DNA of 64,000 bases. Origin: Methanoregula boonei 6A8 (lineage in GTDB: Archaea; Halobacteriota; Methanomicrobia; Methanomicrobiales; Methanospirillaceae). Every line of letters begins with the position of its first letter. The stretch's first letter is position 1. The stretch covers positions 2,232,001 through 2,296,000 of the forward strand of contig NC_009712.1 of the NCBI RefSeq assembly GCF_000017625.1, written 5' to 3'. Made by a program: the position numbers and the translations under genes. This document shows positions 1 through 64,000 of the stretch, piece after piece. Below the pieces are notes generated by a model. The model had not been told where the DNA came from. It worked only from the letters and a program-made list of their open reading frames with translations, and did not search any database.

Positions 1-324
1 GTCCGGATCCTGTACGATCCAGATGTAGTCACCTACCAGAATCTGCTCGATACGTTCTGGTCGATCCACGATCCCACGCAAAAGAACCGGCAGGGCCCTG
101 ACGTCGGGACAAATTACCGCTCGGTGATATTCTATCACGACAGGGAGCAGAAAGAATCGGCCATACAGTCAAAGGAAGAACTCGAACGATCGGGCCGATT
201 TAAAAGACCGGTAGTAACCGAGATTATACCTGCCACAGTATTCTGGCGGGCCGAAGAGTACCACCAGCAGTACCATGAGAAACACGGGAGGGCCGGCTGC
301 AGGCTTGTAGGAATAGAGAAATAA
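1..324 (+). CDS. msrA: Peptide-methionine (S)-S-oxide reductase MsrA, 3' fragment
   Basis: The reading frame is open from the first base and ends at TAA, so only the C-terminal 107 residues are present; the catalytic GCFW end lies outside the window. The visible part matches the MsrA family: FWSIHDPTQKNRQGPDVGTN, then YRSVIF, a late EEYHQQY motif, and a Cys near the C terminus (GRAGC) where resolving cysteines sit. MsrA reduces methionine-S-sulfoxide in proteins and is an oxidative-damage repair enzyme of the cytoplasm. The stop codon overlaps or abuts the next open frame on the same strand, but that gene probably starts 36 bases further on. Confidence 0.93.
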   Translation, partial: VRILYDPDVVTYQNLLDTFWSIHDPTQKNRQGPDVGTNYRSVIFYHDREQKESAIQSKEELERSGRFKRPVVTEIIPATVFWRAEEYHQQYHEKHGRAGCRLVGIEK

Positions 325-359
325 TGCATGAGATGCAATACCTATTCCCTGAGATGACC

Positions 360-1664
360 ATGAGAGATCCGAAGACAACCCAGGGTATCTCTGAGATTGC
401 CGCAGAGATCCTGATTATCATCCTCGTTCTTGTGATTGCCGCCATCGCTTATGCAGCGTTTAGCGGCGCATTGAATCCCCTCTTCACCAAAAAAAGCGTT
501 TATGTTGCAGGCAGTGCCGGGATAGATACCATCCCGCAATCGGGAGGTAGTTCCGCAGATGTGCTTACTTTCCTGCCAAAAGCAGGCGATCCCTTCTACC
601 TTACCGGACAGAAATCCGGGACAACCGGAACTCAGGTTACCCTTAAGGCAATCAGTCCAACGGGGCTGGTGTTATCTCCGGATGCAAGTTCCCTAAGCGG
701 CAGCCTGTATGGAAAGACACTGTTCATTTATCCAAACAGTTCGGCCGCAGCAACGCAATGTAACTATGTGATCTCCTCCAATTCCCCGACGGGAACAATT
801 CGGCCTATGACGCAGGGTACCTGGAATATCCAGATGATCGACAATACCGTGAATGTGATTGCAGGATCCTATTCCCAGCAGGTAAAGAACGGCGCAACTG
901 CATTACCGGTAGCCGGTGGCTTTTTGGGTAGCGGTACCGGCCAGTTCTACGATGTGAATTGCAACCCGGTCACGGAGACGATCAATGGGCAGGTGACCAC
1001 CTCGACAATTGCACCGGGCAATATGACAGCCACCTATTTCAACGGAGATTCGTCCATTCAAATCCCCAATTCTGCAGGACTTGGGTTCAACGGATCTATG
1101 ACAATTTCCATGTGGTTTAATCCCACCACCGCCGGTTCTGCAAGCAACAGCGGTGCCTGGCAGCAGTTGATCGGAAAAGGGCTAACAAACACTGCCGGAA
1201 GCAGTTCCACCAATGAAAACGACAACTACCAGCTCTTCCAGTTAGGGAACCAGTTGCTCTTTGAATGGAATGACGCAAACACGGGAATCCATTATCAGGC
1301 CATCACCACAACAACCTCGGTCCAGGCAAATGCGTGGAACTACGTTGCGGTCACGGTCCAGAACGGACAAGTGACGATATATAATAATGGAGTAGCACAG
1401 CCGCTTGTCTACGATGAGGGAAATGTACCTTATACGGTATCAGGAGCGACTCCCGTCACTAGTCTCTCCTCACTCCCGAATCCCCCAACCGGAGGGGTAC
1501 AACTTGCGAACAACAATAATTATCCGGTAAATGTAGGCGAACAGAATGCAGCAACCGCAGGCAATGATTTCTATTATACCGGGTCTATCGGTTCAACTGC
1601 GATTTACGGACAGGCACTGTCCCAAACACAGATCCAAAACAATTACGCGAGTTATACAGCATAA
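360..1664 (+). CDS. Type IV pilin-like protein with C-terminal LamG/concanavalin-like domain
   Basis: The protein is about 434 residues. The N terminus has a short charged leader followed by GISEIAAEILIIILVL and a single long hydrophobic helix (about residues 10-35), the layout of archaeal class III signal peptides and type IV pilins. A Ser/Thr/Gly/Asn-rich extracellular region follows. The last 200 residues look like a LamG/concanavalin-like jelly roll: SMTISMWFNP, WNYVAVTVQNGQVTIYNNG and YTGSIGSTAIYGQALS. Inference: a surface-exposed, pilus-anchored binding or structural protein. I chose the ATG at 360 because a GAG lies six bases ahead and it leaves a short leader; ATGs at 324, 333 and 354 are possible. 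Most pilins are much shorter, so the fusion is unusual. The hydrophobic helix and LamG call are seen directly; the ligand is unknown. Confidence 0.75.
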   Translation: MRDPKTTQGISEIAAEILIIILVLVIAAIAYAAFSGALNPLFTKKSVYVAGSAGIDTIPQSGGSSADVLTFLPKAGDPFYLTGQKSGTTGTQVTLKAISPTGLVLSPDASSLSGSLYGKTLFIYPNSSAAATQCNYVISSNSPTGTIRPMTQGTWNIQMIDNTVNVIAGSYSQQVKNGATALPVAGGFLGSGTGQFYDVNCNPVTETINGQVTTSTIAPGNMTATYFNGDSSIQIPNSAGLGFNGSMTISMWFNPTTAGSASNSGAWQQLIGKGLTNTAGSSSTNENDNYQLFQLGNQLLFEWNDANTGIHYQAITTTTSVQANAWNYVAVTVQNGQVTIYNNGVAQPLVYDEGNVPYTVSGATPVTSLSSLPNPPTGGVQLANNNNYPVNVGEQNAATAGNDFYYTGSIGSTAIYGQALSQTQIQNNYASYTA

Positions 1665-1740
1665 TTATTTTTTCTGATTTTTGTGGGGGGAAGACCCCCG
1701 ACCATAAACCAGATATTCCCCACAACACCCATCCTCAAGT

Positions 1741-2010
1741 ATGGACCTCTTCGAAGGGCTTACCCTTTTTAGCATCCTTATTGAATGTGCAATTTTCGTT
1801 CTCGCAGTCCTGATCGCAACACGGAACAGAAGGGCGTACGGCTGGCTTATCGCGATCACGTTTGCCCTCTTTGCATTTTTTAACGGTATTCGCCTCTGGT
1901 ATCCCTCCGGGCTCCCCCGCCTGAATGGGGTTATCCTTCTTGCAGCATGTGTTTCGATGCTTTATGCGATCTGGCAGATCTATGAAGAAACCAGGAAAAA
2001 GAGCAAGTAG
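1741..2010 (+). CDS. Small three-helix membrane protein
   Basis: This 89-residue protein has three hydrophobic stretches (about residues 8-26, 33-51 and 59-77). A basic turn (RNRRAYGW) separates the first two and the tail is Lys-rich (TRKKSK). I do not recognise a named family. It resembles the 86-residue protein encoded at 39051-39311 on the other strand: both have a first helix, a short basic loop ending in YGW, a second helix with FALFAF/FLLFCL, and a third helix. They are probably paralogues. The gene stands alone between the pilin-like gene and tRNA-Val. No function can be assigned. Confidence 0.65.
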   Translation: MDLFEGLTLFSILIECAIFVLAVLIATRNRRAYGWLIAITFALFAFFNGIRLWYPSGLPRLNGVILLAACVSMLYAIWQIYEETRKKSK

Positions 2011-2129
2011 TACATGGCTGCCGCAAACCAATGACGTAAGGAAGGTGCCAGAGATATCCTGATAATCCGGGATGCCACCAAATAATCTGCATCAGGCGCG
2101 ATTCCAGAAAAAATAACAGAATACAGAGA

Positions 2130-2203
2130 TGGGCCCGCTGAGATTCGAACTCAGGACCTCCGCCATGTCAAGGCGACGTCATAGCCAACTAGACCACGAG
2201 CCC
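2130..2203 (-). tRNA. tRNA-Val (GAC)
   Basis: On the minus strand a full cloverleaf folds. The acceptor GGGCTCG pairs with CGGGCCC with one G-U pair, and the D arm contains TAGTTGG. The anticodon stem TCGCC/GGCGG encloses loop TTGACAT, giving anticodon GAC. The T arm is CTGAG-TTCGAAT-CTCAG and the discriminator is A. No CCA is encoded and no intron is visible. Confidence 0.95.
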
Positions 2204-2374
2204 GCATAAGGTCTGATGCTCTATAACATCTGTCATCCTATTATTAAAAAATAGTGTACACGCAGTGTGATCCCCGTCCCCTCGCAGTGCAGAGATCGGG
2301 GTTGAGCAGAGCAAAAGCACTGCAAAAACAATTTCATTCAACGCTTGTTTTATCATTCCTGCCCCCAAAAAAGC

Positions 2375-2707
2375 ATGAGATATACAATGACCGATGGAAC
2401 AAACCCCGCCCGAACCCAGCTCTTCACCTACGTGCACGATGCGAGCCGTCTGGAACTGCTTGTCCGTATCGCCTACTGGATCCTGATTGGAATCGTTGTC
2501 TGGGTCTACGGGATCATAACATTCATATGCCTGTTCATCCAGTGGTTCCACATCCTGATTTTTGGCAGGCGGCACGAAGGTCTCTCCAACTTTGCCAAAG
2601 GCTACCTGGAGTATCTTGTCCATGTGATGAATTACGTCTACATCATAAACGACAAGCGCCCCGACATCCTGCCGGTAACAACCAGAGTTTTCGAGGAAAG
2701 GGCATAA
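2375..2707 (+). CDS. DUF4389-type membrane protein
   Basis: The protein is about 110 residues. The motif SRLELLVRI is followed by a long hydrophobic segment (about residues 25-55, possibly two close helices) and then FGRRHEGLSNFAKGYLEY and a tail ending in DKRPDILP. This is the layout of the DUF4389 family of small membrane proteins, whose function is unknown. ATG codons at 2375 and 2387 are both possible and neither has a clear ribosome site. A T-rich TATA-like stretch about 25 bases upstream would allow a leaderless message. It converges with serA. Confidence 0.7.
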   Translation: MRYTMTDGTNPARTQLFTYVHDASRLELLVRIAYWILIGIVVWVYGIITFICLFIQWFHILIFGRRHEGLSNFAKGYLEYLVHVMNYVYIINDKRPDILPVTTRVFEERA

Positions 2708-2788
2708 ACACCCCGGCAAAATCCGATTTTCTTTTTTAGCACAGCGCCGGTCTGAGTGTGAATAACGCAAAAAAGTATCAAAAAAGAG

Positions 2789-4393
2789 TTAAATCTTCTT
2801 TGATGAGATCTTGGCAAACGTTGCAGAGAAGATACCCGGCATTGAACGGATCTCCTTCATCACGTCCTCTGGCACCTCACTGTCCACGTTTAAGACCATG
2901 AGCGCCTCTTCACCGGCGTTGATCCGGCCAACCTGCATGCCGGCGATGTTGATATTGCATTTCCCGAGGATGGTGGACGCCCGTCCGATCACGCCCGGCT
3001 TGTCCAGGTGCCGGGAGACAATGACATAGCCCTCCGGGATCAGATCCATCGTGTACTTGTCAACGGATACGATCCGGCTGCGGCCTTTTACAAACACAGT
3101 CCCGCATACGGTCTCTTCAGTCTTATCGGTTTTTACCCGGATCGTGATGAGGTTTTTAAACCCGTGTGCCTCTTCGGTTACCGTTTCGCTCATCGCAATC
3201 CCGCGTTCCTTTGCTACAAACTCGGCGTTAACAATATTGACCGGGGTCTGGAGGATAGGATCGAGAAGGCCTTTGAGAACGAGGCGGGTTACAAACTTCA
3301 TGCTTCCGGCATAGGCTGCAAGCTCGCCGCCATAGATGCACTCCACAGAGGCAAGCCGGCCCTCGACCGTCTGGATCGCAAAGCGTCCCATCTTCTCGGC
3401 AAGCTCTGCAAACGGTTCGAGTACTTCGGCATGCTCGGTCGGGACGATCGGTGCGTTCACCACGTACTTCGCTGAGCCGCCGTTGAGGACCTCGACACAC
3501 TGCTTTGCAACCTGAATTGCCACGTTTTTCTGTGCCTCAACCGTGCTTGCACCCAAGTGAGGAGTTACGATCACGTTGTCGAGCGAAAGAAGCGGGGATT
3601 CGAGCGGGGGTTCGGTTTCAAAGACATCAAGCGCTGCTCCGGCTACCTTGCCGCTCTTGATCGCATCCACCAGTGCCGCCTCATCAATGATCCCGCCACG
3701 GGCGCAGTTAATGATCCGCACGCCATCCTTCATCGTGGCAATGCTCTTTGCATTGATCACGTGTTTTGTCTCCTTGATCAGCGGAGTGTGCACGGTGATC
3801 ACATCGGCAACCGTGAAGAGCTCGGCAAGGGACATCACCCTGACGCCGAGCTGGGCAGCCCGCTCTTTGGAGATAAACGGGTCATAGGCAACGCATTTCA
3901 TGTCCATTGCATTTGCCCGCTTTGCCACTTCGCGGCCGATCCGCCCGAAGCCGACGATCCCCAGTGTCTTCTCGTTGAGCTCCACGCCCATGAACTTGCT
4001 GCGCTTCCATTCCTTCTTTTTGAGGCTCGCGTTTGCCTGGGGGATGTTCCGGGCGAGTGAGAGCATCATCGCCATCGTGTGCTCGGTTGCTGCAAGGGTA
4101 TTTCCCTCAGGAGCGTTTGCCACAATTACACCCTGCCGGGTTGCCGCGTCCACGTCAACATTATCCACGCCGACACCGGCCCGCCCGATAAACCTGAGCT
4201 TTTTCCCGGCGGTGATCACCTTTGCGGTGACCTCAGTACCGCTCCGCACAATCAGGGCATCGTACTCACCGATGACCCCGCAGAGCTCATCTTCCTTGAG
4301 ATCGGTCTTGACGTCAACCGTAAAGGCCTCTTTCAGGATAACCAGCCCTTCTTCCGCCAACGGATCGCTGACGAGTATTCTAGCGTTTGCCAT
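2789..4393 (-). CDS. serA: D-3-phosphoglycerate dehydrogenase
   Basis: SerA oxidises 3-phosphoglycerate to 3-phosphohydroxypyruvate with NAD+, the first step of serine synthesis. At 534 residues it is the long form. The NAD-binding fold has GFGRIG at about 148-153. Catalytic residues fit R232 (in NCARGGIIDE), E261 and H279 (TPHLGAST). An intervening (allosteric substrate-binding) domain follows, then a C-terminal ACT domain from about residue 462, beginning IVSRHLDKPGVIG, which usually gives feedback control by serine. It is monocistronic and divergent from ppsA. Serine made here can feed the glyA product encoded 28 kb away. Confidence 0.97.
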   Translation of the reverse strand: MANARILVSDPLAEEGLVILKEAFTVDVKTDLKEDELCGVIGEYDALIVRSGTEVTAKVITAGKKLRFIGRAGVGVDNVDVDAATRQGVIVANAPEGNTLAATEHTMAMMLSLARNIPQANASLKKKEWKRSKFMGVELNEKTLGIVGFGRIGREVAKRANAMDMKCVAYDPFISKERAAQLGVRVMSLAELFTVADVITVHTPLIKETKHVINAKSIATMKDGVRIINCARGGIIDEAALVDAIKSGKVAGAALDVFETEPPLESPLLSLDNVIVTPHLGASTVEAQKNVAIQVAKQCVEVLNGGSAKYVVNAPIVPTEHAEVLEPFAELAEKMGRFAIQTVEGRLASVECIYGGELAAYAGSMKFVTRLVLKGLLDPILQTPVNIVNAEFVAKERGIAMSETVTEEAHGFKNLITIRVKTDKTEETVCGTVFVKGRSRIVSVDKYTMDLIPEGYVIVSRHLDKPGVIGRASTILGKCNINIAGMQVGRINAGEEALMVLNVDSEVPEDVMKEIRSMPGIFSATFAKISSKKI

Positions 4394-4495
4394 AAAATCC
4401 CATACAATATCTGCGCACTACCTAATCAGGGTTATTCTTGGTCTCCCGGGGCGATCCCCGCAGGTGCCACCGGAACGGATGCCGGCAGATGATAA

Positions 4496-4503
4496 TACTT
4501 AAA
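4496..4503 (+). promoter_or_regulatory. Probable TATA box of the ppsA operon
   Basis: TACTTAAA lies in the gap between the divergent serA and ppsA genes, 41 bases ahead of the ppsA ATG. This predicts a transcript start near 4525 and a very short leader. A GGAGGTGA ribosome-site-like sequence follows at 4509-4516, with GGTG closer to the start at 4527-4530. Confidence 0.45.
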
Positions 4504-4536
4504 CAGGGGGGAGGTGAGATCATAAGTGGTGCGAGC

Positions 4537-6822
4537 ATGAACGATGTGCCCAATATTCTATGGCTCGAAGAGATCAGGAAGGAGGATATTGCCTCTGTGG
4601 GCGGCAAGGGCGCGTCCCTTGGAGAGATGGCTTCGATTGGTCTTCCGGTTCCCCCGGCCTTTGTGGTCACGGCCCAGGCGTTCCGGCGGTTTCTGGTCGA
4701 GACCGGCCTTGACCAGAAGATCTTCAAGGTCTCGGAAAATATAGACGTGGAGAATAATGCGGTCCTTGAAAAGGCCGCCGATACCATAAAGGCCTTGGTT
4801 GTCAAGGCAAAAATGCCGGCAGCGATAAAAGAGGACATCAGGGCCTCGTATAAGAAGATGGCCCAAAAAGACCTGATCGTTGCGGTCCGGTCGAGCGCCA
4901 CGGCAGAAGATCTTCCCGATGCAAGTTTTGCCGGCCAGCAGGAGACCTACCTCAATATCAAGGGCGAGACTGCGCTTCTTGCCGCAGTCCAGAACTGCTG
5001 GGCCTCGCTCTACGGGGCACGGGCAATCTACTACCGGGCCAAGCAGGGATTCGAGGAACACACGGTCAATATCGCAGTCGTGGTCCAGCAGCTGGTCCAC
5101 TCGGAGAAGGCCGGCGTCATGTTCACTTCCCACCCGATCAGCGGGGAGCCCCTCACCATCATCGAGGGTTCATGGGGCCTTGGCGAGGCAGTTGTCTCCG
5201 GGTCGGTTTCTCCGGATCACTATGTTTTTGACCAGCGGACTGAATCAATCGTGGAGGTCAACCTCGCTAACAAGAAAGTCGAGATCATCCCAGACGGGTC
5301 CCATGGCACAAAACTCGTTCCGGTTGATCCGGCACGGCAGGACGCACGGGTTCTCCCGGACGAAGAGCTCTCCAAGCTCGCGATGTACGGCAAGATCGCC
5401 GAGAACCATTACGGCGTACCGCAGGACGTTGAATGGGGCATTATTGCCGGGACAATCTATATCCTCCAGTCCCGGCCGATCACGACAATCGGGAAGAAAG
5501 AGGCAAAGGGCATGTCAGGACAGGGCAAAGAGGCAAAGATTCTCCTGAAAGGACAGGGAGCGGCACCAGGTACCGCGAGCGGGAAAGTGGTCATCATCCG
5601 AGATGTAAAGGACACGGGTGCGGTCAAAGATGGCGATATCCTTGTCACCCGCATGACCAACCCGGACATGGTGCCGGCAATGAGAAAGGTCGCCGCCATC
5701 GTGACAGATGAAGGAGGCATGACCTGCCATGCAGCCATTGTATCCAGGGAACTGGGCACCCCTGCGGTAGTCGGGACCAAAACCGGTACGCAACAGCTCA
5801 AAAACGGGCAGGTAGTCACCGTTGATGGTGAGATGGGCTTGGTGTACGAAGGTGCCATCAGCAGCGCAGCACCGGCAAAGGCGGGCGCAGCACCGGCAGC
5901 CGCACTCGGAAGCGCACCGATCATCACTGCCACCAGCGTGAAGGTGAATGTCTCGATCCCCGAGGCAGCGGCCCGGGCGGCAGCAACCGGCGCTGACGGT
6001 GTCGGCCTGCTCCGGATCGAACACCTGATCCTCGGGCTCAACAAGACACCGGGATGGTTTATCGCCAACCATAAGGAAGAGGATTTCGTCAAGGAACTCT
6101 ATGACGGCATCAAGATCGTGCTCGATGCCTTCCCGGGAAAGACGGTCTGGGTGAGGACACTCGATGCCCCGACCGACGAATTCCGGAACATGCAGGGCGG
6201 CGAGAGCGAACCCCACGAACACAACCCGATGCTCGGCTGGCGCGGAATCCGTCGTGACCTCCAGAGCTTCGACCAGTTCCGGCTCCAGGTAGAGGCATTT
6301 AAAAGGCTCTGGAAGGCCGGTTACGAGAACCTTGGTGTCATGTTCCCGATGGTCTCCCACCCCGATCAGTTCATCAGGGCAAAGGAGATGATGGCCGGCT
6401 GGGGCGTGGACGTGGAGAACGTCACCCTTGGTATCATGATCGAGATCCCGGCAAGTGCCATTATGATCGAGGATTTCCTCCAGGCCGGCATCAAGTTTGC
6501 CTCCTTTGGCACGAACGATCTTATCCAGTACACCATCGCCATTGACCGAAACAACGAGAACGTGGCGGATATGTACAACCCCCAGCACCCGGCGGTCCTT
6601 GCCCTGATCCACGCTGCAATCCAGAAGTGCCGCGAATACAATGTCGAATGCTCGATCTGCGGTCAGGCCGGATCCGATCCCAAGATGGCGGTCTGGCTTG
6701 TGGAACACGGGATCACCAGCATCTCTGCAAATATCGATGCCATTGCAAAGATCCGGGAAGCGGTCGCAAAGACCGAGAAACGCATCATCCTCGAAGCTGC
6801 GAGAAACCGCGATGCTCAGTAA
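4537..6822 (+). CDS. ppsA: Phosphoenolpyruvate synthase
   Basis: PpsA converts pyruvate, ATP and water to PEP, AMP and phosphate, the gluconeogenic entry step of an autotroph. The protein has 761 residues and the usual three parts. An N-terminal ATP-grasp half begins SVGGKGASLGEM. The swivelling phosphohistidine domain carries GGMTCHAAIVSR with the phospho-accepting His at about 398. The C-terminal PEP/pyruvate TIM barrel contains NPMLGWRGIRR and a late CSICGQ with the catalytic Cys. An Ala/Pro-rich linker near 446-466 joins the last two. The frame is open upstream, but the ATG at 4537 starts the conserved sequence. The gene overlaps mfnA by 11 bases, so the two are probably co-transcribed. 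Confidence 0.96.
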   Translation: MNDVPNILWLEEIRKEDIASVGGKGASLGEMASIGLPVPPAFVVTAQAFRRFLVETGLDQKIFKVSENIDVENNAVLEKAADTIKALVVKAKMPAAIKEDIRASYKKMAQKDLIVAVRSSATAEDLPDASFAGQQETYLNIKGETALLAAVQNCWASLYGARAIYYRAKQGFEEHTVNIAVVVQQLVHSEKAGVMFTSHPISGEPLTIIEGSWGLGEAVVSGSVSPDHYVFDQRTESIVEVNLANKKVEIIPDGSHGTKLVPVDPARQDARVLPDEELSKLAMYGKIAENHYGVPQDVEWGIIAGTIYILQSRPITTIGKKEAKGMSGQGKEAKILLKGQGAAPGTASGKVVIIRDVKDTGAVKDGDILVTRMTNPDMVPAMRKVAAIVTDEGGMTCHAAIVSRELGTPAVVGTKTGTQQLKNGQVVTVDGEMGLVYEGAISSAAPAKAGAAPAAALGSAPIITATSVKVNVSIPEAAARAAATGADGVGLLRIEHLILGLNKTPGWFIANHKEEDFVKELYDGIKIVLDAFPGKTVWVRTLDAPTDEFRNMQGGESEPHEHNPMLGWRGIRRDLQSFDQFRLQVEAFKRLWKAGYENLGVMFPMVSHPDQFIRAKEMMAGWGVDVENVTLGIMIEIPASAIMIEDFLQAGIKFASFGTNDLIQYTIAIDRNNENVADMYNPQHPAVLALIHAAIQKCREYNVECSICGQAGSDPKMAVWLVEHGITSISANIDAIAKIREAVAKTEKRIILEAARNRDAQ

Positions 6823-7909
6823 CGGGATATCAGAAGACGATCTCTTCTCTTTTTTATCCTTACACAAGAAGGAAGACCTCGACCACCGGTACATCTTAAG
6901 CTCCATGTGTACGCTCCCGCATCCGGTCGCGGTCCGGGCGCACTGCATGTTCATGGAGACCAATCTTGGAGACCCCGGACTTTTCCCCGGCACTGCGGCA
7001 CTGGAACGTCTGCTTGTCGAGCGTCTGGGCACCCTCTTCCATCACAAGAACGCCGGCGGCTATGCAACTTCGGGAGGTACCGAGTCCAATATCCAGGCGC
7101 TCAGGCTTGCAAAGGCACTCCGTCCCGGTTCCAGTCCGAACGTGGTTCTTCCCGAATCTGTCCATTTCTCCTTTAAGAAGGCCTGCGATCTCCTCAGTCT
7201 GGAAATGCGCAGCGTACCGCTCGGCACAGACAGGAGGATCATGGCAGATAAGGCTGCCGAACTGATTGACAAAAACACTATCTGTCTCGTGGGTGTTGCC
7301 GGCACCACAGAGTACGGCATGGTGGATCCGATCGCAGATCTTGCAAAGATCGCTGCCCAGCAGGACATCTTCCTGCACGTGGATGCGGCGTTTGGCGGGA
7401 TGGTGATCCCATTTCTTCCCAAGCCAGTTCCCTTTGATTTTGCTCTTCCCGGGGTTACTACTCTTGCAGTGGACCCGCACAAGATGGGTATGAGCACGAT
7501 CCCGGCGGGGGTTCTCCTCACCCGGGAGCCGGACATGCTTGATGCGCTCAATATCGACACCCCGTACCTCACGGTAAAAAAAGGATATACGCTTGGCGGT
7601 ACCCGCCCGGGCGCCCCGATGGCCGGGGCTCTTGCAGTCCTTGATTACCTTGGCATTTCTGGAATGAAGGCTGTGGTTGCCGGCTGCATGAAGAATACAG
7701 AGCGCTTAATCGCCGGTATGGAGACACGGGGAATACAGCCGGCCGCCAGTCCCGATGTAAATGTTGCAACCTTTGTCTGCGACCGGGTACCAGAACCGTG
7801 GAAAGTCTCATGGACTCGGGCCGGCCACCTCAGGATTGTCTGCATGCCGCATGTAACTGCAGACCGTATCGAAGCGTTCCTTTCAGATTTTGGTGATATG
7901 TATGCTTGA
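6812..7909 (+). CDS. mfnA: L-tyrosine/L-aspartate decarboxylase
   Basis: This is a PLP-dependent group II decarboxylase of 365 residues. Archaeal MfnA makes tyramine for methanofuran, and in many archaea the same family decarboxylates aspartate to beta-alanine for coenzyme A. Visible features are [12 protein letters not shown] (cofactor phosphate region), HVDAAFGGM with the PLP-contacting Asp, and VDPHKMG with the Schiff-base Lys at about residue 224. The start at 6812 lies inside the ppsA end and is the first ATG before the conserved region ([10 protein letters not shown]). Its frame overlaps the next gene by a few bases. Methanofuran is the first carbon carrier of methanogenesis, which supports the methanogen assignment. 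Confidence 0.93.
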
Positions 7910-8450
7910 CAGACTGGTAGAATCCCTGGAAACCTGCCCGATGGTAAAGAGGGGAGAGTACAATTATTTCATCCACCCGATCACCGATGGCGTACCGCTG
8001 GTGGAGCCTGCCCTGCTCCGCGATGTATGCAGCGCAATGGTGAAAGTCCTTGATCTCAACAATATCGACAAGATCGTAGTAGTTGAGGCCATGGGTATCC
8101 ACATCGGGGCAGTCCTCTCGGTGATGACCGATATCCCCATGGTTGTGATGCGCAAGCGGGAATACAAGCTCCCGCACGAGATACCCGTTCACCAGAAGAC
8201 CGGATATTCCAAGGGAGAATTGTATCTTAACGGCGTGTACAAAGGTGACAGGGTGATCATTATCGATGATGTAGTGAGCACCGGCGGCACGATGAAGGCG
8301 CTCCTTTCAGCCCTCGAAATCGCTGGCGCTGAGATCAAGGATGTCTGCATCGTGATCCAGCGCGGCAATCCTGACATAGGCCGGCCCTATAAATCGCTAG
8401 TTAAAATCGAGGTTGATGACCGGGTGCATGTGGTTGAGCGGTTCATCTGA
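7902..8450 (+). CDS. hpt: Hypoxanthine/guanine phosphoribosyltransferase, archaeal type
   Basis: The 182-residue protein salvages hypoxanthine or guanine with PRPP. The PRPP-binding signature is [13 protein letters not shown] (about residues 115-127). The archaeal Hpt start is visible as [35 protein letters not shown] matches the substrate-side loop. I chose the ATG at 7902, which has GGTGA seven bases ahead, rather than 7890. It overlaps mfnA by eight bases and sits inside the ppsA-mfnA-hpt-dph2 run, so it is probably translated from the same message. Confidence 0.93.
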
Positions 8451-9381
8451 CCTGATCACAAAACTCAAAAATCGGGGGGTGAGCAGAGTAGCCCTCCAGT
8501 TTCCCGAGGGATTGAAACGTCAGGCTGCCGATCTCGCTTCGGATCTCAAGGCCGCAGGGTTTGGCGTGATCGTCAGCGGTGATCCCTGCTACGGTGCCTG
8601 TGACCTTGCACTCGATACCATTTCCGAGGGGCAGGCAAACGTGCTCGTGCATTTCGGGCACGCCCCGGTGGACGGCCGCCCGGAAGTAATTTTCGAGCCC
8701 TGGCAGGTTGAATTCGATGTGTCGGTGCTTGAACATGCCCTGCCCCTGCTCCGGGGGAGGGACATTGGTCTTGTCACGACCGTCCAGCATGCCCACCTCG
8801 TCCCGACTATGGAATCATTCCTTGCATCCCACGGTTTTGAGACACGGGTAGCCAAAGGCACCCCTCGAACACCACTCCGGGGACAGGTGCTCGGGTGCAG
8901 TTTTGCCGCGGCAAAAGCCACCGGGGCCCGCGAGATCCTCTTTGTGGGTACCGGGGTATTCCACCCGACCGGCATCGCTCTTGCCACCCGGGCCCGGGTG
9001 ATCGCATTCGATCCTATCTCTGGTACGGCACAGGAAGTAAGTGCTGACTCTCTCCTGCGCCGGCGCTCCGCGGTCATCGGGAAAGCACGGGAGGCCCGTT
9101 CGGTTGGGATCATCCTCAGTACCAAGAGCGGCCAGAAACGCCGGGAGCTTGCCGAACGGCTGGCCGGGCTTGCCCCCGGGGCGGTTATTGTCACCCTGCG
9201 TGAGGTGACGCCGGACCAACTCCTCAACCTCGGATTTGACTGCTATGTAAACACTGCCTGCCCGCGCATTGCTTACGACGATCAGGTGAGATTTGCCCGG
9301 CCCGTCCTCTCCCCCCAGGAGTTCGAGATCCTCTGTGGCGTACGGGCATGGGAAGACTACGCAATCGACGAGATAGTATGA
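8428..9381 (+). CDS. dph2: Diphthamide synthase Dph2 (3-amino-3-carboxypropyl transferase)
   Basis: Archaeal Dph2 is a non-canonical radical enzyme. It cleaves SAM with a [4Fe-4S] cluster and transfers the aminocarboxypropyl group to a histidine of elongation factor 2. Three separated cysteines are expected and seen: in GDPCYGACD (about residue 54), LGCSFAAAK (about 158) and NTACPRIAY (about 282). The opening VALQFPEGL is also typical. The start is uncertain: TTG 8413, ATG 8416, ATG 8428 and TTG 8434 are all in frame, and all lie inside the end of hpt. The stop overlaps the next gene's start by the ATGA arrangement. About 317 residues is a normal length. Confidence 0.92.
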
Positions 9382-9986
9382 AACTCAGGCAGCTGGAGAT
9401 AGCCCTGCAGCGATGCGCCGGTTTTGAGCGGCCCCGGGCTTCACGCGAACAGTACCAGACCCCGGCCACCCTTGCAGCCCGGCTCCTCTACGATGCGTTT
9501 GTCAGCGGCGACATTGCCGAAAAAACCGTTATGGATCTCGGTTGTGGCACCGGCATCCTTGCCATCGGGGCAGCACTGCTCGGTGCCCGGGAGGTCCGGG
9601 GCACGGATATTGATCCGGAGGCCCTCCGCACCGCAGAAAAGAATGCGGCACTGCTCGGGGCGGACGTGACCTTTATTGCAGCCGATGTGGGCAGTACGGA
9701 AAAAATTGATCCCTGCGATACCGTGGTCATGAACCCTCCTTTTGGCGCCCAGAAACAGAACATACACGCCGACCGGCCGTTCATCGATTGTGCCCTTGCC
9801 ATCGCACCGGTGACATACGGGATATTCAATGCCGGTTCGACTGCCTTTGTGGAGGCGTACATTGCCGGGAGAGGCAATATTACCGGCAGGGTTGCCGGCA
9901 CCTTTTCCCTGAAGCGCTCGTTTACCTTTCACACCAGGGACCTCCAGGAGATCCCCGTAGAGATCCTCAGGATAGTACGAGCCTGA
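9378..9986 (+). CDS. METTL5-like rRNA adenine N6-methyltransferase
   Basis: The protein is 202 residues with the SAM-binding motif MDLGCGTGILAIGA (about 50-63), acidic GTDIDPEAL, and the catalytic NPPFGAQ (about 120-126) of adenine-N6 methyltransferases. EQYQTPATLAARLL near the N terminus is typical of the METTL5/small-subunit methylase family. The eukaryotic relative modifies one adenosine in 18S rRNA; an archaeal rRNA target here is inference. The start overlaps the dph2 stop (ATGA), so the two are translationally coupled. Both act on the translation machinery. Confidence 0.82.
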   Translation: MKLRQLEIALQRCAGFERPRASREQYQTPATLAARLLYDAFVSGDIAEKTVMDLGCGTGILAIGAALLGAREVRGTDIDPEALRTAEKNAALLGADVTFIAADVGSTEKIDPCDTVVMNPPFGAQKQNIHADRPFIDCALAIAPVTYGIFNAGSTAFVEAYIAGRGNITGRVAGTFSLKRSFTFHTRDLQEIPVEILRIVRA

Positions 9987-10003
9987 CCACTCCCGGCAAC
10001 ACA

Positions 10004-10011
10004 CTTATATG
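10004..10011 (+). promoter_or_regulatory. Probable TATA box ahead of the 59-residue membrane gene
   Basis: CTTATATG lies about 40 bases ahead of the ATG at 10049. This predicts a start near 10035 and a short leader, and suggests the small gene is not simply the tail of the dph2 operon. Confidence 0.5.
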
Positions 10012-10048
10012 CGCCGGTCCTGAGAGATTATACCGGAGATTTGCTCAT

Positions 10049-10228
10049 ATGGACAAGACAGGTATTGCGGCACTGGTTGTCGGAATTGTACTGCTGATTC
10101 TTGGGGGCCTTGCAATCTGGGCATTCCTGCCCGATGTGATCGTTGCGGTAAAAGGCCTGATCGGGATCGTGGTTCTCCTCGCCGGCCTGATGCTGATCCT
10201 CTTCGGGGTTCTGATCATTAAGGAATAG
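10049..10228 (+). CDS. Small two-helix membrane protein
   Basis: The 59-residue protein has two hydrophobic helices (about residues 6-27 and 34-55), separated by a short turn and ending in IIKE. It has its own TATA box. I chose the ATG at 10049 because the longer open frame upstream overlaps the methyltransferase gene and has no coding character. The family is not recognised. Such small Leu/Val/Gly-rich double-helix proteins are common in Methanomicrobiales. Confidence 0.6.
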   Translation: MDKTGIAALVVGIVLLILGGLAIWAFLPDVIVAVKGLIGIVVLLAGLMLILFGVLIIKE

Positions 10229-10307
10229 ACGATTTATTCCAGCTTTTTTTCTAAAAGAGGATAGGCCCGGGTTTGATCCGGGCAAAAAAAGGGATGTTTT
10301 CACACCG

Positions 10308-11051
10308 TTATACTTTCACCACGATACATTGGGAGGCCGCGGTCTCCACCACAGGTTCGGGCTTGTTGGCAAAGTACTCATCCACGGCCTTTCGCACCCC
10401 CGGTGCGGTAAGATAATCATGGGAAACAATCACCCCACCGGGGCTCATCCGGGGGTAAAAAAATTCAAGGCATTTTTTGGTACTGTCGTAGGTATCCACA
10501 TCGAGATTGACAAAGGAGAATTTCTTGTCCGTAACCGGGGCTGATGTATCGGGAAAGAGACCTTTGTACAGGTGAACATTCTTCTCGGACGCCAGGTACG
10601 CTTTCACCTCATCGTAGGAGGCGGCAAATTTCCCCTCATAGAACGGCCAGACCGCATCCACGTCATCCACCCGGGGCAGGCCGGCAAAGGTGTCGAAAAG
10701 GTGGAGGGCACGATTCCCCTTGGCCGAACAGATAATCTTGGCCGATCCCCCTTTGTATACACCAACCTCCGCAATATCCCCTGGCACTTTCTCGGTGATC
10801 TTTGCAGCCATGTAAATATGGTATGCCTCGATGTCTTCCAGCAGGAGATCCGTATCGGACCGGATCTTCTTGAGGGACGAGGTAAAGCGCTTACGTTCCG
10901 CGCTGCCATAGTGCGAGAGTCGTCCCCGGTGCGCGATATCATATCCCATAAATGGCTCCAAAACCGCCAGTTTCCTGAATTTCAGCAGGTATTTGCTGGG
11001 CATTATGGTATCGAAACACCAGATAAGGCGTTTTTTGGGGAACAAACTCAT
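10308..11051 (-). CDS. TylF/MycF-family SAM-dependent O-methyltransferase
   Basis: The 247-residue protein resembles the macrocin O-methyltransferase (TylF) family. It has AEVGVYKGGSAKII as SAM motif I (about residue 94), HLFDTFAGLP, FVNLDVDTYDSTKKCLEFF with metal-binding acids, and PGGVIVSHDY with a His-Asp pair. In the family the substrates are sugar hydroxyls. In an archaeon a role in glycan or surface-polysaccharide methylation is plausible but unproven. It is the last of three minus-strand genes (11973 to 10308). Confidence 0.8.
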   Translation of the reverse strand: MSLFPKKRLIWCFDTIMPSKYLLKFRKLAVLEPFMGYDIAHRGRLSHYGSAERKRFTSSLKKIRSDTDLLLEDIEAYHIYMAAKITEKVPGDIAEVGVYKGGSAKIICSAKGNRALHLFDTFAGLPRVDDVDAVWPFYEGKFAASYDEVKAYLASEKNVHLYKGLFPDTSAPVTDKKFSFVNLDVDTYDSTKKCLEFFYPRMSPGGVIVSHDYLTAPGVRKAVDEYFANKPEPVVETAASQCIVVKV

Positions 11052-11103
11052 AGCCGGTGGTATTGGTCGTGCCGGGATTTATAGTGATGATATGGCAGGT
11101 GTC

Positions 11104-11463
11104 TCATCTCTTCCGGAATCGCACTGAATAAAACGCGACCGCAACCGCAGCGCAGAGAAGGATAATGCCGGCTACAAGGCGAGAAAGAATCACCAGCCCT
11201 GCAACGTACGCAAGCAGGACCGAGATCAGGCCCGGGATACGGCCGTTTATGTACGCCCCGATCACTGAGACAATAAGGATGATCATGGGCAGGAGAAGAA
11301 AGAACGTCCGGAGAGCAGGATCCGAGTACTGTGCGGTGACCGCAGAGCCAAGTGCATTGATGAGAAGGTTTTCCGGGGAAATGCCAATAGCGGTCCAAAG
11401 ACCGGAGAGGAAGCCAAACCCGATTACGAACTGCCAGATGAACCGATGGACTTTTTTTGCCAT
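11104..11463 (-). CDS. Hypothetical membrane protein, about four helices
   Basis: The 119-residue protein opens MAKKVHRFIW. Hydrophobic segments lie at about 10-27, 52-68, 77-92 and 94-112, and the tail is basic (VRFRKR). It fits positive-inside membrane topology with both ends in the cytoplasm. I recognise no family. It sits between the hypothetical protein at 11518-11973 and the TylF-like gene on the same strand. Confidence 0.65.
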   Translation of the reverse strand: MAKKVHRFIWQFVIGFGFLSGLWTAIGISPENLLINALGSAVTAQYSDPALRTFFLLLPMIILIVSVIGAYINGRIPGLISVLLAYVAGLVILSRLVAGIILLCAAVAVAFYSVRFRKR

Positions 11464-11517
11464 ACCACTTCACCATAACGGGCGATAATTCGGACCACCG
11501 CACCACATCTCTGGAGA

Positions 11518-11973
11518 TCACCGGAGTTTCTGCCCCGATCGCCGGACCGGATCTTCTTCCACGTCAAATTCGTCCAGGAACGGCATAAGGCCGGTGATGA
11601 CTGGTACTGGCCGGCCTGAGGAGGGATCAGGCTCTTCCCCCAAGGAAACGATCTCGATCATCATAGGGAATTCGTCCAGCGTGCGGTTAAACGAAGGATC
11701 GTTTTCCAGCGTGAAGGAGAGGAACCGATCAACCCGGACATACGGACGCTCGTACTCGGGAACTCCACAAAATTCCGCTTCCACTTGGACAAGCGTCCTG
11801 TCTGTAGCCAGATCCTTTTCGAAAAAGAGATACACGGCAATCCCGTAATCTCGGCCAATGGCATCAAGGTGCCGGATCTCAACCATCCGGCCGCGATCTA
11901 TGCCGATCGATGCCAGTTTTTCAGAGAGCGTTGCTCCGCAAAGGGCGTCCCGGGCGGCCTGGGTATCATCCAT
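11518..11973 (-). CDS. Hypothetical acidic soluble protein
   Basis: The protein is 151 residues, soluble and strongly acidic toward the C terminus (EFDVEEDPVRR). It has no signal peptide, membrane segment or recognised motif. One central stretch (AVYLFFEKDLATDRTLVQVE) looks like beta strands. The codon pattern and its position ahead of two co-oriented genes suggest it is real. No function is proposed. Confidence 0.6.
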   Translation of the reverse strand: MDDTQAARDALCGATLSEKLASIGIDRGRMVEIRHLDAIGRDYGIAVYLFFEKDLATDRTLVQVEAEFCGVPEYERPYVRVDRFLSFTLENDPSFNRTLDEFPMMIEIVSLGEEPDPSSGRPVPVITGLMPFLDEFDVEEDPVRRSGQKLR

Positions 11974-12116
11974 ACTAACATGTGGGGTGGGAGAATTTGT
12001 ATAGCTGATCTTGGGAACTCAAAGGAGAACCCTTCACGGGATGATCCGATGAGATCGGAAAAGGGACGGAAACTTTTTCAGCAGGCATAATGGGGAGAAC
12101 GATATACGGGTAGTAC

Positions 12117-13418
12117 GTGAGTGCCCCCAAAAACGAGGGAATCGGGCCGCGGACTATCAGGAAAGTGAGCATCAGGCTGCTGCCGTTTCTCATCCTTCTC
12201 TATGTGATCGCCTACCTGGACCGGGTGAACTTCGGTTTTGCTGCGCTCGAAATGAACAGTGCGCTGGGGCTCTCTAGCGAGATTTTCGGCTTTTTGTCCG
12301 GGATCTTCTTTATAGGGTACCTGCTTTTCGAATTGCCCAGCAACCTGATCCTCCAGAAGATTGGGGCCAGGATCTGGATTACCCGTATCCTCATCAGCTG
12401 GGGAATTGTGGTAATCGTAACTGCCTTTGCCACCGATGCGGTACAGCTGGCCGTACTCCGGTTCGTTCTCGGGGTCATGGAGGCCGGATTCTTCCCGGGC
12501 ATCCTCCTCTATCTTACCTACTGGTTCCGCGAACGCGAACAGGCAAAAGCCGTGGGGCTCCTGATGTCGGCACTTGCCATTTCCACGATTGTCGGGGCAC
12601 CGGTATCAACATGGATCCTCGATTCCATCCACTGGTTAGGGATGGCCGGCTGGCGCTGGCTTTTTGTCCTGGAAGGACTGCCGGCAATTATCCTTGGTGT
12701 TGTCACGTACTGGTATCTTACCGACAGACCAGAGGACGCGGCCTGGCTTGATCCGGAGGAGCGGGACTGGCTTGCCGGGGAGATCAAAAAAGAGAGCAGG
12801 CAGCGGCAGAAGCAGGGAGGGCACAGCGGCCTTGTTTCCGTTATTACCGATCTGCGGGTCTGGCATCTCGCCCTGATCTACTGTATGCTTGTTGTCGCCC
12901 TGTACGGCCTGGGGTTCTGGATGCCACAGATCATCCGTTCGATGCATGCGGGGCTGTCCAATACGTCCATTGGCCTGATCATGACAGTTCCGTATGCATG
13001 CGCAGGTGTGACTATGATCCTCTGGTCCCGGCATTCGGACCTGACCGGGGAGCGGCGCTGGCATACCGCACTTCCGCCACTGATTGGGGGAATTGCCCTT
13101 GCCGGCTCGGGAATTGCGGTCTCTCCCCCTGTGGCATTTTTGCTCCTCATTATTGCCACAATGGGCATATTCTGTGCGTTTGGGCCGTTCTGGGCGCTTC
13201 CCGCGCTTTTCCTTGCAGAGATTACCGCTGCAGCGGGGATCGCAGTCATAAACTCCATCGGGAACCTGGGAGGATTTGTCGGGCCGACCCTCATGGGATA
13301 CCTGACACAAGTGACCGGCAGCACCAATGCCGGGCTTATCGTAATCGGTGCCGGCCTTGTTCTGGGCGGAGCCGGGGCTGTGTTCGTGAGCGGACAAAAA
13401 CCGGACAGGCATACCTGA
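12117..13418 (+). CDS. MFS permease, anion:cation symporter (ACS) family
   Basis: The 433-residue protein has 12 predicted membrane helices. The N terminus has RLLPFLILLYVIAYLDRVNFGFA, the typical ACS opening of phthalate, tartrate, glucarate and hexuronate permeases. GVMEAGFFPGILLYLTYWF and a long cytoplasmic loop (about 195-230) follow. The start is GTG at 12117 with only a weak ribosome site. The family is mainly bacterial and imports organic anions, so acquisition by transfer is plausible. Substrate not deducible. It stands alone between oppositely oriented genes. Confidence 0.88.
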   Translation: MSAPKNEGIGPRTIRKVSIRLLPFLILLYVIAYLDRVNFGFAALEMNSALGLSSEIFGFLSGIFFIGYLLFELPSNLILQKIGARIWITRILISWGIVVIVTAFATDAVQLAVLRFVLGVMEAGFFPGILLYLTYWFREREQAKAVGLLMSALAISTIVGAPVSTWILDSIHWLGMAGWRWLFVLEGLPAIILGVVTYWYLTDRPEDAAWLDPEERDWLAGEIKKESRQRQKQGGHSGLVSVITDLRVWHLALIYCMLVVALYGLGFWMPQIIRSMHAGLSNTSIGLIMTVPYACAGVTMILWSRHSDLTGERRWHTALPPLIGGIALAGSGIAVSPPVAFLLLIIATMGIFCAFGPFWALPALFLAEITAAAGIAVINSIGNLGGFVGPTLMGYLTQVTGSTNAGLIVIGAGLVLGGAGAVFVSGQKPDRHT

Positions 13419-13444
13419 AATCTAAAAAATAATCGACGGGAAAC

Positions 13445-14116
13445 TTATCTCCGGGAACGGGAATATCCGAACGCAACCATCGCAACAAGCGAAGCTGTCA
13501 CACCGATAAATACAAAATCACTGCCGGCCTGGGTGGGTGATGGCGATGCTGGCGCTTCGGGGGATGCTGTTGCAGTCTCTGGCAGGGGTGTGGAGGAGCC
13601 AGCCGTTGACGTCACAACAAGGGGCAGGCTCACCGTGCTGCTGCCCAGGGGGGCTGTTCCCCCGGTGGTGTCGATCTCGTTTACCTGGAGAAGGGTCACA
13701 TTCGTTCCCTCGCCAAGGGGGATGGTCCCTGTCAGGAAAACATTGAATGACACATCATCGGTGGTCGGGTACGAAAGGAGATATCCGCTCATAAATGCAG
13801 CGGGCCCTGTTGCAGTCTGGTTAGCCTGTGGGATGCCGTTGACAAAAACCTGGATTATCCAGTGCGCCTCCCAAAGGGAGGTCTGCATCTGGAGCGAGTG
13901 GGTTCGCGAAAACGTGGTCGCACCTGTGGGAATCATCGCATAGGTGATGGTCGCATTTTCCAATGTGCCGGGCGTAACCGGGGGGGCCGGACGGAAGGAT
14001 TGCCCCGAGACAATGAAGGTAGCAGTGACCGGGGGCGCTGCACCCAGACAGAGTACGCCAACAGCCACCAGCAGGAGGATATACCGTAGAATGCGGGGAG
14101 ATTCCAAGGTGATCAT
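13445..14116 (-). CDS. Secreted, C-terminally anchored surface protein
   Basis: The protein is 223 residues. An N-terminal signal peptide (about 12-32, ending near PPVTA) leads into a beta-rich exported domain of about 140 residues with several N-glycosylation sequons. A Pro/Ser/Thr/Ala-rich stalk follows (about 165-195), then one hydrophobic helix and a basic end YSRSRR. This is the common layout of archaeal cell-surface proteins held by a C-terminal helix or processed by an archaeosortase. I recognise no domain. It is divergent from the DUF2115 gene. Confidence 0.65.
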   Translation of the reverse strand: MITLESPRILRYILLLVAVGVLCLGAAPPVTATFIVSGQSFRPAPPVTPGTLENATITYAMIPTGATTFSRTHSLQMQTSLWEAHWIIQVFVNGIPQANQTATGPAAFMSGYLLSYPTTDDVSFNVFLTGTIPLGEGTNVTLLQVNEIDTTGGTAPLGSSTVSLPLVVTSTAGSSTPLPETATASPEAPASPSPTQAGSDFVFIGVTASLVAMVAFGYSRSRR

Positions 14117-14224
14117 AGCATGTCATCGTAGGATACTGGAGATCGTCAACATTTCGATCCAGTGCGCGGCAGGATACTCTTAAACCCGCCCGGGGATACA
14201 ACGATAAAGGATACGGAGCCCGGA

Positions 14225-14863
14225 ATGACCACACTGCATCAGGATACGTCACCGGAAGAAAAGGCGTACATTGCACAGGTCGCCCGCGATCTCGCAGCGG
14301 CAGGTACAAAACAGGATCTGGGAGTGCACCTTGCCCGCGCAGCCGGGGAATATACCCTTGCCGATCTCCAGGTGATTGGCGGCAGGCTCTTTGCGGAAGT
14401 GGATGCCCTGCCCGAACCGTACCGGAGCCGGGTAAGGCCGTATTTCCACGAGCAGATCTTCGGCGCCCACCACCGGCTCCTCCTGATGTACCGGTCTGGT
14501 GTGTTCCGGCAGGATCAGGATCCAATCCGGGACCGCGAAACTTTCGATAAATTCTGTGCGATGATCCCTGACGGCTGTTTTACCTGGGACGAACAGGCAG
14601 AGAGAACACCGTTCCGTTATTCTCCCCGTCACCGGCTCTTCTATTATCTCATGGCCGCGTTTACGATGTTTGTCCTTGATCGGCCCGGCCATCCCGTAGG
14701 TATGCCCTTCCCGGGAGGATTTACCGTAGAGGAGAGAAATGGCAACTGTTACTGCCTGATCCGGGACCGCGAGAAAGAGGTGTTTTTTTCCATCTGCAAC
14801 TTTTGCCCGGCAAAGCAGAACGAGGGGGAATACCCCAGATATTCAGGGAAAAACACGAAATAA
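14225..14863 (+). CDS. DUF2115 (UPF0305) family protein
   Basis: The protein is about 212 residues and soluble. The C-terminal part reads FPGGFTVEERNGNCYCLIRD, and then ICNFCPAKQNE. These conserved cysteines and the FCPAKQ ending are what I recall of the DUF2115/UPF0305 family, found mainly in methanogens and of unknown function. The cysteines could bind a metal or cluster (inference). I chose the ATG at 14225; an ATG at 14162 in frame lies within the promoter region. A TATA-like ACTCTTAAAC is at about 14175-14185. Confidence 0.65.
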   Translation: MTTLHQDTSPEEKAYIAQVARDLAAAGTKQDLGVHLARAAGEYTLADLQVIGGRLFAEVDALPEPYRSRVRPYFHEQIFGAHHRLLLMYRSGVFRQDQDPIRDRETFDKFCAMIPDGCFTWDEQAERTPFRYSPRHRLFYYLMAAFTMFVLDRPGHPVGMPFPGGFTVEERNGNCYCLIRDREKEVFFSICNFCPAKQNEGEYPRYSGKNTK

Positions 14864-14985
14864 TACCACAAGTTAGTAAATGTCATAGGAGGTCGCGAAC
14901 CTCACGAATCAAGATGATGACATAACAAGAGCATACGCTCTTTAGTGAAACGTTACAAGAACAGTATTACCGTGTAAGAAGGAAA

Positions 14986-15112
14986 GGTGATAGCAGCTTG
15001 GTATGGTTCCCAGGGACTCGCGTACCCAAGTACAGCATACTACGTGTGTCAGCTTAACTGCTGGGTTCGGAATGAGACCAGGTGTTTCCCGACAGCTATG
15101 GCCGCTATCACC
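14986..15112 (-). rRNA. rrf: 5S rRNA
   Basis: The ends pair perfectly as GGTGATAGC...GCTATCACC. The conserved core (CACCTGGTCTCATTCCGAACC, then AGCAGTTAAGC) is present, as is the late GGGAACCATACC-like segment. About 127 nt. It is the last product of the rRNA operon. Small hairpins follow at about 14929-14942 and 14890-14904 and could serve in 3' processing or termination. Confidence 0.95.
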
Positions 15113-15140
15113 ACATGATTTGCTTTTTTTGTTTGCAGCC

Positions 15141-15165
15141 GAAGAATGTTAGATGCTCATTCTTC
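15141..15165 (-). repeat. Inverted repeat between tRNA-Cys and 5S rRNA
   Basis: GAAGAATG and CATTCTTC form an eight-base-pair perfect stem with a nine-base loop. It lies in the transcribed spacer, so it is probably a processing hairpin. Confidence 0.55.
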
Positions 15166-15200
15166 GTCAGACCGGTAATCCATCACTGGAAACCGGTCCA

Positions 15201-15272
15201 AGCCAAGGTCCGGATTTGAACCGGAGTGTAGTTGATCTGCAGTCAACCGCGTGGCCGCTCCGCCACCTTGGC
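15201..15272 (-). tRNA. tRNA-Cys (GCA)
   Basis: The minus strand folds into a cloverleaf. Acceptor GCCAAGG pairs with CCTTGGC. Anticodon stem GTTGA/TCAAC encloses CTGCAGA, giving anticodon GCA. The T arm is TCCGG-TTCAAAT-CCGGA and the discriminator is U, as expected for Cys. No CCA is encoded. It lies between the 23S and 5S genes rather than after 5S. A TATA-like CTTATATC at about 15312-15319 could give it a promoter of its own, but this is weak. Confidence 0.93.
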
Positions 15273-15317
15273 GACCGTGTAGAATGATACCCTATCCTGT
15301 AGGTCAGGATACGATAT

Positions 15318-15332
15318 AAGGTTTGCACTCAG
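15318..15332 (-). other. 23S rRNA processing stem, 3' arm
   Basis: These 15 bases are perfectly complementary to 18301-18315, which lies just ahead of the 23S 5' end. In archaea such a stem brackets the 23S precursor and is cut at a bulge-helix-bulge by the splicing endonuclease. Confidence 0.8.
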
Positions 15333-15342
15333 AATTTCGTCT

Positions 15343-18290
<2,948 letters not shown>

Positions 18291-18300
18291 ATTTAACGTC

Positions 18301-18315
18301 CTGAGTGCAAACCTT
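18301..18315 (-). other. 23S rRNA processing stem, 5' arm
   Basis: Perfect 15-base complement of 15318-15332; together they close the 23S precursor. Confidence 0.8.
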
Positions 18316-18389
18316 TACACGGCCTCGCAAAGTCATTGGTTTGACTCTCAGCCCTTCCCTCGTGATTCACATCTCGAGGTGCATCTAAA

Positions 18390-18450
18390 CAGCTCCCTGG
18401 GATTCGAACCCAGCCTCGTGTGTCCCCATGTCAGACACGTGAGCCTTCTC
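18390..18450 (-). pseudogene. tRNA-like remnant in the 16S-23S spacer
   Basis: The minus strand has a perfect T arm, CTGGG-TTCGAAT-CCCAG. GGAGCTG follows where an acceptor 3' strand should be, and just upstream comes CGTGT-CTGACAT, a good anticodon loop with anticodon GAC (Val). However, six extra bases (GGGGAC) sit between the loop and ACACG. There is no D-arm sequence and no 5' strand (CAGCTCC) to pair with the acceptor. Euryarchaeal spacers usually hold tRNA-Ala(UGC); this is not tRNA-Ala. A decayed or strongly rearranged tRNA is the simplest reading; an intron-containing or atypical tRNA is not excluded. Confidence 0.5.
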
Positions 18451-18461
18451 TTGTCGACACC

Positions 18462-18491
18462 GGCAATTTTACAGTTTGTCTAGCAACCGCT
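18462..18491 (-). other. 16S rRNA processing stem, 3' arm
   Basis: On the minus strand AGCGGTTGCTAGAC, an interruption, then ATTGCC pair with the leader segment at 20034-20063 (14 pairs with some G-U, an internal loop, then six pairs). This is the form of an archaeal bulge-helix-bulge precursor stem. Confidence 0.75.
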
Positions 18492-18512
18492 TTAACCCGA
18501 ATAAAATTCGTT

Positions 18513-19980
<1,468 letters not shown>

Positions 19981-20033
19981 TCAAATTGTACATACGTACG
20001 CACACTAATATCTGAACCTTAATTCGAGGAATT

Positions 20034-20063
20034 AGCGGTTACTAAACAAATATCCGCATTGCC
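20034..20063 (-). other. 16S rRNA processing stem, 5' arm
   Basis: Partner of 18462-18491: on the minus strand GGCAAT, an internal loop, then TTGTTTAGTAACCGCT. Confidence 0.75.
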
Positions 20064-20151
20064 AGTATCAACGTCAGAACCAACTCCGGTCATGCCGGGT
20101 ATTGTTGGATCTCCATCAAAGTTTGCGTGTGTTCGTCGTGATTGTCACTTG

Positions 20152-20205
20152 AACACGGGCTCATAATGTAGGTTTTCTCGGTATTTATACCTTGTTGCCT
20201 GCATT
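20152..20205 (-). promoter_or_regulatory. rRNA operon promoter P1 (proximal copy)
   Basis: This 54-base element is a near-identical copy (51 of 54) of 20288-20341. On the minus strand it holds the TATA box GTATAAATAC (20181-20190). The conserved CCTACATTATGAGCCCGTGTT follows, placing the start near 20160, about 180 bases ahead of the 16S gene. Confidence 0.75.
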
Positions 20206-20287
20206 GTTTTGTGTTCGGAACCAAGCCCCGGATTTACCGGTCGTTGTTGGCTCTTCACCACACGTTTTTCGTCGTGTTTTTAGTTTA

Positions 20288-20341
20288 AACACGGGCTCAT
20301 AATGTAGGTTTTTTCGGTATATATACCTTGTTACCTGCATT
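20288..20341 (-). promoter_or_regulatory. rRNA operon promoter P2 (distal copy)
   Basis: Second copy of the promoter, 136 bases further upstream. Its TATA box GTATATATAC (20317-20326) is a perfect palindrome. TTCGTCGTG further downstream (20267-20275) is also shared with the proximal copy (20132-20140), so the duplicated unit is longer than the core. Confidence 0.75.
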
Positions 20342-20405
20342 CCTTGCCGATCTTCAGAACCGACACCCCGTTTTCCGGGGTTTTCTTCGGGTCTTCATCA
20401 GAATT

Positions 20406-20426
20406 GTGGATCACATTATTCCACAG
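20406..20426. repeat. Inverted repeat TGTGGA-N9-TCCACA upstream of the rRNA promoters
   Basis: Two perfect six-base half-sites separated by nine bases, about 80 bases beyond the distal TATA box. It could be a regulator site; there is no direct evidence. Confidence 0.35.
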
Positions 20427-20429
20427 ATT

Positions 20430-20913
20430 ACCATTTAAACATTACCCCATGAACATCCTGTTTTTCCCTTCCCGGCCCGGTCCCCTGGCATGAGTGGACG
20501 GGTCAAATACTGCTCCCGGTCCGCAGGAACCGGATTCCGGGCCTGATCCTGATGATTCCGACCAATACCCACGCATAGGAGCCAGAATGCCTGCGTGACG
20601 TTTCCCAAGAACTCCTCAAAAAAGGGGTTTTTTCCGAAATAATCCCTGTATTTTACATATTTCCCTCAGGGCCGGTATGTTCTGACCCCCGGGCAGGGAA
20701 CCATCGCGCGGATAATTCCCGTACTCAGGCCTCCCCCGCGCTGTAAGAGCAACAAAAACCCGTATTGCCGGTTACCAGAGAAATAACCTGGGGAGCGCGA
20801 ACGGTGCCCGCCGGCCCTTATCCCCGGATCCGGGCGTCTTCCCCATCTCGTCACATAGCCGAATATATGAAAGGACGGGCCTGTACCAGACACGGTACCC
20901 GGAAAAAAAGGAT
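20430..20913. other. Intergenic stretch without a gene
   Basis: About 480 bases between the rRNA promoters and the DUF4013 gene. Short open frames exist on both strands but none has ribosome sites, family resemblance or a coding-like pattern. No tRNA or known structured RNA was recognised. Confidence 0.5.
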
Positions 20914-21714
20914 TTACGATTCCGGAGCCGGCGCTGGTGCTTCGGCCTCCGGGACGCTGTGGTCATAGACCCGGCTGATGTACCGCGCCATGAATACCTG
21001 GACGAGCGGATTGAGGACAAGCACGATCACCCACCCGACAAGCGGGATGAGGCCGAACAGGGAGATTACCAGGCTGAAAAGGATGACAAGGACCAGCACG
21101 ATAATGAGCGCGAGGATGTACGTGCCCCAGCCGATTGCCTGGATGGTGGTGGTGATCGCGGAGAACCGGATCCCCTCCCTGATGCTCCCGGTACGGGCAA
21201 AACGCACGCTGCCAAGGATCGCATACAGGATGGTGATCACCAGGATAATAATCCCGATAAGAAGGAGGATCATGGCGGCACTTATCATTGGATTCCCATG
21301 GATAGTGCCAGAGACTGACCCCATAATGAGCAGGGCCAGGGCTGCGGTAACAACTACGATGGCCGGGACAAACCAAAGGATCTCAACGATCACCAGTTTA
21401 AGCCCGTCAAGGAAGAGCGTGCCCCACGCATTAAATGAGGGGGGAGGTGTTATCCCCCGGTAGATCCGGACGATGTACCCCGTAAGGAGGATCCCGAGAA
21501 CCAGCCCGGCAAGGCAGAGCAGGATGATCTGGGGCCACGGGATAAGTTCCCAGTGGACATGCGTCCCGGTAACGAGGGTTTTCGGATCGCACACAAACCT
21601 GACCAAGGCAAACGGCAGGCTGCAGATGATGAAGATAAGCCACGTGACCGGGTTTTTTACCAGGGCGGTTTTTGTGTATCCGACCGCCTCTGAGACAATA
21701 GCTCCGTAATCCAT
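20914..21714 (-). CDS. DUF4013 family multi-pass membrane protein
   Basis: The protein is 266 residues with about six hydrophobic segments and the opening DYGAIVSEAVGYTKTALVKN, typical of DUF4013 proteins. These occur in methanogens, and their function is unknown. The C-terminal helices (PLVGWVIVLVLNPLVQVF) precede an acidic Ala/Pro tail. I chose the ATG at 21714; a longer frame to 21774 has no family similarity in its first 20 residues. Nothing else is co-transcribed. Confidence 0.75.
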   Translation of the reverse strand: MDYGAIVSEAVGYTKTALVKNPVTWLIFIICSLPFALVRFVCDPKTLVTGTHVHWELIPWPQIILLCLAGLVLGILLTGYIVRIYRGITPPPSFNAWGTLFLDGLKLVIVEILWFVPAIVVVTAALALLIMGSVSGTIHGNPMISAAMILLLIGIIILVITILYAILGSVRFARTGSIREGIRFSAITTTIQAIGWGTYILALIIVLVLVILFSLVISLFGLIPLVGWVIVLVLNPLVQVFMARYISRVYDHSVPEAEAPAPAPES

Positions 21715-22140
21715 AGTATACGATGCCGGGCGACAGATGATAATAATAGCGGGAGGGCCCGGGCTGGCTGACACTTGCCCCGGATCACCCAGAAAACACT
21801 TTTGGTATGCGTGACCCCCTATAAGGGAAACGGTGCAGTTTCTGACTGAGGGGTATCGGAATTTTCTTCTGAAAAAAGGGATATTTTGTCCTCCTTACCT
21901 GGACAAAATGCGATTCCTGTGTAGGGGATCACACGATCCATTTTTGTTTTTGAGCTCGGGTCTGTTTCTCAAAAACTCAGGAGAACGTACAAATAGTTCC
22001 CTTTTTCACGTCCTTAATCCTGCGTTTTTAAGAGGCAGGGCGGCAGCGAGCTACAGGCCGGCCAAAAACAGTTTTGCACCATGTGACCCCCCACACGACC
22101 ACCAAGGCTTTTTAGTATCCCAAAAAAAGTACCGCGGTAT
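21715..22140. other. Intergenic stretch between divergent genes
   Basis: About 425 bases. A TATA-like TTTTTAGTATCC near 22108 could serve the gene starting at 22141. An open frame of about 119 codons on the plus strand crosses the region but overlaps the next gene and has no coding character. Nothing else was recognised. Confidence 0.45.
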
Positions 22141-22668
22141 ATGCCGGTCTTTATCCCCCGACCCGGATCCAAGAGCGCCAGCCGGACCTTAAAACACCCT
22201 ATCCCCGATATTGCCACCTTTGATTCTCTTGTCAGGAAGCTTGTCCGGTCAAACCCGCTCGGTTGCACCCCTTACTTCTCCATAAGGAAGAATTATCCTC
22301 CGGTTACGGTTGTCCGTGAGATGTACACTGCGAAGTTTGCGTACACGAACCCTGCGGGAAAACGTATCGGGACCAGCTCTGAGGTCTACGACTCCGTGGA
22401 AGGGTATGAGACCGGGGTCGCTGCCATGATCTCGAATGTGGCAAACATCTCCGCCCACCGGGGAAAGATCCGGCACCGGAAGGATGTGGACCTCTATTCG
22501 GCAATCCTGAAATGCAATGACCCAAACGACGGGATCTATTTTGTCAGCCTTGCCCGGAACCGCATCACAGTATCTTCCTATAGGGATGAAGCGATCCGGA
22601 AGAAGGTTGCTGCCTGGGCAGATGTGACACTGGGAACCGAAGAGCAAAGACCCGAACCGGCCCCGTAG
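22141..22668 (+). CDS. Hypothetical basic soluble protein
   Basis: The protein is 175 residues and basic, with no signal peptide or membrane helix. It has a well-formed central part (VVREMYTAKFAYTNPAGKRI) and a C-terminal part (GIYFVSLARNRITVSSYRDE) that reads as alternating strands and helices. I do not recognise a family. It converges with the PEGA gene. The reading frame is long for its context, and the promoter-like TATA upstream supports it. Confidence 0.6.
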   Translation: MPVFIPRPGSKSASRTLKHPIPDIATFDSLVRKLVRSNPLGCTPYFSIRKNYPPVTVVREMYTAKFAYTNPAGKRIGTSSEVYDSVEGYETGVAAMISNVANISAHRGKIRHRKDVDLYSAILKCNDPNDGIYFVSLARNRITVSSYRDEAIRKKVAAWADVTLGTEEQRPEPAP

Positions 22669-22691
22669 AGCCTGCCGATGGAAAAAAGGAT

Positions 22692-23663
22692 TTAATTGTC
22701 CTTTCTGCGGGAGAATACAAACCCAAGGCCCGCAATCAGGATCGCAGCACCTGCAAGCCCGGGCGTCAGCGGTGCATAGGTTGTGGTCGGAACCGTAGTG
22801 GCCTGGGGGTTTAAGGTGGCATAGAGGGCCACGGTCTGGCCGACGGTAGGGAACTGCGTAAGGGTCGAGGTGTACGTGACATAACCCGGGGCAGATACCG
22901 AGTAGGTCTGGTAAGGTGTGCCGGTGACGTACACCGGGACCGTGAGCGAGCCCTGGCTGATAGTACCCATGATCTGGTTGTCAAACGTAACCTGCGCACC
23001 GTCCACATTGCAGTTAACCTTGTACCAGCCCTGTCCGCCGCCAATAGGTGCCGCCGTCGTTGTCGGGACAGCGGCGTTTAAGGTCGCATAGAGGTCAACG
23101 GTCTCCCCTTTTGAGGGATAACCTGTGATCTGCCCGGTATAAGTGGTATACCCGCTTTCGCTCACTGAATAGGTGGTATAGGGTGTACCGGTCGCGTAGA
23201 CCGGGACCGTGAGCGAGCCACCGCTTATGACGCCCATGTACTGGCCGTTAAAATACACGGAAGCACCGTTGACATTGCAGTACACCTGGTACCAGCCCTG
23301 GGCCCCGCCAATGACGGAGGCAGTCGTGGTCGGGACAACCGCAGTTAAGGTCGCATAAAGATTTACCGTTCCCCCTTTCGAAGGATACGCGGTGATCTGG
23401 CCGGTATAGGTCGTATACCCGCTTGCGCTCACCGAGAAGGTCTGGTAAGGTGTGCCGGTCGAATAGACCGGGACGGTCAGCGAACCGCCGGTTATGGTGC
23501 CCATGTACTGGTTGTCGAAATACACTGTCGCACCATCAACATTGCAGTTTACCTGGTACCAGCCTTCGGCACCGCCAATCGTGTTATCGGCCAGGGCGGC
23601 CGGGACAAGCATCGCCAGGATAACAGCGCAGAGAATCAGAATTTTTACCTTATTTGTCGTCAT
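22692..23663 (-). CDS. Secreted protein with three PEGA-type repeats and C-terminal anchor
   Basis: The protein is 323 residues. A signal peptide (about 7-25) is followed by three repeats of about 87 residues, each opening GGAxGWYQVxCNV(D/N)G and running through a variant of QYMGTITGGSLTVPVY, then TYTGQITxYPSKG and LYATL. The repeats are joined by Thr-rich linkers (VPTTTA). They match the PEGA surface fold. The end is TPGLAGAAILIAGLGFVFS with RRKDN, a hydrophobic anchor of the kind processed by archaeosortases. A TATA-like AAGTATAG lies about 60 bases ahead. Role: surface-layer or adhesion component (inference). The repeat DNA is similar enough to suggest recent tandem duplication. Confidence 0.8.
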   Translation of the reverse strand: MTTNKVKILILCAVILAMLVPAALADNTIGGAEGWYQVNCNVDGATVYFDNQYMGTITGGSLTVPVYSTGTPYQTFSVSASGYTTYTGQITAYPSKGGTVNLYATLTAVVPTTTASVIGGAQGWYQVYCNVNGASVYFNGQYMGVISGGSLTVPVYATGTPYTTYSVSESGYTTYTGQITGYPSKGETVDLYATLNAAVPTTTAAPIGGGQGWYKVNCNVDGAQVTFDNQIMGTISQGSLTVPVYVTGTPYQTYSVSAPGYVTYTSTLTQFPTVGQTVALYATLNPQATTVPTTTYAPLTPGLAGAAILIAGLGFVFSRRKDN

Positions 23664-23939
23664 GGAAGGTTCCTCCCTAGCAACTATTCTTTTCCTTTTA
23701 GTATGAAAAAGGATCTATACTTTTTCTCCAAAAAATCCAATGCGGATCACCTAGAGGGCACCTCTCCCTTTACGCAATGCGGGGAATGCGAGGGGAAGTT
23801 ATCGCAGGATCTCCCCATCCCGATACCGCTCGGGGATGTAGCTGAATTCTTTGAGAAGTAAGGGCTCGAACACCCCCGGCTGCGGGCCCCGGTTCCGCAG
23901 CGCCGGTTTAAAGAGCAGTGGCGGACTATACATCTCCTT

Positions 23940-24953
23940 GTGAAATCAGTATTCCTCCTCGGGAAATCTGCCATTGCAGTGATCCTCATTTGTGCATTCC
24001 TGCTCACTATGGGCTGCAGCCAGGTACCTTCCGCCCCGGCGGAAGGTACCATGACGGCGGCAAGTACTCCGACACCGGCGCCCGTAACCGGCGGCAGAGT
24101 GATCGCCGCGTACTTCTACATCTTTGATGATGCATCCACAGCGGCACTTGCCTCACCGGACCAGATCCCGTGGAAGAAAGTCAACCGGATTTACATCGCA
24201 TTTGCAACGCTCAAAGATGGTATGCTGACTGACCTGCCTGCCGGCAGTACCGCGGATGATCTGGCACAGAGAGAGACAACTGCACAGAAAATCCACACCA
24301 TCGTGGCACTCTGCCATGAAAACAACCCTGATGCAGAGATCTTCATCACCTCCAATTTCGACGAGAAGGAACTGGACCCCCAGTACCTGCTGGCCGCACA
24401 GGATCCACAGAAATTTGCCGACAGTGTCCTTGCCTACCTCAAAGAGTACGATCTCGACGGTTACGATATGGATTGGGAGAGCCACCAGATCGATGATTAC
24501 GCCCCGCAGCTCACCACGCTCCTTTCCACCTGCCATGCCACGTTCGCTGCGGCAGGGAACAATCCACACGGCCATCCGTATACTCTTACGTACACGGTCT
24601 GGCCGGGAGTCGAATCGGCCCAGACCGTTGCCTCCACCCAGGACAGCGTAGACCAGATCAACCTTATGACGTACGGCCCGGGCGAGGGGTATGATCTTGC
24701 GTCCTATGCAGACTCCTATGCGGCAGCCGGGGTTCCGTATGGGAAGATGATCGGGGGCATGGAAAGCGAAGCCGGGTATTCCGAGAACGGCGGACCGGAT
24801 ACGCAGGAGTCGGTTGCCGCCAAGTGCGCCTATGTCAAAGAGCACAACCTTGCCGGCCTCTTTGAGTGGCGGATGGACAACGACATGCGGCCCGACAACG
24901 GGGCTCCCACGTACCAGGTGACAGGCTGGATGTCGGACTGCCTGTCACAATAA
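23940..24953 (+). CDS. Lipoprotein with glycoside hydrolase family 18 (chitinase-like) domain
   Basis: The protein is 337 residues. The N terminus is a lipoprotein signal with lipobox LTMGC (Cys at about 22), then a Thr/Pro/Ala linker. The catalytic domain has the GH18 signature as LDGYDMDWE (about 173-181), with the acid Glu last. VNRIYIAFATLKDGML forms the first strand, INLMTYGPG the later strand and GLFEWRMDND the final strand. GH18 enzymes cleave beta-1,4-GlcNAc polymers by substrate-assisted catalysis; some members only bind sugar. The start is GTG at 23940. Being tethered outside, it may act on envelope glycans or environmental chitin (inference). Confidence 0.88.
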   Translation: MKSVFLLGKSAIAVILICAFLLTMGCSQVPSAPAEGTMTAASTPTPAPVTGGRVIAAYFYIFDDASTAALASPDQIPWKKVNRIYIAFATLKDGMLTDLPAGSTADDLAQRETTAQKIHTIVALCHENNPDAEIFITSNFDEKELDPQYLLAAQDPQKFADSVLAYLKEYDLDGYDMDWESHQIDDYAPQLTTLLSTCHATFAAAGNNPHGHPYTLTYTVWPGVESAQTVASTQDSVDQINLMTYGPGEGYDLASYADSYAAAGVPYGKMIGGMESEAGYSENGGPDTQESVAAKCAYVKEHNLAGLFEWRMDNDMRPDNGAPTYQVTGWMSDCLSQ

Positions 24954-24996
24954 CCTCTCTTTTCTTCTTGTGCACCGGGACCTGCTGCGACCAAAG

Positions 24997-25005
24997 AATT
25001 ATATG
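24997..25005 (+). promoter_or_regulatory. Probable TATA box of the AbrB-flavoprotein operon
   Basis: AATTATATG lies about 30 bases ahead of the AbrB-like ATG at 25030, which would make a nearly leaderless message. Confidence 0.5.
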
Positions 25006-25029
25006 ATCAATCGAACAAATTAGAAAAGT

Positions 25030-25308
25030 ATGAAAAATATGAAAAGAAAACAGCAGGAGAATCTGGTCGACGAGATGGTGGCTCCAAGGAAGGAGAAGAC
25101 AAAGCACCTCTTCGGCAGCGTGAAGGTAGGAGAGCGGGGGCAGGTCGTGATCCCCAAAGAGGCCCGCGAAATCTTCGGAATCGTGCCCGGGGACATCCTT
25201 CTTGTGCTTGGCGATGTGGAGCGGGGTATAGCCCTTGTGAAGGCCGATACCCTGCAGGAGTTTGCACGCAAGATCCTGGAGACATCCAGCCATCCTTCCG
25301 ACGAATGA
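25030..25308 (+). CDS. AbrB/SpoVT-type DNA-binding protein
   Basis: The protein is 92 residues. A basic, charged first third leads into the swapped-hairpin AbrB domain: GSVKVGERGQVVIPKEAREI (about 38-57), then GIVPGDILLVLGDVERGIAL. AbrB dimers bind DNA and usually regulate nearby genes. It stands first in a tight three-gene run whose second gene overlaps its stop region, so it may control the flavoprotein and membrane protein. Starts at 25030 and 25042 are both possible. Confidence 0.88.
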   Translation: MKNMKRKQQENLVDEMVAPRKEKTKHLFGSVKVGERGQVVIPKEAREIFGIVPGDILLVLGDVERGIALVKADTLQEFARKILETSSHPSDE

Positions 25309-25325
25309 TCCGTGAGGTGACCTTA

Positions 25326-26696
25326 ATGAAGATCGTTGTCCTCAACGGCAGCCCCAAAGGCGATATCAGCGTCACGATGCAGTACGTGGCGTACCTCAAA
25401 AAGAAATTCCCGGAGCACTCCTTTGAAACGGTAAATGTGGCGCACGAAATAGAGAAGATTGAGAAAGACTCCGTGTGTTTTGCAGCCATTCTTGACAGGA
25501 TCCGGTCCGCAGATCTCGTCCTCTGGGCATTCCCGCTCTACTACCTGCTTGTCTGCGCTCAGTACAAGCGGTTTATCGAGCTCGTTTTCGAACGAGGGGC
25601 ACAGGATGCCTTTGCCGGGAAATACGCTGCATCGCTCTCCACCTCGATCCATTATGCCGATATGATCGCCCACGACTACATCCACGCAGTAAGCGACGAT
25701 CTCGGGATGAAGTACCTGGGTGCGTACTCCGCGGAAATGCATGACCTCCTTGATGCCGGCGAACGGGAGCGGCTGGTAACATTCGCAGCCCTTACCTTCG
25801 CGGGTGTGGAAAAGATGATCCCGGTCCAGCGCGAGACTTCCCCGCTCGTCCCGCCGTCCCTTGCTTATGTCCCGGGAAACGGGCAGGCAGCAGTCCAGCC
25901 CGGGAAAAAGAAGGTTGTCATCCTCACGGACGATGACGGCAGCTCCAACAACCTCACGGCAATGGTTGCACGGCTCACCGCAGCATTCTCGGCCAAGGCC
26001 GAGGTCATCAACCTCCACGATATCGATATCAAAGGCCCCTGCCTCGGGTGCTGCCGGTGCGCCTATGACAACACCTGTGTCTATACCGACGGGTACGTGG
26101 ATTTCTACAGGGACCGGCTTGCCACTGCTGATATCCTCATCTTTGCCGGCGCGGTCCGCGACCGGTACCTCTCATCGAAGTGGAAACAGTTCTTTGACCG
26201 GAGTTTCTTCAAGGGTCACACCCCCGGCCTTGGCGGGAAACAGATCGGCTTTGCAATCGCCGGCTCCCTGAACCAGATCCCCTGCTTAAAAGAGGCACTT
26301 GTCATGTGGGCGGACAGCGGCAGGTGCACTGCCCGGTTCGTGACCGATGAGGCTGCCACCTCCGGGGAACTCGATGCGCTGCTCGATGCAATGGCCGGAA
26401 GGCTGGTACAGGGCGCAGAAGTGGGATATACCCCGCCACACCTTTTCTATGCAGTCGGCGGCCACAAGATCTTCCGGGATAATATTTACGGGGGTATGAG
26501 GTTTGTCTTCCAGGCAGATTACCGGTACTACCGCGAACATAAGATGTTCGATTTCCCACAGTCAGATCTTAAGACCCGGCTCACGAATGCGGTCATGATG
26601 CTCTTAACAAAGAGCAAAACGGTCCGGGAAAAAGTGTACGGCGATAGCAGGCACCATATGATTGCGCCGTTTGCACCAGTGCTCAGGGACGATTAA
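25326..26696 (+). CDS. Double-domain flavodoxin-like NAD(P)H-dependent oxidoreductase
   Basis: The protein is 456 residues made of two flavodoxin-like folds. The first opens MKIVVLNGSPKGD, the FMN phosphate loop, with LVLWAFPLYYLLV after it. The second opens KKVVILTDDDGSSNN at about 196 and continues GPCLGCCRCAYDNTC, a Cys cluster like that of iron-sulfur flavoproteins, then ADILIFAGAVRDRYLSSKWK. The two halves are likely an internal duplication; the first lacks the Cys cluster. A redox role with FMN and possibly an [Fe-S] cluster is inferred. GGTGA lies just ahead of the ATG at 25326. Confidence 0.82.
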   Translation: MKIVVLNGSPKGDISVTMQYVAYLKKKFPEHSFETVNVAHEIEKIEKDSVCFAAILDRIRSADLVLWAFPLYYLLVCAQYKRFIELVFERGAQDAFAGKYAASLSTSIHYADMIAHDYIHAVSDDLGMKYLGAYSAEMHDLLDAGERERLVTFAALTFAGVEKMIPVQRETSPLVPPSLAYVPGNGQAAVQPGKKKVVILTDDDGSSNNLTAMVARLTAAFSAKAEVINLHDIDIKGPCLGCCRCAYDNTCVYTDGYVDFYRDRLATADILIFAGAVRDRYLSSKWKQFFDRSFFKGHTPGLGGKQIGFAIAGSLNQIPCLKEALVMWADSGRCTARFVTDEAATSGELDALLDAMAGRLVQGAEVGYTPPHLFYAVGGHKIFRDNIYGGMRFVFQADYRYYREHKMFDFPQSDLKTRLTNAVMMLLTKSKTVREKVYGDSRHHMIAPFAPVLRDD

Positions 26697-26697
26697 T

Positions 26698-27288
26698 ATG
26701 GGCTCTCCGGGAGCGGGCAGCAGGGTGGGAATCCTGTTCGGGTTTGTCCCCCTGATTGTCTATGGGATCCTTGCGGGGTCTTCCATCCAAAGTAAGATCC
26801 TGGCACTGAGTGCGTCAACGTTGGTAACGGTAGTGGTTGGCTTTGGGGATCTTAAAAAAGGCAGGATCCTGAGCTGGATAAGCCTTGTCCTGTTCGGAGG
26901 ACTCCTGATCGCCACGGTCGGGTTTTCCCTGACCGGGATCCTCATCTGGAGCGGGGTCCTGATCTACGCGGTGCTTGCGGCCGTAGCGCTTGGCTCGATC
27001 CTGGCCGGCGTCCCGTTTACCCTGCAGTATGCCCGGGAGATGGTAGATCCGTCCCGCCACGAACACCCGGTCTTTCTCAAGGTCAACATCCTGATGACCG
27101 GGGTATGGAGCGGTATCTTTGGGGTCAACGCCCTGCTGGATTGCCTTGCTCTGGTTTTCCCGGGTCCAACAGGGCAGGCCGCCTCCCTGATTACCTATGG
27201 TACCCTTGCCGCCGGGATCGTGTTCACCTTTTGGTATCCGGCTCATATTCAGAAGAAATACGCCAGAACTTCGCCGGGCAGTCAATAA
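26698..27288 (+). CDS. Hypothetical six-helix membrane protein
   Basis: The protein is 196 residues with about six hydrophobic segments spread evenly, an internal loop VDPSRHEHPVFLK, and a basic tail (HIQKKYARTSPGSQ). I do not recognise a family. It starts one base after the flavoprotein stop, so it is almost certainly translated from the same message and may form a membrane partner for it. A strong terminator-like hairpin follows. Confidence 0.7.
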   Translation: MGSPGAGSRVGILFGFVPLIVYGILAGSSIQSKILALSASTLVTVVVGFGDLKKGRILSWISLVLFGGLLIATVGFSLTGILIWSGVLIYAVLAAVALGSILAGVPFTLQYAREMVDPSRHEHPVFLKVNILMTGVWSGIFGVNALLDCLALVFPGPTGQAASLITYGTLAAGIVFTFWYPAHIQKKYARTSPGSQ

Positions 27289-27313
27289 GCCGGCTTGCCG
27301 CCGGCTTTTTTTT
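27287..27313 (+). terminator. GC-rich hairpin followed by T8
   Basis: AAGCCGGC-TTGCC-GCCGGCTT forms an eight-pair stem with a five-base loop, running into eight T. It lies between the convergent membrane-protein gene and scpA, so it could stop either transcript; the T run favours the plus strand. Confidence 0.75.
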
Positions 27314-27328
27314 AGTCGCAGGATCTGG

Positions 27329-28249
27329 TCAGGACTCCTCATCCGCCTTTACCACGTGGATATAGATATCCCCGAAGAACTCCTCCTGCCGCAGGGCGCA
27401 CTGCCCGTCAAGGGCTAAAAAAAGCAGAGGGAGGTACACCTCGGGAATTCCCCACCCGAGGTCCCTGCAGAGCTCGGCAAGCGTGATCTCGGTTGCCGGG
27501 TCGGCGTTTGCCAGGCACTCCTCAATCACCTGACGGGCCGAGTCCTGGTAGCCTTCTTCATGGGCGATACTCACCACGTCATCGGCCTCGATAAGGTAGT
27601 CGTCATCTGCCGGGGGCATGCGACGGCGCCTCCGCTCCTCTTTTTCCAGGTTCTTGAGCTCGATGATCAGCTCAAAGAGGGTGACAGGGCTTTTCCGCAG
27701 GCTCTTTCGATCGAGCCGACGCTGGATCTCCCGTTCCAAACGCTCGATGGGACCAAACCGGCCTTCATCCTCGAAATCATCGCTTTCGCCAGCCTCGAAA
27801 TCCTCGCCCTCGTCTCCTGTGCCATCTTCCTCGTCCGGGGCAATGTCCAGTTGTTCGGATTTCATCCGCAGGAGCGTTGCGGCGTAAAAGAGGGTGCGTC
27901 CCGAGATCTGGAGATTAAGCTGCCGGCATTTCTCCAGTTCAGAGAGGAACCGATCGGTAACCTCGATGATATCGATGTTCCATGGGTCGATCTCGCCCCG
28001 TTCGGCAAGCCCGACAAGGATCTCGACCGGGTCTTCGAGATTAGGGGGCTCCGTTGCTACCGGGACATCACCGGGAGCAGGAGTATCAACCGGCACCGGG
28101 GGTTCTGCAGGGGAGGGAGATAATGTGGGTTCCCCGGAAACGGTCACGGACCGCGCCCCTTCCGGAAAAACAGCCTCAGGCAACCGGCCCGTGCCCCCTG
28201 CATCAGGGGCCGGGTTTGGCCGCCGCGAGCTCTTCTTGTGCTCAGCCAT
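27329..28249 (-). CDS. scpA: Segregation and condensation protein A (kleisin)
   Basis: The protein is 306 residues. ScpA is the kleisin that bridges the SMC heads. A Pro-rich leader of about 70 residues precedes the family start EDPVEILVGLAERGEIDPWN, then DIDIIEVTDRFL and LFYAATLLRMKSEQL. A strongly acidic linker (EEDGTGDEGEDFEAGE) and a C-terminal winged-helix-like region ending EEFFGDIYIHV follow. It overlaps smc by eight bases, so production is coupled. The long Pro/Ala/Glu leader is unusual and could be disordered; an internal start near the family core is possible. Confidence 0.92.
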   Translation of the reverse strand: MAEHKKSSRRPNPAPDAGGTGRLPEAVFPEGARSVTVSGEPTLSPSPAEPPVPVDTPAPGDVPVATEPPNLEDPVEILVGLAERGEIDPWNIDIIEVTDRFLSELEKCRQLNLQISGRTLFYAATLLRMKSEQLDIAPDEEDGTGDEGEDFEAGESDDFEDEGRFGPIERLEREIQRRLDRKSLRKSPVTLFELIIELKNLEKEERRRRRMPPADDDYLIEADDVVSIAHEEGYQDSARQVIEECLANADPATEITLAELCRDLGWGIPEVYLPLLFLALDGQCALRQEEFFGDIYIHVVKADEES

Positions 28250-31200
28250 TCACCTTTACCCCGGTAACGAGCGTGCTCTTGTCCGGCCGGATCGTAACGC
28301 CCATGATCCGCTGTGCTGCCTCGATCATGGGCTTACGCAGGGAGACAATGACAAACTGGGACGAGGGGGCAAGTTCCTGGATCATGGCCGCAATCCGTTC
28401 CACGTTCGCGCCGTCAAGCGACATATCCACCTCGTCAAAAGCGTAGAAGGGGGCCGGAATGTGGTGCTGGATGGAGAAGATAAACGCCAATGTGGTCAGC
28501 GACTTCTCCCCTCCCGAGAGGGACGAGAGGAGGTGAACTTTCTTGTCCCGGGGCTTGACCGCAAATGTGAGTCCACCGGTGAAGGGATCCTCTTCGTTCT
28601 CCAGCACCAGGTTCCCGCTCCCGCTTGTAAGACGGGCAAAGATCTCACGGAAGTTCGTGTCAATGGCTTTGAATGCGGTCATGAACGCCTCGAACTTCAT
28701 CTGCTCGTACTTCTCGATCCGCTCGATTAAGGTCTCCCGCTCCTTGGAGAGGGTGTCCTTGCGCTCCGTTCTTTCCTGCACCTGCCGTTCTATCTTCTCG
28801 TACTCCTCGATGGCGAGCATGTTGACGGCGCCAATCTTATGGAGCGCAAGCTCGGCATCGGCAATCTTTCCCTCGATCTCGGTAAGGGTGAGATCGGTGC
28901 TTACTTCTCCCACAATGGCCTTGAGGGAGGCGATCTCATTTGCGAGCGCTGTTGCCCGCTCCTCAAGGGCTGATAGCTGGATAGTGAAGCGCTCCTTGTC
29001 GGAATCAAACTTGATCAGTTTTGTTTCCGAGGCATGGATGCTGTCGGAGATCCCGGCCCGTTTCTTGCGCAGCTCATCAAGTTCCCCGGAGAACTGCTTC
29101 TGTTTCTCTTCAAGCCCGACAATCACAGATTTGAGAGAGGTGATCTGGTCATTGGATGCAGCTACTTCCGCATCGATCTGTTTGTTGCGCTCGTCAAACC
29201 GTGCCCTTTCCTCGGTGAGTTCGCCGATACGGGCAGTGAAGTGCTGGCGTTCGCGGGAGGCGTCGTTCATGTCCGCCTCCTTGTTCCTGAGGCGCCGTTC
29301 CGCCTCTTCGATCTCCTTTTTCTTCTTCTCCATCTGGTCGGTAAGGGCAGGGATGTTGGTATCGTCAAGTTTCTTCTTTATGCCGTCAATTTTCGCCGTT
29401 ATCGCATTGATCCCTTCAGTGACCTTGAAGAGATCTCCCTCAAGTACAGACAGTTCGGCAGCGCTGGTGCTGGTTTCTTCCCGCTGTCTGGCGACCGCCG
29501 CCTCTATTGTCTGCTTCTCGATCGTGATCGCCTCAAACCGCCGGGTATATTCCTCGGTGACCGCACCGGCCCGGGCCAAATCCTGGTCGATCCCGCCCCG
29601 GGTTGCCCGTTTGCCGTCTACCTCCTCGGTCATCCTCTTTATTGCCGCCTCAAGCGTTGTCGCCTCACCGGAAAGTTCGGCAAGGTGCGAGCGGATCCGG
29701 ATGATCTCATCGTCAACGGCAGCACCAAAACCCCTGGCCGGCTTCTTTGCCGAACCGCCGGTCATCGCCCCGCTCTTCTCCAGCAGTTCCCCTTCAAGGG
29801 TGACCATCCGGTACTTACCGATCAGTTTCCTTGCCCGGTCAAGGGTATCAACCACCACGGTCGATCCGAGCGCAATGGCAAAGGCCTTGTCGTACACGGG
29901 ATCGTAGTCGAGCAGGTTGACCGCATAGTCAATAATACCCGGCTCTTTTATAGGAGGCAGCTGCGGGGGTTTGAGCTTGTTTAAGGGGAGAAACGTAACC
30001 CGCCCGAGCCGCTCGTCTTTTAAGTACCGTATCGCATCGGTTGCAATCTGGTCAGTATCGCAGACAACGAACTGAATCTTGTTTCCTGCAGCAACGTTGA
30101 GGGCGGTCGCGTACTCCGGGGGAGCCCGACCCAGCTCCATGATGGTGCCGTGGACACCCTCAATGGCCTTTACCGCTTCAATCGCCTTCCCGCCAGACTC
30201 ACCCCGGGCCTGCTGGGCAGCCTCCAGCCGGAATGCATCCTGCTCGGCATCCCGGATCTCGCCGCGGAGCCGTTCAAGGGACGAACGCTGGGCAAAAAGG
30301 GTACTCTCAATCTCGGAAAGATTCCGGTCAAGCTCTTTTTTCCGGCCAGTAAGATCGGCAACAGTCCTCTCATTCTCTGCAAGCTGCGCCTGCTTATCCG
30401 CATACTCCTCGTCAAGCTGCTTCTGGAGCACAGTCAGGCGTTCGAGTTCGCTCGTCCGCATCCGGCTCTTTTCGATAAGGATATCCTGCTGGCGGAGGAT
30501 GGCGGAACGGTCCCCTTTCTTTGCCTCCGCCTCCTCCATCAGGGCAAAGAGCTGCTGCCGTGCCTCCTCCGTATCCGAGGAGTACTGGCGGATCTCGGTC
30601 TCGATCTTTTCGACCTGCGCTTTTGAGGTCGCCACTTCCATGGCGATATTGGTCCGGTCGATGGAGAGAGTCCGTATCTGGTCGGAAAGCTCGGCAACCC
30701 GGGCCTCGGCCCTTTTCGTATCCGCAAAGACCCGGTTGATCCCTTCGAGATTGGCCTCCTTATCCTTTTTGAGCCGGCCAATCGTTTGCTCCGCAAGCTT
30801 GATCCCGCTCTTGGCTTCTTCAAGATCCGCGATCAGTTTCAGGTAGTCTGGCCCGCTTTTCTGGTTGATAAGCTCGTCCACGTCTGCGAGATCAGCCTTA
30901 AGGTAGGCGAGCTCGTTCTCCTCAATGCTCCGGTCGGCCTCAAGCCGGGAAATCCTGATCTTCTGCTCTTCGGCAGAGGATAAGAGAGTTGCCCGCTCCT
31001 TCTCCTTGTCATGGATCTGGGCGGCAGACCGGCACCCCTGGAAAAAGGCAAGCTCTTTTTGCCACTTCTGGTACTCAAGGGCGTGCTCCCGCTCTTTTTT
31101 GAGCTCGTGTGCCCTTTTCGTGAGCTCGATGAGCAGGAGCTCCTCGCGCTCGATACGCTCTCTGACCACATCGAGCTCGGAGAGGGCCTGCTGTTTCTTG

Positions 31201-31682
31201 GTATCGAATTCGGAGACCCCGGCAATCTCGTCGATAATCTTCCGCCGCTCGAAGTCGCTCATCTCCATAATCCGGGTCACATCACCCTGCATCACGACAT
31301 TGTACCCGTGCGGGATGATCCCGAACTTTGAGAGGTGGTCAACGATATCGCTCTGCTTGCAGAGCCGGTCGTTGAGGTAGTTGTAGCTATAGTAGCCGTT
31401 CCCGGTCCTTTTTATCCGGCGCCGGATCTTCGTCCCATCCGAGAAAGCAATGGCTACCTCGGCAATATTTTTCCCAGAATTGAGGTTGATCAGATCGGTG
31501 AGCTTCTCGGCGCGCAGGTTGCGGGAACTCGACAGGGCAAGCACAAAGAGGATAGAGTCTATGATATTGCTCTTACCCGAGCCGTTCGGACCGGATATGA
31601 CGGTGAAACCCTCTAAAAAGGGAATTTTTGTCTTTTTTGAAAAAGACTTGAAATTATCTATCTCGAGCTCTGTGATGTGCAA
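28242..31682 (-). CDS. smc: Chromosome segregation ATPase SMC
   Basis: The protein is 1146 residues, the usual SMC length. The N-terminal head has Walker A GPNGSGKSNIID (about 33-44) and Q-loop VVMQGDVTRIM. Two long coiled coils surround a hinge (about 500-650) containing GRVTFLPLNKLK and GAMTGGSAK. The C-terminal head has signature LSGGEKSLTTLAF (about 1055) and Walker B FYAFDEVDMSLD. SMC with ScpA compacts and separates chromosomes. The small coiled-coil gene lies just upstream in the same direction. Confidence 0.97.
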   Translation of the reverse strand: MHITELEIDNFKSFSKKTKIPFLEGFTVISGPNGSGKSNIIDSILFVLALSSSRNLRAEKLTDLINLNSGKNIAEVAIAFSDGTKIRRRIKRTGNGYYSYNYLNDRLCKQSDIVDHLSKFGIIPHGYNVVMQGDVTRIMEMSDFERRKIIDEIAGVSEFDTKKQQALSELDVVRERIEREELLLIELTKRAHELKKEREHALEYQKWQKELAFFQGCRSAAQIHDKEKERATLLSSAEEQKIRISRLEADRSIEENELAYLKADLADVDELINQKSGPDYLKLIADLEEAKSGIKLAEQTIGRLKKDKEANLEGINRVFADTKRAEARVAELSDQIRTLSIDRTNIAMEVATSKAQVEKIETEIRQYSSDTEEARQQLFALMEEAEAKKGDRSAILRQQDILIEKSRMRTSELERLTVLQKQLDEEYADKQAQLAENERTVADLTGRKKELDRNLSEIESTLFAQRSSLERLRGEIRDAEQDAFRLEAAQQARGESGGKAIEAVKAIEGVHGTIMELGRAPPEYATALNVAAGNKIQFVVCDTDQIATDAIRYLKDERLGRVTFLPLNKLKPPQLPPIKEPGIIDYAVNLLDYDPVYDKAFAIALGSTVVVDTLDRARKLIGKYRMVTLEGELLEKSGAMTGGSAKKPARGFGAAVDDEIIRIRSHLAELSGEATTLEAAIKRMTEEVDGKRATRGGIDQDLARAGAVTEEYTRRFEAITIEKQTIEAAVARQREETSTSAAELSVLEGDLFKVTEGINAITAKIDGIKKKLDDTNIPALTDQMEKKKKEIEEAERRLRNKEADMNDASRERQHFTARIGELTEERARFDERNKQIDAEVAASNDQITSLKSVIVGLEEKQKQFSGELDELRKKRAGISDSIHASETKLIKFDSDKERFTIQLSALEERATALANEIASLKAIVGEVSTDLTLTEIEGKIADAELALHKIGAVNMLAIEEYEKIERQVQERTERKDTLSKERETLIERIEKYEQMKFEAFMTAFKAIDTNFREIFARLTSGSGNLVLENEEDPFTGGLTFAVKPRDKKVHLLSSLSGGEKSLTTLAFIFSIQHHIPAPFYAFDEVDMSLDGANVERIAAMIQELAPSSQFVIVSLRKPMIEAAQRIMGVTIRPDKSTLVTGVKVNG

Positions 31683-31703
31683 AGATCCGGCTCCCGGTCG
31701 TCC

Positions 31704-32264
31704 TTACTTCTTTGCTGCATCCTTGTCTTCTTCGACAGCATAGATAAGGTCGCTCTGCTTGGGCTTGGCGGAAACCCCCTTCTTGTTCCGCCCGTATCCT
31801 GCAGAGGCGACAATATAGTTCTTGTCACCGCGCCGGGGCTCAAGTTTCATGGTACCGTCCGGCTGCATGATCATGTCCATTGCAGGTTCTGCCGGGGCTG
31901 CCGGCTCGGCATCCTGGCGAGCTCCCTTGCGGAAGACTACCGTGCTGCCGGCTGCCTGAGGCGCCCCTACGCCACCGGTGGGAGAGGCAGCCGGTGCACC
32001 CTGGACGATGGGCTGCACGCGTTTGAGTTCCTGGCGGCTGCGTTCCTCGGTCTGCTTGGACATCTTCATAGCGATGGACTTGAGGTCGAGGAGTTCCTGG
32101 GTAAGCCCCTTGACCAGTGCTTCCATCTCGTTGACCTTCTTTTCGAGCGCGGCAACGCGGTCCTCACCTGCACCGCTTCCTGAACTTTCCATCATTTTGA
32201 TCATTTGCTCCTTTTCATCAAGTTCGAACTCAAGATACCTGATCTTTGCATCGGATTGCACCAT
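31704..32264 (-). CDS. Coiled-coil protein upstream of smc
   Basis: The protein is about 186 residues. The first 80 form a predicted coiled coil (YLEFELDEKEQMIKMMES, then heptads through KVNEMEALVKGLTQELLDLK). A Pro/Ala/Gly-rich, low-complexity middle and a short conserved-looking tail (KNYIVASAGYGRNKKG) follow. I chose the ATG at 32264, whose preceding frame lacks family character. I recognise no named family. It precedes smc by 22 bases and shares its direction. A role beside the SMC complex, as an accessory or hinge/loader partner, is only inference from position. Confidence 0.65.
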   Translation of the reverse strand: MVQSDAKIRYLEFELDEKEQMIKMMESSGSGAGEDRVAALEKKVNEMEALVKGLTQELLDLKSIAMKMSKQTEERSRQELKRVQPIVQGAPAASPTGGVGAPQAAGSTVVFRKGARQDAEPAAPAEPAMDMIMQPDGTMKLEPRRGDKNYIVASAGYGRNKKGVSAKPKQSDLIYAVEEDKDAAKK

Positions 32265-32546
32265 GCGATACCTGTATATGTTCTGACATATACTGGTGCG
32301 GCGCACTCCTTATTAATAATAGTAGTGATCTGCTGATGAGAAAAAAAGGTTTGTGCTTCTTTTTCCCCCAAAAAGAGGGGCAGCCACCCAGATAACCGCC
32401 AGATCCGGGCCCGACGCGCCTTTTTGGGCCGGGAGATTCCTAGAGAAAAATCAGCGAAATACGACGGCACATCAAATATCACGCTCTTTCTCGCGCTCCA
32501 CTCCTTAAGAAAAGGTATTACCTGATCCAAACAAATGTGTAACCAT

Positions 32547-33788
32547 ATGTCGTATCTGTCCCAAACCGATCCAGAAATAGCAGATATCATAGAAAAGGAG
32601 CGGCTCCGCCAGACAAACGGGCTGGAGCTGATCGCCTCCGAGAATATTGTCAGCTGTGCAGTGCTCGAGGCCATGGGCTCGATCATGACCAACAAGTACG
32701 CCGAAGGCTACCCGGGGAAGCGATACTACGGCGGCTGCGAATTCCACGATCAGGCCGAGAACCTTGCCCGCGACCGGTTGAAAAAACTCTTTGGCGCACA
32801 GCATGCAAATGTCCAGCCCCACTCGGGCACCCAGGCAAACATGGCGGTCTATTTTGCGTACATGAAACTGGGAGAGAAGATCTTAAGCATGAAACTCAAT
32901 CAGGGCGGCCACCTTTCTCACGGCGCCCCGGTAAGTTTCACCGGAAAGTTTTACCAGGTTGCCCAGTACGGGGTAGACCCCAAGACCGAGACCCTTGATT
33001 ACGGTGCGGTCGGCGAGATGGCAAAGAAGGAAAAGCCCCAGATCATCGTTTGTGGCGCCTCTGCTTATCCGAGAATCATTGACTTCAAGGCGTTCCAGGA
33101 GATTGCCGATGATGTCGGTGCTTACTGCATGGCAGATATCGCCCACATCGCAGGCCTTGTTGCAACAAAACAGCACCCGACATCAGTCGGTGTCGTGAAC
33201 TTCACCACCACTACAACCCATAAGACTCTTCGCGGCCCCCGTGGCGGTGCCATCATGTGCAACGAGGAATACGCTCAGGCGATCGACAAGGCAGTCTTCC
33301 CGGGCATGCAGGGTGGCCCCCTGATGAACGTTATCAGTGCAAAGGCGGTCTGTTTCGAGGAGGCACTCAGGCCCTCGTTTACGGAATACAACAAGCAGAT
33401 CGTGAAGAATGCTAAAGTGCTTGCCGAGACGCTGATAAACAGCGGCATCCGGCTTGTCTCTGGAGGTACCGACAACCACCTCATGCTCATTGACCTGACC
33501 AACCAGCACCTGACCGGTCTTGAGGCGGAGGTTGCACTAGGTAAGGCAGGCATCACGGTCAACAAGAATACGATCCCGAACGAGACCAAGAGCCCGTTTG
33601 TGACAAGCGGTCTTCGCGTCGGCACCCCGGCAGTCACTTCACGGGGGATGAAAGAGGCAGAGATGCGCCAGATTGGGCACTGGATTGCGTCAGTTGTCAA
33701 GGATATCAAGAACGAGACACTGATTGCACAGGTCAACCGGGAAGTCACTGCAATGGCGCAGAAGTTCCCGATCTACCCGACAGTATAA
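32547..33788 (+). CDS. glyA: Serine hydroxymethyltransferase
   Basis: GlyA interconverts serine and glycine, passing a one-carbon unit to tetrahydrofolate or tetrahydromethanopterin. At 413 residues it is a normal length. PLP features are HVQPHSG-like [20 protein letters not shown] (with Asp and His near the cofactor) and [14 protein letters not shown] with the Schiff-base Lys. The start at 32547 begins [11 protein letters not shown]; the ATG at 32535 adds four residues. It heads the folD-folP-cofE run. Confidence 0.95.
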
Positions 33789-33834
33789 TAACTCCTTTTC
33801 TCATTTTTACTATTTACAAAGGGGGATTTTGGCA

Positions 33835-34671
33835 ATGGTCACCATCCTGGATGGAAAAGCGGTATCGGAAAAACGGCTCGAACTTCTCAAGGAAACGATC
33901 AGCGAATCCGGGCTGTACCCGCGGCTTGCCACCGTGATCGTAGGGAGCGACCCGGCTTCACAGATGTACGTGCGCATGAAGCACCGGGCATGCGAACGGG
34001 TGGGCATCGGCTCTGTGGGTATAGAGATCCCCGGTGATGCCACCACACAGAACGTACTCGAATCCGTTACACGCCTGAACCGGGATACGGACATCAATGG
34101 TATTCTCATCCAGCTCCCGCTCCCGAAAAGGGTTGACACGGAGCGGGTGATCGCCGCAGTAAACACGGAAAAGGATGTGGACGGATTCCATCCTACAAGC
34201 CTTGGGCTCCTCATGAGCGGGAGACCCCGCTTTGCCCCCTGCACCCCCAAGGGGATCATGAACCTTCTGGCAGAATACCACATCACCGTTGCCGGAGCAC
34301 GAGCGGTCGTTGCCGGGCGGAGTATCGATGTCGGGAGACCCATGGCGGCACTTCTCACCAACGCTGATGCAACCGTGACCATCTGCCACAGCAGGACACG
34401 TGACCTTCCCGCAGAGCTCAGGCAGGCGGATATCCTTGTGTCAGCGGTGGGAAAGGCACATTTCATCACCCCGGAGATGGTTAAACCCGGTGCGGTAGTC
34501 ATCGATGTCGGTATCAATCAGCTCAACGGGAAACTCGTGGGGGATGTGGACTTCGAAGCGGTAAAAGAGGTCGCTTCGGCTATCACCCCGGTTCCCGGTG
34601 GCGTGGGCCCGATGACGATTGCCACGCTCATGGAGAATACCTTTGCCGCTGCCGCGATGAGGATGCCATGA
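33835..34671 (+). CDS. folD: Methylenetetrahydrofolate dehydrogenase/cyclohydrolase FolD
   Basis: The 278-residue bifunctional enzyme oxidises methylene-THF to methenyl-THF with NADP and hydrolyses it to formyl-THF. Signature parts are [17 protein letters not shown] (catalytic Tyr and Lys), ILIQLPLP with Gln, DVDGFHP with Asp, [11 protein letters not shown] as the nucleotide loop, and the late [11 protein letters not shown]. FolD is a folate enzyme, so its presence in a genome with methanopterin genes suggests a folate or dual one-carbon pool. It starts 46 bases after glyA and overlaps folP by four bases. Confidence 0.96.
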
Positions 34672-35480
34672 AATCATGCCGGGTCAACAAACTCGATATT
34701 GGTGGGGATGCCCCGCCCCGCATTATGGGAGTCATCAACTGCAGCGGTGAATCATTCTACCAGGCATCGTACATCCCCATCGACAAGGTCCACGAAACTG
34801 CGGTAGCCATGGTCGAGCAGGGTGCGGATATGATCGATATCGGTGCCCGGAGCACGGCCCCCAACACCCAGCCTATCAGCGGGAGGGAAGAGGCAGAACG
34901 GGTTGACGCAGCCCTTAAGGAACTGGACGGGAGCGGGATCACTCTGTCTGTGGATACGATGCACCCGGGCGTGCTCGACATCTGTCTCAAGCACGAGATC
35001 CACGCGGCAAACGATATCAGCGGTTTTGTCTCACCGGCATATGCAAAGAAGGTTGCAGATGCCGGCCTGCCGACGTTTGTTATGGCGGCAAACCAGAACC
35101 CGGGCGATCCGATCGGAGTAGATGCTACCCTTGCCTCTCTCGAAGGAGTGATAAAGCGGTGCGAGGCATCGGGCGTAAAGGAGTACGTGCTCGATCCGGG
35201 TATCGGCATCTGGACACCGCACCGCTCGGTTGCGGATGACTGGGAACTCTGCCGGCAGTTCGAGACCTTCCAGCGTTTTGACCATCCTTTGCTGGCAGCA
35301 GTATCACGCAAGACCTTCATTGGGATGCTCCTGAATCGCGAACCGGAAGACCGGCTACCGGGCACCCTTGCAGTCACCATGACACTGCTCGAAAAAGGAG
35401 CGTCAATTGTCAGGACCCACGATGTGGCAGCCACACGGGATATAATCCGGGTGTACGAACAGATGGTGAAGAGGGCATGA
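34668..35480 (+). CDS. folP: Dihydropteroate synthase
   Basis: The 270-residue TIM-barrel enzyme joins para-aminobenzoate to the pterin pyrophosphate. Pterin-binding family parts are [42 protein letters not shown] and [15 protein letters not shown]. The usual DPG...GF and late SRK (as VSRKTFIG) are present. In methanogens a methanopterin branch normally uses a different aminobenzoate-coupling enzyme, so a true folate role is plausible beside folD and glyA, but not certain. ATGA overlap with both neighbours shows operon coupling. Confidence 0.9.
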
Positions 35481-36247
35481 ACCCCTCGTTCTCCATCACC
35501 GGTCTTTCAACCGGCATCATCCGGCCCGGCGATCCGTTCACTGACCGGATTATAACGGCGGCCATATCAGCCTGCGGGGGATTTGCTGACGGCGACATTC
35601 TCGTTCTTGCCGAGACTGCGGTAGCGACCGCGGAAGGAAATGTGATCCGGCTGGATACCGTCACACCCACCCCACGTGCTCACGAGCTGGCCAAACGCTA
35701 TCACATGGACCCCCGTACTGTTGAGGTGGTCCTGTCAGAGAGCGATTCGATTGTCGGAGGTATCCCGGGCTTTTTGCTCTGCATGAAGCAGGGCACCCTC
35801 CTCCCCAATGCCGGTGTGGATGCCTCAAATGCCCCACCGGGGTGTCTTGTACCCCTCCCAAAAGATCCCAATCAAAGCGCCGTCCGGATAAAAGAGGAGA
35901 TTGCCCACCGGTGCCATACGCGAGTCGGAGTCATTGTCGCCGACAGCCGCACACATGCCATGCGCCTCGGATGCTCCGGGGTTGCCATCGGTTGTGCCGG
36001 GATCACTTCGGTTATCGATGACCGGGGCAGAAGCGATCTGTTCGGCAGGAAACTGGAAGTGACCAAGAGGGCGGTCGCGGATAATATTGCCTCAGCCGCC
36101 GAACTGGTGATGGGCGAAGCAGACGAATGCACACCGGCTGCACTCGTCCGGGGCCTCGGGATGCCCGTCGGGGATCAGACCGGGGTCGACACCATTGATG
36201 CGGATGAATGCCTGTTCATGGGCGTCTTCCGCAACAACCAAAGATAA
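35477..36247 (+). CDS. cofE: Coenzyme F420-0:L-glutamate ligase
   Basis: CofE adds glutamates to F420-0 in a GTP-dependent reaction. The 256-residue protein has GLSTGIIRPGDP at the start, DGDILVLAETAVATAEG, SIVGGIPGFLLCMKQG and TLLPNAGVDASNAPPG, a diagnostic block. It ends the glyA-folD-folP run with an ATGA overlap. F420 is the electron carrier in methanogenesis that works with methanopterin-bound one-carbon units, so pairing it with one-carbon genes makes sense. Confidence 0.96.
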   Translation: MNPSFSITGLSTGIIRPGDPFTDRIITAAISACGGFADGDILVLAETAVATAEGNVIRLDTVTPTPRAHELAKRYHMDPRTVEVVLSESDSIVGGIPGFLLCMKQGTLLPNAGVDASNAPPGCLVPLPKDPNQSAVRIKEEIAHRCHTRVGVIVADSRTHAMRLGCSGVAIGCAGITSVIDDRGRSDLFGRKLEVTKRAVADNIASAAELVMGEADECTPAALVRGLGMPVGDQTGVDTIDADECLFMGVFRNNQR

Positions 36248-36297
36248 CCGCCGGCGCCCTTCTTTTTGGATCCGTAAGGTGTTTCGTTCCGACAATC

Positions 36298-36681
36298 CTA
36301 AGGCTGGTCTGATGACACATAAGAGGTGTAATTATAAGCGCAGTCCAGATCCGCAAATTCCGAGAATGAGAACGTCTCCTTGAGTTTCTGGTGAGGGAGC
36401 AGGGAGGGAATATCAAAGGTCGATGATTGCGAATGGCAGTACGCGGTGATCGGCATCATGCTGATCTGGACTTCGACGTTTTCGAAAGTAGTATTGGTGG
36501 GGTTCTCCACCTGGAAATCCGCAGAGTAGAAATCCACCGAACCGGTGTTTACCGGAGTAAATGAATCCAGATCGCCACTCATAACCGTGATCGCCGTATT
36601 GGTGATACGGGAGGATGTGCAGCCTGCAGCAAGAAGGAATGCCGCAACCACGATCAGGATCCAGTACCGGTTTTTTATCAT
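36298..36681 (-). CDS. Small lipoprotein
   Basis: The 127-residue protein has a signal peptide with hydrophobic core ILIVVAAFLLAAGC, a lipobox ending in Cys at about residue 21. The mature part (about 105 residues) is beta-rich with several N-X-T sequons (ENPTNTTFENVEV) and resembles a FxLYD-like domain in outline, but I cannot assign it firmly. Exported and lipid-anchored. It converges with cofE. Confidence 0.65.
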   Translation of the reverse strand: MIKNRYWILIVVAAFLLAAGCTSSRITNTAITVMSGDLDSFTPVNTGSVDFYSADFQVENPTNTTFENVEVQISMMPITAYCHSQSSTFDIPSLLPHQKLKETFSFSEFADLDCAYNYTSYVSSDQP

Positions 36682-36778
36682 TTTTGACCTCTGTTGTCAC
36701 CGGATGATGTATAATCCATTTTACATTCCTTCCCCAAAAAGCAAGCGGCTGGATCGCACCACGCACCGGGTTTGGTGG

Positions 36779-37618
36779 TTATTGCGGCCGGCGTGCGATG
36801 ATCAGCTCGATCGTTGACTCATCGGGGAATCGCGCCGATGGCTCCATGGCAAGCAGGCTGTTAGTGAGCCGGGCGCGGAACTCGGCATTCCGTTCCCCGA
36901 TGATCACGGGATCGATATAGGACGTGCTGAGCTGATAGCCGATGATCTCATCAATAGTAAGGATTTCCCGTACCGGAAACGTAACCGTTTCAAGCTGAGA
37001 GAACGGGGACTGCAAAAATACCTCTTCGTGCCGATCGTCATGGTTGTCCGCTTTTTTCTTCAGGCGCCCTGAATAGTCCCAGGCATCACCGAGCATCTCC
37101 TGGAGTACCTCTTTTACCGCTCCACCCCAGCCCCTCTTGAGATGTGAGAAGAAACTGTCGTTCCGGCTGATGCAGGCGATCCCCCCTTCGGGTTCAATCA
37201 GGGTATCAAGGGTCAAAAGGACCCGGGGGCGATCCATCCAGTGGAACGAGAGCCCCATGATGCAGAGCCGGAGCGGAGGCAGTCCCAGTACACCGAGTGT
37301 TGAATCTGCCCCGTCAAGCCATGAGATACCAGTGATATGACCCGATGCTGCCCTCCGGCATCCTTCATTGCGCATCTCCGGATCAGGATCAACAGCATAA
37401 ACGTGAAAACCCCGCTTTGCAAGAGGAATCGCAACATTGCCGGTACCGCAGCCGAGATCGAGAATTCCGGATGCCGGTGAAAGTGAAAAACGGGAGACAA
37501 GTGCATCAAAAACTGCGGCCGGATACCCCTTGCGGTACCTGGCATAGTAACCGGCCTTCCCGCGAAAAAAACTGCTTTTTTTCGGGGCAGACAGGGGATT
37601 TCCCGGCGGCGCAGTCAC
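36779..37618 (-). CDS. Class I SAM-dependent methyltransferase
   Basis: The 279-residue protein has GILDLGCGTGNVAIPLA (SAM motif I at about 54), VYAVDPDPEM (motif II), and CIMGLSFHWMDRPRVL (motif IV region), the layout of the UbiE/Methyltransf_11 superfamily. The GTG start overlaps the stop of the upstream gene (GTGA). The substrate is unknown. It is the last gene of a three-gene minus-strand run (38234 to 36779). Confidence 0.85.
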   Translation of the reverse strand: MTAPPGNPLSAPKKSSFFRGKAGYYARYRKGYPAAVFDALVSRFSLSPASGILDLGCGTGNVAIPLAKRGFHVYAVDPDPEMRNEGCRRAASGHITGISWLDGADSTLGVLGLPPLRLCIMGLSFHWMDRPRVLLTLDTLIEPEGGIACISRNDSFFSHLKRGWGGAVKEVLQEMLGDAWDYSGRLKKKADNHDDRHEEVFLQSPFSQLETVTFPVREILTIDEIIGYQLSTSYIDPVIIGERNAEFRARLTNSLLAMEPSARFPDESTIELIIARRPQ

Positions 37619-38013
37619 GGCGATACCCCGGTGAAACGGCCTGCGCAGCTTTCTGATATGGTGACCGGCACTCTTAAGTTTTCGAGAACCGTGATGACAC
37701 GGGCGGAATCTTCAACGGTAAACCCGATCCGGGTACGCCCGGTCTTTAAGCGGGCAACAAAGATCCGGTCGCGCGAGGGCCGGTGAATGTCGAGGGGGAA
37801 CCATGTCCGCAGGTCACCGGACCCCCAGATCCGCCACCGGCCGTTTGCTAAAGACGGTTCCAGGACCTGGATCTGTTCGATATCCGCAAAGGGGATCTTC
37901 CGGCTCCCAGCAAAGGGAAACGAGTACGCTGCAAGTGTGATACGGTCTCCTGTGATGAAAACCAGGCGATCGGCATACTGGATCCAAGACTTTGATGAGG
38001 CAGGCGAACTCAT
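37615..38013 (-). CDS. Hypothetical protein with PH-like segment
   Basis: About 132 residues. YADRLVFITGDRITLAAYSF and IPFADIEQIQVLE resemble the strand pattern and FxDIxxI motif of bacterial PH-like domains, with no membrane helix. A short basic region (RDRIFVARLKTGRTRIGF) follows. The assignment is tentative. The ATG at 38013 starts the recognisable part; an upstream frame continues to 38088. It sits between a small membrane gene and the methyltransferase, both in tight spacing. Confidence 0.5.
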   Translation of the reverse strand: MSSPASSKSWIQYADRLVFITGDRITLAAYSFPFAGSRKIPFADIEQIQVLEPSLANGRWRIWGSGDLRTWFPLDIHRPSRDRIFVARLKTGRTRIGFTVEDSARVITVLENLRVPVTISESCAGRFTGVSP

Positions 38014-38030
38014 ACGCAGATCCGTTTTTC

Positions 38031-38234
38031 CTAGGCAGTCCGGTACCGGGGGAGTAAAAGAAGGTTTTGCATTATTGCAGCACAACACATGAAACCCGCA
38101 CCCGTGTACAGTATTACTTCACTGCCAGCAAAAAAGCCTGCGAGCAGTACCGCAAAACCGGCCGAGACCGCAACAAAACCCCCCGGAAAATACAGGGCAT
38201 GTCGTTTCTGGTCGGGATCCAGGTTACGATACAT
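38031..38234 (-). CDS. Small two-helix membrane protein
   Basis: The protein is about 67 residues. A basic start (MYRNLDPDQKRH) leads into two hydrophobic helices (about residues 16-35 and 41-60), then a basic end LPRYRTA. I chose the ATG at 38234; a TTG at 38258 is possible. A TATA-like CTTATATC at about 38297-38304 on the minus strand gives a start some 40 bases ahead. Family not recognised. It heads the run to the methyltransferase. Confidence 0.55.
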   Translation of the reverse strand: MYRNLDPDQKRHALYFPGGFVAVSAGFAVLLAGFFAGSEVILYTGAGFMCCAAIMQNLLLLPRYRTA

Positions 38235-38348
38235 AGACAAGTGAGCATATTTAAACAAACAATAATAATTCGTTCCCCCGGGAAAAGAGCCTTCTTGATA
38301 TAAGCGGTTATTTCATCTCCTGCGGAGCCGATTCTGTAAGGACAAGCC

Positions 38349-39002
38349 ATGGGAACACCTCCGGCCGGATCCCGGGACGGTACGGAAAAACCGGTTCTTA
38401 CCGATCCTCCCTTTTATCTGGAGGAATTCGAACAGTCATATCGTTATATTATCGATGAGTACGAGGTCCGGCCCAGAGATATTGCCATTTTTATGCCCTG
38501 CGCGGTGAGAAAACCCTACAGCACGAGCCCGAGTCATCAGCTTATCCGGATGATCATCTCTCAGGTTTTCGATGAATCGCAGTACCATATCGTCATCTTT
38601 GGCACCTGTGGGATCGTACCGGCCGAGCTCGAGACCATGTACCCGTACGCGCACTACAAGTACATGCTCGGGAAGGTAAGCGATGAGAAGATCAAGGCAG
38701 ATTTTCTCAGGATAGAAGCCGACCGGGTAGCCGGATACCTGGAAAAGACCCGGCATCTCTACAAATACCGGATTGCCTATTGTATCGGACTCTTCCGTGA
38801 AGCCCTTCTCTGGGGATCGGAGAAATCCGGGGTGAAGATCGATCGTATCCTTCCGACAAGGGATCGCATCAACCGGGTAATCGAGGAAGAGGAGTGCCGG
38901 TTCCAGGAAGGGAGCCTCTCTATGGACGATTACCTCGGGGAGTTCTGCGATGAACTTCTCCGGTTCCGGAATACACACCCGGATCTGGCAAAAAAAGAAT
39001 GA
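38349..39002 (+). CDS. Stand-alone DUF5591 (archaeosine synthase-like) protein
   Basis: The protein is 217 residues. FMPCAVRKPYSTSPSHQLIR (about 49-68) is the conserved block of the DUF5591 module found at the end of archaeosine synthase and related tRNA-guanine transglycosylases. FGTCGIVPAELE follows. Here it is not fused to a TGT domain. It may act in tRNA archaeosine modification as an accessory or be a relative with another job; no TGT gene is visible in the window. The Cys in the motif is a likely active residue (inference). Confidence 0.7.
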   Translation: MGTPPAGSRDGTEKPVLTDPPFYLEEFEQSYRYIIDEYEVRPRDIAIFMPCAVRKPYSTSPSHQLIRMIISQVFDESQYHIVIFGTCGIVPAELETMYPYAHYKYMLGKVSDEKIKADFLRIEADRVAGYLEKTRHLYKYRIAYCIGLFREALLWGSEKSGVKIDRILPTRDRINRVIEEEECRFQEGSLSMDDYLGEFCDELLRFRNTHPDLAKKE

Positions 39003-39050
39003 CCGGATACGCCGCGTAGCGTTTTCCCTTGTACCGGGCCATTTCCTTTT

Positions 39051-39311
39051 TTAGGAGGGAAGAGACTTTGCAATCAGGTAAAATGCGAACAGTGCAGAGG
39101 CAAGGCCGGCAATGGTAAGAACCAGCGCTACGGTAGTGGACAGGGCCATCCCGTTATAGGGAAGCGCTTCCTTGAGGCAGAATAGCAGAAACGCCAGCGC
39201 AAGGAACCACCCGTAGGTCTTTTTCCCGATCACGGCCATGCGGATCCCATAAAGGAATATCAGCACATCGATACCTATCAGGATCGGCGTTACCCACGCA
39301 GGAAGGGTCAT
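39051..39311 (-). CDS. Small three-helix membrane protein, paralogue of 1741-2010
   Basis: The 86-residue protein has three hydrophobic helices (about residues 8-25, 33-49 and 58-80). Its loop and second helix (KKTYGWFLALAFLLF) align with those of the 89-residue protein at 1741-2010 (RRAYGWLIAITFALF). Function unknown. It lies between the DUF5591 gene and uspA. Confidence 0.65.
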   Translation of the reverse strand: MTLPAWVTPILIGIDVLIFLYGIRMAVIGKKTYGWFLALAFLLFCLKEALPYNGMALSTTVALVLTIAGLASALFAFYLIAKSLPS

Positions 39312-39373
39312 TGAGGTACAGGTGGGTGCCGGCAGGTAATGAGTGTACCGGGCCGATAAAAAAACAGGATTCC

Positions 39374-39805
39374 CTATTTCACCACAAGCACTTTGCAGGG
39401 CGCGGAACGGATGATCTCTTCGGCCACGCTCCCCAGGAGGAGACGTTCCAGCCCCCGCTTCCCCTGAGTGCCAATCACGATCAGATCGATCTTTTTCCGG
39501 GTCGCAAACTTGACAACCTCGGGGGCAGGGCGGCCTTCAAGGATCGCGGTCTCAACCTTAAGATCGCCGGCCAGGGAGCGCATCCGGGCAAAAGCCTGCT
39601 CAGCCTCGGCCTGGAAAACACGGTAGGTGTCCCCGAGCGGGATATCCCCGGACATGGTTGAGAAGGTTCCGGTATCAATCACGTACACCGCATAGAGTGT
39701 TGCCCCGCAGAGGCGGGCAACTTTTATTCCTTCTTCAAGAGCCGCACGATTCTTCTCCGAGCCGTCGGTTGCGATCAGGATACTGCTGAGGAAGTGTTCT
39801 GTCAT
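39374..39805 (-). CDS. Universal stress protein, ATP-binding type
   Basis: The 143-residue protein has the UspA fold: ILIATDGSEKNRAALEEG at the start, AVYVIDTG, and the nucleotide signature GTQGKRGLERLLLGSVAEE (GxxG-N9-GS). This motif marks ATP-binding members. UspA proteins respond to starvation and stress; partners here are unknown. It is on the same strand as the DHA2 pump gene, 28 bases downstream of its stop. Confidence 0.9.
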   Translation of the reverse strand: MTEHFLSSILIATDGSEKNRAALEEGIKVARLCGATLYAVYVIDTGTFSTMSGDIPLGDTYRVFQAEAEQAFARMRSLAGDLKVETAILEGRPAPEVVKFATRKKIDLIVIGTQGKRGLERLLLGSVAEEIIRSAPCKVLVVK

Positions 39806-39832
39806 CGGATGTGCCCCATCATATGATATGTC

Positions 39833-41644
39833 CTACTGTACATTATCCCCTGATACCTCTTGCGGATCGGTATCAGAAGCATTGATCGGGACTGCACCAT
39901 CCGACTCGTCAATATATTTTTCCCCCCTCATCGCGCAGAGCAGAGCTGCCACAAAGGATATGCCAGCCCCGATATAGAACGAAAGCGCCAGGGAGGGCAT
40001 AAAAGCCCCGGCAAGCGTTGTCGGGAACCAGACTGCCCCGGTAAGGGTGGCAAGGGTTGCCGGGGCAATTGTCGCAATCAGGGCCGGAGACAGGCCGCCA
40101 AGGATCATCTGGACCGGGTTGTACCCGAGGAATGCGGCAAATAGTGCACCGGTCGGGGGAATGGCGCTCATTGAAGGGATGAGCGGGCTTGCATTGGCCG
40201 CAGTGAGGGCTCCCGCGAGTGCCGTTGGGAACGCACCCGTAAGTCCCACCACAATGATGGTAAAAAACATCCCCATAGAGAGGACAAAGCCCGAGTTCAT
40301 CAGCGTTGACATCATCCCGGAAGTAACCCCGCGCTCATCAGGGGGTACGGAATTCATAATCGCTGCGGCATTGGGCGAGGAAAACATGCCGTTTCCTATC
40401 CCCATAATCATGAGAGCGATGGCAAAGGGCAGGTAATCGAAGTTGTACGGCAGGATCGCAAGAATCAAAAACGAGATCCCGACCAGTACCATGCCCAGCG
40501 TGCTGAGCCACCGGGCCCCGTATTTGTCGGAGAGGCTGCCGGAGAGCGGGCCCATAATAACAAACCCGATAGTGAGCGGCAGCATATAGACCCCGGCCCA
40601 GAACGGCGTGGACTCAAAACTGTACCCGTGCAGGGGCAGCCAGATCCCCTGGAGCAGGATGATGAGGATAATCATGACCCCGCCGCGGGCAAGGGCTGAC
40701 ATAAATCCGGCGGCATTCCCGAATGCAAAGTTGCGGATCCGGAAAAGGTCCATCCGGAACATCGGGTCTTCGACCCGGGTCTCGATGATGGGAAATGCAA
40801 AGAGCAGCAGGACGCCGCACAGGAGTGCAGCGACAACCCACGGATCTCTCCAGCCCATGGAATCGCTGCCATACGGGAGAAGGGCATAGGTGATACCGAC
40901 CAAAAAGATCGTCAGGCCTCCGATAAAGGAAAGATTCCCCCAGATATCGATCTTCTGGGAGCGTTTCCCATAGGCCGGCTCCTTGAGCTTGAGGAATGCC
41001 CAGATCGTGCCGACGACACCGAACGGCACACTGATCAAAAAGACATACCGCCAATGGAAAACCGCAAGGATGCCGCCGATCAGAAGTCCGACAAACTGCC
41101 CCGAGAGTGCCGCCACCTGGTTGAGGCCCAGCGCCTTTCCCCGCTCATCGGGAGGGAAGGCATCCGTGAGGATCGCCGCGCTGTTGGAGAAGATAAACGC
41201 CGCACCCACGGCCTGGACGACACGGAAGACGATGAGTTCAATAGCCCCGGCATCGCCGGTATCCGGGGTCAGGAAGAGTAGGATAGAACCTACCGTAAAA
41301 ATGGCAAACCCGATATTGTAGAGTCTCACCCTCCCGTACATATCCGAAAGCCGCCCGAAACTGAGAAGGAGGGTAGCGGTGACAATCCCGTAGCCCATCA
41401 GGATCCAGAGCAGGTACTGGAAGGAAGTGAGCGGGTTGATATTGATTCCGTTAAAAATAGCAGGCAGGGAGATCAGGATGATGCTCCCGTTCACCGCGGC
41501 CATGAACATGGCGATCGTTGTATTCGAGAGTGCAATCCACTTGTAATTCGGGTCCCGGGCAACTGCACCCGGTTCACCGGCCGGAAGGGGCGATCCTGAC
41601 GGGGAGGGCGCTGCTGTATCCACAGATTTTACCTGATCCGGCAT
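39833..41644 (-). CDS. DHA2-family (EmrB/QacA) multidrug efflux MFS transporter
   Basis: The protein is about 603 residues with 14 membrane helices, the DHA2 size. Near the start is [25 protein letters not shown]; motif A appears as [13 protein letters not shown], and motif C as [16 protein letters not shown]. It exports drugs or toxic compounds by proton antiport; the substrate is unknown. An internal Ala/Gly/Pro-rich loop (about 480-550) is long. The start may be the ATG at 41644 with AGGA ahead, or 41674. The upstream region has palindromes over the predicted start of transcription, suggesting repressor control. Confidence 0.88.
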
Positions 41645-41681
41645 ATATCCTGAATATTTGGGCGGGCATACCATGAATAAG

Positions 41682-41731
41682 GTGCACTATGCACATGTGC
41701 AGATAGTATCACCGGGTATACTGCTTTATAA
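41682..41731 (-). promoter_or_regulatory. Promoter with palindromic operator-like sites for the DHA2 pump
   Basis: On the minus strand the TATA box TTATAAAG is at about 41723-41731. Between it and the predicted start lies AGTAT-N8-ATACT (41705-41722). At the start itself is the perfect 12-base palindrome TGCACATGTGCA (41690-41701), next to GTGCA-N3-TGCAC (41682-41694). Such sites overlapping the start fit repression by a MarR- or TetR-like regulator, none of which is encoded next door. Confidence 0.55.
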
Positions 41732-41783
41732 CGGGAACTCCCCGTTGTCAGGGAGTTTGTGCGGGACCGGATTTTAGAGATAA

Positions 41784-42428
41784 TCACGTAGCGGGTGCAG
41801 GCTGCACGGGGCGTTTCACGCCCACTCTGCCGTTTTCGGCGGAAAGGACAAAACCCAGATCTTCAAGGTACTTCCGGCTTTTGCCACTCCCGTGGGTTAA
41901 GAGCTCCACCAGGTCATCCTCCTCATCGATATCTGTATGAAGCAGGAATGAGTCAATAACCTCGCAGGAGAGGCCGGCCTCCTGTGCAATCCGGATGTGC
42001 TTTAAGAAACTCATGCCGTAATAATCCACATGGAACTTTGCCGGTTCCCGCACAAAGATCGCATTGGTTCCTCCGCCACGCCCGGGCACAATCCCTATGT
42101 CGCTTGTGGTAGATGCCACCCGTTTTATTGCCGGACCGGTGGCGAGTGGAAGATCGGCCATGAGGATCAGGACCGGTCCTGCAGCCTGGGAAAGTACCTC
42201 ATTGAGCGTCCCGCTCAGGTCTTTATCAGCAATAGTGATCTGGACATCCTCGGAATCAAAGAGCTCGGTTGCGACAATCACCGGGCTGCAGTTTGCATCC
42301 CTTGCAGCAGCTATAACATCTTCAAGCATTGCACGGGCAAAGGCTTCCCGCTCCTCCGGTGAGAGGATCCCGGAGAGCCGGCTCTTGGGACCGGCCGGTT
42401 TGAAGGGAATCAGTGCATGGGGACACAT
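41784..42428 (-). CDS. cofC: 2-phospho-L-lactate guanylyltransferase
   Basis: CofC activates 2-phospholactate (or a related phospho-acid) with GTP for F420 synthesis. The 214-residue protein has ALIPFKPAGPKSRLSGILSPEER, ILMADLPLA with an Asp for metal, and GRGGGTNAIFV, all family blocks. It is followed by cofG about 2 kb away and preceded by cofE about 6 kb away, so F420 genes are spread in the window rather than in one operon. The gene appears monocistronic. Confidence 0.93.
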   Translation of the reverse strand: MCPHALIPFKPAGPKSRLSGILSPEEREAFARAMLEDVIAAARDANCSPVIVATELFDSEDVQITIADKDLSGTLNEVLSQAAGPVLILMADLPLATGPAIKRVASTTSDIGIVPGRGGGTNAIFVREPAKFHVDYYGMSFLKHIRIAQEAGLSCEVIDSFLLHTDIDEEDDLVELLTHGSGKSRKYLEDLGFVLSAENGRVGVKRPVQPAPAT

Positions 42429-42533
42429 GTGATACGCTCATATGCGGGACGACCAAAAAAAGATACTGATATATCCCGGGCTGGTTCGCCGTTGTACAGA
42501 TTTTAACATCCTCCACCGGCAAGAGTACAGAAT

Positions 42534-43013
42534 ATGGATCCACCTCCCTATTCCAGGGTCAGGCTCCCTGAACGAACGGTTGTTGGAATAGAGCGCCGGA
42601 CCTGCAATGCGGATTGCAGGAGTCTCGCTGATATCCCGGCCTGCTGGAAAGAGTTTCTCTCTACAAATGCGGCAGCACGCATCCCTCACCGGGTCACCCC
42701 GCCGGTGATGTATGCAGTCTATTCCGATTATGCATCCGACTGGACCGGTGAGTATAGCTATCTTCTCGGATGTGGTGTCTCAAAAGCCGGGGTACTCCCT
42801 AAAGGCCTCTCTGTCCGCCATATCCCGGCCCAGACCTATGCCTTTTTTCCTGCATGCGGGCAGATGCCGGACGCCGTTGTCGGCATCTGGGGTGGGATCT
42901 GGGGAACAGACCTGCCCAGGACCTATACCTGCGATTTTGAAGTGTATGACCGCCGGTTTACGGATAAAAAGACCCCACAGGTGGATATCTACGTAGCAAT
43001 CCGGGACCCGTAA
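42534..43013 (+). CDS. GyrI-like/AraC effector-binding domain protein
   Basis: The 159-residue protein looks like a lone effector-binding domain (GyrI/AraC_E_bind, SHS2-type): opening VRLPERTVVGIERR, then YAVYSDYASDWTGEYSYLLG, and GLSVRHIPAQTYAFF. No helix-turn-helix is attached. Such stand-alone domains bind small aromatic or cationic ligands. It converges with the histidine-kinase-like gene. Role unknown. Confidence 0.75.
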   Translation: MDPPPYSRVRLPERTVVGIERRTCNADCRSLADIPACWKEFLSTNAAARIPHRVTPPVMYAVYSDYASDWTGEYSYLLGCGVSKAGVLPKGLSVRHIPAQTYAFFPACGQMPDAVVGIWGGIWGTDLPRTYTCDFEVYDRRFTDKKTPQVDIYVAIRDP

Positions 43014-43025
43014 CAAGGGGAGATT

Positions 43026-44072
43026 TCAGGTGACTTTCGGTTTACCTTCCTTTCGGTAGGATTCCGGGGGGACATGGATCTCAAATCGCGCACCTTTGCC
43101 GGGTACTCCCGTCTCAACAATGGTCATGCCGGTGAGGGAGAGCATCTCATGCACCAGAAAAAGTCCCCAGCCGGTATATTTGCCAAATCCGCGCTCGAAG
43201 ATCCGCTCCTTGTCTGCATCCGGGATACCGGCGCCATTATCCTCGAAAATAACGAGACCGCCTTCGCCTTCCTCCCGGGCAGATATGCGAAGCTCCGTGG
43301 CCGTTTTCCCATGGCGGACAACATTGTCCAGCATCTGGGCTACGGCCTTTTCAAGGCCAATGTCGGCCAGGACTGCAGCAGTCCCGCAGTTATCGGTAAC
43401 CGTGATGCCCTTTACCGTCACGAGATCACCGGCACGGCGGATCACGGAGGAAAGAGGCTGCCAGACCGGCTGCTCGGTCCCAAGAATCTGGTAATCCTTG
43501 GCAAACTGGAACTGCCTTCGAATCTTCTCCAGAGCAAACCGCTCTTTTTCAATGTACGATTTCATCTGCGGATCGGTAACCACCATCTCCAGAAGCTCGG
43601 TATACCCGCTGACAGCCGTGAGCTGGTTGAGCACATCATGGCGGGTGACGCTCCCTACAAGATTGAGCTTCTTTTCGAGGAACAGTACCTTGTCCTGCAC
43701 CCGGCGCACTGCCAGAATGTTCTCCACGAGCTGCACAAGGACAGGGTACCAGGCATCCGGCGCCCCGGCCATGACCAGGTACTCTGCGCGATCTGCAACA
43801 GCGGACCGGAATACCTCCGGCTCATAGGCTGCCGCAAGGATAATCGCCGGCAGCCCGATTTGGTTCTCCCGCAGGTGGCGGACAAAAACAAGACCATTCT
43901 GCCCTTCTTCCTGGACCGCGATCACGACCCCCGGGTTGGTTGAGAGATTCCGGCTGACCGTCACTTCGGGGGACGCTGACGTGATAACGCGATAAGGACC
44001 GGCCCCGGAAAGATACTTTTGTAAGGCTGCGCTGCGGTCCGCCTTTGCATCAACGAGAATGATGGGGATCAC
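43026..44072 (-). CDS. Histidine kinase with degenerate N-terminal receiver
   Basis: The protein is 348 residues. The first 120 resemble a receiver, but the phospho-acceptor Asp position is not acidic (VVIAVQEEGQNG) and the conserved Lys is absent. A linker helix leads to the H box VTRHDVLNQLTAVSGYTELL (His at about 144). The ATPase has N box MLDNVVRHG, G1 IFEDNGAGIPDADK and G2 GWGLFLVHEML. The DHp-like helix pattern is of the archaeal type without PAS domains. It is soluble. A pseudo-receiver could sense rather than accept phosphate (inference). No response regulator is adjacent. Confidence 0.85.
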   Translation of the reverse strand: MIPIILVDAKADRSAALQKYLSGAGPYRVITSASPEVTVSRNLSTNPGVVIAVQEEGQNGLVFVRHLRENQIGLPAIILAAAYEPEVFRSAVADRAEYLVMAGAPDAWYPVLVQLVENILAVRRVQDKVLFLEKKLNLVGSVTRHDVLNQLTAVSGYTELLEMVVTDPQMKSYIEKERFALEKIRRQFQFAKDYQILGTEQPVWQPLSSVIRRAGDLVTVKGITVTDNCGTAAVLADIGLEKAVAQMLDNVVRHGKTATELRISAREEGEGGLVIFEDNGAGIPDADKERIFERGFGKYTGWGLFLVHEMLSLTGMTIVETGVPGKGARFEIHVPPESYRKEGKPKVT

Positions 44073-44221
44073 GATGTATCACGGGATCGCGCTGGAATCC
44101 GATAAACAGTCTATTTCGCCGGGATCATATAAAGACCATCCAGCGGAGGAGATCTCCACAGCCACAATGAGAACCTCATCTGCCGGCAGTGTTTAACATG
44201 TAAAAAGAGAACCGTACTGGT

Positions 44222-45211
44222 ATGGAGCCCCGGGTGATCACGTACACAAAGAACGTCTTTTTGCCGCTCACCAGCGTCTGCCGGAACCGGTGCGGGTACT
44301 GCTCGTTCCGCACCCCGGTTCAGGAAGGATGTGTCATGCTGCCTGAAGAGGTGGAAGCGGTTCTTGCGCAGGGGCAGGCGGCCGGGTGCACCGAGGCGCT
44401 CTTTACCTTCGGCGAGCATCCCGAAGAAGAGGAAGGTTTTCGCGCATACCTGGAAAAGACGGGTTACGATACCATCCTCGATTACTGCGAGGCAATGTGC
44501 CGGCTTGCTCTCCGGTACGGGATCCTCCCGCACACCAACGCCGGTATCCTCACGTATGACGAGATGAAACGGCTCCGGCCCACAAACGCCAGCATGGGCC
44601 TGATGCTTGAGACTACGGCACGGATCCCGGCGCACCAGGGATCGAAAGGAAAGGAACCGGAAGTGCGCCTTGCAATGATGGAAGACGCGGGCCGGCTGAA
44701 GATCCCGTTCACCACCGGCCTGCTCCTCGGGATTGGCGAGACTGCGGCCGGCCGCGAGGACTCACTTATTGCAATCCGGGACATCCATAAGAAGTACGGG
44801 CATATCCAGGAGATCATCCTCCAGAATTTCTGCCCCAAGAACAATACACCCATGGCTGCGTTCCGGGTGCCGGATACACAGGAGATCTGCAACACGATCC
44901 TGATGGCTCGCCGGATCCTGCCAGAGGAGATCTCCATCCAGGTAGCCCCCAATCTCATCGATGCGTCCCGGCTCATTGGTTGCGGGGTCAGTGATCTGGG
45001 GGGGATATCCCCGGTAACCATCGATTATGTGAATCCTGAACATCCCTGGCCGGCGTTCAACGACCTCAAAAAGATCGTTGGGGACGCAACACTTCAGGAG
45101 CGCCTCTGCATCTATCCACGGTTCATCCGGCCGGGCTGGTACGACCCTGGCCTGCAACCTCTAATAAACAGGCTCAACCAACGTATAAGCAGAGGGAGCA
45201 GCCAACCGTGA
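44222..45211 (+). CDS. cofG: FO synthase subunit 1 (radical SAM)
   Basis: CofG with CofH makes the deazaflavin FO of F420. The 329-residue radical SAM enzyme has its cluster motif as CRNRCGYCSF (about 20-29), early LPEEVEAVLAQG, and later GIGETAAGREDSL and NFCPKNNTP with a second conserved Cys. cofH is not in the window. The gene overlaps purC by four bases (GTGA), so they are co-transcribed. Confidence 0.94.
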   Translation: MEPRVITYTKNVFLPLTSVCRNRCGYCSFRTPVQEGCVMLPEEVEAVLAQGQAAGCTEALFTFGEHPEEEEGFRAYLEKTGYDTILDYCEAMCRLALRYGILPHTNAGILTYDEMKRLRPTNASMGLMLETTARIPAHQGSKGKEPEVRLAMMEDAGRLKIPFTTGLLLGIGETAAGREDSLIAIRDIHKKYGHIQEIILQNFCPKNNTPMAAFRVPDTQEICNTILMARRILPEEISIQVAPNLIDASRLIGCGVSDLGGISPVTIDYVNPEHPWPAFNDLKKIVGDATLQERLCIYPRFIRPGWYDPGLQPLINRLNQRISRGSSQP

Positions 45212-45978
45212 AGCAGAAAAAACTCCTCTATACCGGCAAGGCCAAATCGGTCTACCATACGGACGAGAAAGGAACACTGATCGTCGAGTTCCGCGACGAT
45301 ATCACCGCATTTGACGGCGGGAAGAAAGACACGCTCAAGAACAAGGGCAGTTACAATGCCGGCGTCTCGGCATTCTTCTTCTCCTACCTGGAAAAGAATG
45401 GGGTAAAAACCCATTTCCTGGAGATGCAGGACGAGAGCAGGATGGCGGTCCGCGAACTTTCCATGATCCCTCTTGAAGTGATCGTCAGGAATTATGCGGC
45501 GGGTTCGATTGTCAGGAACTACCCCTTCAAGGAGGGGACACCCCTGAAACCTCCGGTGATCGTGATCGATTATAAGGATGACTCCCGGCACGACCCGATG
45601 CTCAACGATGAATTGATCGTTGCCTTAAAACTCGCAACACCGGCGGAACTCAAAAAGATCAAGGCGATCGCGCTCAAGATCAATACCCTTCTCTCGGGCC
45701 TGCTGGCAAAACAGGGTATCACCCTTGTGGACTTCAAGCTGGAGTTCGGGCGCCAGGGAACAACCATCTATCTCGGCGACGAGATCAGCATGGACTCAAT
45801 GCGCCTCTGGGACAAAAAGACCGGCGAATCGCTGGACAAGGATGTGTACCGGTTTAACAAGGGCGACGTGATGGCAACCTACAACCGTGTTGCGGCACGG
45901 ATCACTAAACCACAAAAACCTGCGGCAGCCAAAAAGAAAGCACCGGTATCGAAAAAAACAGTGAAGCGGACGCGGTAA
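45208..45978 (+). CDS. purC: Phosphoribosylaminoimidazole-succinocarboxamide synthase
   Basis: PurC joins aspartate to CAIR with ATP in purine synthesis. The 256-residue protein opens KQKKLLYTGKAKSVY, and contains VEFRDDITAFDGGKK, the substrate loop VIVRNYAAGSIVRNYPF, and DFKLEFGR. A basic Lys/Pro/Ala-rich tail of about 25 residues (KPQKPAAAKKKAP) extends past the normal end. The start is GTG overlapping the cofG stop. Confidence 0.95.
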   Translation: MKQKKLLYTGKAKSVYHTDEKGTLIVEFRDDITAFDGGKKDTLKNKGSYNAGVSAFFFSYLEKNGVKTHFLEMQDESRMAVRELSMIPLEVIVRNYAAGSIVRNYPFKEGTPLKPPVIVIDYKDDSRHDPMLNDELIVALKLATPAELKKIKAIALKINTLLSGLLAKQGITLVDFKLEFGRQGTTIYLGDEISMDSMRLWDKKTGESLDKDVYRFNKGDVMATYNRVAARITKPQKPAAAKKKAPVSKKTVKRTR

Positions 45979-46043
45979 GAACTCCACAACACATAAGATA
46001 TGTCAAAAGGAATATGCGTATCAATCTTGCGAGGTGATCGGTG

Positions 46044-46325
46044 ATGACTGACGATGCGGAAACTGATGCAGAGATGCTCAAGTGGACCCGGGCGATCGCC
46101 CGCAAAAACGGGTGGATCCTCAATCCCGATGAAGATCACCTCAACATCGTGATCCGGGGGCTGGTGCGCAACAAGAAGAGGTTCGGGAGACCCTACTGCC
46201 CCTGCCGGTTGCGGAGCGGCGACGAGGAACGCGACCGTGCCATTGAATGTCCCTGTATCTACCACAAAGATGAGATAGCAAAGGACGGGCACTGCCACTG
46301 TCTCCTCTATTACAAAAAGCCATAA
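46044..46325 (+). CDS. Ferredoxin-thioredoxin reductase catalytic subunit
   Basis: The 93-residue protein has the three-pair Cys pattern CPC (RPYCPCR), CPC (IECPCIY) and CHC (GHCHCLL), which binds a [4Fe-4S] cluster beside a redox disulfide. It reduces thioredoxin with ferredoxin electrons. Related methanogen enzymes are known. GAGGTGATCG lies ahead of ATG 46044; GTG 46041 is possible. No partner subunit or thioredoxin is encoded next to it. Confidence 0.9.
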   Translation: MTDDAETDAEMLKWTRAIARKNGWILNPDEDHLNIVIRGLVRNKKRFGRPYCPCRLRSGDEERDRAIECPCIYHKDEIAKDGHCHCLLYYKKP

Positions 46326-46353
46326 GACCCCCTTTTTAGTAGACAATACCAGT

Positions 46354-46842
46354 ATGAAAAACACAAACCCGGGCCTTCCCCCCATCGTCGGCAGGGATCC
46401 GGAAATCCTTATCCTCGGCAGCTTTCCCAGCCTCATATCGCTTGGAAAAAGCGAGTACTACGGTAATCCCAAAAACCAGTTCTGGAGGATCATAGAGATC
46501 CTTTTCGGGATCGACCACGCCCTTTCCTATCCCCTCCGTACACATCTCCTGACAGAGCACCGGATCGCCCTCTGGGATGCCCTTGCTTTCTGCAGGCGGG
46601 AAGGAAGCATGGATTCCGCAATCTGCGATCCGGTTGCAAACGACATAACGGGGTTTGTTGCAGCTCACCCGACAATACGATGCATTGCACTCAACGGGAG
46701 CACTGCCGGCCGTTATTTTAAGAGCATGAACCCGGACCTGAACGGCCATATTCTTCCTTCAACCAGTCCCGCATATGCCAGCATGTCTTTTGCGGAAAAG
46801 ACTCTAGAATGGGCGCGCATCTGCATCCGGGATGCTCTATAA
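46354..46842 (+). CDS. Hypoxanthine-DNA glycosylase (family 6 UDG superfamily)
   Basis: The 162-residue protein has ILGSFPSLISL followed by YYGNPKNQFWRI, with the catalytic Asn block of the family 6 HDG/deoxyinosine glycosylases, then HRIALWDALAFC and LPSTSPAYASMSF as the final loop. These enzymes remove hypoxanthine (from deaminated adenine) from DNA. It starts 28 bases after the reductase gene and converges with the UbiB-like gene. Confidence 0.88.
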   Translation: MKNTNPGLPPIVGRDPEILILGSFPSLISLGKSEYYGNPKNQFWRIIEILFGIDHALSYPLRTHLLTEHRIALWDALAFCRREGSMDSAICDPVANDITGFVAAHPTIRCIALNGSTAGRYFKSMNPDLNGHILPSTSPAYASMSFAEKTLEWARICIRDAL

Positions 46843-46871
46843 AAAAAAGATTGGGCCTGCCCCGCCAATAC

Positions 46872-48530
46872 TTATCTTTCCAGGCGCAGCTTCAGGAAGA
46901 TGACGTGATAGATCGCATAGAACCCGCAAAGCACGGCAGCAGTATAGCCAAGGACAGCGATCCATATGACCTCTTTTGGCATGGCTACCGGTGAAGCCTG
47001 CAGCACCAGCGATGACCCGACGACAAGGGCGGCCACAACAAGGCCGATCATGATCTTGTCGCTTGCCCGGTCCAGCGCCATCTGGAGTTTCTTTAAATCA
47101 GTATCAACCACTTCGAGCCGGATTGTCCCTGTCGACAGGCGCTTGAGCATCAGGTTAACGTTCCTTGGCAGATCAAAGGCCGCATCCACAGCCTCAAGAA
47201 GCGAGTTGGACGCCCGCTTCATGTAGCCGGCGGAGAGCACGTTCGAATCCGCCAGTTTGCGCAGGTAGGGGGTAATCTCCCCGCCGAAACTGAACTGGGG
47301 GTCGAGCCGGACCGCCACATCAAAGACCATGACCAGTGTCTTTAACAGGAGCATCAGGCTCATGGGCACCTTGAGGCTGTAGCGCCGCATCACTTCGGTG
47401 AGCTCGTTTATCATCAGGCCGAAATTGAACTGGGCAATCTCATCCCCGCCGCCGAAATCGTGCAGCATGATATACAGGTCGTCACGGAGTGCCTCGCGGC
47501 TCTCCTCGGCCACAAAAATCCCAAAGCCCTCGAGCGTCTTTAGGATCATATCGACATCATCAGTGGTCAGGGCAAAAAGGAGGTTGACGAAGAGCTGCTT
47601 TTTCTCAGGGCGCAACACCCCGACGATACCGAAGTCCAGAAAGACCAGGTCCCCCATTTCAGAAATGAGAAGGTTGCCGGGATGAGGATCTCCATGGTAA
47701 AATCCGTCCTCGAAGATCATCTTCAGGTACGCATTGAAGCCCCGGACCGCAATATCGTGCGGATCACATCCCTGCGCCGTAATCGCTTCAACATTGTCGA
47801 TCCGCACACCCTTGATAAATTCCATGACGAGAAGACGGGATGAGGAATACTCCCAGTAGATCTTGGGGAAGTGGATACCCGGTACATCCCGGAAGTTGCG
47901 TGCCATCCGCTCTGAGTTCCGGCCATCGCGGGTAAAGTCCAGTTCCTTTCGGATCTGGGTGGCAAAGTCCTGGACAAGGCCCGTGGGGTTGTACATCCGG
48001 CTCTCCGGGAAGACCGATTCTATCCGTTCTGCCATGGACTGGAGGATGGCAAGATCGGTCTCGATGATCTCGGGGATCCCGGGGCGCTGGACCTTGAGGG
48101 CAACCACAGTGCCATCCTTAAGGACTGCACGGTGGACCTGCCCAATCGATGCAGATGCAACCGGCGCCTCGTCGATCTCGGCAAACCAGTCCTCCAGGTT
48201 CGGGCAGGACTGGTGGATCACCGCGAGAACTTCAGAGAAGGGCAGGGGTTTTGCATGATCCTGGAGTTTCTTGAGCTGCTCGATGAGCTCCGGGGGGAAG
48301 ATCTCCGTTCTCGTGCTCATGATCTGGCCGAACTTCACAAAAGTGGGCCCGAGATCCTCAAGGGCTAAGCGTACCCGCTCGTACACCGTAGACTGGTCCG
48401 GCTGTTTTTCTTCTGTACCCGGGAGGCGGAAACGGGTCTTTCCCGGGAAGGCTTTCTCCAGTGCAATACCAAAACCGTACTTCCACAGGATATCGACGAT
48501 CTGCGCATACCGCCGGATACGGGTGACCAT
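46872..48530 (-). CDS. UbiB/ABC1-family atypical kinase
   Basis: The protein is 552 residues. ABC1-kinase signatures are FVKFGQIMSTR (KxGQ), the Ala-rich/Ser loop PVASASIGQVHRA, catalytic-like VALKVQRP, HGDPHPGNLLI and LDFGIVG. Two helices at the C terminus (about 500-545) anchor it to the membrane. Bacterial and mitochondrial relatives support ubiquinone synthesis; methanogens of this order have no ubiquinone, so a lipid-related role is more likely (inference). Confidence 0.92.
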   Translation of the reverse strand: MVTRIRRYAQIVDILWKYGFGIALEKAFPGKTRFRLPGTEEKQPDQSTVYERVRLALEDLGPTFVKFGQIMSTRTEIFPPELIEQLKKLQDHAKPLPFSEVLAVIHQSCPNLEDWFAEIDEAPVASASIGQVHRAVLKDGTVVALKVQRPGIPEIIETDLAILQSMAERIESVFPESRMYNPTGLVQDFATQIRKELDFTRDGRNSERMARNFRDVPGIHFPKIYWEYSSSRLLVMEFIKGVRIDNVEAITAQGCDPHDIAVRGFNAYLKMIFEDGFYHGDPHPGNLLISEMGDLVFLDFGIVGVLRPEKKQLFVNLLFALTTDDVDMILKTLEGFGIFVAEESREALRDDLYIMLHDFGGGDEIAQFNFGLMINELTEVMRRYSLKVPMSLMLLLKTLVMVFDVAVRLDPQFSFGGEITPYLRKLADSNVLSAGYMKRASNSLLEAVDAAFDLPRNVNLMLKRLSTGTIRLEVVDTDLKKLQMALDRASDKIMIGLVVAALVVGSSLVLQASPVAMPKEVIWIAVLGYTAAVLCGFYAIYHVIFLKLRLER

Positions 48531-48641
48531 GGATACAGTTTGGCAGTGGGGATACTTAACACTGGCTTATCATGAGGCCGGCTGTATGGCTGTCGGATTA
48601 AAAGAGAGATCAAAAAAGAGCGGCCGTAGTGGCTATCATGA

Positions 48642-49886
48642 CTACGACGATTTGGAAAAGATCACGATCCGGTTTGTGTTGGTGCCGGACCGGTTGTTCC
48701 CAACGCCCCAGATATGCGACGTTTTCGAGAAATTCTGCTGGTTGATGAGGACACCCTCGCACCGGAACCCTGCAGAGATGCCCAGAGGTATCACGTGCTC
48801 TTCGAGCCGTACCGTCTTTTTCCGTACCTCGCCTACCTCGAATGCCACATACCCCCCCGGGGCAGTAATCCGGAACAGCTCAAAAAACACGGCACCCATG
48901 ACCGTTTCCCAGTCAGCAATAGTCCGTGCCATGGTGATCGTATGACCGATGGCATCTTCGTCAAGGCCGCAGAACCAGCACCGGAGCCAGTTGTCCTCCC
49001 GGTACTGGACGATATCGAGAAACGGCGGTGAAGTGACGGTAAGCCGGACTGCACCTGAGGGAATCCCCGGTGTTGATCGGGCATCCCCGGTCAAAAACCG
49101 GGCATCTGGAGCAACGCGGGAAAGGTTTGCATAATCCTCCAAGGACAGTCCGCCAACAAGGCTCTTTGTCTTGTGCACGATGCGCCGGTGGGTGTCGCGG
49201 TACTCCGGTACCTGGTTTCGTTTCCGGTTGATCCGTTCCTGGCTCCTCGGGGAGACCGCCTGGTTGGGAGGAAGGGTGTACACCGAGAAGAACCCGCTCG
49301 AATGACCGGTCAGACGGTTGGTAGCCACCATCGCGATCCATCGATCCACGGTATCAGCAGTGCCATCCTCTTTTCGCCCGAGCAGGTACCGACGCAATGC
49401 GACGATCTCCCGCTCGGTATCCGGGTGGTAGAACATGGAAAGATCGCGGTCGGCCCGGTCCCCGTCCCGGGGAATTGTTTCGAGCCTTTCGGCCACGTCC
49501 CTGACTGTGGGTGGGGTGAACCGGGGCTCGGCAAGAACCCGGGAGAGCGGGTTTGCATCGTTTGCAATAACCTTTCGGCCACGGAGCCCCGCTTCAATCG
49601 CGGTTGTCCCCCTCCCACTGAAAGGATCATATATAATATCGCATTTCCTGGTGAGCAGATCAATAAAAAAACCGGGCAACTGGGGCTTGAAGCAGGCCCG
49701 GTACGAGATCTCATGCAGAGAGCTGGCCTGACGCTGGCGCGATGTCCAGAACTCGCCGGTATACTGACGAATGTGGAGCGGGCCGGCGCACTCTTCCTCG
49801 CACACCGGATCTCCTGACGGTCCGCGGAATCCTGCAAGGTATGTGTGGAACGCAGGGGGGCTGCTGTTTTTGGACCGTCCGCTCAT
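48642..49886 (-). CDS. Site-specific DNA methyltransferase, permuted motif order
   Basis: About 414 residues. SAM motif DPFSGRGTTAIEA lies near residue 87, and the catalytic TSPPFLDIVQY near 285, with about 190 residues between them. Amino-methyl (N6-A or N4-C) enzymes usually order these either way; the I-to-IV order with a large middle part is of the alpha/zeta-type layout. SRQRQASSLHEISYR before motif I suits this group. It has GTG (49895) and ATG (49886) start options. No restriction gene lies nearby, so it looks like an orphan methylase. Confidence 0.85.
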   Translation of the reverse strand: MSGRSKNSSPPAFHTYLAGFRGPSGDPVCEEECAGPLHIRQYTGEFWTSRQRQASSLHEISYRACFKPQLPGFFIDLLTRKCDIIYDPFSGRGTTAIEAGLRGRKVIANDANPLSRVLAEPRFTPPTVRDVAERLETIPRDGDRADRDLSMFYHPDTEREIVALRRYLLGRKEDGTADTVDRWIAMVATNRLTGHSSGFFSVYTLPPNQAVSPRSQERINRKRNQVPEYRDTHRRIVHKTKSLVGGLSLEDYANLSRVAPDARFLTGDARSTPGIPSGAVRLTVTSPPFLDIVQYREDNWLRCWFCGLDEDAIGHTITMARTIADWETVMGAVFFELFRITAPGGYVAFEVGEVRKKTVRLEEHVIPLGISAGFRCEGVLINQQNFSKTSHIWGVGNNRSGTNTNRIVIFSKSS

Positions 49887-49986
49887 CGCAATCACTTCCG
49901 CTGCATACCGGTGGGGGGGATAATCGTATATCTCCTGTGCTTCCTGTACGAAAGAGGGAAAAAACCTGTGCAGTCCTCACATGCGG

Positions 49987-50181
49987 TCAGGCTAAGGAGA
50001 GATCCTCATCAAAATAGTGCTCTTCGATTCCTTTGAGGGGCAGCTTGCGTATGTAATCATAGGACCGGGCAATAATCTGTGCCAGCTGCTCGGCATTCGG
50101 GTGGCCGGCAACCCACTTCTCGATCTCGGTCACGCTCGGAAAGTGATCGGTGTACTTATAGTAACCGGAATTTTCTTCCAC
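49987..50181 (-). CDS. Small hypothetical protein
   Basis: The 64-residue protein has sequence VTEIEKWVAGHPNAEQLAQI and a second amphipathic helix YDYIRKLPLKGIEEHYFDED, ending acidic. It probably forms a small alpha-helical protein. The start is GTG at 50181. A hairpin-like repeat straddles the start codon. A/T-rich TATA-like sequence lies about 30-40 bases ahead. It follows the methyltransferase gene's start region. No family recognised. Confidence 0.5.
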   Translation of the reverse strand: MEENSGYYKYTDHFPSVTEIEKWVAGHPNAEQLAQIIARSYDYIRKLPLKGIEEHYFDEDLSLA

Positions 50182-50460
50182 GCAAGAATATCCGGTATAT
50201 TGTTATTAAAATATTATGGATTTGACTTCACCGGGTTTTCCAAAAAGAGACAGACCTCACCAGAATACGGTAAGGGGGCATGCAGGCCGGGCTTTTTTTT
50301 TTTAAACCCGGACAGCGTTACGTTAGCTTTTTCCGGAACCAATACCCCTTCCCGCACAAGCACAGGGCCGGGGCGATCTTTTTTGCGATCGAGAGGTCCG
50401 ACCATTTTTTTTAAAGGACCACACAATGGGGGAGGGGGGCTACCTCCGATCCCGCTGTAA

Positions 50461-50507
50461 GATTGGTCGCCCCGACCAATTCCGGAATTGATCGGTCCGG
50501 CTCATTT
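50461..50507. repeat. Palindromic repeat, copy 1
   Basis: It holds the hairpin ATTGGTCG-CCC-CGACCAAT (50462-50480) followed by CCGGA-N9-TCCGG (50482-50500). About three quarters of its bases match copy 2 at 50581-50627. Confidence 0.7.
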
Positions 50508-50514
50508 CAGAAGC

Positions 50515-50527
50515 GATCGGACCGATC
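50515..50527. repeat. Palindrome GATCGG-A-CCGATC
   Basis: Perfect odd palindrome, the reverse complement of the one at 50610-50622. Confidence 0.7.
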
Positions 50528-50544
50528 ACTCCGCTTTACCTGAA

Positions 50545-50578
50545 CTTCCAGTAGAAGCACATGTGGAGATACTGGAAG
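50545..50578. repeat. Nine-pair inverted repeat
   Basis: CTTCCAGTA and TACTGGAAG with a 16-base loop that contains the palindrome CACATGTG. It lies between the two copies of the palindromic repeat. Confidence 0.7.
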
Positions 50579-50580
50579 AA

Positions 50581-50627
50581 AAGAGGTCGCCCCGACCGAT
50601 TTTGAAATCGATCGGTCCGATCAATTT
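50581..50627. repeat. Palindromic repeat, copy 2
   Basis: It contains GGTCG-CCC-CGACC (50585-50597), CGATTT-TG-AAATCG (50597-50610) and GATCGG-T-CCGATC (50610-50622) back to back. Confidence 0.7.
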
Positions 50628-50801
50628 TGTTGAGGAGGGGTTCGTGGGAGGAGGGGGGTGACCAATTTTTTTTGCGCTGGGGGGGCGATCATGTCCCGGA
50701 ATTGCCAGCTCGCGATCCGATCTTTTTTTAAGATCATCAGGGTTCGCGAAGGTTTTTGAAGACCGGAGCCCCGGGTATCACAAAAAAGGGTACCGAAGAG
50801 A

Positions 50802-52706
50802 TCAGGTGTGGGTAAAGTAGGCCCGGACACCGCTCTCTGTCACGGCATCGATTCGTGCAAAGGCAATCCGTTCGAACTGCACAACCTTCCCGACCTCGGT
50901 TGTTACTGCGGGTTCGCAGGCGCCCTTCATTTCCCCATCCTGCGTGAGGAGGGTGCAGGGTACAAAAGACTGTGCCGGCAGCCACTGGATGATCCGGGCC
51001 TTTGCAGCACGGGCATCGGCTAGCGAGTCCCCGCCATACGAGAATGAGGGCGTCTCGCCATCCCATGTAATATTCACGTTGAAGAGGTCTTTTAACCGTA
51101 ACATCGTTATCTCGCGTTTTGGTTCGTACTTGCGAGGAACTAATTTTCTATCGTTTAACGAAGATGATAATGAACCTTCAAGTTTTGGTAGGTTGTCAGA
51201 GTGAACTGATTCCTTTTTCTCATTTATTGAAGTGATCGGCGAAACATTTTCAGAAGATATTTTGGCTTGAGGTGACTCATAGTCGCCTCCTTGGGAGATG
51301 TCATTGAGCGAGGAAACAATCACAGAAAATATTTCGGCACGCGGGATGAGGACGGTACCGGTAAATTCAAGGGTACGTGTTCCTTTCTCTTCGTGCCCCG
51401 GGTGGAGCATGGCGTGGGCTGTGTGGGCCGATGCCCCCGCGATCTTTGCCTCAAGCGGGTCCGGGACAAAGAAGTACCGGTTTGCCACCGGGTCAACGAT
51501 TTTTTTGTTCTCTGCGTACAGGTTGTCCCACGAAAACGAGATATCCACGTCGCCGATCCCAATAGCGATCATCGCATTCTTGACGGCATCGGGGCTGATA
51601 CCCCGCCGGGCAAGGGCACGGAGCGTACCAAGGTGGATGTCGTCCCAGCCGGTATACTTCCCTTCATCGATCCCCGCATGCATCTGAGAGGTCGAGAGCA
51701 CCACGCCCTCGATACCCATCCGGCCATAGTGCCGGTACACCGGGACTTTCCAGCCAAAATGGTCGTAGATGTAGCGCTGGCGTCTTGTGTTTGCGATGTG
51801 GTCTTTTCCCCGGATCACGTGCGTCACACCGAGCAGGTGGTCGTCGGCAACAACCGAGAAGTTCATCAGCGGGTAGACCCGGGCGTCCCCGATTTTGGGG
51901 TGGAGCGGGGCATCAAGGATCCGGAAGATCGGGTAGTCCCGCATTGCCGGGTCGGGGTTCAAAAGATCCGTCTTGACCCGGACCGAGGCTTCGCCCTCCT
52001 TAAATCCACCATTCAGCATCTTTTCCCAGAGCAAAAGCGCCGTCTCAACCGGCTGGTCGCGGCAGGGGCAGGCCTTTTTCGCATCTTTTAGCGCCTTGAA
52101 ATGCTCGTTCTCGCAGGTGCAGACATACGCCCCGCCCCGTTCAATGAGCTGTTTGCAGAGATCGTAATAGATGGGGAAGCGCTCGCTCTGGGTGACCGTC
52201 TCGGTGATCCCAAGACCCATCCACGCGATATCCTCCTTTACCATATCGTAGGCTTCGGGGTCAACGCGCTTGGGGTCCGTGTCTTCGATGCGGAGGATGT
52301 ACCGGCCGCCGTACTGCTTCACGTAGGCGTCATTGAGCGCCGCTGCCCGGGCATGGCCGATATGGAGCGGACCGGAGGGGTTGGGAGCAAACCGCATGAC
52401 CACGCCGTGTTCTGCGCCTTCAAGATCGGGGAGTACCTTTTTCTTCTCGTGCTTCTCGTGAAGTGCGGCAAACATTTCCGGAGAGAGAGACTGGAGTTTT
52501 GTCACCCGCTCTTCGGGAGAGAGGGCCGCGACATCCGCGATCGCGTCTTTTGCCGCTGCGGATACTTCCTTTGCCTGTTTGCGCAGTTCGGGATGTGCAC
52601 CCATCACCATACCGATAACCGCCCCGGCCTGCGGTACGCCACCGTGCCTGACCGCGTTCTGGAGTGCACACAGGAAAAGCGCGGCCTTTATCTCGTCCCC
52701 GGCCAT
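50802..52706 (-). CDS. gltX: Glutamyl-tRNA synthetase with an AT-rich in-frame insertion
   Basis: The 634-residue protein charges tRNA-Glu. The HIGH motif is in RFAPNPSGPLHIGHARAA (about 105-122) and a KMSKS-like VLSTSQMHAG (about 335). The C-terminal beta-barrel anticodon region has MLRLKDLFNVNI. The usual archaeal length is near 550-570; the excess is residues about 466-525, a polar Ser/Asn/Lys-rich segment beginning SSLNDISQGG and ending SSSLNDRKLVPRK, in DNA that is clearly more AT-rich than its surroundings. It disrupts a turn within the beta-barrel region but keeps the frame. The gene follows the idsA gene closely. Confidence 0.93.
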   Translation of the reverse strand: MAGDEIKAALFLCALQNAVRHGGVPQAGAVIGMVMGAHPELRKQAKEVSAAAKDAIADVAALSPEERVTKLQSLSPEMFAALHEKHEKKKVLPDLEGAEHGVVMRFAPNPSGPLHIGHARAAALNDAYVKQYGGRYILRIEDTDPKRVDPEAYDMVKEDIAWMGLGITETVTQSERFPIYYDLCKQLIERGGAYVCTCENEHFKALKDAKKACPCRDQPVETALLLWEKMLNGGFKEGEASVRVKTDLLNPDPAMRDYPIFRILDAPLHPKIGDARVYPLMNFSVVADDHLLGVTHVIRGKDHIANTRRQRYIYDHFGWKVPVYRHYGRMGIEGVVLSTSQMHAGIDEGKYTGWDDIHLGTLRALARRGISPDAVKNAMIAIGIGDVDISFSWDNLYAENKKIVDPVANRYFFVPDPLEAKIAGASAHTAHAMLHPGHEEKGTRTLEFTGTVLIPRAEIFSVIVSSLNDISQGGDYESPQAKISSENVSPITSINEKKESVHSDNLPKLEGSLSSSLNDRKLVPRKYEPKREITMLRLKDLFNVNITWDGETPSFSYGGDSLADARAAKARIIQWLPAQSFVPCTLLTQDGEMKGACEPAVTTEVGKVVQFERIAFARIDAVTESGVRAYFTHT

Positions 52707-52707
52707 C

Positions 52708-53673
52708 CTAGAAGCTCCGGGTCACAAAGAATTCGCCGACGTCCATGATGAGCTGGCGTTCCTTTGTCGGGGGGAGCACCATAAGCAGCCGGTTGCTGTC
52801 CGCCACAAGATCCGCCGCCTTCTTTTTGACTGCATCGATAACGCCCGCATCGGTCAGTTCCTGTATTGCGGCCTTAATATCGGCCGGTGAAAGCTCGTGC
52901 CGGTATTTCAGGAGATCCACGCCTTTTTGCCGGGCGATGATCATAACCAACGTCTGCTTGCCCTCGCGGAGATCGGAGCCCTGATCCTTGCCGCTCTTCT
53001 CCGTGGGGGTGAGAAGGTCGATGAGGTCGTCCTGAATCTGGAACGCGATGCCGGTGTTGAGCCCGAACTGGTACAGGGCCCTGATCTGCTCCGGGTTTCC
53101 TCCCGCAAGGGTACCGCCGATGGCTGCCGCTGCCGCGTAGAGCACGCCGGTCTTTTTTGCAACCATTGCCATGTATTCCTCCTCGGTCACATCGGCCCGG
53201 TGCTCAAAGGACATGTCCTGGTGCTGGCCTTCGCAGATATCGGCGCAGGCGCGGGCAAGCAGGGCAACCGCCTGTACCTTGGGGCCTTCGTCCGCCTTTG
53301 ACTGGCAGATGAACTCGAAGGCCCGGGCGTACAGGACATCCCCGGCAAGGATGCCGGTGGGCATGTCCCACTTGGTGTGGACCGTGGGCACCCCCCGCCG
53401 GAGCGAGTCCCCGTCCATGATATCGTCATGGATCAGGGTGAAGGTGTGGGTAACTTCGAGCGCCAGTGCCGCCGGCATGACATCCTTTGAACTGCCGTGC
53501 CGGATGGCATCTGCCGAGAGCATGACAACTGCCGGGCGCAGCCTCTTTCCCCCCGCGGAAAGGAGGTGGGCCGATGCCCGGTCGAGCTCCCCACCGGCAT
53601 GAGTGAAGTTCTTCTCGATCATGCCATCGATCTGCTGTGCAACCGATTTTAAGTAGGCGGATAGGTCGGACAT
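52708..53673 (-). CDS. idsA: Polyprenyl (geranylgeranyl) diphosphate synthase
   Basis: The enzyme condenses isopentenyl units into farnesyl/geranylgeranyl diphosphate for archaeal membrane lipids. The 321-residue protein has AGGKRLRPAVV, the first Asp-rich motif LIHDDIMDGD with RRG following, and the second IQDDLIDLL. Residues before the first Asp motif (VTHTFT) decide chain length. The ATG at 53673 gives MSDLSAYL; an ATG at 53685 is possible. It is coupled to gltX (two bases between) and follows the RNase J gene by 14 bases. Confidence 0.94.
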   Translation of the reverse strand: MSDLSAYLKSVAQQIDGMIEKNFTHAGGELDRASAHLLSAGGKRLRPAVVMLSADAIRHGSSKDVMPAALALEVTHTFTLIHDDIMDGDSLRRGVPTVHTKWDMPTGILAGDVLYARAFEFICQSKADEGPKVQAVALLARACADICEGQHQDMSFEHRADVTEEEYMAMVAKKTGVLYAAAAAIGGTLAGGNPEQIRALYQFGLNTGIAFQIQDDLIDLLTPTEKSGKDQGSDLREGKQTLVMIIARQKGVDLLKYRHELSPADIKAAIQELTDAGVIDAVKKKAADLVADSNRLLMVLPPTKERQLIMDVGEFFVTRSF

Positions 53674-53687
53674 GTCTGCTTCCATCT

Positions 53688-55025
53688 CTAGTTCAGTTTG
53701 AGCCGCTGGCCGTTTGACATGATATGGACGTCATTGCCCAACACATAGCCAAGATCCTTGGTGAACTCCGCATACGAGCCGGTCATCCTTATGTTCCCGT
53801 GGGCCGGGATGATGTGCTGCGGGTTTAAGAGGCTGACAAACTCGTAGTGGTCCTCACGGTACGCGTGACCACTCACGTGAAGGTCAGGGAAGAGCCGGGC
53901 GCCGGCCATCTTTAAGTGCGCCTCGACCATGTACCGCTGCCCGAAATTCATGGGGTTAGGGATCACGTTTGCCGAGAAGAGGATCTTGTCGCCCTTGGTG
54001 ATCTGATACGGCGTATCCCCGAGGGCAAGCCGGGTCAGGATAGAGCCCGGTTCCCCCTGATGGCCGGTGATGATGGGGAGGAACTTGCCCTTGCCTTCCT
54101 TCATTATCCGGCGCAGGGTCCGGTCTACCGTCCTGCGGTTCCCGAAGATACCCGTATCCTGCGGGAGCGAGACCATCTTCATCTGTTCGGCAGTGACCGC
54201 GTACTTTTCCATGGAACGGCCCAGAAGCACCGGTTTTCTCCCGATCTCGTGTGCGCACTCCGCAATGGTCTTGACACGTGCGATATGCGAGGAGAACGTA
54301 GAGACAATTAACGAGCTCTTGTCGTCCTCGTAACTGGTAATGACATCCCGCACCAGGTCGCGTGCGATCCGTTCGCTCGGGCACCGGCCGGGCCGGTCGA
54401 CATACGTGCTCTCTACGATGAGGGCAAGCACGCCTTCCTTTCCGATCTGGCGGAGCCGGGCAAAGTCCGGGGGTTCGCCGATGACCGGTGTCCGGTCAAG
54501 TTTGAAATCGCAGGCATAGACGATCGCACCGTGAGGGGTGTGGAGCACCGGTGTCACGGTATCGATAATCGAGTGCTGGGCCCGTACGAATTCGAGCACA
54601 AGATGCTGCGAGATCGTGTACCGCTGCCCGGGTTTGAGTGCGAAGAGCTTGTTGTTAACCCCGAACTTCTGTTCACCGGAGATCTGCTGCCGGATCAGTT
54701 CCGTCGCATACGGCGCGGCGATGATAGGCGCATTGTACCTGTGCGCAAGCTTCGGGATCGCCCCAATGTGGTCGAGGTGCCCGTGGGAACAGACAATCGC
54801 TTTTACGGTCCCTTCAACCGAGTTCATCATGGTGTCGTCTGGTATCGCCCCGATCTTGATCAGATCCAGGGAGTGCATATTCTCAAGCTCCGCATCCTCG
54901 TGGATCATGACCTGGTCCAAGCGGAGCCCCATGTCAAAAATGACAATCTCTTTGCCGCAGCGGACGGCGGTCATATTCCGCCCGACCTCGTCGTATCCGC
55001 CCACTGCAATAATTTCTATATCCAT
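53688..55025 (-). CDS. rnj: Archaeal RNase J (metallo-beta-lactamase/beta-CASP nuclease)
   Basis: The 445-residue protein is an RNA nuclease with metallo-beta-lactamase motifs CSHGHLDHIGAIP (zinc-binding) and DMGLRL, plus the beta-CASP Asp/His region (LIVSTFSSHIAR, GSILTRLA). The final motif is SGHAYREDH followed by IIPAHGNIRM. aRNase J degrades RNA 5' to 3'. The ATG at 55025 starts MDIEIIAVGGYDEVG; upstream codons to 55055 lack conservation. It lies between fni and idsA. Confidence 0.93.
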   Translation of the reverse strand: MDIEIIAVGGYDEVGRNMTAVRCGKEIVIFDMGLRLDQVMIHEDAELENMHSLDLIKIGAIPDDTMMNSVEGTVKAIVCSHGHLDHIGAIPKLAHRYNAPIIAAPYATELIRQQISGEQKFGVNNKLFALKPGQRYTISQHLVLEFVRAQHSIIDTVTPVLHTPHGAIVYACDFKLDRTPVIGEPPDFARLRQIGKEGVLALIVESTYVDRPGRCPSERIARDLVRDVITSYEDDKSSLIVSTFSSHIARVKTIAECAHEIGRKPVLLGRSMEKYAVTAEQMKMVSLPQDTGIFGNRRTVDRTLRRIMKEGKGKFLPIITGHQGEPGSILTRLALGDTPYQITKGDKILFSANVIPNPMNFGQRYMVEAHLKMAGARLFPDLHVSGHAYREDHYEFVSLLNPQHIIPAHGNIRMTGSYAEFTKDLGYVLGNDVHIMSNGQRLKLN

Positions 55026-55111
55026 GTTTTTCTCCTGTGTATGTAGAACTCGCAAAGGTCTTTTTTAACCTTCGTGATGTTGTTGTTGTCGTCAGTCAGG
55101 GTCCTCCTGCA

Positions 55112-56191
55112 TTACGCAGGATTACCATCATCCATCATCTGCCGTGTCCTGCCCGTAATAAAGAGCCGTGCCCGGCGCATGTCCCGGATCCGTGCGGCGC
55201 CGCACAGGAACATCGAGGCCACCAGTTCGCGATGTATCGTTTCGACTCTCGCGGCAAGTGCTTCGTCACTTTCCAGTGCCGGTTTTAAGAGCGGGAGTGC
55301 CATACCGCAGAGATCTGCCCCGAGGGCCAGGCACTTTGCCATGTCGATGCCACTCCGGATACCCCCCGACGCGATCACCGGGCTGCCGGTTCCTGCCACC
55401 TCGGCAAGGCTTACCACCGTGGGAATGCCCCAGCCGGCAAAATCCTCGCCCAGGGTTTTGAGGGCCCGGCCCTGTGCATCCTTCCGGTCCGCCCGGAAGC
55501 TCTCAACTGCCGCCCAGGATGTCCCGCCCCAGCCGCCGATATCGATCGCCGCCGCCCCCGCGCTCCAGCACAATCGGGCGACCTCCCGCGAGATCCCGCA
55601 CCCGGTCTCTTTTACAATCACCGGGATCTTCGTCTCCGCACAGAGGTCGGCAATCGCGGCTATGCAGCCGGTTGCGCTGAGATCGCCCTCCGGCTGGATA
55701 GCCTCCTGGAGGAAGTTGAGATGGATCGCGATCGCGTTTGCGCCGATCATCTCAATGGCCTGCCCGGCCCATGCCGCCCCGTGCTCGCGGAGCTGCACAG
55801 CGCCAAGGTTTGCCACGAGAAACGCATGGGGAGCCTCATCGCGGACCACCGAGAAGGTATCTGCAAGGGCGGGATTTTCGAGAGCCGCCCGCTGGGAGCC
55901 CACGCCCATGCCAAGGCCGAAGCGCTCGGCAATCCGGGCAAGTCGCGCATTTGCATCTTTTGTCCCGGGATGGCCACCGGTCATGGCCGAGACAAAGAGC
56001 GGAGAGGAGAGGGTGTGGCCCAGAAACCGGGTAGACAGATCGATGGAACGCATGTCGCATTCCGGCAGCGCATGGTGAACGAGCCTGACATCGCCAAAAC
56101 CAGCATCGCCCGATTCGACCTCCTCTTCTGCGCAGATGCGCAGGTGGTCGAGCTTGCGCGACGATGTGAACCGTTTCTTATTATAGGCCAT
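55112..56191 (-). CDS. fni: Type II isopentenyl diphosphate isomerase
   Basis: The FMN- and NADPH-using isomerase interconverts IPP and DMAPP. The 359-residue protein opens TSSRKLDHLRIC, has SAMTGGHPGTKDAN (FMN phosphate region), GVGSQRAALE, VKETGCGIS and IDIGGWGGTSWAAVE, and ends with GAARIRDMRRARLFITG. It lies six bases downstream of ipk, so the genes form one unit. The archaeal IDI is type II. Confidence 0.96.
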   Translation of the reverse strand: MAYNKKRFTSSRKLDHLRICAEEEVESGDAGFGDVRLVHHALPECDMRSIDLSTRFLGHTLSSPLFVSAMTGGHPGTKDANARLARIAERFGLGMGVGSQRAALENPALADTFSVVRDEAPHAFLVANLGAVQLREHGAAWAGQAIEMIGANAIAIHLNFLQEAIQPEGDLSATGCIAAIADLCAETKIPVIVKETGCGISREVARLCWSAGAAAIDIGGWGGTSWAAVESFRADRKDAQGRALKTLGEDFAGWGIPTVVSLAEVAGTGSPVIASGGIRSGIDMAKCLALGADLCGMALPLLKPALESDEALAARVETIHRELVASMFLCGAARIRDMRRARLFITGRTRQMMDDGNPA

Positions 56192-56196
56192 TTCCC

Positions 56197-56952
56197 TTAT
56201 CCCTCTCTCACGGTGGTCCCGCCATGGTCCTTCCTTGCAAGGAAATCACCAAGACGCGAGACCGAAAAGATACCAGACTCGGTGCCTGCAGCAGCAAGCC
56301 CGAGCAGTTCGTCAATTTTCCCTTTCATTCCACCGGTTACATCGGTATGTGACGAGCTGCCGATCTGGAGGGTGTGCACGGTCTGCGGGGTAATTTCCCG
56401 GACCACGCGCCCTCCATCCAGCACTCCCGGTACATCGGTGGCGAGCCCTACGCGGGTACACTTCAGTGCAACCGCGAGATACCGCACGAGCTGGTCGCCC
56501 GAGACAATGCAGGCTCCGCGTGAAAGGTCCATCACCACGTCGCCGTGGATCACCGGAACCATCCCAAGAGAGAGCATCGTTTCCAGGTTTTTTGTCTCGA
56601 ACGTAAGGAGCCGCCCTTTATCGGCGATACCTGCATGAAGCGGGTGGACGCCGAGGGCCTGTATGCCAGCGCCCCGAAGCGCTGCAACAACCTCCGTGTT
56701 CAGTGAGCTGACCGCGTCGTGCGTAATCCCGATCCCTTCCGTGTAGCCGGGCGTGGCACCGCGATCCAGCTGGTATTTCCGGGCCTCAGGGTGCCCGCAG
56801 GAGCCGGCGCCGTGGACCACGACGATCTGCGCTGCGGGCGCCCCCGCAATGGCTGCCGCAACGTCGGCAAGCGCAGCCTTGTTGACCTGACAGTCGGCAC
56901 CCTTGTCCGTGATCACGCTGCCGCCCAGCTTGAGGATGATGCGCTCAGACAT
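56197..56952 (-). CDS. ipk: Isopentenyl phosphate kinase
   Basis: IPK phosphorylates isopentenyl phosphate to IPP, the last kinase of the archaeal mevalonate pathway. The 251-residue protein has IILKLGGSVITDKG (amino acid kinase family opening), VVHGAGSCGHPEARKY with the catalytic His, VIHGDVVMDLSRGACIVSGD, and VGLATDVPGVLDGG. It overlaps mvk by eight bases. Confidence 0.95.
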   Translation of the reverse strand: MSERIILKLGGSVITDKGADCQVNKAALADVAAAIAGAPAAQIVVVHGAGSCGHPEARKYQLDRGATPGYTEGIGITHDAVSSLNTEVVAALRGAGIQALGVHPLHAGIADKGRLLTFETKNLETMLSLGMVPVIHGDVVMDLSRGACIVSGDQLVRYLAVALKCTRVGLATDVPGVLDGGRVVREITPQTVHTLQIGSSSHTDVTGGMKGKIDELLGLAAAGTESGIFSVSRLGDFLARKDHGGTTVREG

Positions 56953-57814
56953 TCTTCTCCTTCCGCGCTCCCTCGGTATCGAGCCCGGTCACGATCGCCC
57001 GTGCATCGCAGGACTGGATTGCCTGCGCCACCCGGTGCCGGACCGGCTTTGCGCAGAGAGCCACCATGCAGCCCCCGCCACCGGCCCCGGTGATCTTTGC
57101 ACCGAATGCCCCGGCAGACCGGGAGGCAAGCACGAGCCGGGAGAGCTGCGGATGCCCGACGCCCATAGCTTCGAGAAGCGCGTGGTTCATGTTCATGTAT
57201 CGTCCCAGTTCCTTGGGGTTGCTTAAATGGTGGATAGCGGCAAGGCCCACGCCCTCGATCGCGTCCAGGATCGGGTCCACGATCCCGGGGTTTGTCTTCT
57301 TTAGTTCTGCCACCTGCTCTACCATCTTTGCTGTGCTGTGCGAAACAAGGGAATCGCCAATCACCAGGTGCATGTTCTGGGGGGGAAGGCGCCTGCGGGA
57401 GCTGCCGGTGATAAGCACGATGCCTCCATAGGTGGAGACCGTGGTATCCGTGGGGCTCGCCCGTCCCTTCTGGACCGTCTTTTCGATCTCAAATGCCATG
57501 TTTGCGATATCTTCCCTGCTTTTATTGAGGGCAAACTCGTCATTTATGGCCGATAGCGTCGCGACCGTGACCGCCGCAGACGATCCCAGGCCTGATGAAC
57601 TGGGGATCTGGGAGTTAATGTACACGCTCCCGACTACGCCCATTGCCTCAAAACATCCGTCGATATAGGGAGATTTTGCCCGGGCCGGGCGTTTGGATTT
57701 CCGTACTGTCACAAAGACCCGGGGCTTGATAGCCATAGCAATGCCGGGCTTTCCGTACACTACTGCATGCTCGCCGAACAGAAATACCTTGCCCGGCGCA
57801 CTCCACGTTGCCAA
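56945..57814 (-). CDS. mvk: Mevalonate kinase
   Basis: Mevalonate kinase makes phosphomevalonate. The 289-residue GHMP kinase has SAPGKVFLFGEHAVVYG, IPSSSGLGSSAAVTVATLSA (ATP loop), and KITGAGGGGCMVALC (motif 3). It sits in line with MEMO, ipk and fni. No phosphomevalonate decarboxylase or kinase is in the window, in line with the modified archaeal route. Confidence 0.96.
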   Translation of the reverse strand: MATWSAPGKVFLFGEHAVVYGKPGIAMAIKPRVFVTVRKSKRPARAKSPYIDGCFEAMGVVGSVYINSQIPSSSGLGSSAAVTVATLSAINDEFALNKSREDIANMAFEIEKTVQKGRASPTDTTVSTYGGIVLITGSSRRRLPPQNMHLVIGDSLVSHSTAKMVEQVAELKKTNPGIVDPILDAIEGVGLAAIHHLSNPKELGRYMNMNHALLEAMGVGHPQLSRLVLASRSAGAFGAKITGAGGGGCMVALCAKPVRHRVAQAIQSCDARAIVTGLDTEGARKEKNV

Positions 57815-57815
57815 C

Positions 57816-58604
57816 CTACATCACCGCAATGGCCGCGTACCCTACAACCTGGTTCCGGTCGTTGGTTACATCCCCGCTCGTCGCGTACCGGATCAGCTCG
57901 CCCCTGCCTGCCCCCATGCACTGGCAGACAGCAACCATTGCGCTGATCGGGCCGTACCCGCAGGCAGTCACACGTTTCTCCCGGATCCGCCGGTAGAATT
58001 CCTTTATATCGAGCCGGGCAAGCGGCTCGATCGCGTACAGGTCACCGGTCTTTGCCTGCGCTTCGGGCACGTAGTGCGAGAAGTCGCTTGAGGCAACAAC
58101 CCGGATCTCCTTTTTTGTCAGCCGTTGTGCTGCCACGATCTTCTCCGCGACCGCGGCCGCATGGGCAGGATCCTGTTCCCCCATCATGATCGGGACCACC
58201 CGTGCCCGGGGGAACCGGTGCCGGATAAAAGGCAGCTGCACCTCAATCGAATGCTCCTCTTCGTGGGAGGGTTCATCGACCGGAATGTCGAGCGCATCAA
58301 TAAATTCCGCATCGATCTCGACAAGTCCGAGAGGAGTCTCCCACGGGATTGCAGAAGCGCTGGTCAGGTACCCGTGATGGGATGGGCCGATCACCACAAA
58401 GGTACCGGAAAACCCAGGATCTATACGGGAAAACGCGTACGCCGCAATCTGCCCGGAATAGATGTAGCCGGCATGCGGGCTGACAATCCCGAGAGCCGGT
58501 TCGCCCGGAGCGGTCCGGGAAAAAAACCCTTCCAGAATCTGGGTTAAGTGGGCGGAGTCCCGGGGATAGAACATGCCACACACGGCGCATGAACGCGTCT
58601 TCAT
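57816..58604 (-). CDS. MEMO1 family protein (AmmeMemoRadiSam system protein B)
   Basis: The 262-residue protein has SPHAGYIYSGQIAAYAF, VIGPSHHGY with two His, and EHSIEVQLPFI; His-rich pocket as in the dioxygenase-like MEMO fold. The family often sits with an AMMECR1 and a radical SAM gene; none of those is visible here. It is next to mvk with a one-base gap. Its job is unknown; isoprenoid linkage is from neighbours only. Confidence 0.88.
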   Translation of the reverse strand: MKTRSCAVCGMFYPRDSAHLTQILEGFFSRTAPGEPALGIVSPHAGYIYSGQIAAYAFSRIDPGFSGTFVVIGPSHHGYLTSASAIPWETPLGLVEIDAEFIDALDIPVDEPSHEEEHSIEVQLPFIRHRFPRARVVPIMMGEQDPAHAAAVAEKIVAAQRLTKKEIRVVASSDFSHYVPEAQAKTGDLYAIEPLARLDIKEFYRRIREKRVTACGYGPISAMVAVCQCMGAGRGELIRYATSGDVTNDRNQVVGYAAIAVM

Positions 58605-58673
58605 CGGATCAACCCTCTGGTCGTCCTGTTATATGTAACGATCGATCCAAAAAGAGGATCGAGGGGATCCTTA

Positions 58674-59285
58674 TTAGATCTCGGTTTCGAAATCTTCCTG
58701 GGTCAGGCTCGTGGCAATACCCCGGATGCGCAGCATCTCGCGGGTGAGGAGGAAGTAGATCATCGAGAGCGCCTTCCTGCCCTTGTTGTTGGTGGGGATC
58801 ACAAGGTCCACGAACTTGGTCATGTTATTGGTGTCGCAAAGCGCCACGACCGGGATGCCGCACTGGACGGCCTCGTTGATAACCTGGGCATCGCCAATCG
58901 GGTCGGTAACGACAATAACCTTGGGCTCGATGTAGCCGTCAAGGACAGGGTTGGTCAGGAGGCCCGGGATGAACCGGCCGGTGGCAGACATCGCGCCGAT
59001 GGTATCGGCAAACTTCTTGGCCGGGTACTGGCCATACTGCCGGGAGGTGACAACAAGGATCTCGGGTGCCTCGTACTGGGTTAAGAACTTTGCAACAGTC
59101 TTGATCCGGGCATCTGTCTCGCGGATGTCCAGAATATAAAGCCCATCTCCGCGGACGCGGTAGATGAACTTCTTCATGTCCTCACTTTTCTGCTGGGTGC
59201 CGATGTGGACACCGGCTGCCAGGTACTCCTCGACAGGGATGAGCGGTTCTTTTAATTCTATTTCCATCTCGTTGACTTGGGTCAT
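58674..59285 (-). CDS. rpsB: 30S ribosomal protein S2
   Basis: The 203-residue protein has [34 protein letters not shown] and the later PNVIVVTDP-type block [18 protein letters not shown], then [15 protein letters not shown], all of archaeal S2 (Sa). The ATG at 59285 overlaps the eno stop by the ATGA arrangement; earlier codons are within eno. S2 is part of the small ribosomal subunit. Confidence 0.97.
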
Positions 59286-60469
59286 AGTTGTTCCTCTATG
59301 CGGATGAGTTCGTTGAGTTTTGCGATGCGTTCGCCGCCAACCACGCCGCATTTTAAGAAAACGCAGGAGAACGCGGTGGCGAGGTGCGCAATGGTGGTAT
59401 CCGTGGTCTCACCGGACCGGTGACTCATCACCGTGTCCAGACCATGGGTGTGGGCGAGGCTGACAGCCTCGAAGGTGTCGGTAAGCGTCCCGACCTGGTT
59501 TGGCTTGATGAGAACGCAGTTTGCACTGCCCGTCTCGATGCCCTGTTCTATACGGTCGACCTGGGTAACAAAGAGGTCATCCCCGCACACCAGGCACCGG
59601 TCGCCGACCTGGCCATTGAGCTCGGCAAACGCGTCAAAGTCATCCTCGTGGAGAGGGTCTTCGACATAGACAAGGTTGTATTTGTCGACAAGCTCGGCGA
59701 TGTAGGCGATCTGGTCCTCGGTCGAGCGGACGCGGTCCCGGTACTTGTAGCCGGTGCCGTTCCACATCTGGCTTGATGCAACATCAATACCCATATCGAC
59801 TGAGACATTCATCTCGTCTTCCACCAGTCCGGTTGCCTCGGCAATGAGCTCAAATGCAAGGGCATCGTCGATCTGCGGTGCCCATGCACCCTCATCACCC
59901 TTGCCGGCGGCAATCCCCCTCTTCTTTAAGAGGTCTTTTACGGTCTTGTGGACGGCGGCGTTGGCAAAAACCGCTTCTTCTGCGTCGGTTGCTCCGCCCG
60001 GGACCACCAGGAACTCCTGGATCTCGGTGGCATTTGTGGCATGAGCCCCGCCGCCAATCACGTTCCCCAGAGGAAGCGGCATCTCGCGCACGAACGCTCC
60101 ACCCAGGTACCGGAAGAGCGGGAGCCCCAGTGCTGATGCTGCTGCCTTGGCATTGGCAAGGGAGAGGGCAACAGCCACATTTGCCCCAATCCCGGAGAAG
60201 TTCGGCGTTCCATCGATATCGCGGAGCTGGTCGTCAAACCCTTCCTGGTCTGCCGCATCCATCCCAATGAGCGCCGGGATCAGGTTCTGGACGGCATTCT
60301 CGATTGCATCCTGAGGGGGGAGGACCTTTGCCTCCGCCGCCCCGGTGCTGGCCCCGCTCGGGGCTGCCGCCCGGCCAAACCCGCCTGAGGTGGTGATCTC
60401 TGCCTCGATCGTCGGGTTGCCCCGGCTGTCGATGATTGTCCGCAGCTCGATTGCCTCAATGATCGTCAT
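59282..60469 (-). CDS. eno: Enolase
   Basis: Enolase interconverts 2-phosphoglycerate and PEP. The 395-residue protein has [50 protein letters not shown] (Mg binding), [10 protein letters not shown], and the catalytic [13 protein letters not shown] and [10 protein letters not shown]. It works with PpsA in gluconeogenesis. Its position between rpoK and rpsB is a standard archaeal arrangement. Confidence 0.97.
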
Positions 60470-60482
60470 AACTCCACGCCTC

Positions 60483-60656
60483 TCATCTTCGCTTTACGGT
60501 AATGGGGATAATGTCTGCGTTAAATTCCTCGATAGCGATCTCCAGGGGATCGATCCGGGAAGTAGAGATAAGTAAGGGAGCACCCATTGAGATCTGCAGA
60601 GCCCTTGCTCCAATGATCCGCGCCCGTTCATACCGGGTGTAAACCTGCGTCGGCAT
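60483..60656 (-). CDS. rpoK: RNA polymerase subunit K (omega/Rpb6)
   Basis: The 57-residue protein reads [20 protein letters not shown] and then [20 protein letters not shown], the Rpb6 core. I chose the ATG at 60656 because the longer open frame runs back toward tRNA-Pro. A TATA-like TTTTAATAAAG at about 60692-60702 lies just after the tRNA on the minus strand and could give it its own promoter. Confidence 0.95.
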
Positions 60657-60703
60657 TCCTTGTCCTCGAAAATAATTCCATAATCTGCTGTACTTTATTA
60701 AAA

Positions 60704-60778
60704 TGGGGTCGCTGAGATTCGAACTCAGGTCACTGCGTCCCGAACGCAATAGGATAGTCCAGGCTACCCCACGACCCC
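60704..60778 (-). tRNA. tRNA-Pro (CGG)
   Basis: The minus strand gives acceptor GGGGTCG/CGACCCC, D arm GTAGCCTGGACTATCC, anticodon stem TTGCG/CGCAG with loop TTCGGGA, giving CGG, and T arm CTGAG-TTCGAAT-CTCAG. Discriminator A; no CCA encoded. It sits in the rpoN-rpoK interval. Confidence 0.95.
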
Positions 60779-60788
60779 TTTTGTCATC

Positions 60789-60977
60789 TTACTGGTACGG
60801 GTTGAGCTCATCAATGATCTCTTTGTGGGTCAGAAGCATGCGCCGGCAGCAGTATCGGGTGATACCGAGATCGTCGAGGATCTTTTTGGGATCCTCGCCT
60901 TTCTCCCGCCGTGCCTTATACTCTTCCCACGCCGGGGAAATTACTTTCCCACAGGTGAAACATCGTACGGGTATCAA
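60789..60977 (-). CDS. rpoN: RNA polymerase subunit N (Rpb10)
   Basis: The 62-residue protein has the zinc motif RCFTCGK at its start and CC in [20 protein letters not shown] ends the chain. The only suitable start is TTG at 60977, nine bases after GAGAGGTCG; a longer frame reaches into rpsI but has no family sequence there. It is the smallest archaeal RNA polymerase subunit. Confidence 0.93.
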
Positions 60978-61006
60978 GATTTTCGACCTCTCATATATCT
61001 TTGGAT

Positions 61007-61408
61007 TTAACGATAAGACTTTTGGAACTTCTTGCGTGCGCCACGCCCGTGGGGCTTCTTGGTCTCTTTCTGACGTGAGTCGTTGACAAGGAGCGTCCGG
61101 TCGTAGGCAAGGTACACGTCCTTGATCGCGGGATCGTTGGTCCACTCAAGGATCGCACGGGCAAGCGCGGTGCGCACTGCCTCGGCCTGTCCCATGACCC
61201 CGCCGCCGGAAACGTCAATGGTCACGTCAATTCCGCTGCTCGCGCCGGGGACAAGGAGGAGGGGCTCGGCGATCTTCATCCGGGTGGTCTCGGTGCCGTA
61301 CTGCTCGAGGGGCACGGAGTTGACCCGTATCACACCCTTGCCGGCCTTGATGGTGGCCCGGGCGATTGCTGTTTTTCGTTTTCCGCTGGTGTTAATGATC
61401 TTTGCCAT
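61007..61408 (-). CDS. rpsI: 30S ribosomal protein S9
   Basis: The 133-residue protein has the opening [20 protein letters not shown], then [20 protein letters not shown] and the basic end [11 protein letters not shown], which contacts the P site. The ATG at 61408 is preceded by GGTGG. It follows rplM by 11 bases. Confidence 0.97.
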
Positions 61409-61419
61409 GGTGACCACCT

Positions 61420-61842
61420 TCAGAATTTGGACCCGAGTGCCGTGCAGACCGCTGCAAGCGTGACAAACTGGGGGTTATTGAGCCGGTCCATGTGGACGTT
61501 CTCGATGACTTCCAGCTCCGCACCGGCAAACTGCACCGGGACGCCAACGTAGCACTTGATACGCTTGAACGCGTCAATGCCTCGGGGGCGCTTGTATGGG
61601 AGCATGCCACGGATCGTGCGCTTGGCCACATGATCCGGCCGCCGGGGGAAGTACGGACCCCAGTCGGTTGACCCGCGCTCGCGCTTGTGGTAATAGTTGC
61701 CCAGCACCCGTGCACGGCTGCCGGAGATTATGACCTTTTCGATGTTCACAATCGCGATCTCTTCGCCAGCGAGGGCACGCCGGGCGACCGTGCTTGCAAG
61801 CCGTCCCAGGATGAGCCCGTCCCCGTTGATTACGGTAACCAT
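61420..61842 (-). CDS. rplM: 50S ribosomal protein L13
   Basis: The 140-residue protein has [33 protein letters not shown] and [14 protein letters not shown], archaeal L13 blocks. It lies seven bases downstream of rpl18e. Confidence 0.97.
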
Positions 61843-61849
61843 ACTTTGT

Positions 61850-62215
61850 TCACCTCAGGATCCGGACACCGCTACCCTTGGGGTTGTCCTTTAACAGCTG
61901 TTCGATGGTCATGCACTGCCCTTTCGCATCCCGGATCTTGCTTGTGGCCGATTCCGAGAAGTTCAGCGCGGCAATCCTGACGGACTGATCCAGTACACCG
62001 CTGCCCAGCACTTTGCCCGGGACGATGATAGTCTCGCCTTTCTGGGCATAGCGGTTGATCTTGGACAGGTTGACCTCCGCATAGTTCCGGTTGGGGGTCT
62101 CCAGTCTTCCGGCAATTTCACGCCAGATCTTTGCCTCATTCTCCCTGGATGTGTTCTTTAAGAGCAGAATAAGGTTGGTAAGACGGGGGTTCGTCTTTTC
62201 CACGGTTCTTGTCAT
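61850..62215 (-). CDS. 50S ribosomal protein L18e
   Basis: The 121-residue protein begins [16 protein letters not shown] and has [20 protein letters not shown] and the basic end [11 protein letters not shown]. This is the archaeal/eukaryotic L18e. It overlaps rpoD by four bases. Confidence 0.96.
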
Positions 62216-63042
62216 TTCTTCTCCTCCCCTGAAATTTCGCTTGTCTGTTTCTCCAGCTCTTCTGCCTGCGCTTTGACAAAGCCAAGCGCCTGGACCATAA
62301 TCTCTTTTACGGGCAGCGATCCGTCACTTTCGACCGAGAAAATATACCGGTCGGGTTCTGCGGAAATCCGGATTGCCGGTTCCTCCCCGATACCGCTTGC
62401 CAGGCAGGCCCGTTCGCAGAGCTTGCACATGGAGCAGTCGGGAAGCCTGCCCTCGATGACCTCGACTTTCTTTCCCTTAAGTGCAAGGATAGTGCGGGGG
62501 CATTCGTCCACGCACATCCCGCATGCATCGCAGGTGGGGCTGATCGTGATGACCGGGTAGTTCTTGTACCCGCACACGAGGGTCGGCTGCCACTTTGCGT
62601 GCACTTTGCCCTTGTTGAGGACGGCACGCGCTTCGATGACCAGTTTCTGTCCCTTGATGAGTTTTACGATGGGGATGTTGTCACTGACCGGCGCAGCCTG
62701 AGGATCCTGCGGGATAAGGTCGCTTGAGGTGACCAGCTTGGGGCCCTCAACGCTGAGCGTATAGGTGACCGTGCAGGATGGGCAGCCCGCCCCTCCGCAC
62801 GAACAGTCTCCTTGAGTCGAATAACTGGTAAGATCGGTCCTTATAGGAATGAGCCCGAGGCGATGCGCCAACATTTCGTCGAAGAGTGCGCTCGTGTTAT
62901 CGTAGATGCGCACGTCCTCTATGGCAAGGGTCGGCACTTCGCCGATCATTGCCCGCCGAAACGAGTTTGCAAAGCCGGGCTGCGCTCCTGAGAGCGTGAA
63001 GCGTGCAACGGTGTCGTCCAGACTCGCGAATTCGATCTCCAT
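62212..63042 (-). CDS. rpoD: RNA polymerase subunit D with two [4Fe-4S] sites
   Basis: The 276-residue alpha-like subunit (Rpb3) has the assembly core SGAQPGFANSFRRAMIGEVP and LAHRLGLIPIRTD. Inserted is a ferredoxin-like domain with two full Cys sets: CDACGMCVDEC and CSMCKLCERAC. A further Cys group CSCGGAGCPSC lies earlier. Subunit D joins L/N/P to the catalytic core. The two clusters are intact, so binding is likely. It overlaps rpsK and rpl18e. Confidence 0.96.
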   Translation of the reverse strand: MEIEFASLDDTVARFTLSGAQPGFANSFRRAMIGEVPTLAIEDVRIYDNTSALFDEMLAHRLGLIPIRTDLTSYSTQGDCSCGGAGCPSCTVTYTLSVEGPKLVTSSDLIPQDPQAAPVSDNIPIVKLIKGQKLVIEARAVLNKGKVHAKWQPTLVCGYKNYPVITISPTCDACGMCVDECPRTILALKGKKVEVIEGRLPDCSMCKLCERACLASGIGEEPAIRISAEPDRYIFSVESDGSLPVKEIMVQALGFVKAQAEELEKQTSEISGEEKK

Positions 63043-63440
63043 CACACTCTCCTTCCCCGCCGGCCGCCCTTGGGGCGGCAGGAGTCATGCGGGACCGGCG
63101 TGACGTCTTCAATCCGTCCGATGCGCATGCCCGCGCGGGCAAGGGCACGGATGGCTGCCTGAGCACCGGGGCCGGGGCTGCGCTGCTTACCCTGGCCGGG
63201 GGCACGTACCTTCACATGGACACCAACGATGCCCTTTTCACGTGCAATGGCTGCAACGTTTGCCGCCATCTGCATGGCCGCGTAGGGGGAGCTCTCGTTC
63301 CTGTCCTGCTTGACAACCATGCCACCGCTCGACTTGGTGACCGTCTCTGCTCCGGAGAGATCGGTAACGGTGATGATCGTGTTGTTAAAGGAGGCAAAGA
63401 TGTGTGCAATGCCCCACTTTTCCTTGTCGTTTGCCGCCAT
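63042..63440 (-). CDS. rpsK: 30S ribosomal protein S11
   Basis: The 132-residue protein has [52 protein letters not shown] and the end [15 protein letters not shown]. These are the S11 blocks. The gene overlaps the rpoD start and follows rpsD by one base. Confidence 0.97.
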
Positions 63441-63441
63441 C

Positions 63442-63999
63442 TTAGTTCACCCCTGCACCTGTGGGCCTGGTGATCCGGGTCCGCTCTGCATGGCTCGCAT
63501 CAACAAACGGGGATTTTCCGGCATAGGAGATGGTGGTCTCTTCACCACGGGTAACGAGATACCCCGGAACGGTGACCCGCCGGCCGCCAATTGCGATATG
63601 GCCGTGAGTGACGAGCTGGCGTGCCTGCTTGGGTGAGCGGGCCAGGCCCTTGCGGTAAACAAGGGTCTGGAGTCGGCGCTCGAGCTGGGCCGGAACCTTG
63701 AGCGCGAGGACATTATCGATGTCCGCGTCGGGACCAAGGAGACCTGCACGCTGCATGTGGCTGATGAGCTCGGATTTCTTTGCCTCAAAGACCGTCTGGT
63801 TGGTAGCGCTCGACATGAGGGCGAGCAGCTCACGGGCGGCCTTGCGGTATTTCCTCAGGTGACTCTGCGCTTTCCAGACCTCGCGCTTGTTGCGCAGGCC
63901 GTACTCGATAACGAGCCGGGTCTCTTCCTCGATCCGGGTCTTCTCGAACGGGCGCTTGGGTGTCTGGTAGGACTTATGGTTCTTGCCCGGGTATCCCAT
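63442..63999 (-). CDS. rpsD: 30S ribosomal protein S4
   Basis: The complete 185-residue protein opens [19 protein letters not shown] and has the S4 RNA-binding domain [20 protein letters not shown], then [16 protein letters not shown]. It starts one base before the window end, so genes upstream (probably S13) are out of view. Confidence 0.97.
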
Positions 64000-64000
64000 G

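Follow-up and report, generated by a model that had tools for sequence, protein, structure and literature searches.

A species-specific, AT-rich in-frame insertion in the glutamyl-tRNA synthetase of Methanoregula boonei

How does an essential single-copy enzyme come to carry a long AT-rich segment within its coding sequence? The glutamyl-tRNA synthetase gene (gltX) of Methanoregula boonei 6A8 raises this question. It lies in a 64-kb window, positions 2232001 to 2296000 of a genome that consists of a single contig of 2,542,943 bp and whose closest relatives are Methanoregula MAGs. An earlier note on this DNA, made from the sequence alone, proposed that an element or a duplicated linker may have entered gltX in frame and been tolerated in an exposed loop. 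Here, we examine the limits, distribution, composition, predicted structure, and possible origin of this segment.

Identity of GltX and limits of the insertion

50802 to 52706, minus strand: gltX, archaeal-type glutamyl-tRNA synthetase (GluRS), 634 aa, from the open reading frame call, Pfam, and the best solved relative, 3aii
51108 to 51329, minus strand: in-frame lineage-specific insertion, codons 460 to 533, from the alignment with congeners; GC 39%

The gene gives one match in the whole genome, and its product has the features of archaeal GluRS: a HIGH-type motif, a KMSKS-type region, the tRNA-synt_1c domain, and both anticodon-binding domains, with all three Pfam models (tRNA-synt_1c at 7.2e-76, 1c_C, and 1c_C2) above cutoff. 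The catalytic motifs PLHIGHARAA and LSTSQ are intact and invariant in an alignment with 20 congeners. The best solved structural relative, 3aii, is the nondiscriminating GluRS of Methanothermobacter thermautotrophicus, a full-length member of the same enzyme family that matches residues 10 to 474 and 537 to 633; it has a short turn, PGDDLGEGPLRL, at the site where GltX of M. boonei has about 75 residues.

GltX is collinear with the 20 congeners up to I459 and again from T534, with a one-residue indel near residue 273, and the alignment has a single clean gap, at the turn that carries the insertion. Congeners read ...GTVLIPKSEI-SPDV-TMLRLKDLFNV..., and M. boonei reads ...GTVLIPRAEI-[74 residues]-TMLRLKDLFNV.... 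Thus, 74 residues stand in place of 4, a net gain of 70 aa and 210 bp, a length divisible by three. In the 33 congeners in which the site is readable, the equivalent segment has 4 to 5 residues, and the spacing from E[ILVF] to RLKDL is 7 to 8 residues versus 77 in M. boonei. The alignment confirms the in-frame insertion described earlier and corrects its size: the first estimate of about 60 residues (466 to 525; positions 51115 to 51315) was about ten residues too short.

Distribution among relatives

In genus-wide searches, the GltX match breaks exactly at the insertion site in all genomes holding the site. No insertion at this site was found in the other genomes of a 296-genome phylum sample searched with an insert-less query, which crossed the site in every alignment listed in full (about half of the matches); the genomes behind the rest had one match each, and those with two matches or short ones were examined individually. 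The insertion is species-specific, M. boonei being alone in carrying it among about 300 related genomes, and the site at which relatives lack it is alignable and otherwise conserved, as is characteristic of a lineage-specific insertion. Presence in all close relatives with normal composition had been named beforehand as the outcome that would speak against an insertion; absence holds in both the genus searches and the phylum sample.

Split gltX matches in other archaea were considered as candidates for the same insertion, but each could be traced to a deletion, to a smaller insertion at another place in the domain, to split contigs, or to partial copies. The nearest relative of the gene (G032:C45) is 96% identical over residues 1 to 308; its contig ends at codon 308, so the assembly lacks the 3' half of this gltX and the insertion site falls outside the covered part.

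Composition and reading frame of the insert

The AT richness first seen by eye is borne out by the numbers. GC content is 0.392 in the insert versus 0.589 in the rest of gltX, and by codon position it is 0.446/0.378/0.351 versus 0.64/0.419/0.709. The insert falls within the part of the window where GC content is lowest, and it forms the largest 70-codon GC dip within an open reading frame among 233 sampled, namely, those with 250 codons or more in the window plus 400 kb of the genome sampled as 20 stretches. Composition changes sharply at the insert limits, and the codon choice (TCA, CCA, CCT, and TTA) is out of keeping with that elsewhere in gltX. A wider foreign tract that includes the flanks was rejected, since flanking GC3 is ordinary (permutation P values of 0.26 to 0.83), despite a cluster of the rare codons ATA and TTA beside the insert edges.

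The encoded segment is polar, as had been supposed (20% serine versus 3.4% in the rest of the protein; GRAVY of -0.76 versus -0.21), but its low complexity is only mild, with an entropy of 3.71 bits compared to a mean of 3.97 and a minimum of 3.66 for other 74-aa windows. Its overall charge is -1, and its last 14 residues, RKLVPRKYEPKREI, are basic, with 6 K/R versus 2 D/E.

The reading frame stays open in 0.95% of mononucleotide shuffles of the insert, and the remaining five frames contain 2 to 9 stops, indicating that the frame has been maintained or was derived from coding sequence. The open frame and the coding-like codon positions also bear on a sequencing or assembly artefact, which might be suspected of an insert carried by a single genome; with the genome assembled as one contig and no other genomic copy available for misjoining, such an error is scarcely credible.

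Predicted position in the fold

51342 to 51356, minus strand: native beta-strand before the insert, residues 451 to 455, confident in the AlphaFold2 model
51093 to 51107, minus strand: native beta-strand after the insert, residues 534 to 538, AlphaFold2 model

In an AlphaFold2 model built from the 21-sequence alignment, the C-terminal domain is confident, with ten-residue blocks mostly at 75 to 93, and the catalytic domain is poor (shallow alignment), such that the whole-protein geometry is not reliable. Residues 470 to 531 have pLDDT values below 50, mostly below 30, and residues 456 to 471 are drawn as a helix. The insert is predicted to join two neighboring strands of the anticodon-binding beta-barrel, and the model indicates that it is probably disordered and surface located. 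The congener gap and the low-pLDDT loop between confident strands agree with the earlier proposal of an in-frame insertion that an exposed loop could tolerate. When the sequences are aligned, the site corresponds to residues about 392 to 397 of Escherichia coli GlnRS, in the anticodon-reading domain; residues around this position in GlnRS contact the anticodon.

Has the loop taken on a function, for instance by contacting tRNA or a partner protein as a flexible arm close to the anticodon? The location in the anticodon-binding barrel, the open frame, and the basic end would fit such a role. Against it stand the predicted disorder, the overall negative charge, the lack of a domain match, and the occurrence in one species only, which leaves no conservation signal to draw on, and we regard recruitment as unlikely. 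A more specific version, in which the disordered, partly basic arm beside the anticodon-binding surface alters how GluRS selects tRNA(Glu) and tRNA(Gln), or links the enzyme to a partner, for instance the GatDE amidotransferase, seems quite improbable. The loop most likely does nothing essential.

Repeats inside and across the insertion

51305 to 51338, minus strand: copy 1 of an imperfect 34-nt direct repeat, crossing the native/insert junction, codons A457-E458-I459 onward
51233 to 51266, minus strand: copy 2 of this repeat, in the same reading frame and 72 nt (24 codons) farther downstream, from codon 481
51300 to 51314, minus strand: first SSLND, TCC TCG CTC AAT GAC, residues 465 to 469
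51150 to 51164, minus strand: second SSLND, TCT TCG TTA AAC GAT, residues 515 to 519

The two copies of the 34-nt repeat are identical at 26 of 34 positions (76%), and their score was reached by none of 300 dinucleotide shuffles and none of 800 codon shuffles. It is the sole strongly significant DNA repeat within the insert and was overlooked by the earlier note, which drew attention instead to the pentapeptide SSLND. That motif does occur twice with different codons, and a repeated 5-mer appears in just 0.8% of shuffled inserts (P of about 0.008); the copies do not mark both ends, as had been thought, the second falling some 15 residues short of the right end. Because the 34-nt repeat is significant and spans the junction between old and new sequence, at least one local duplication was involved.

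Evidence for copying of the native linker is less clear. P-x-x-E/K-I/G units at 455, 479, 507, and 529 are suggestive by eye of a linker copied several times, but this reading is not borne out: at the protein level, the insert interior fits the native-linker profile no better than shuffles do (P = 0.30), and self-similarity between insert parts two and three is weak, its score being reached by 9 of 300 shuffles. Hence, the idea of a duplicated linker is half sustained, in that a duplicated component is present and a clean copy of the native linker is not demonstrable. Tandem Repeats Finder detected no tandem array. An 8-nt repeat, TTCCTCGC, with copies 176 nt apart, was rejected as a target-site duplication; this distance is not divisible by three, and a repeat that short is near chance.

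Searches for mobile elements, inteins, and introns

Rickettsia palindromic elements are in-frame insertion elements within protein genes, and like them, the insert is short, in frame, and located in a housekeeping gene. Unlike them, it is not palindromic and is present as a single copy. DNA and protein searches of the M. boonei genome found no second copy; the best other DNA match is 21 nt long (E value of 0.02), and this match, at genome position 855263, falls in an unrelated open reading frame and was discarded as a related copy. The insert has no palindrome or unusual folding (z = -1.4), inverted repeats of just 12 to 15 nt, and no terminal repeats above chance. Searches of phages, plasmids, viral contigs, and species genomes returned no relative either. 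A dispersed or palindromic element was therefore rejected, and the earlier suggestion that an element had entered the gene finds no support.

The same searches bear on whether illegitimate recombination brought an AT-rich foreign fragment, derived from a plasmid, a virus, or some other organism, into the turn in frame, with the internal repeat arising later. The low GC3 (0.35 versus 0.71), the alien codons, and the sharp change at the insert limits would fit such a capture, but no source sequence was found in those databases and the direct repeat overlaps the native junction; we consider this origin possible though rather doubtful. It concerns only where the DNA came from and is compatible with a disordered loop in the protein.

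Might the insert instead be removed from the product, as an intein, an archaeal bulge-helix-bulge (BHB) intron, or a translational bypass? Inteins and BHB introns likewise interrupt conserved archaeal genes, and BHB introns occur in a few archaeal protein genes. However, the insert has no domain match, including none to a Hint/intein splicing domain, in agreement with the earlier note, which saw no intein splice motifs, and it is far below intein size. One weak BHB-like match lies near the insert limits, among 33 such matches in the region; splicing at those nearest the limits would take out 203 or 205 nt and shift the frame, such that no frame-keeping BHB is available. With an uninterrupted reading frame through the insert and a length divisible by three, removal is very unlikely.

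A probable tolerated loop expansion

Taken together, the insert is probably a translated, intrinsically disordered, tolerated loop, restricted to one species and grown at least partly by local duplication. The turn between neighboring strands of the anticodon barrel would have been lengthened from 4 to 5 to about 75 residues in the M. boonei lineage after its split from the sampled congeners. At least one step would have been the local duplication that left the 34-nt imperfect repeat, offset by 24 codons in frame, with its first copy overlapping the native junction. The first seed may have been native or captured DNA: the fit of the interior to the native-linker profile, no better than that of shuffles, lends a native seed no support, and the AT-rich composition would also suit captured foreign DNA. 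In a long unstructured turn, the choice of amino acids and codons would be relaxed and the sequence could drift toward AT, with selection keeping only the frame open; the loop would be tolerated because it is a flexible protrusion.

Lineage-specific low-complexity or disordered insertions are known in aminoacyl-tRNA synthetases and other housekeeping proteins. The GltX insert resembles them in being in frame, polar, predicted to be disordered, placed in a surface turn, and confined to one lineage; it differs in its host protein, an archaeal GluRS, in its strong local AT shift, and in its traceable internal repeat. No sequence shared with a known case of disordered insertion was found, and a literature search found nothing on this GltX insert. 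It most likely reflects the tolerated expansion of a loop and not some novel class of element. Its value is that the insertion is large and recent, keeps the frame, and affects an essential enzyme encoded by one gene, and that the empty site can be aligned in more than 30 sister species; with its sharp change of composition and traceable repeat, it can serve to illustrate how disordered loops arise in housekeeping proteins. Greater importance would follow only if the loop were shown to alter tRNA charging.

Surroundings of gltX and its 3' ends in relatives

Downstream of gltX, the window encodes a 417-aa DNA methyltransferase (48642 to 49895; PADLOC type II MTase, E value of 2.6e-142), separated from gltX by a stretch without clear genes. 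The intergenic DNA at 50465 to 50626, also downstream of gltX, contains GATCGGTCCG/GGTCGCCCCGACC repeats, comprising a 35-nt family with three copies as well as an inverted pair of 45 nt, together with several poly-T runs; a repeat-rich stretch also adjoins the partial gltX copy of the congener described next.

In one congener (G062, C1:632000-646500; 2686 to 3084 and 10103 to 11791), the last ~397 bp of gltX are duplicated about 7.4 kb downstream of the intact gene. The two 3' copies are 96% identical and do not differ at all over about 320 bp in their middle, which suggests gene conversion. Between them lie a 1,177-aa AAA ATPase with a RyR domain, a radical SAM/DUF5131 protein, and a 447-aa protein, the latter two with weak matches to the candidate defense models PDC-M41B/A; the arrangement has the look of a cassette that entered at the gltX 3' end through recombination. 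A genome of another family (G259:C37, about 5057 to 5452) has a stand-alone partial copy of the gltX 3' end on a contig different from that of its full gltX; this copy is about 84% identical to its own full-length gene and starts near the same codon as the copy in the congener. The 3' ends of gltX may be a recurrent site of integration or recombination.
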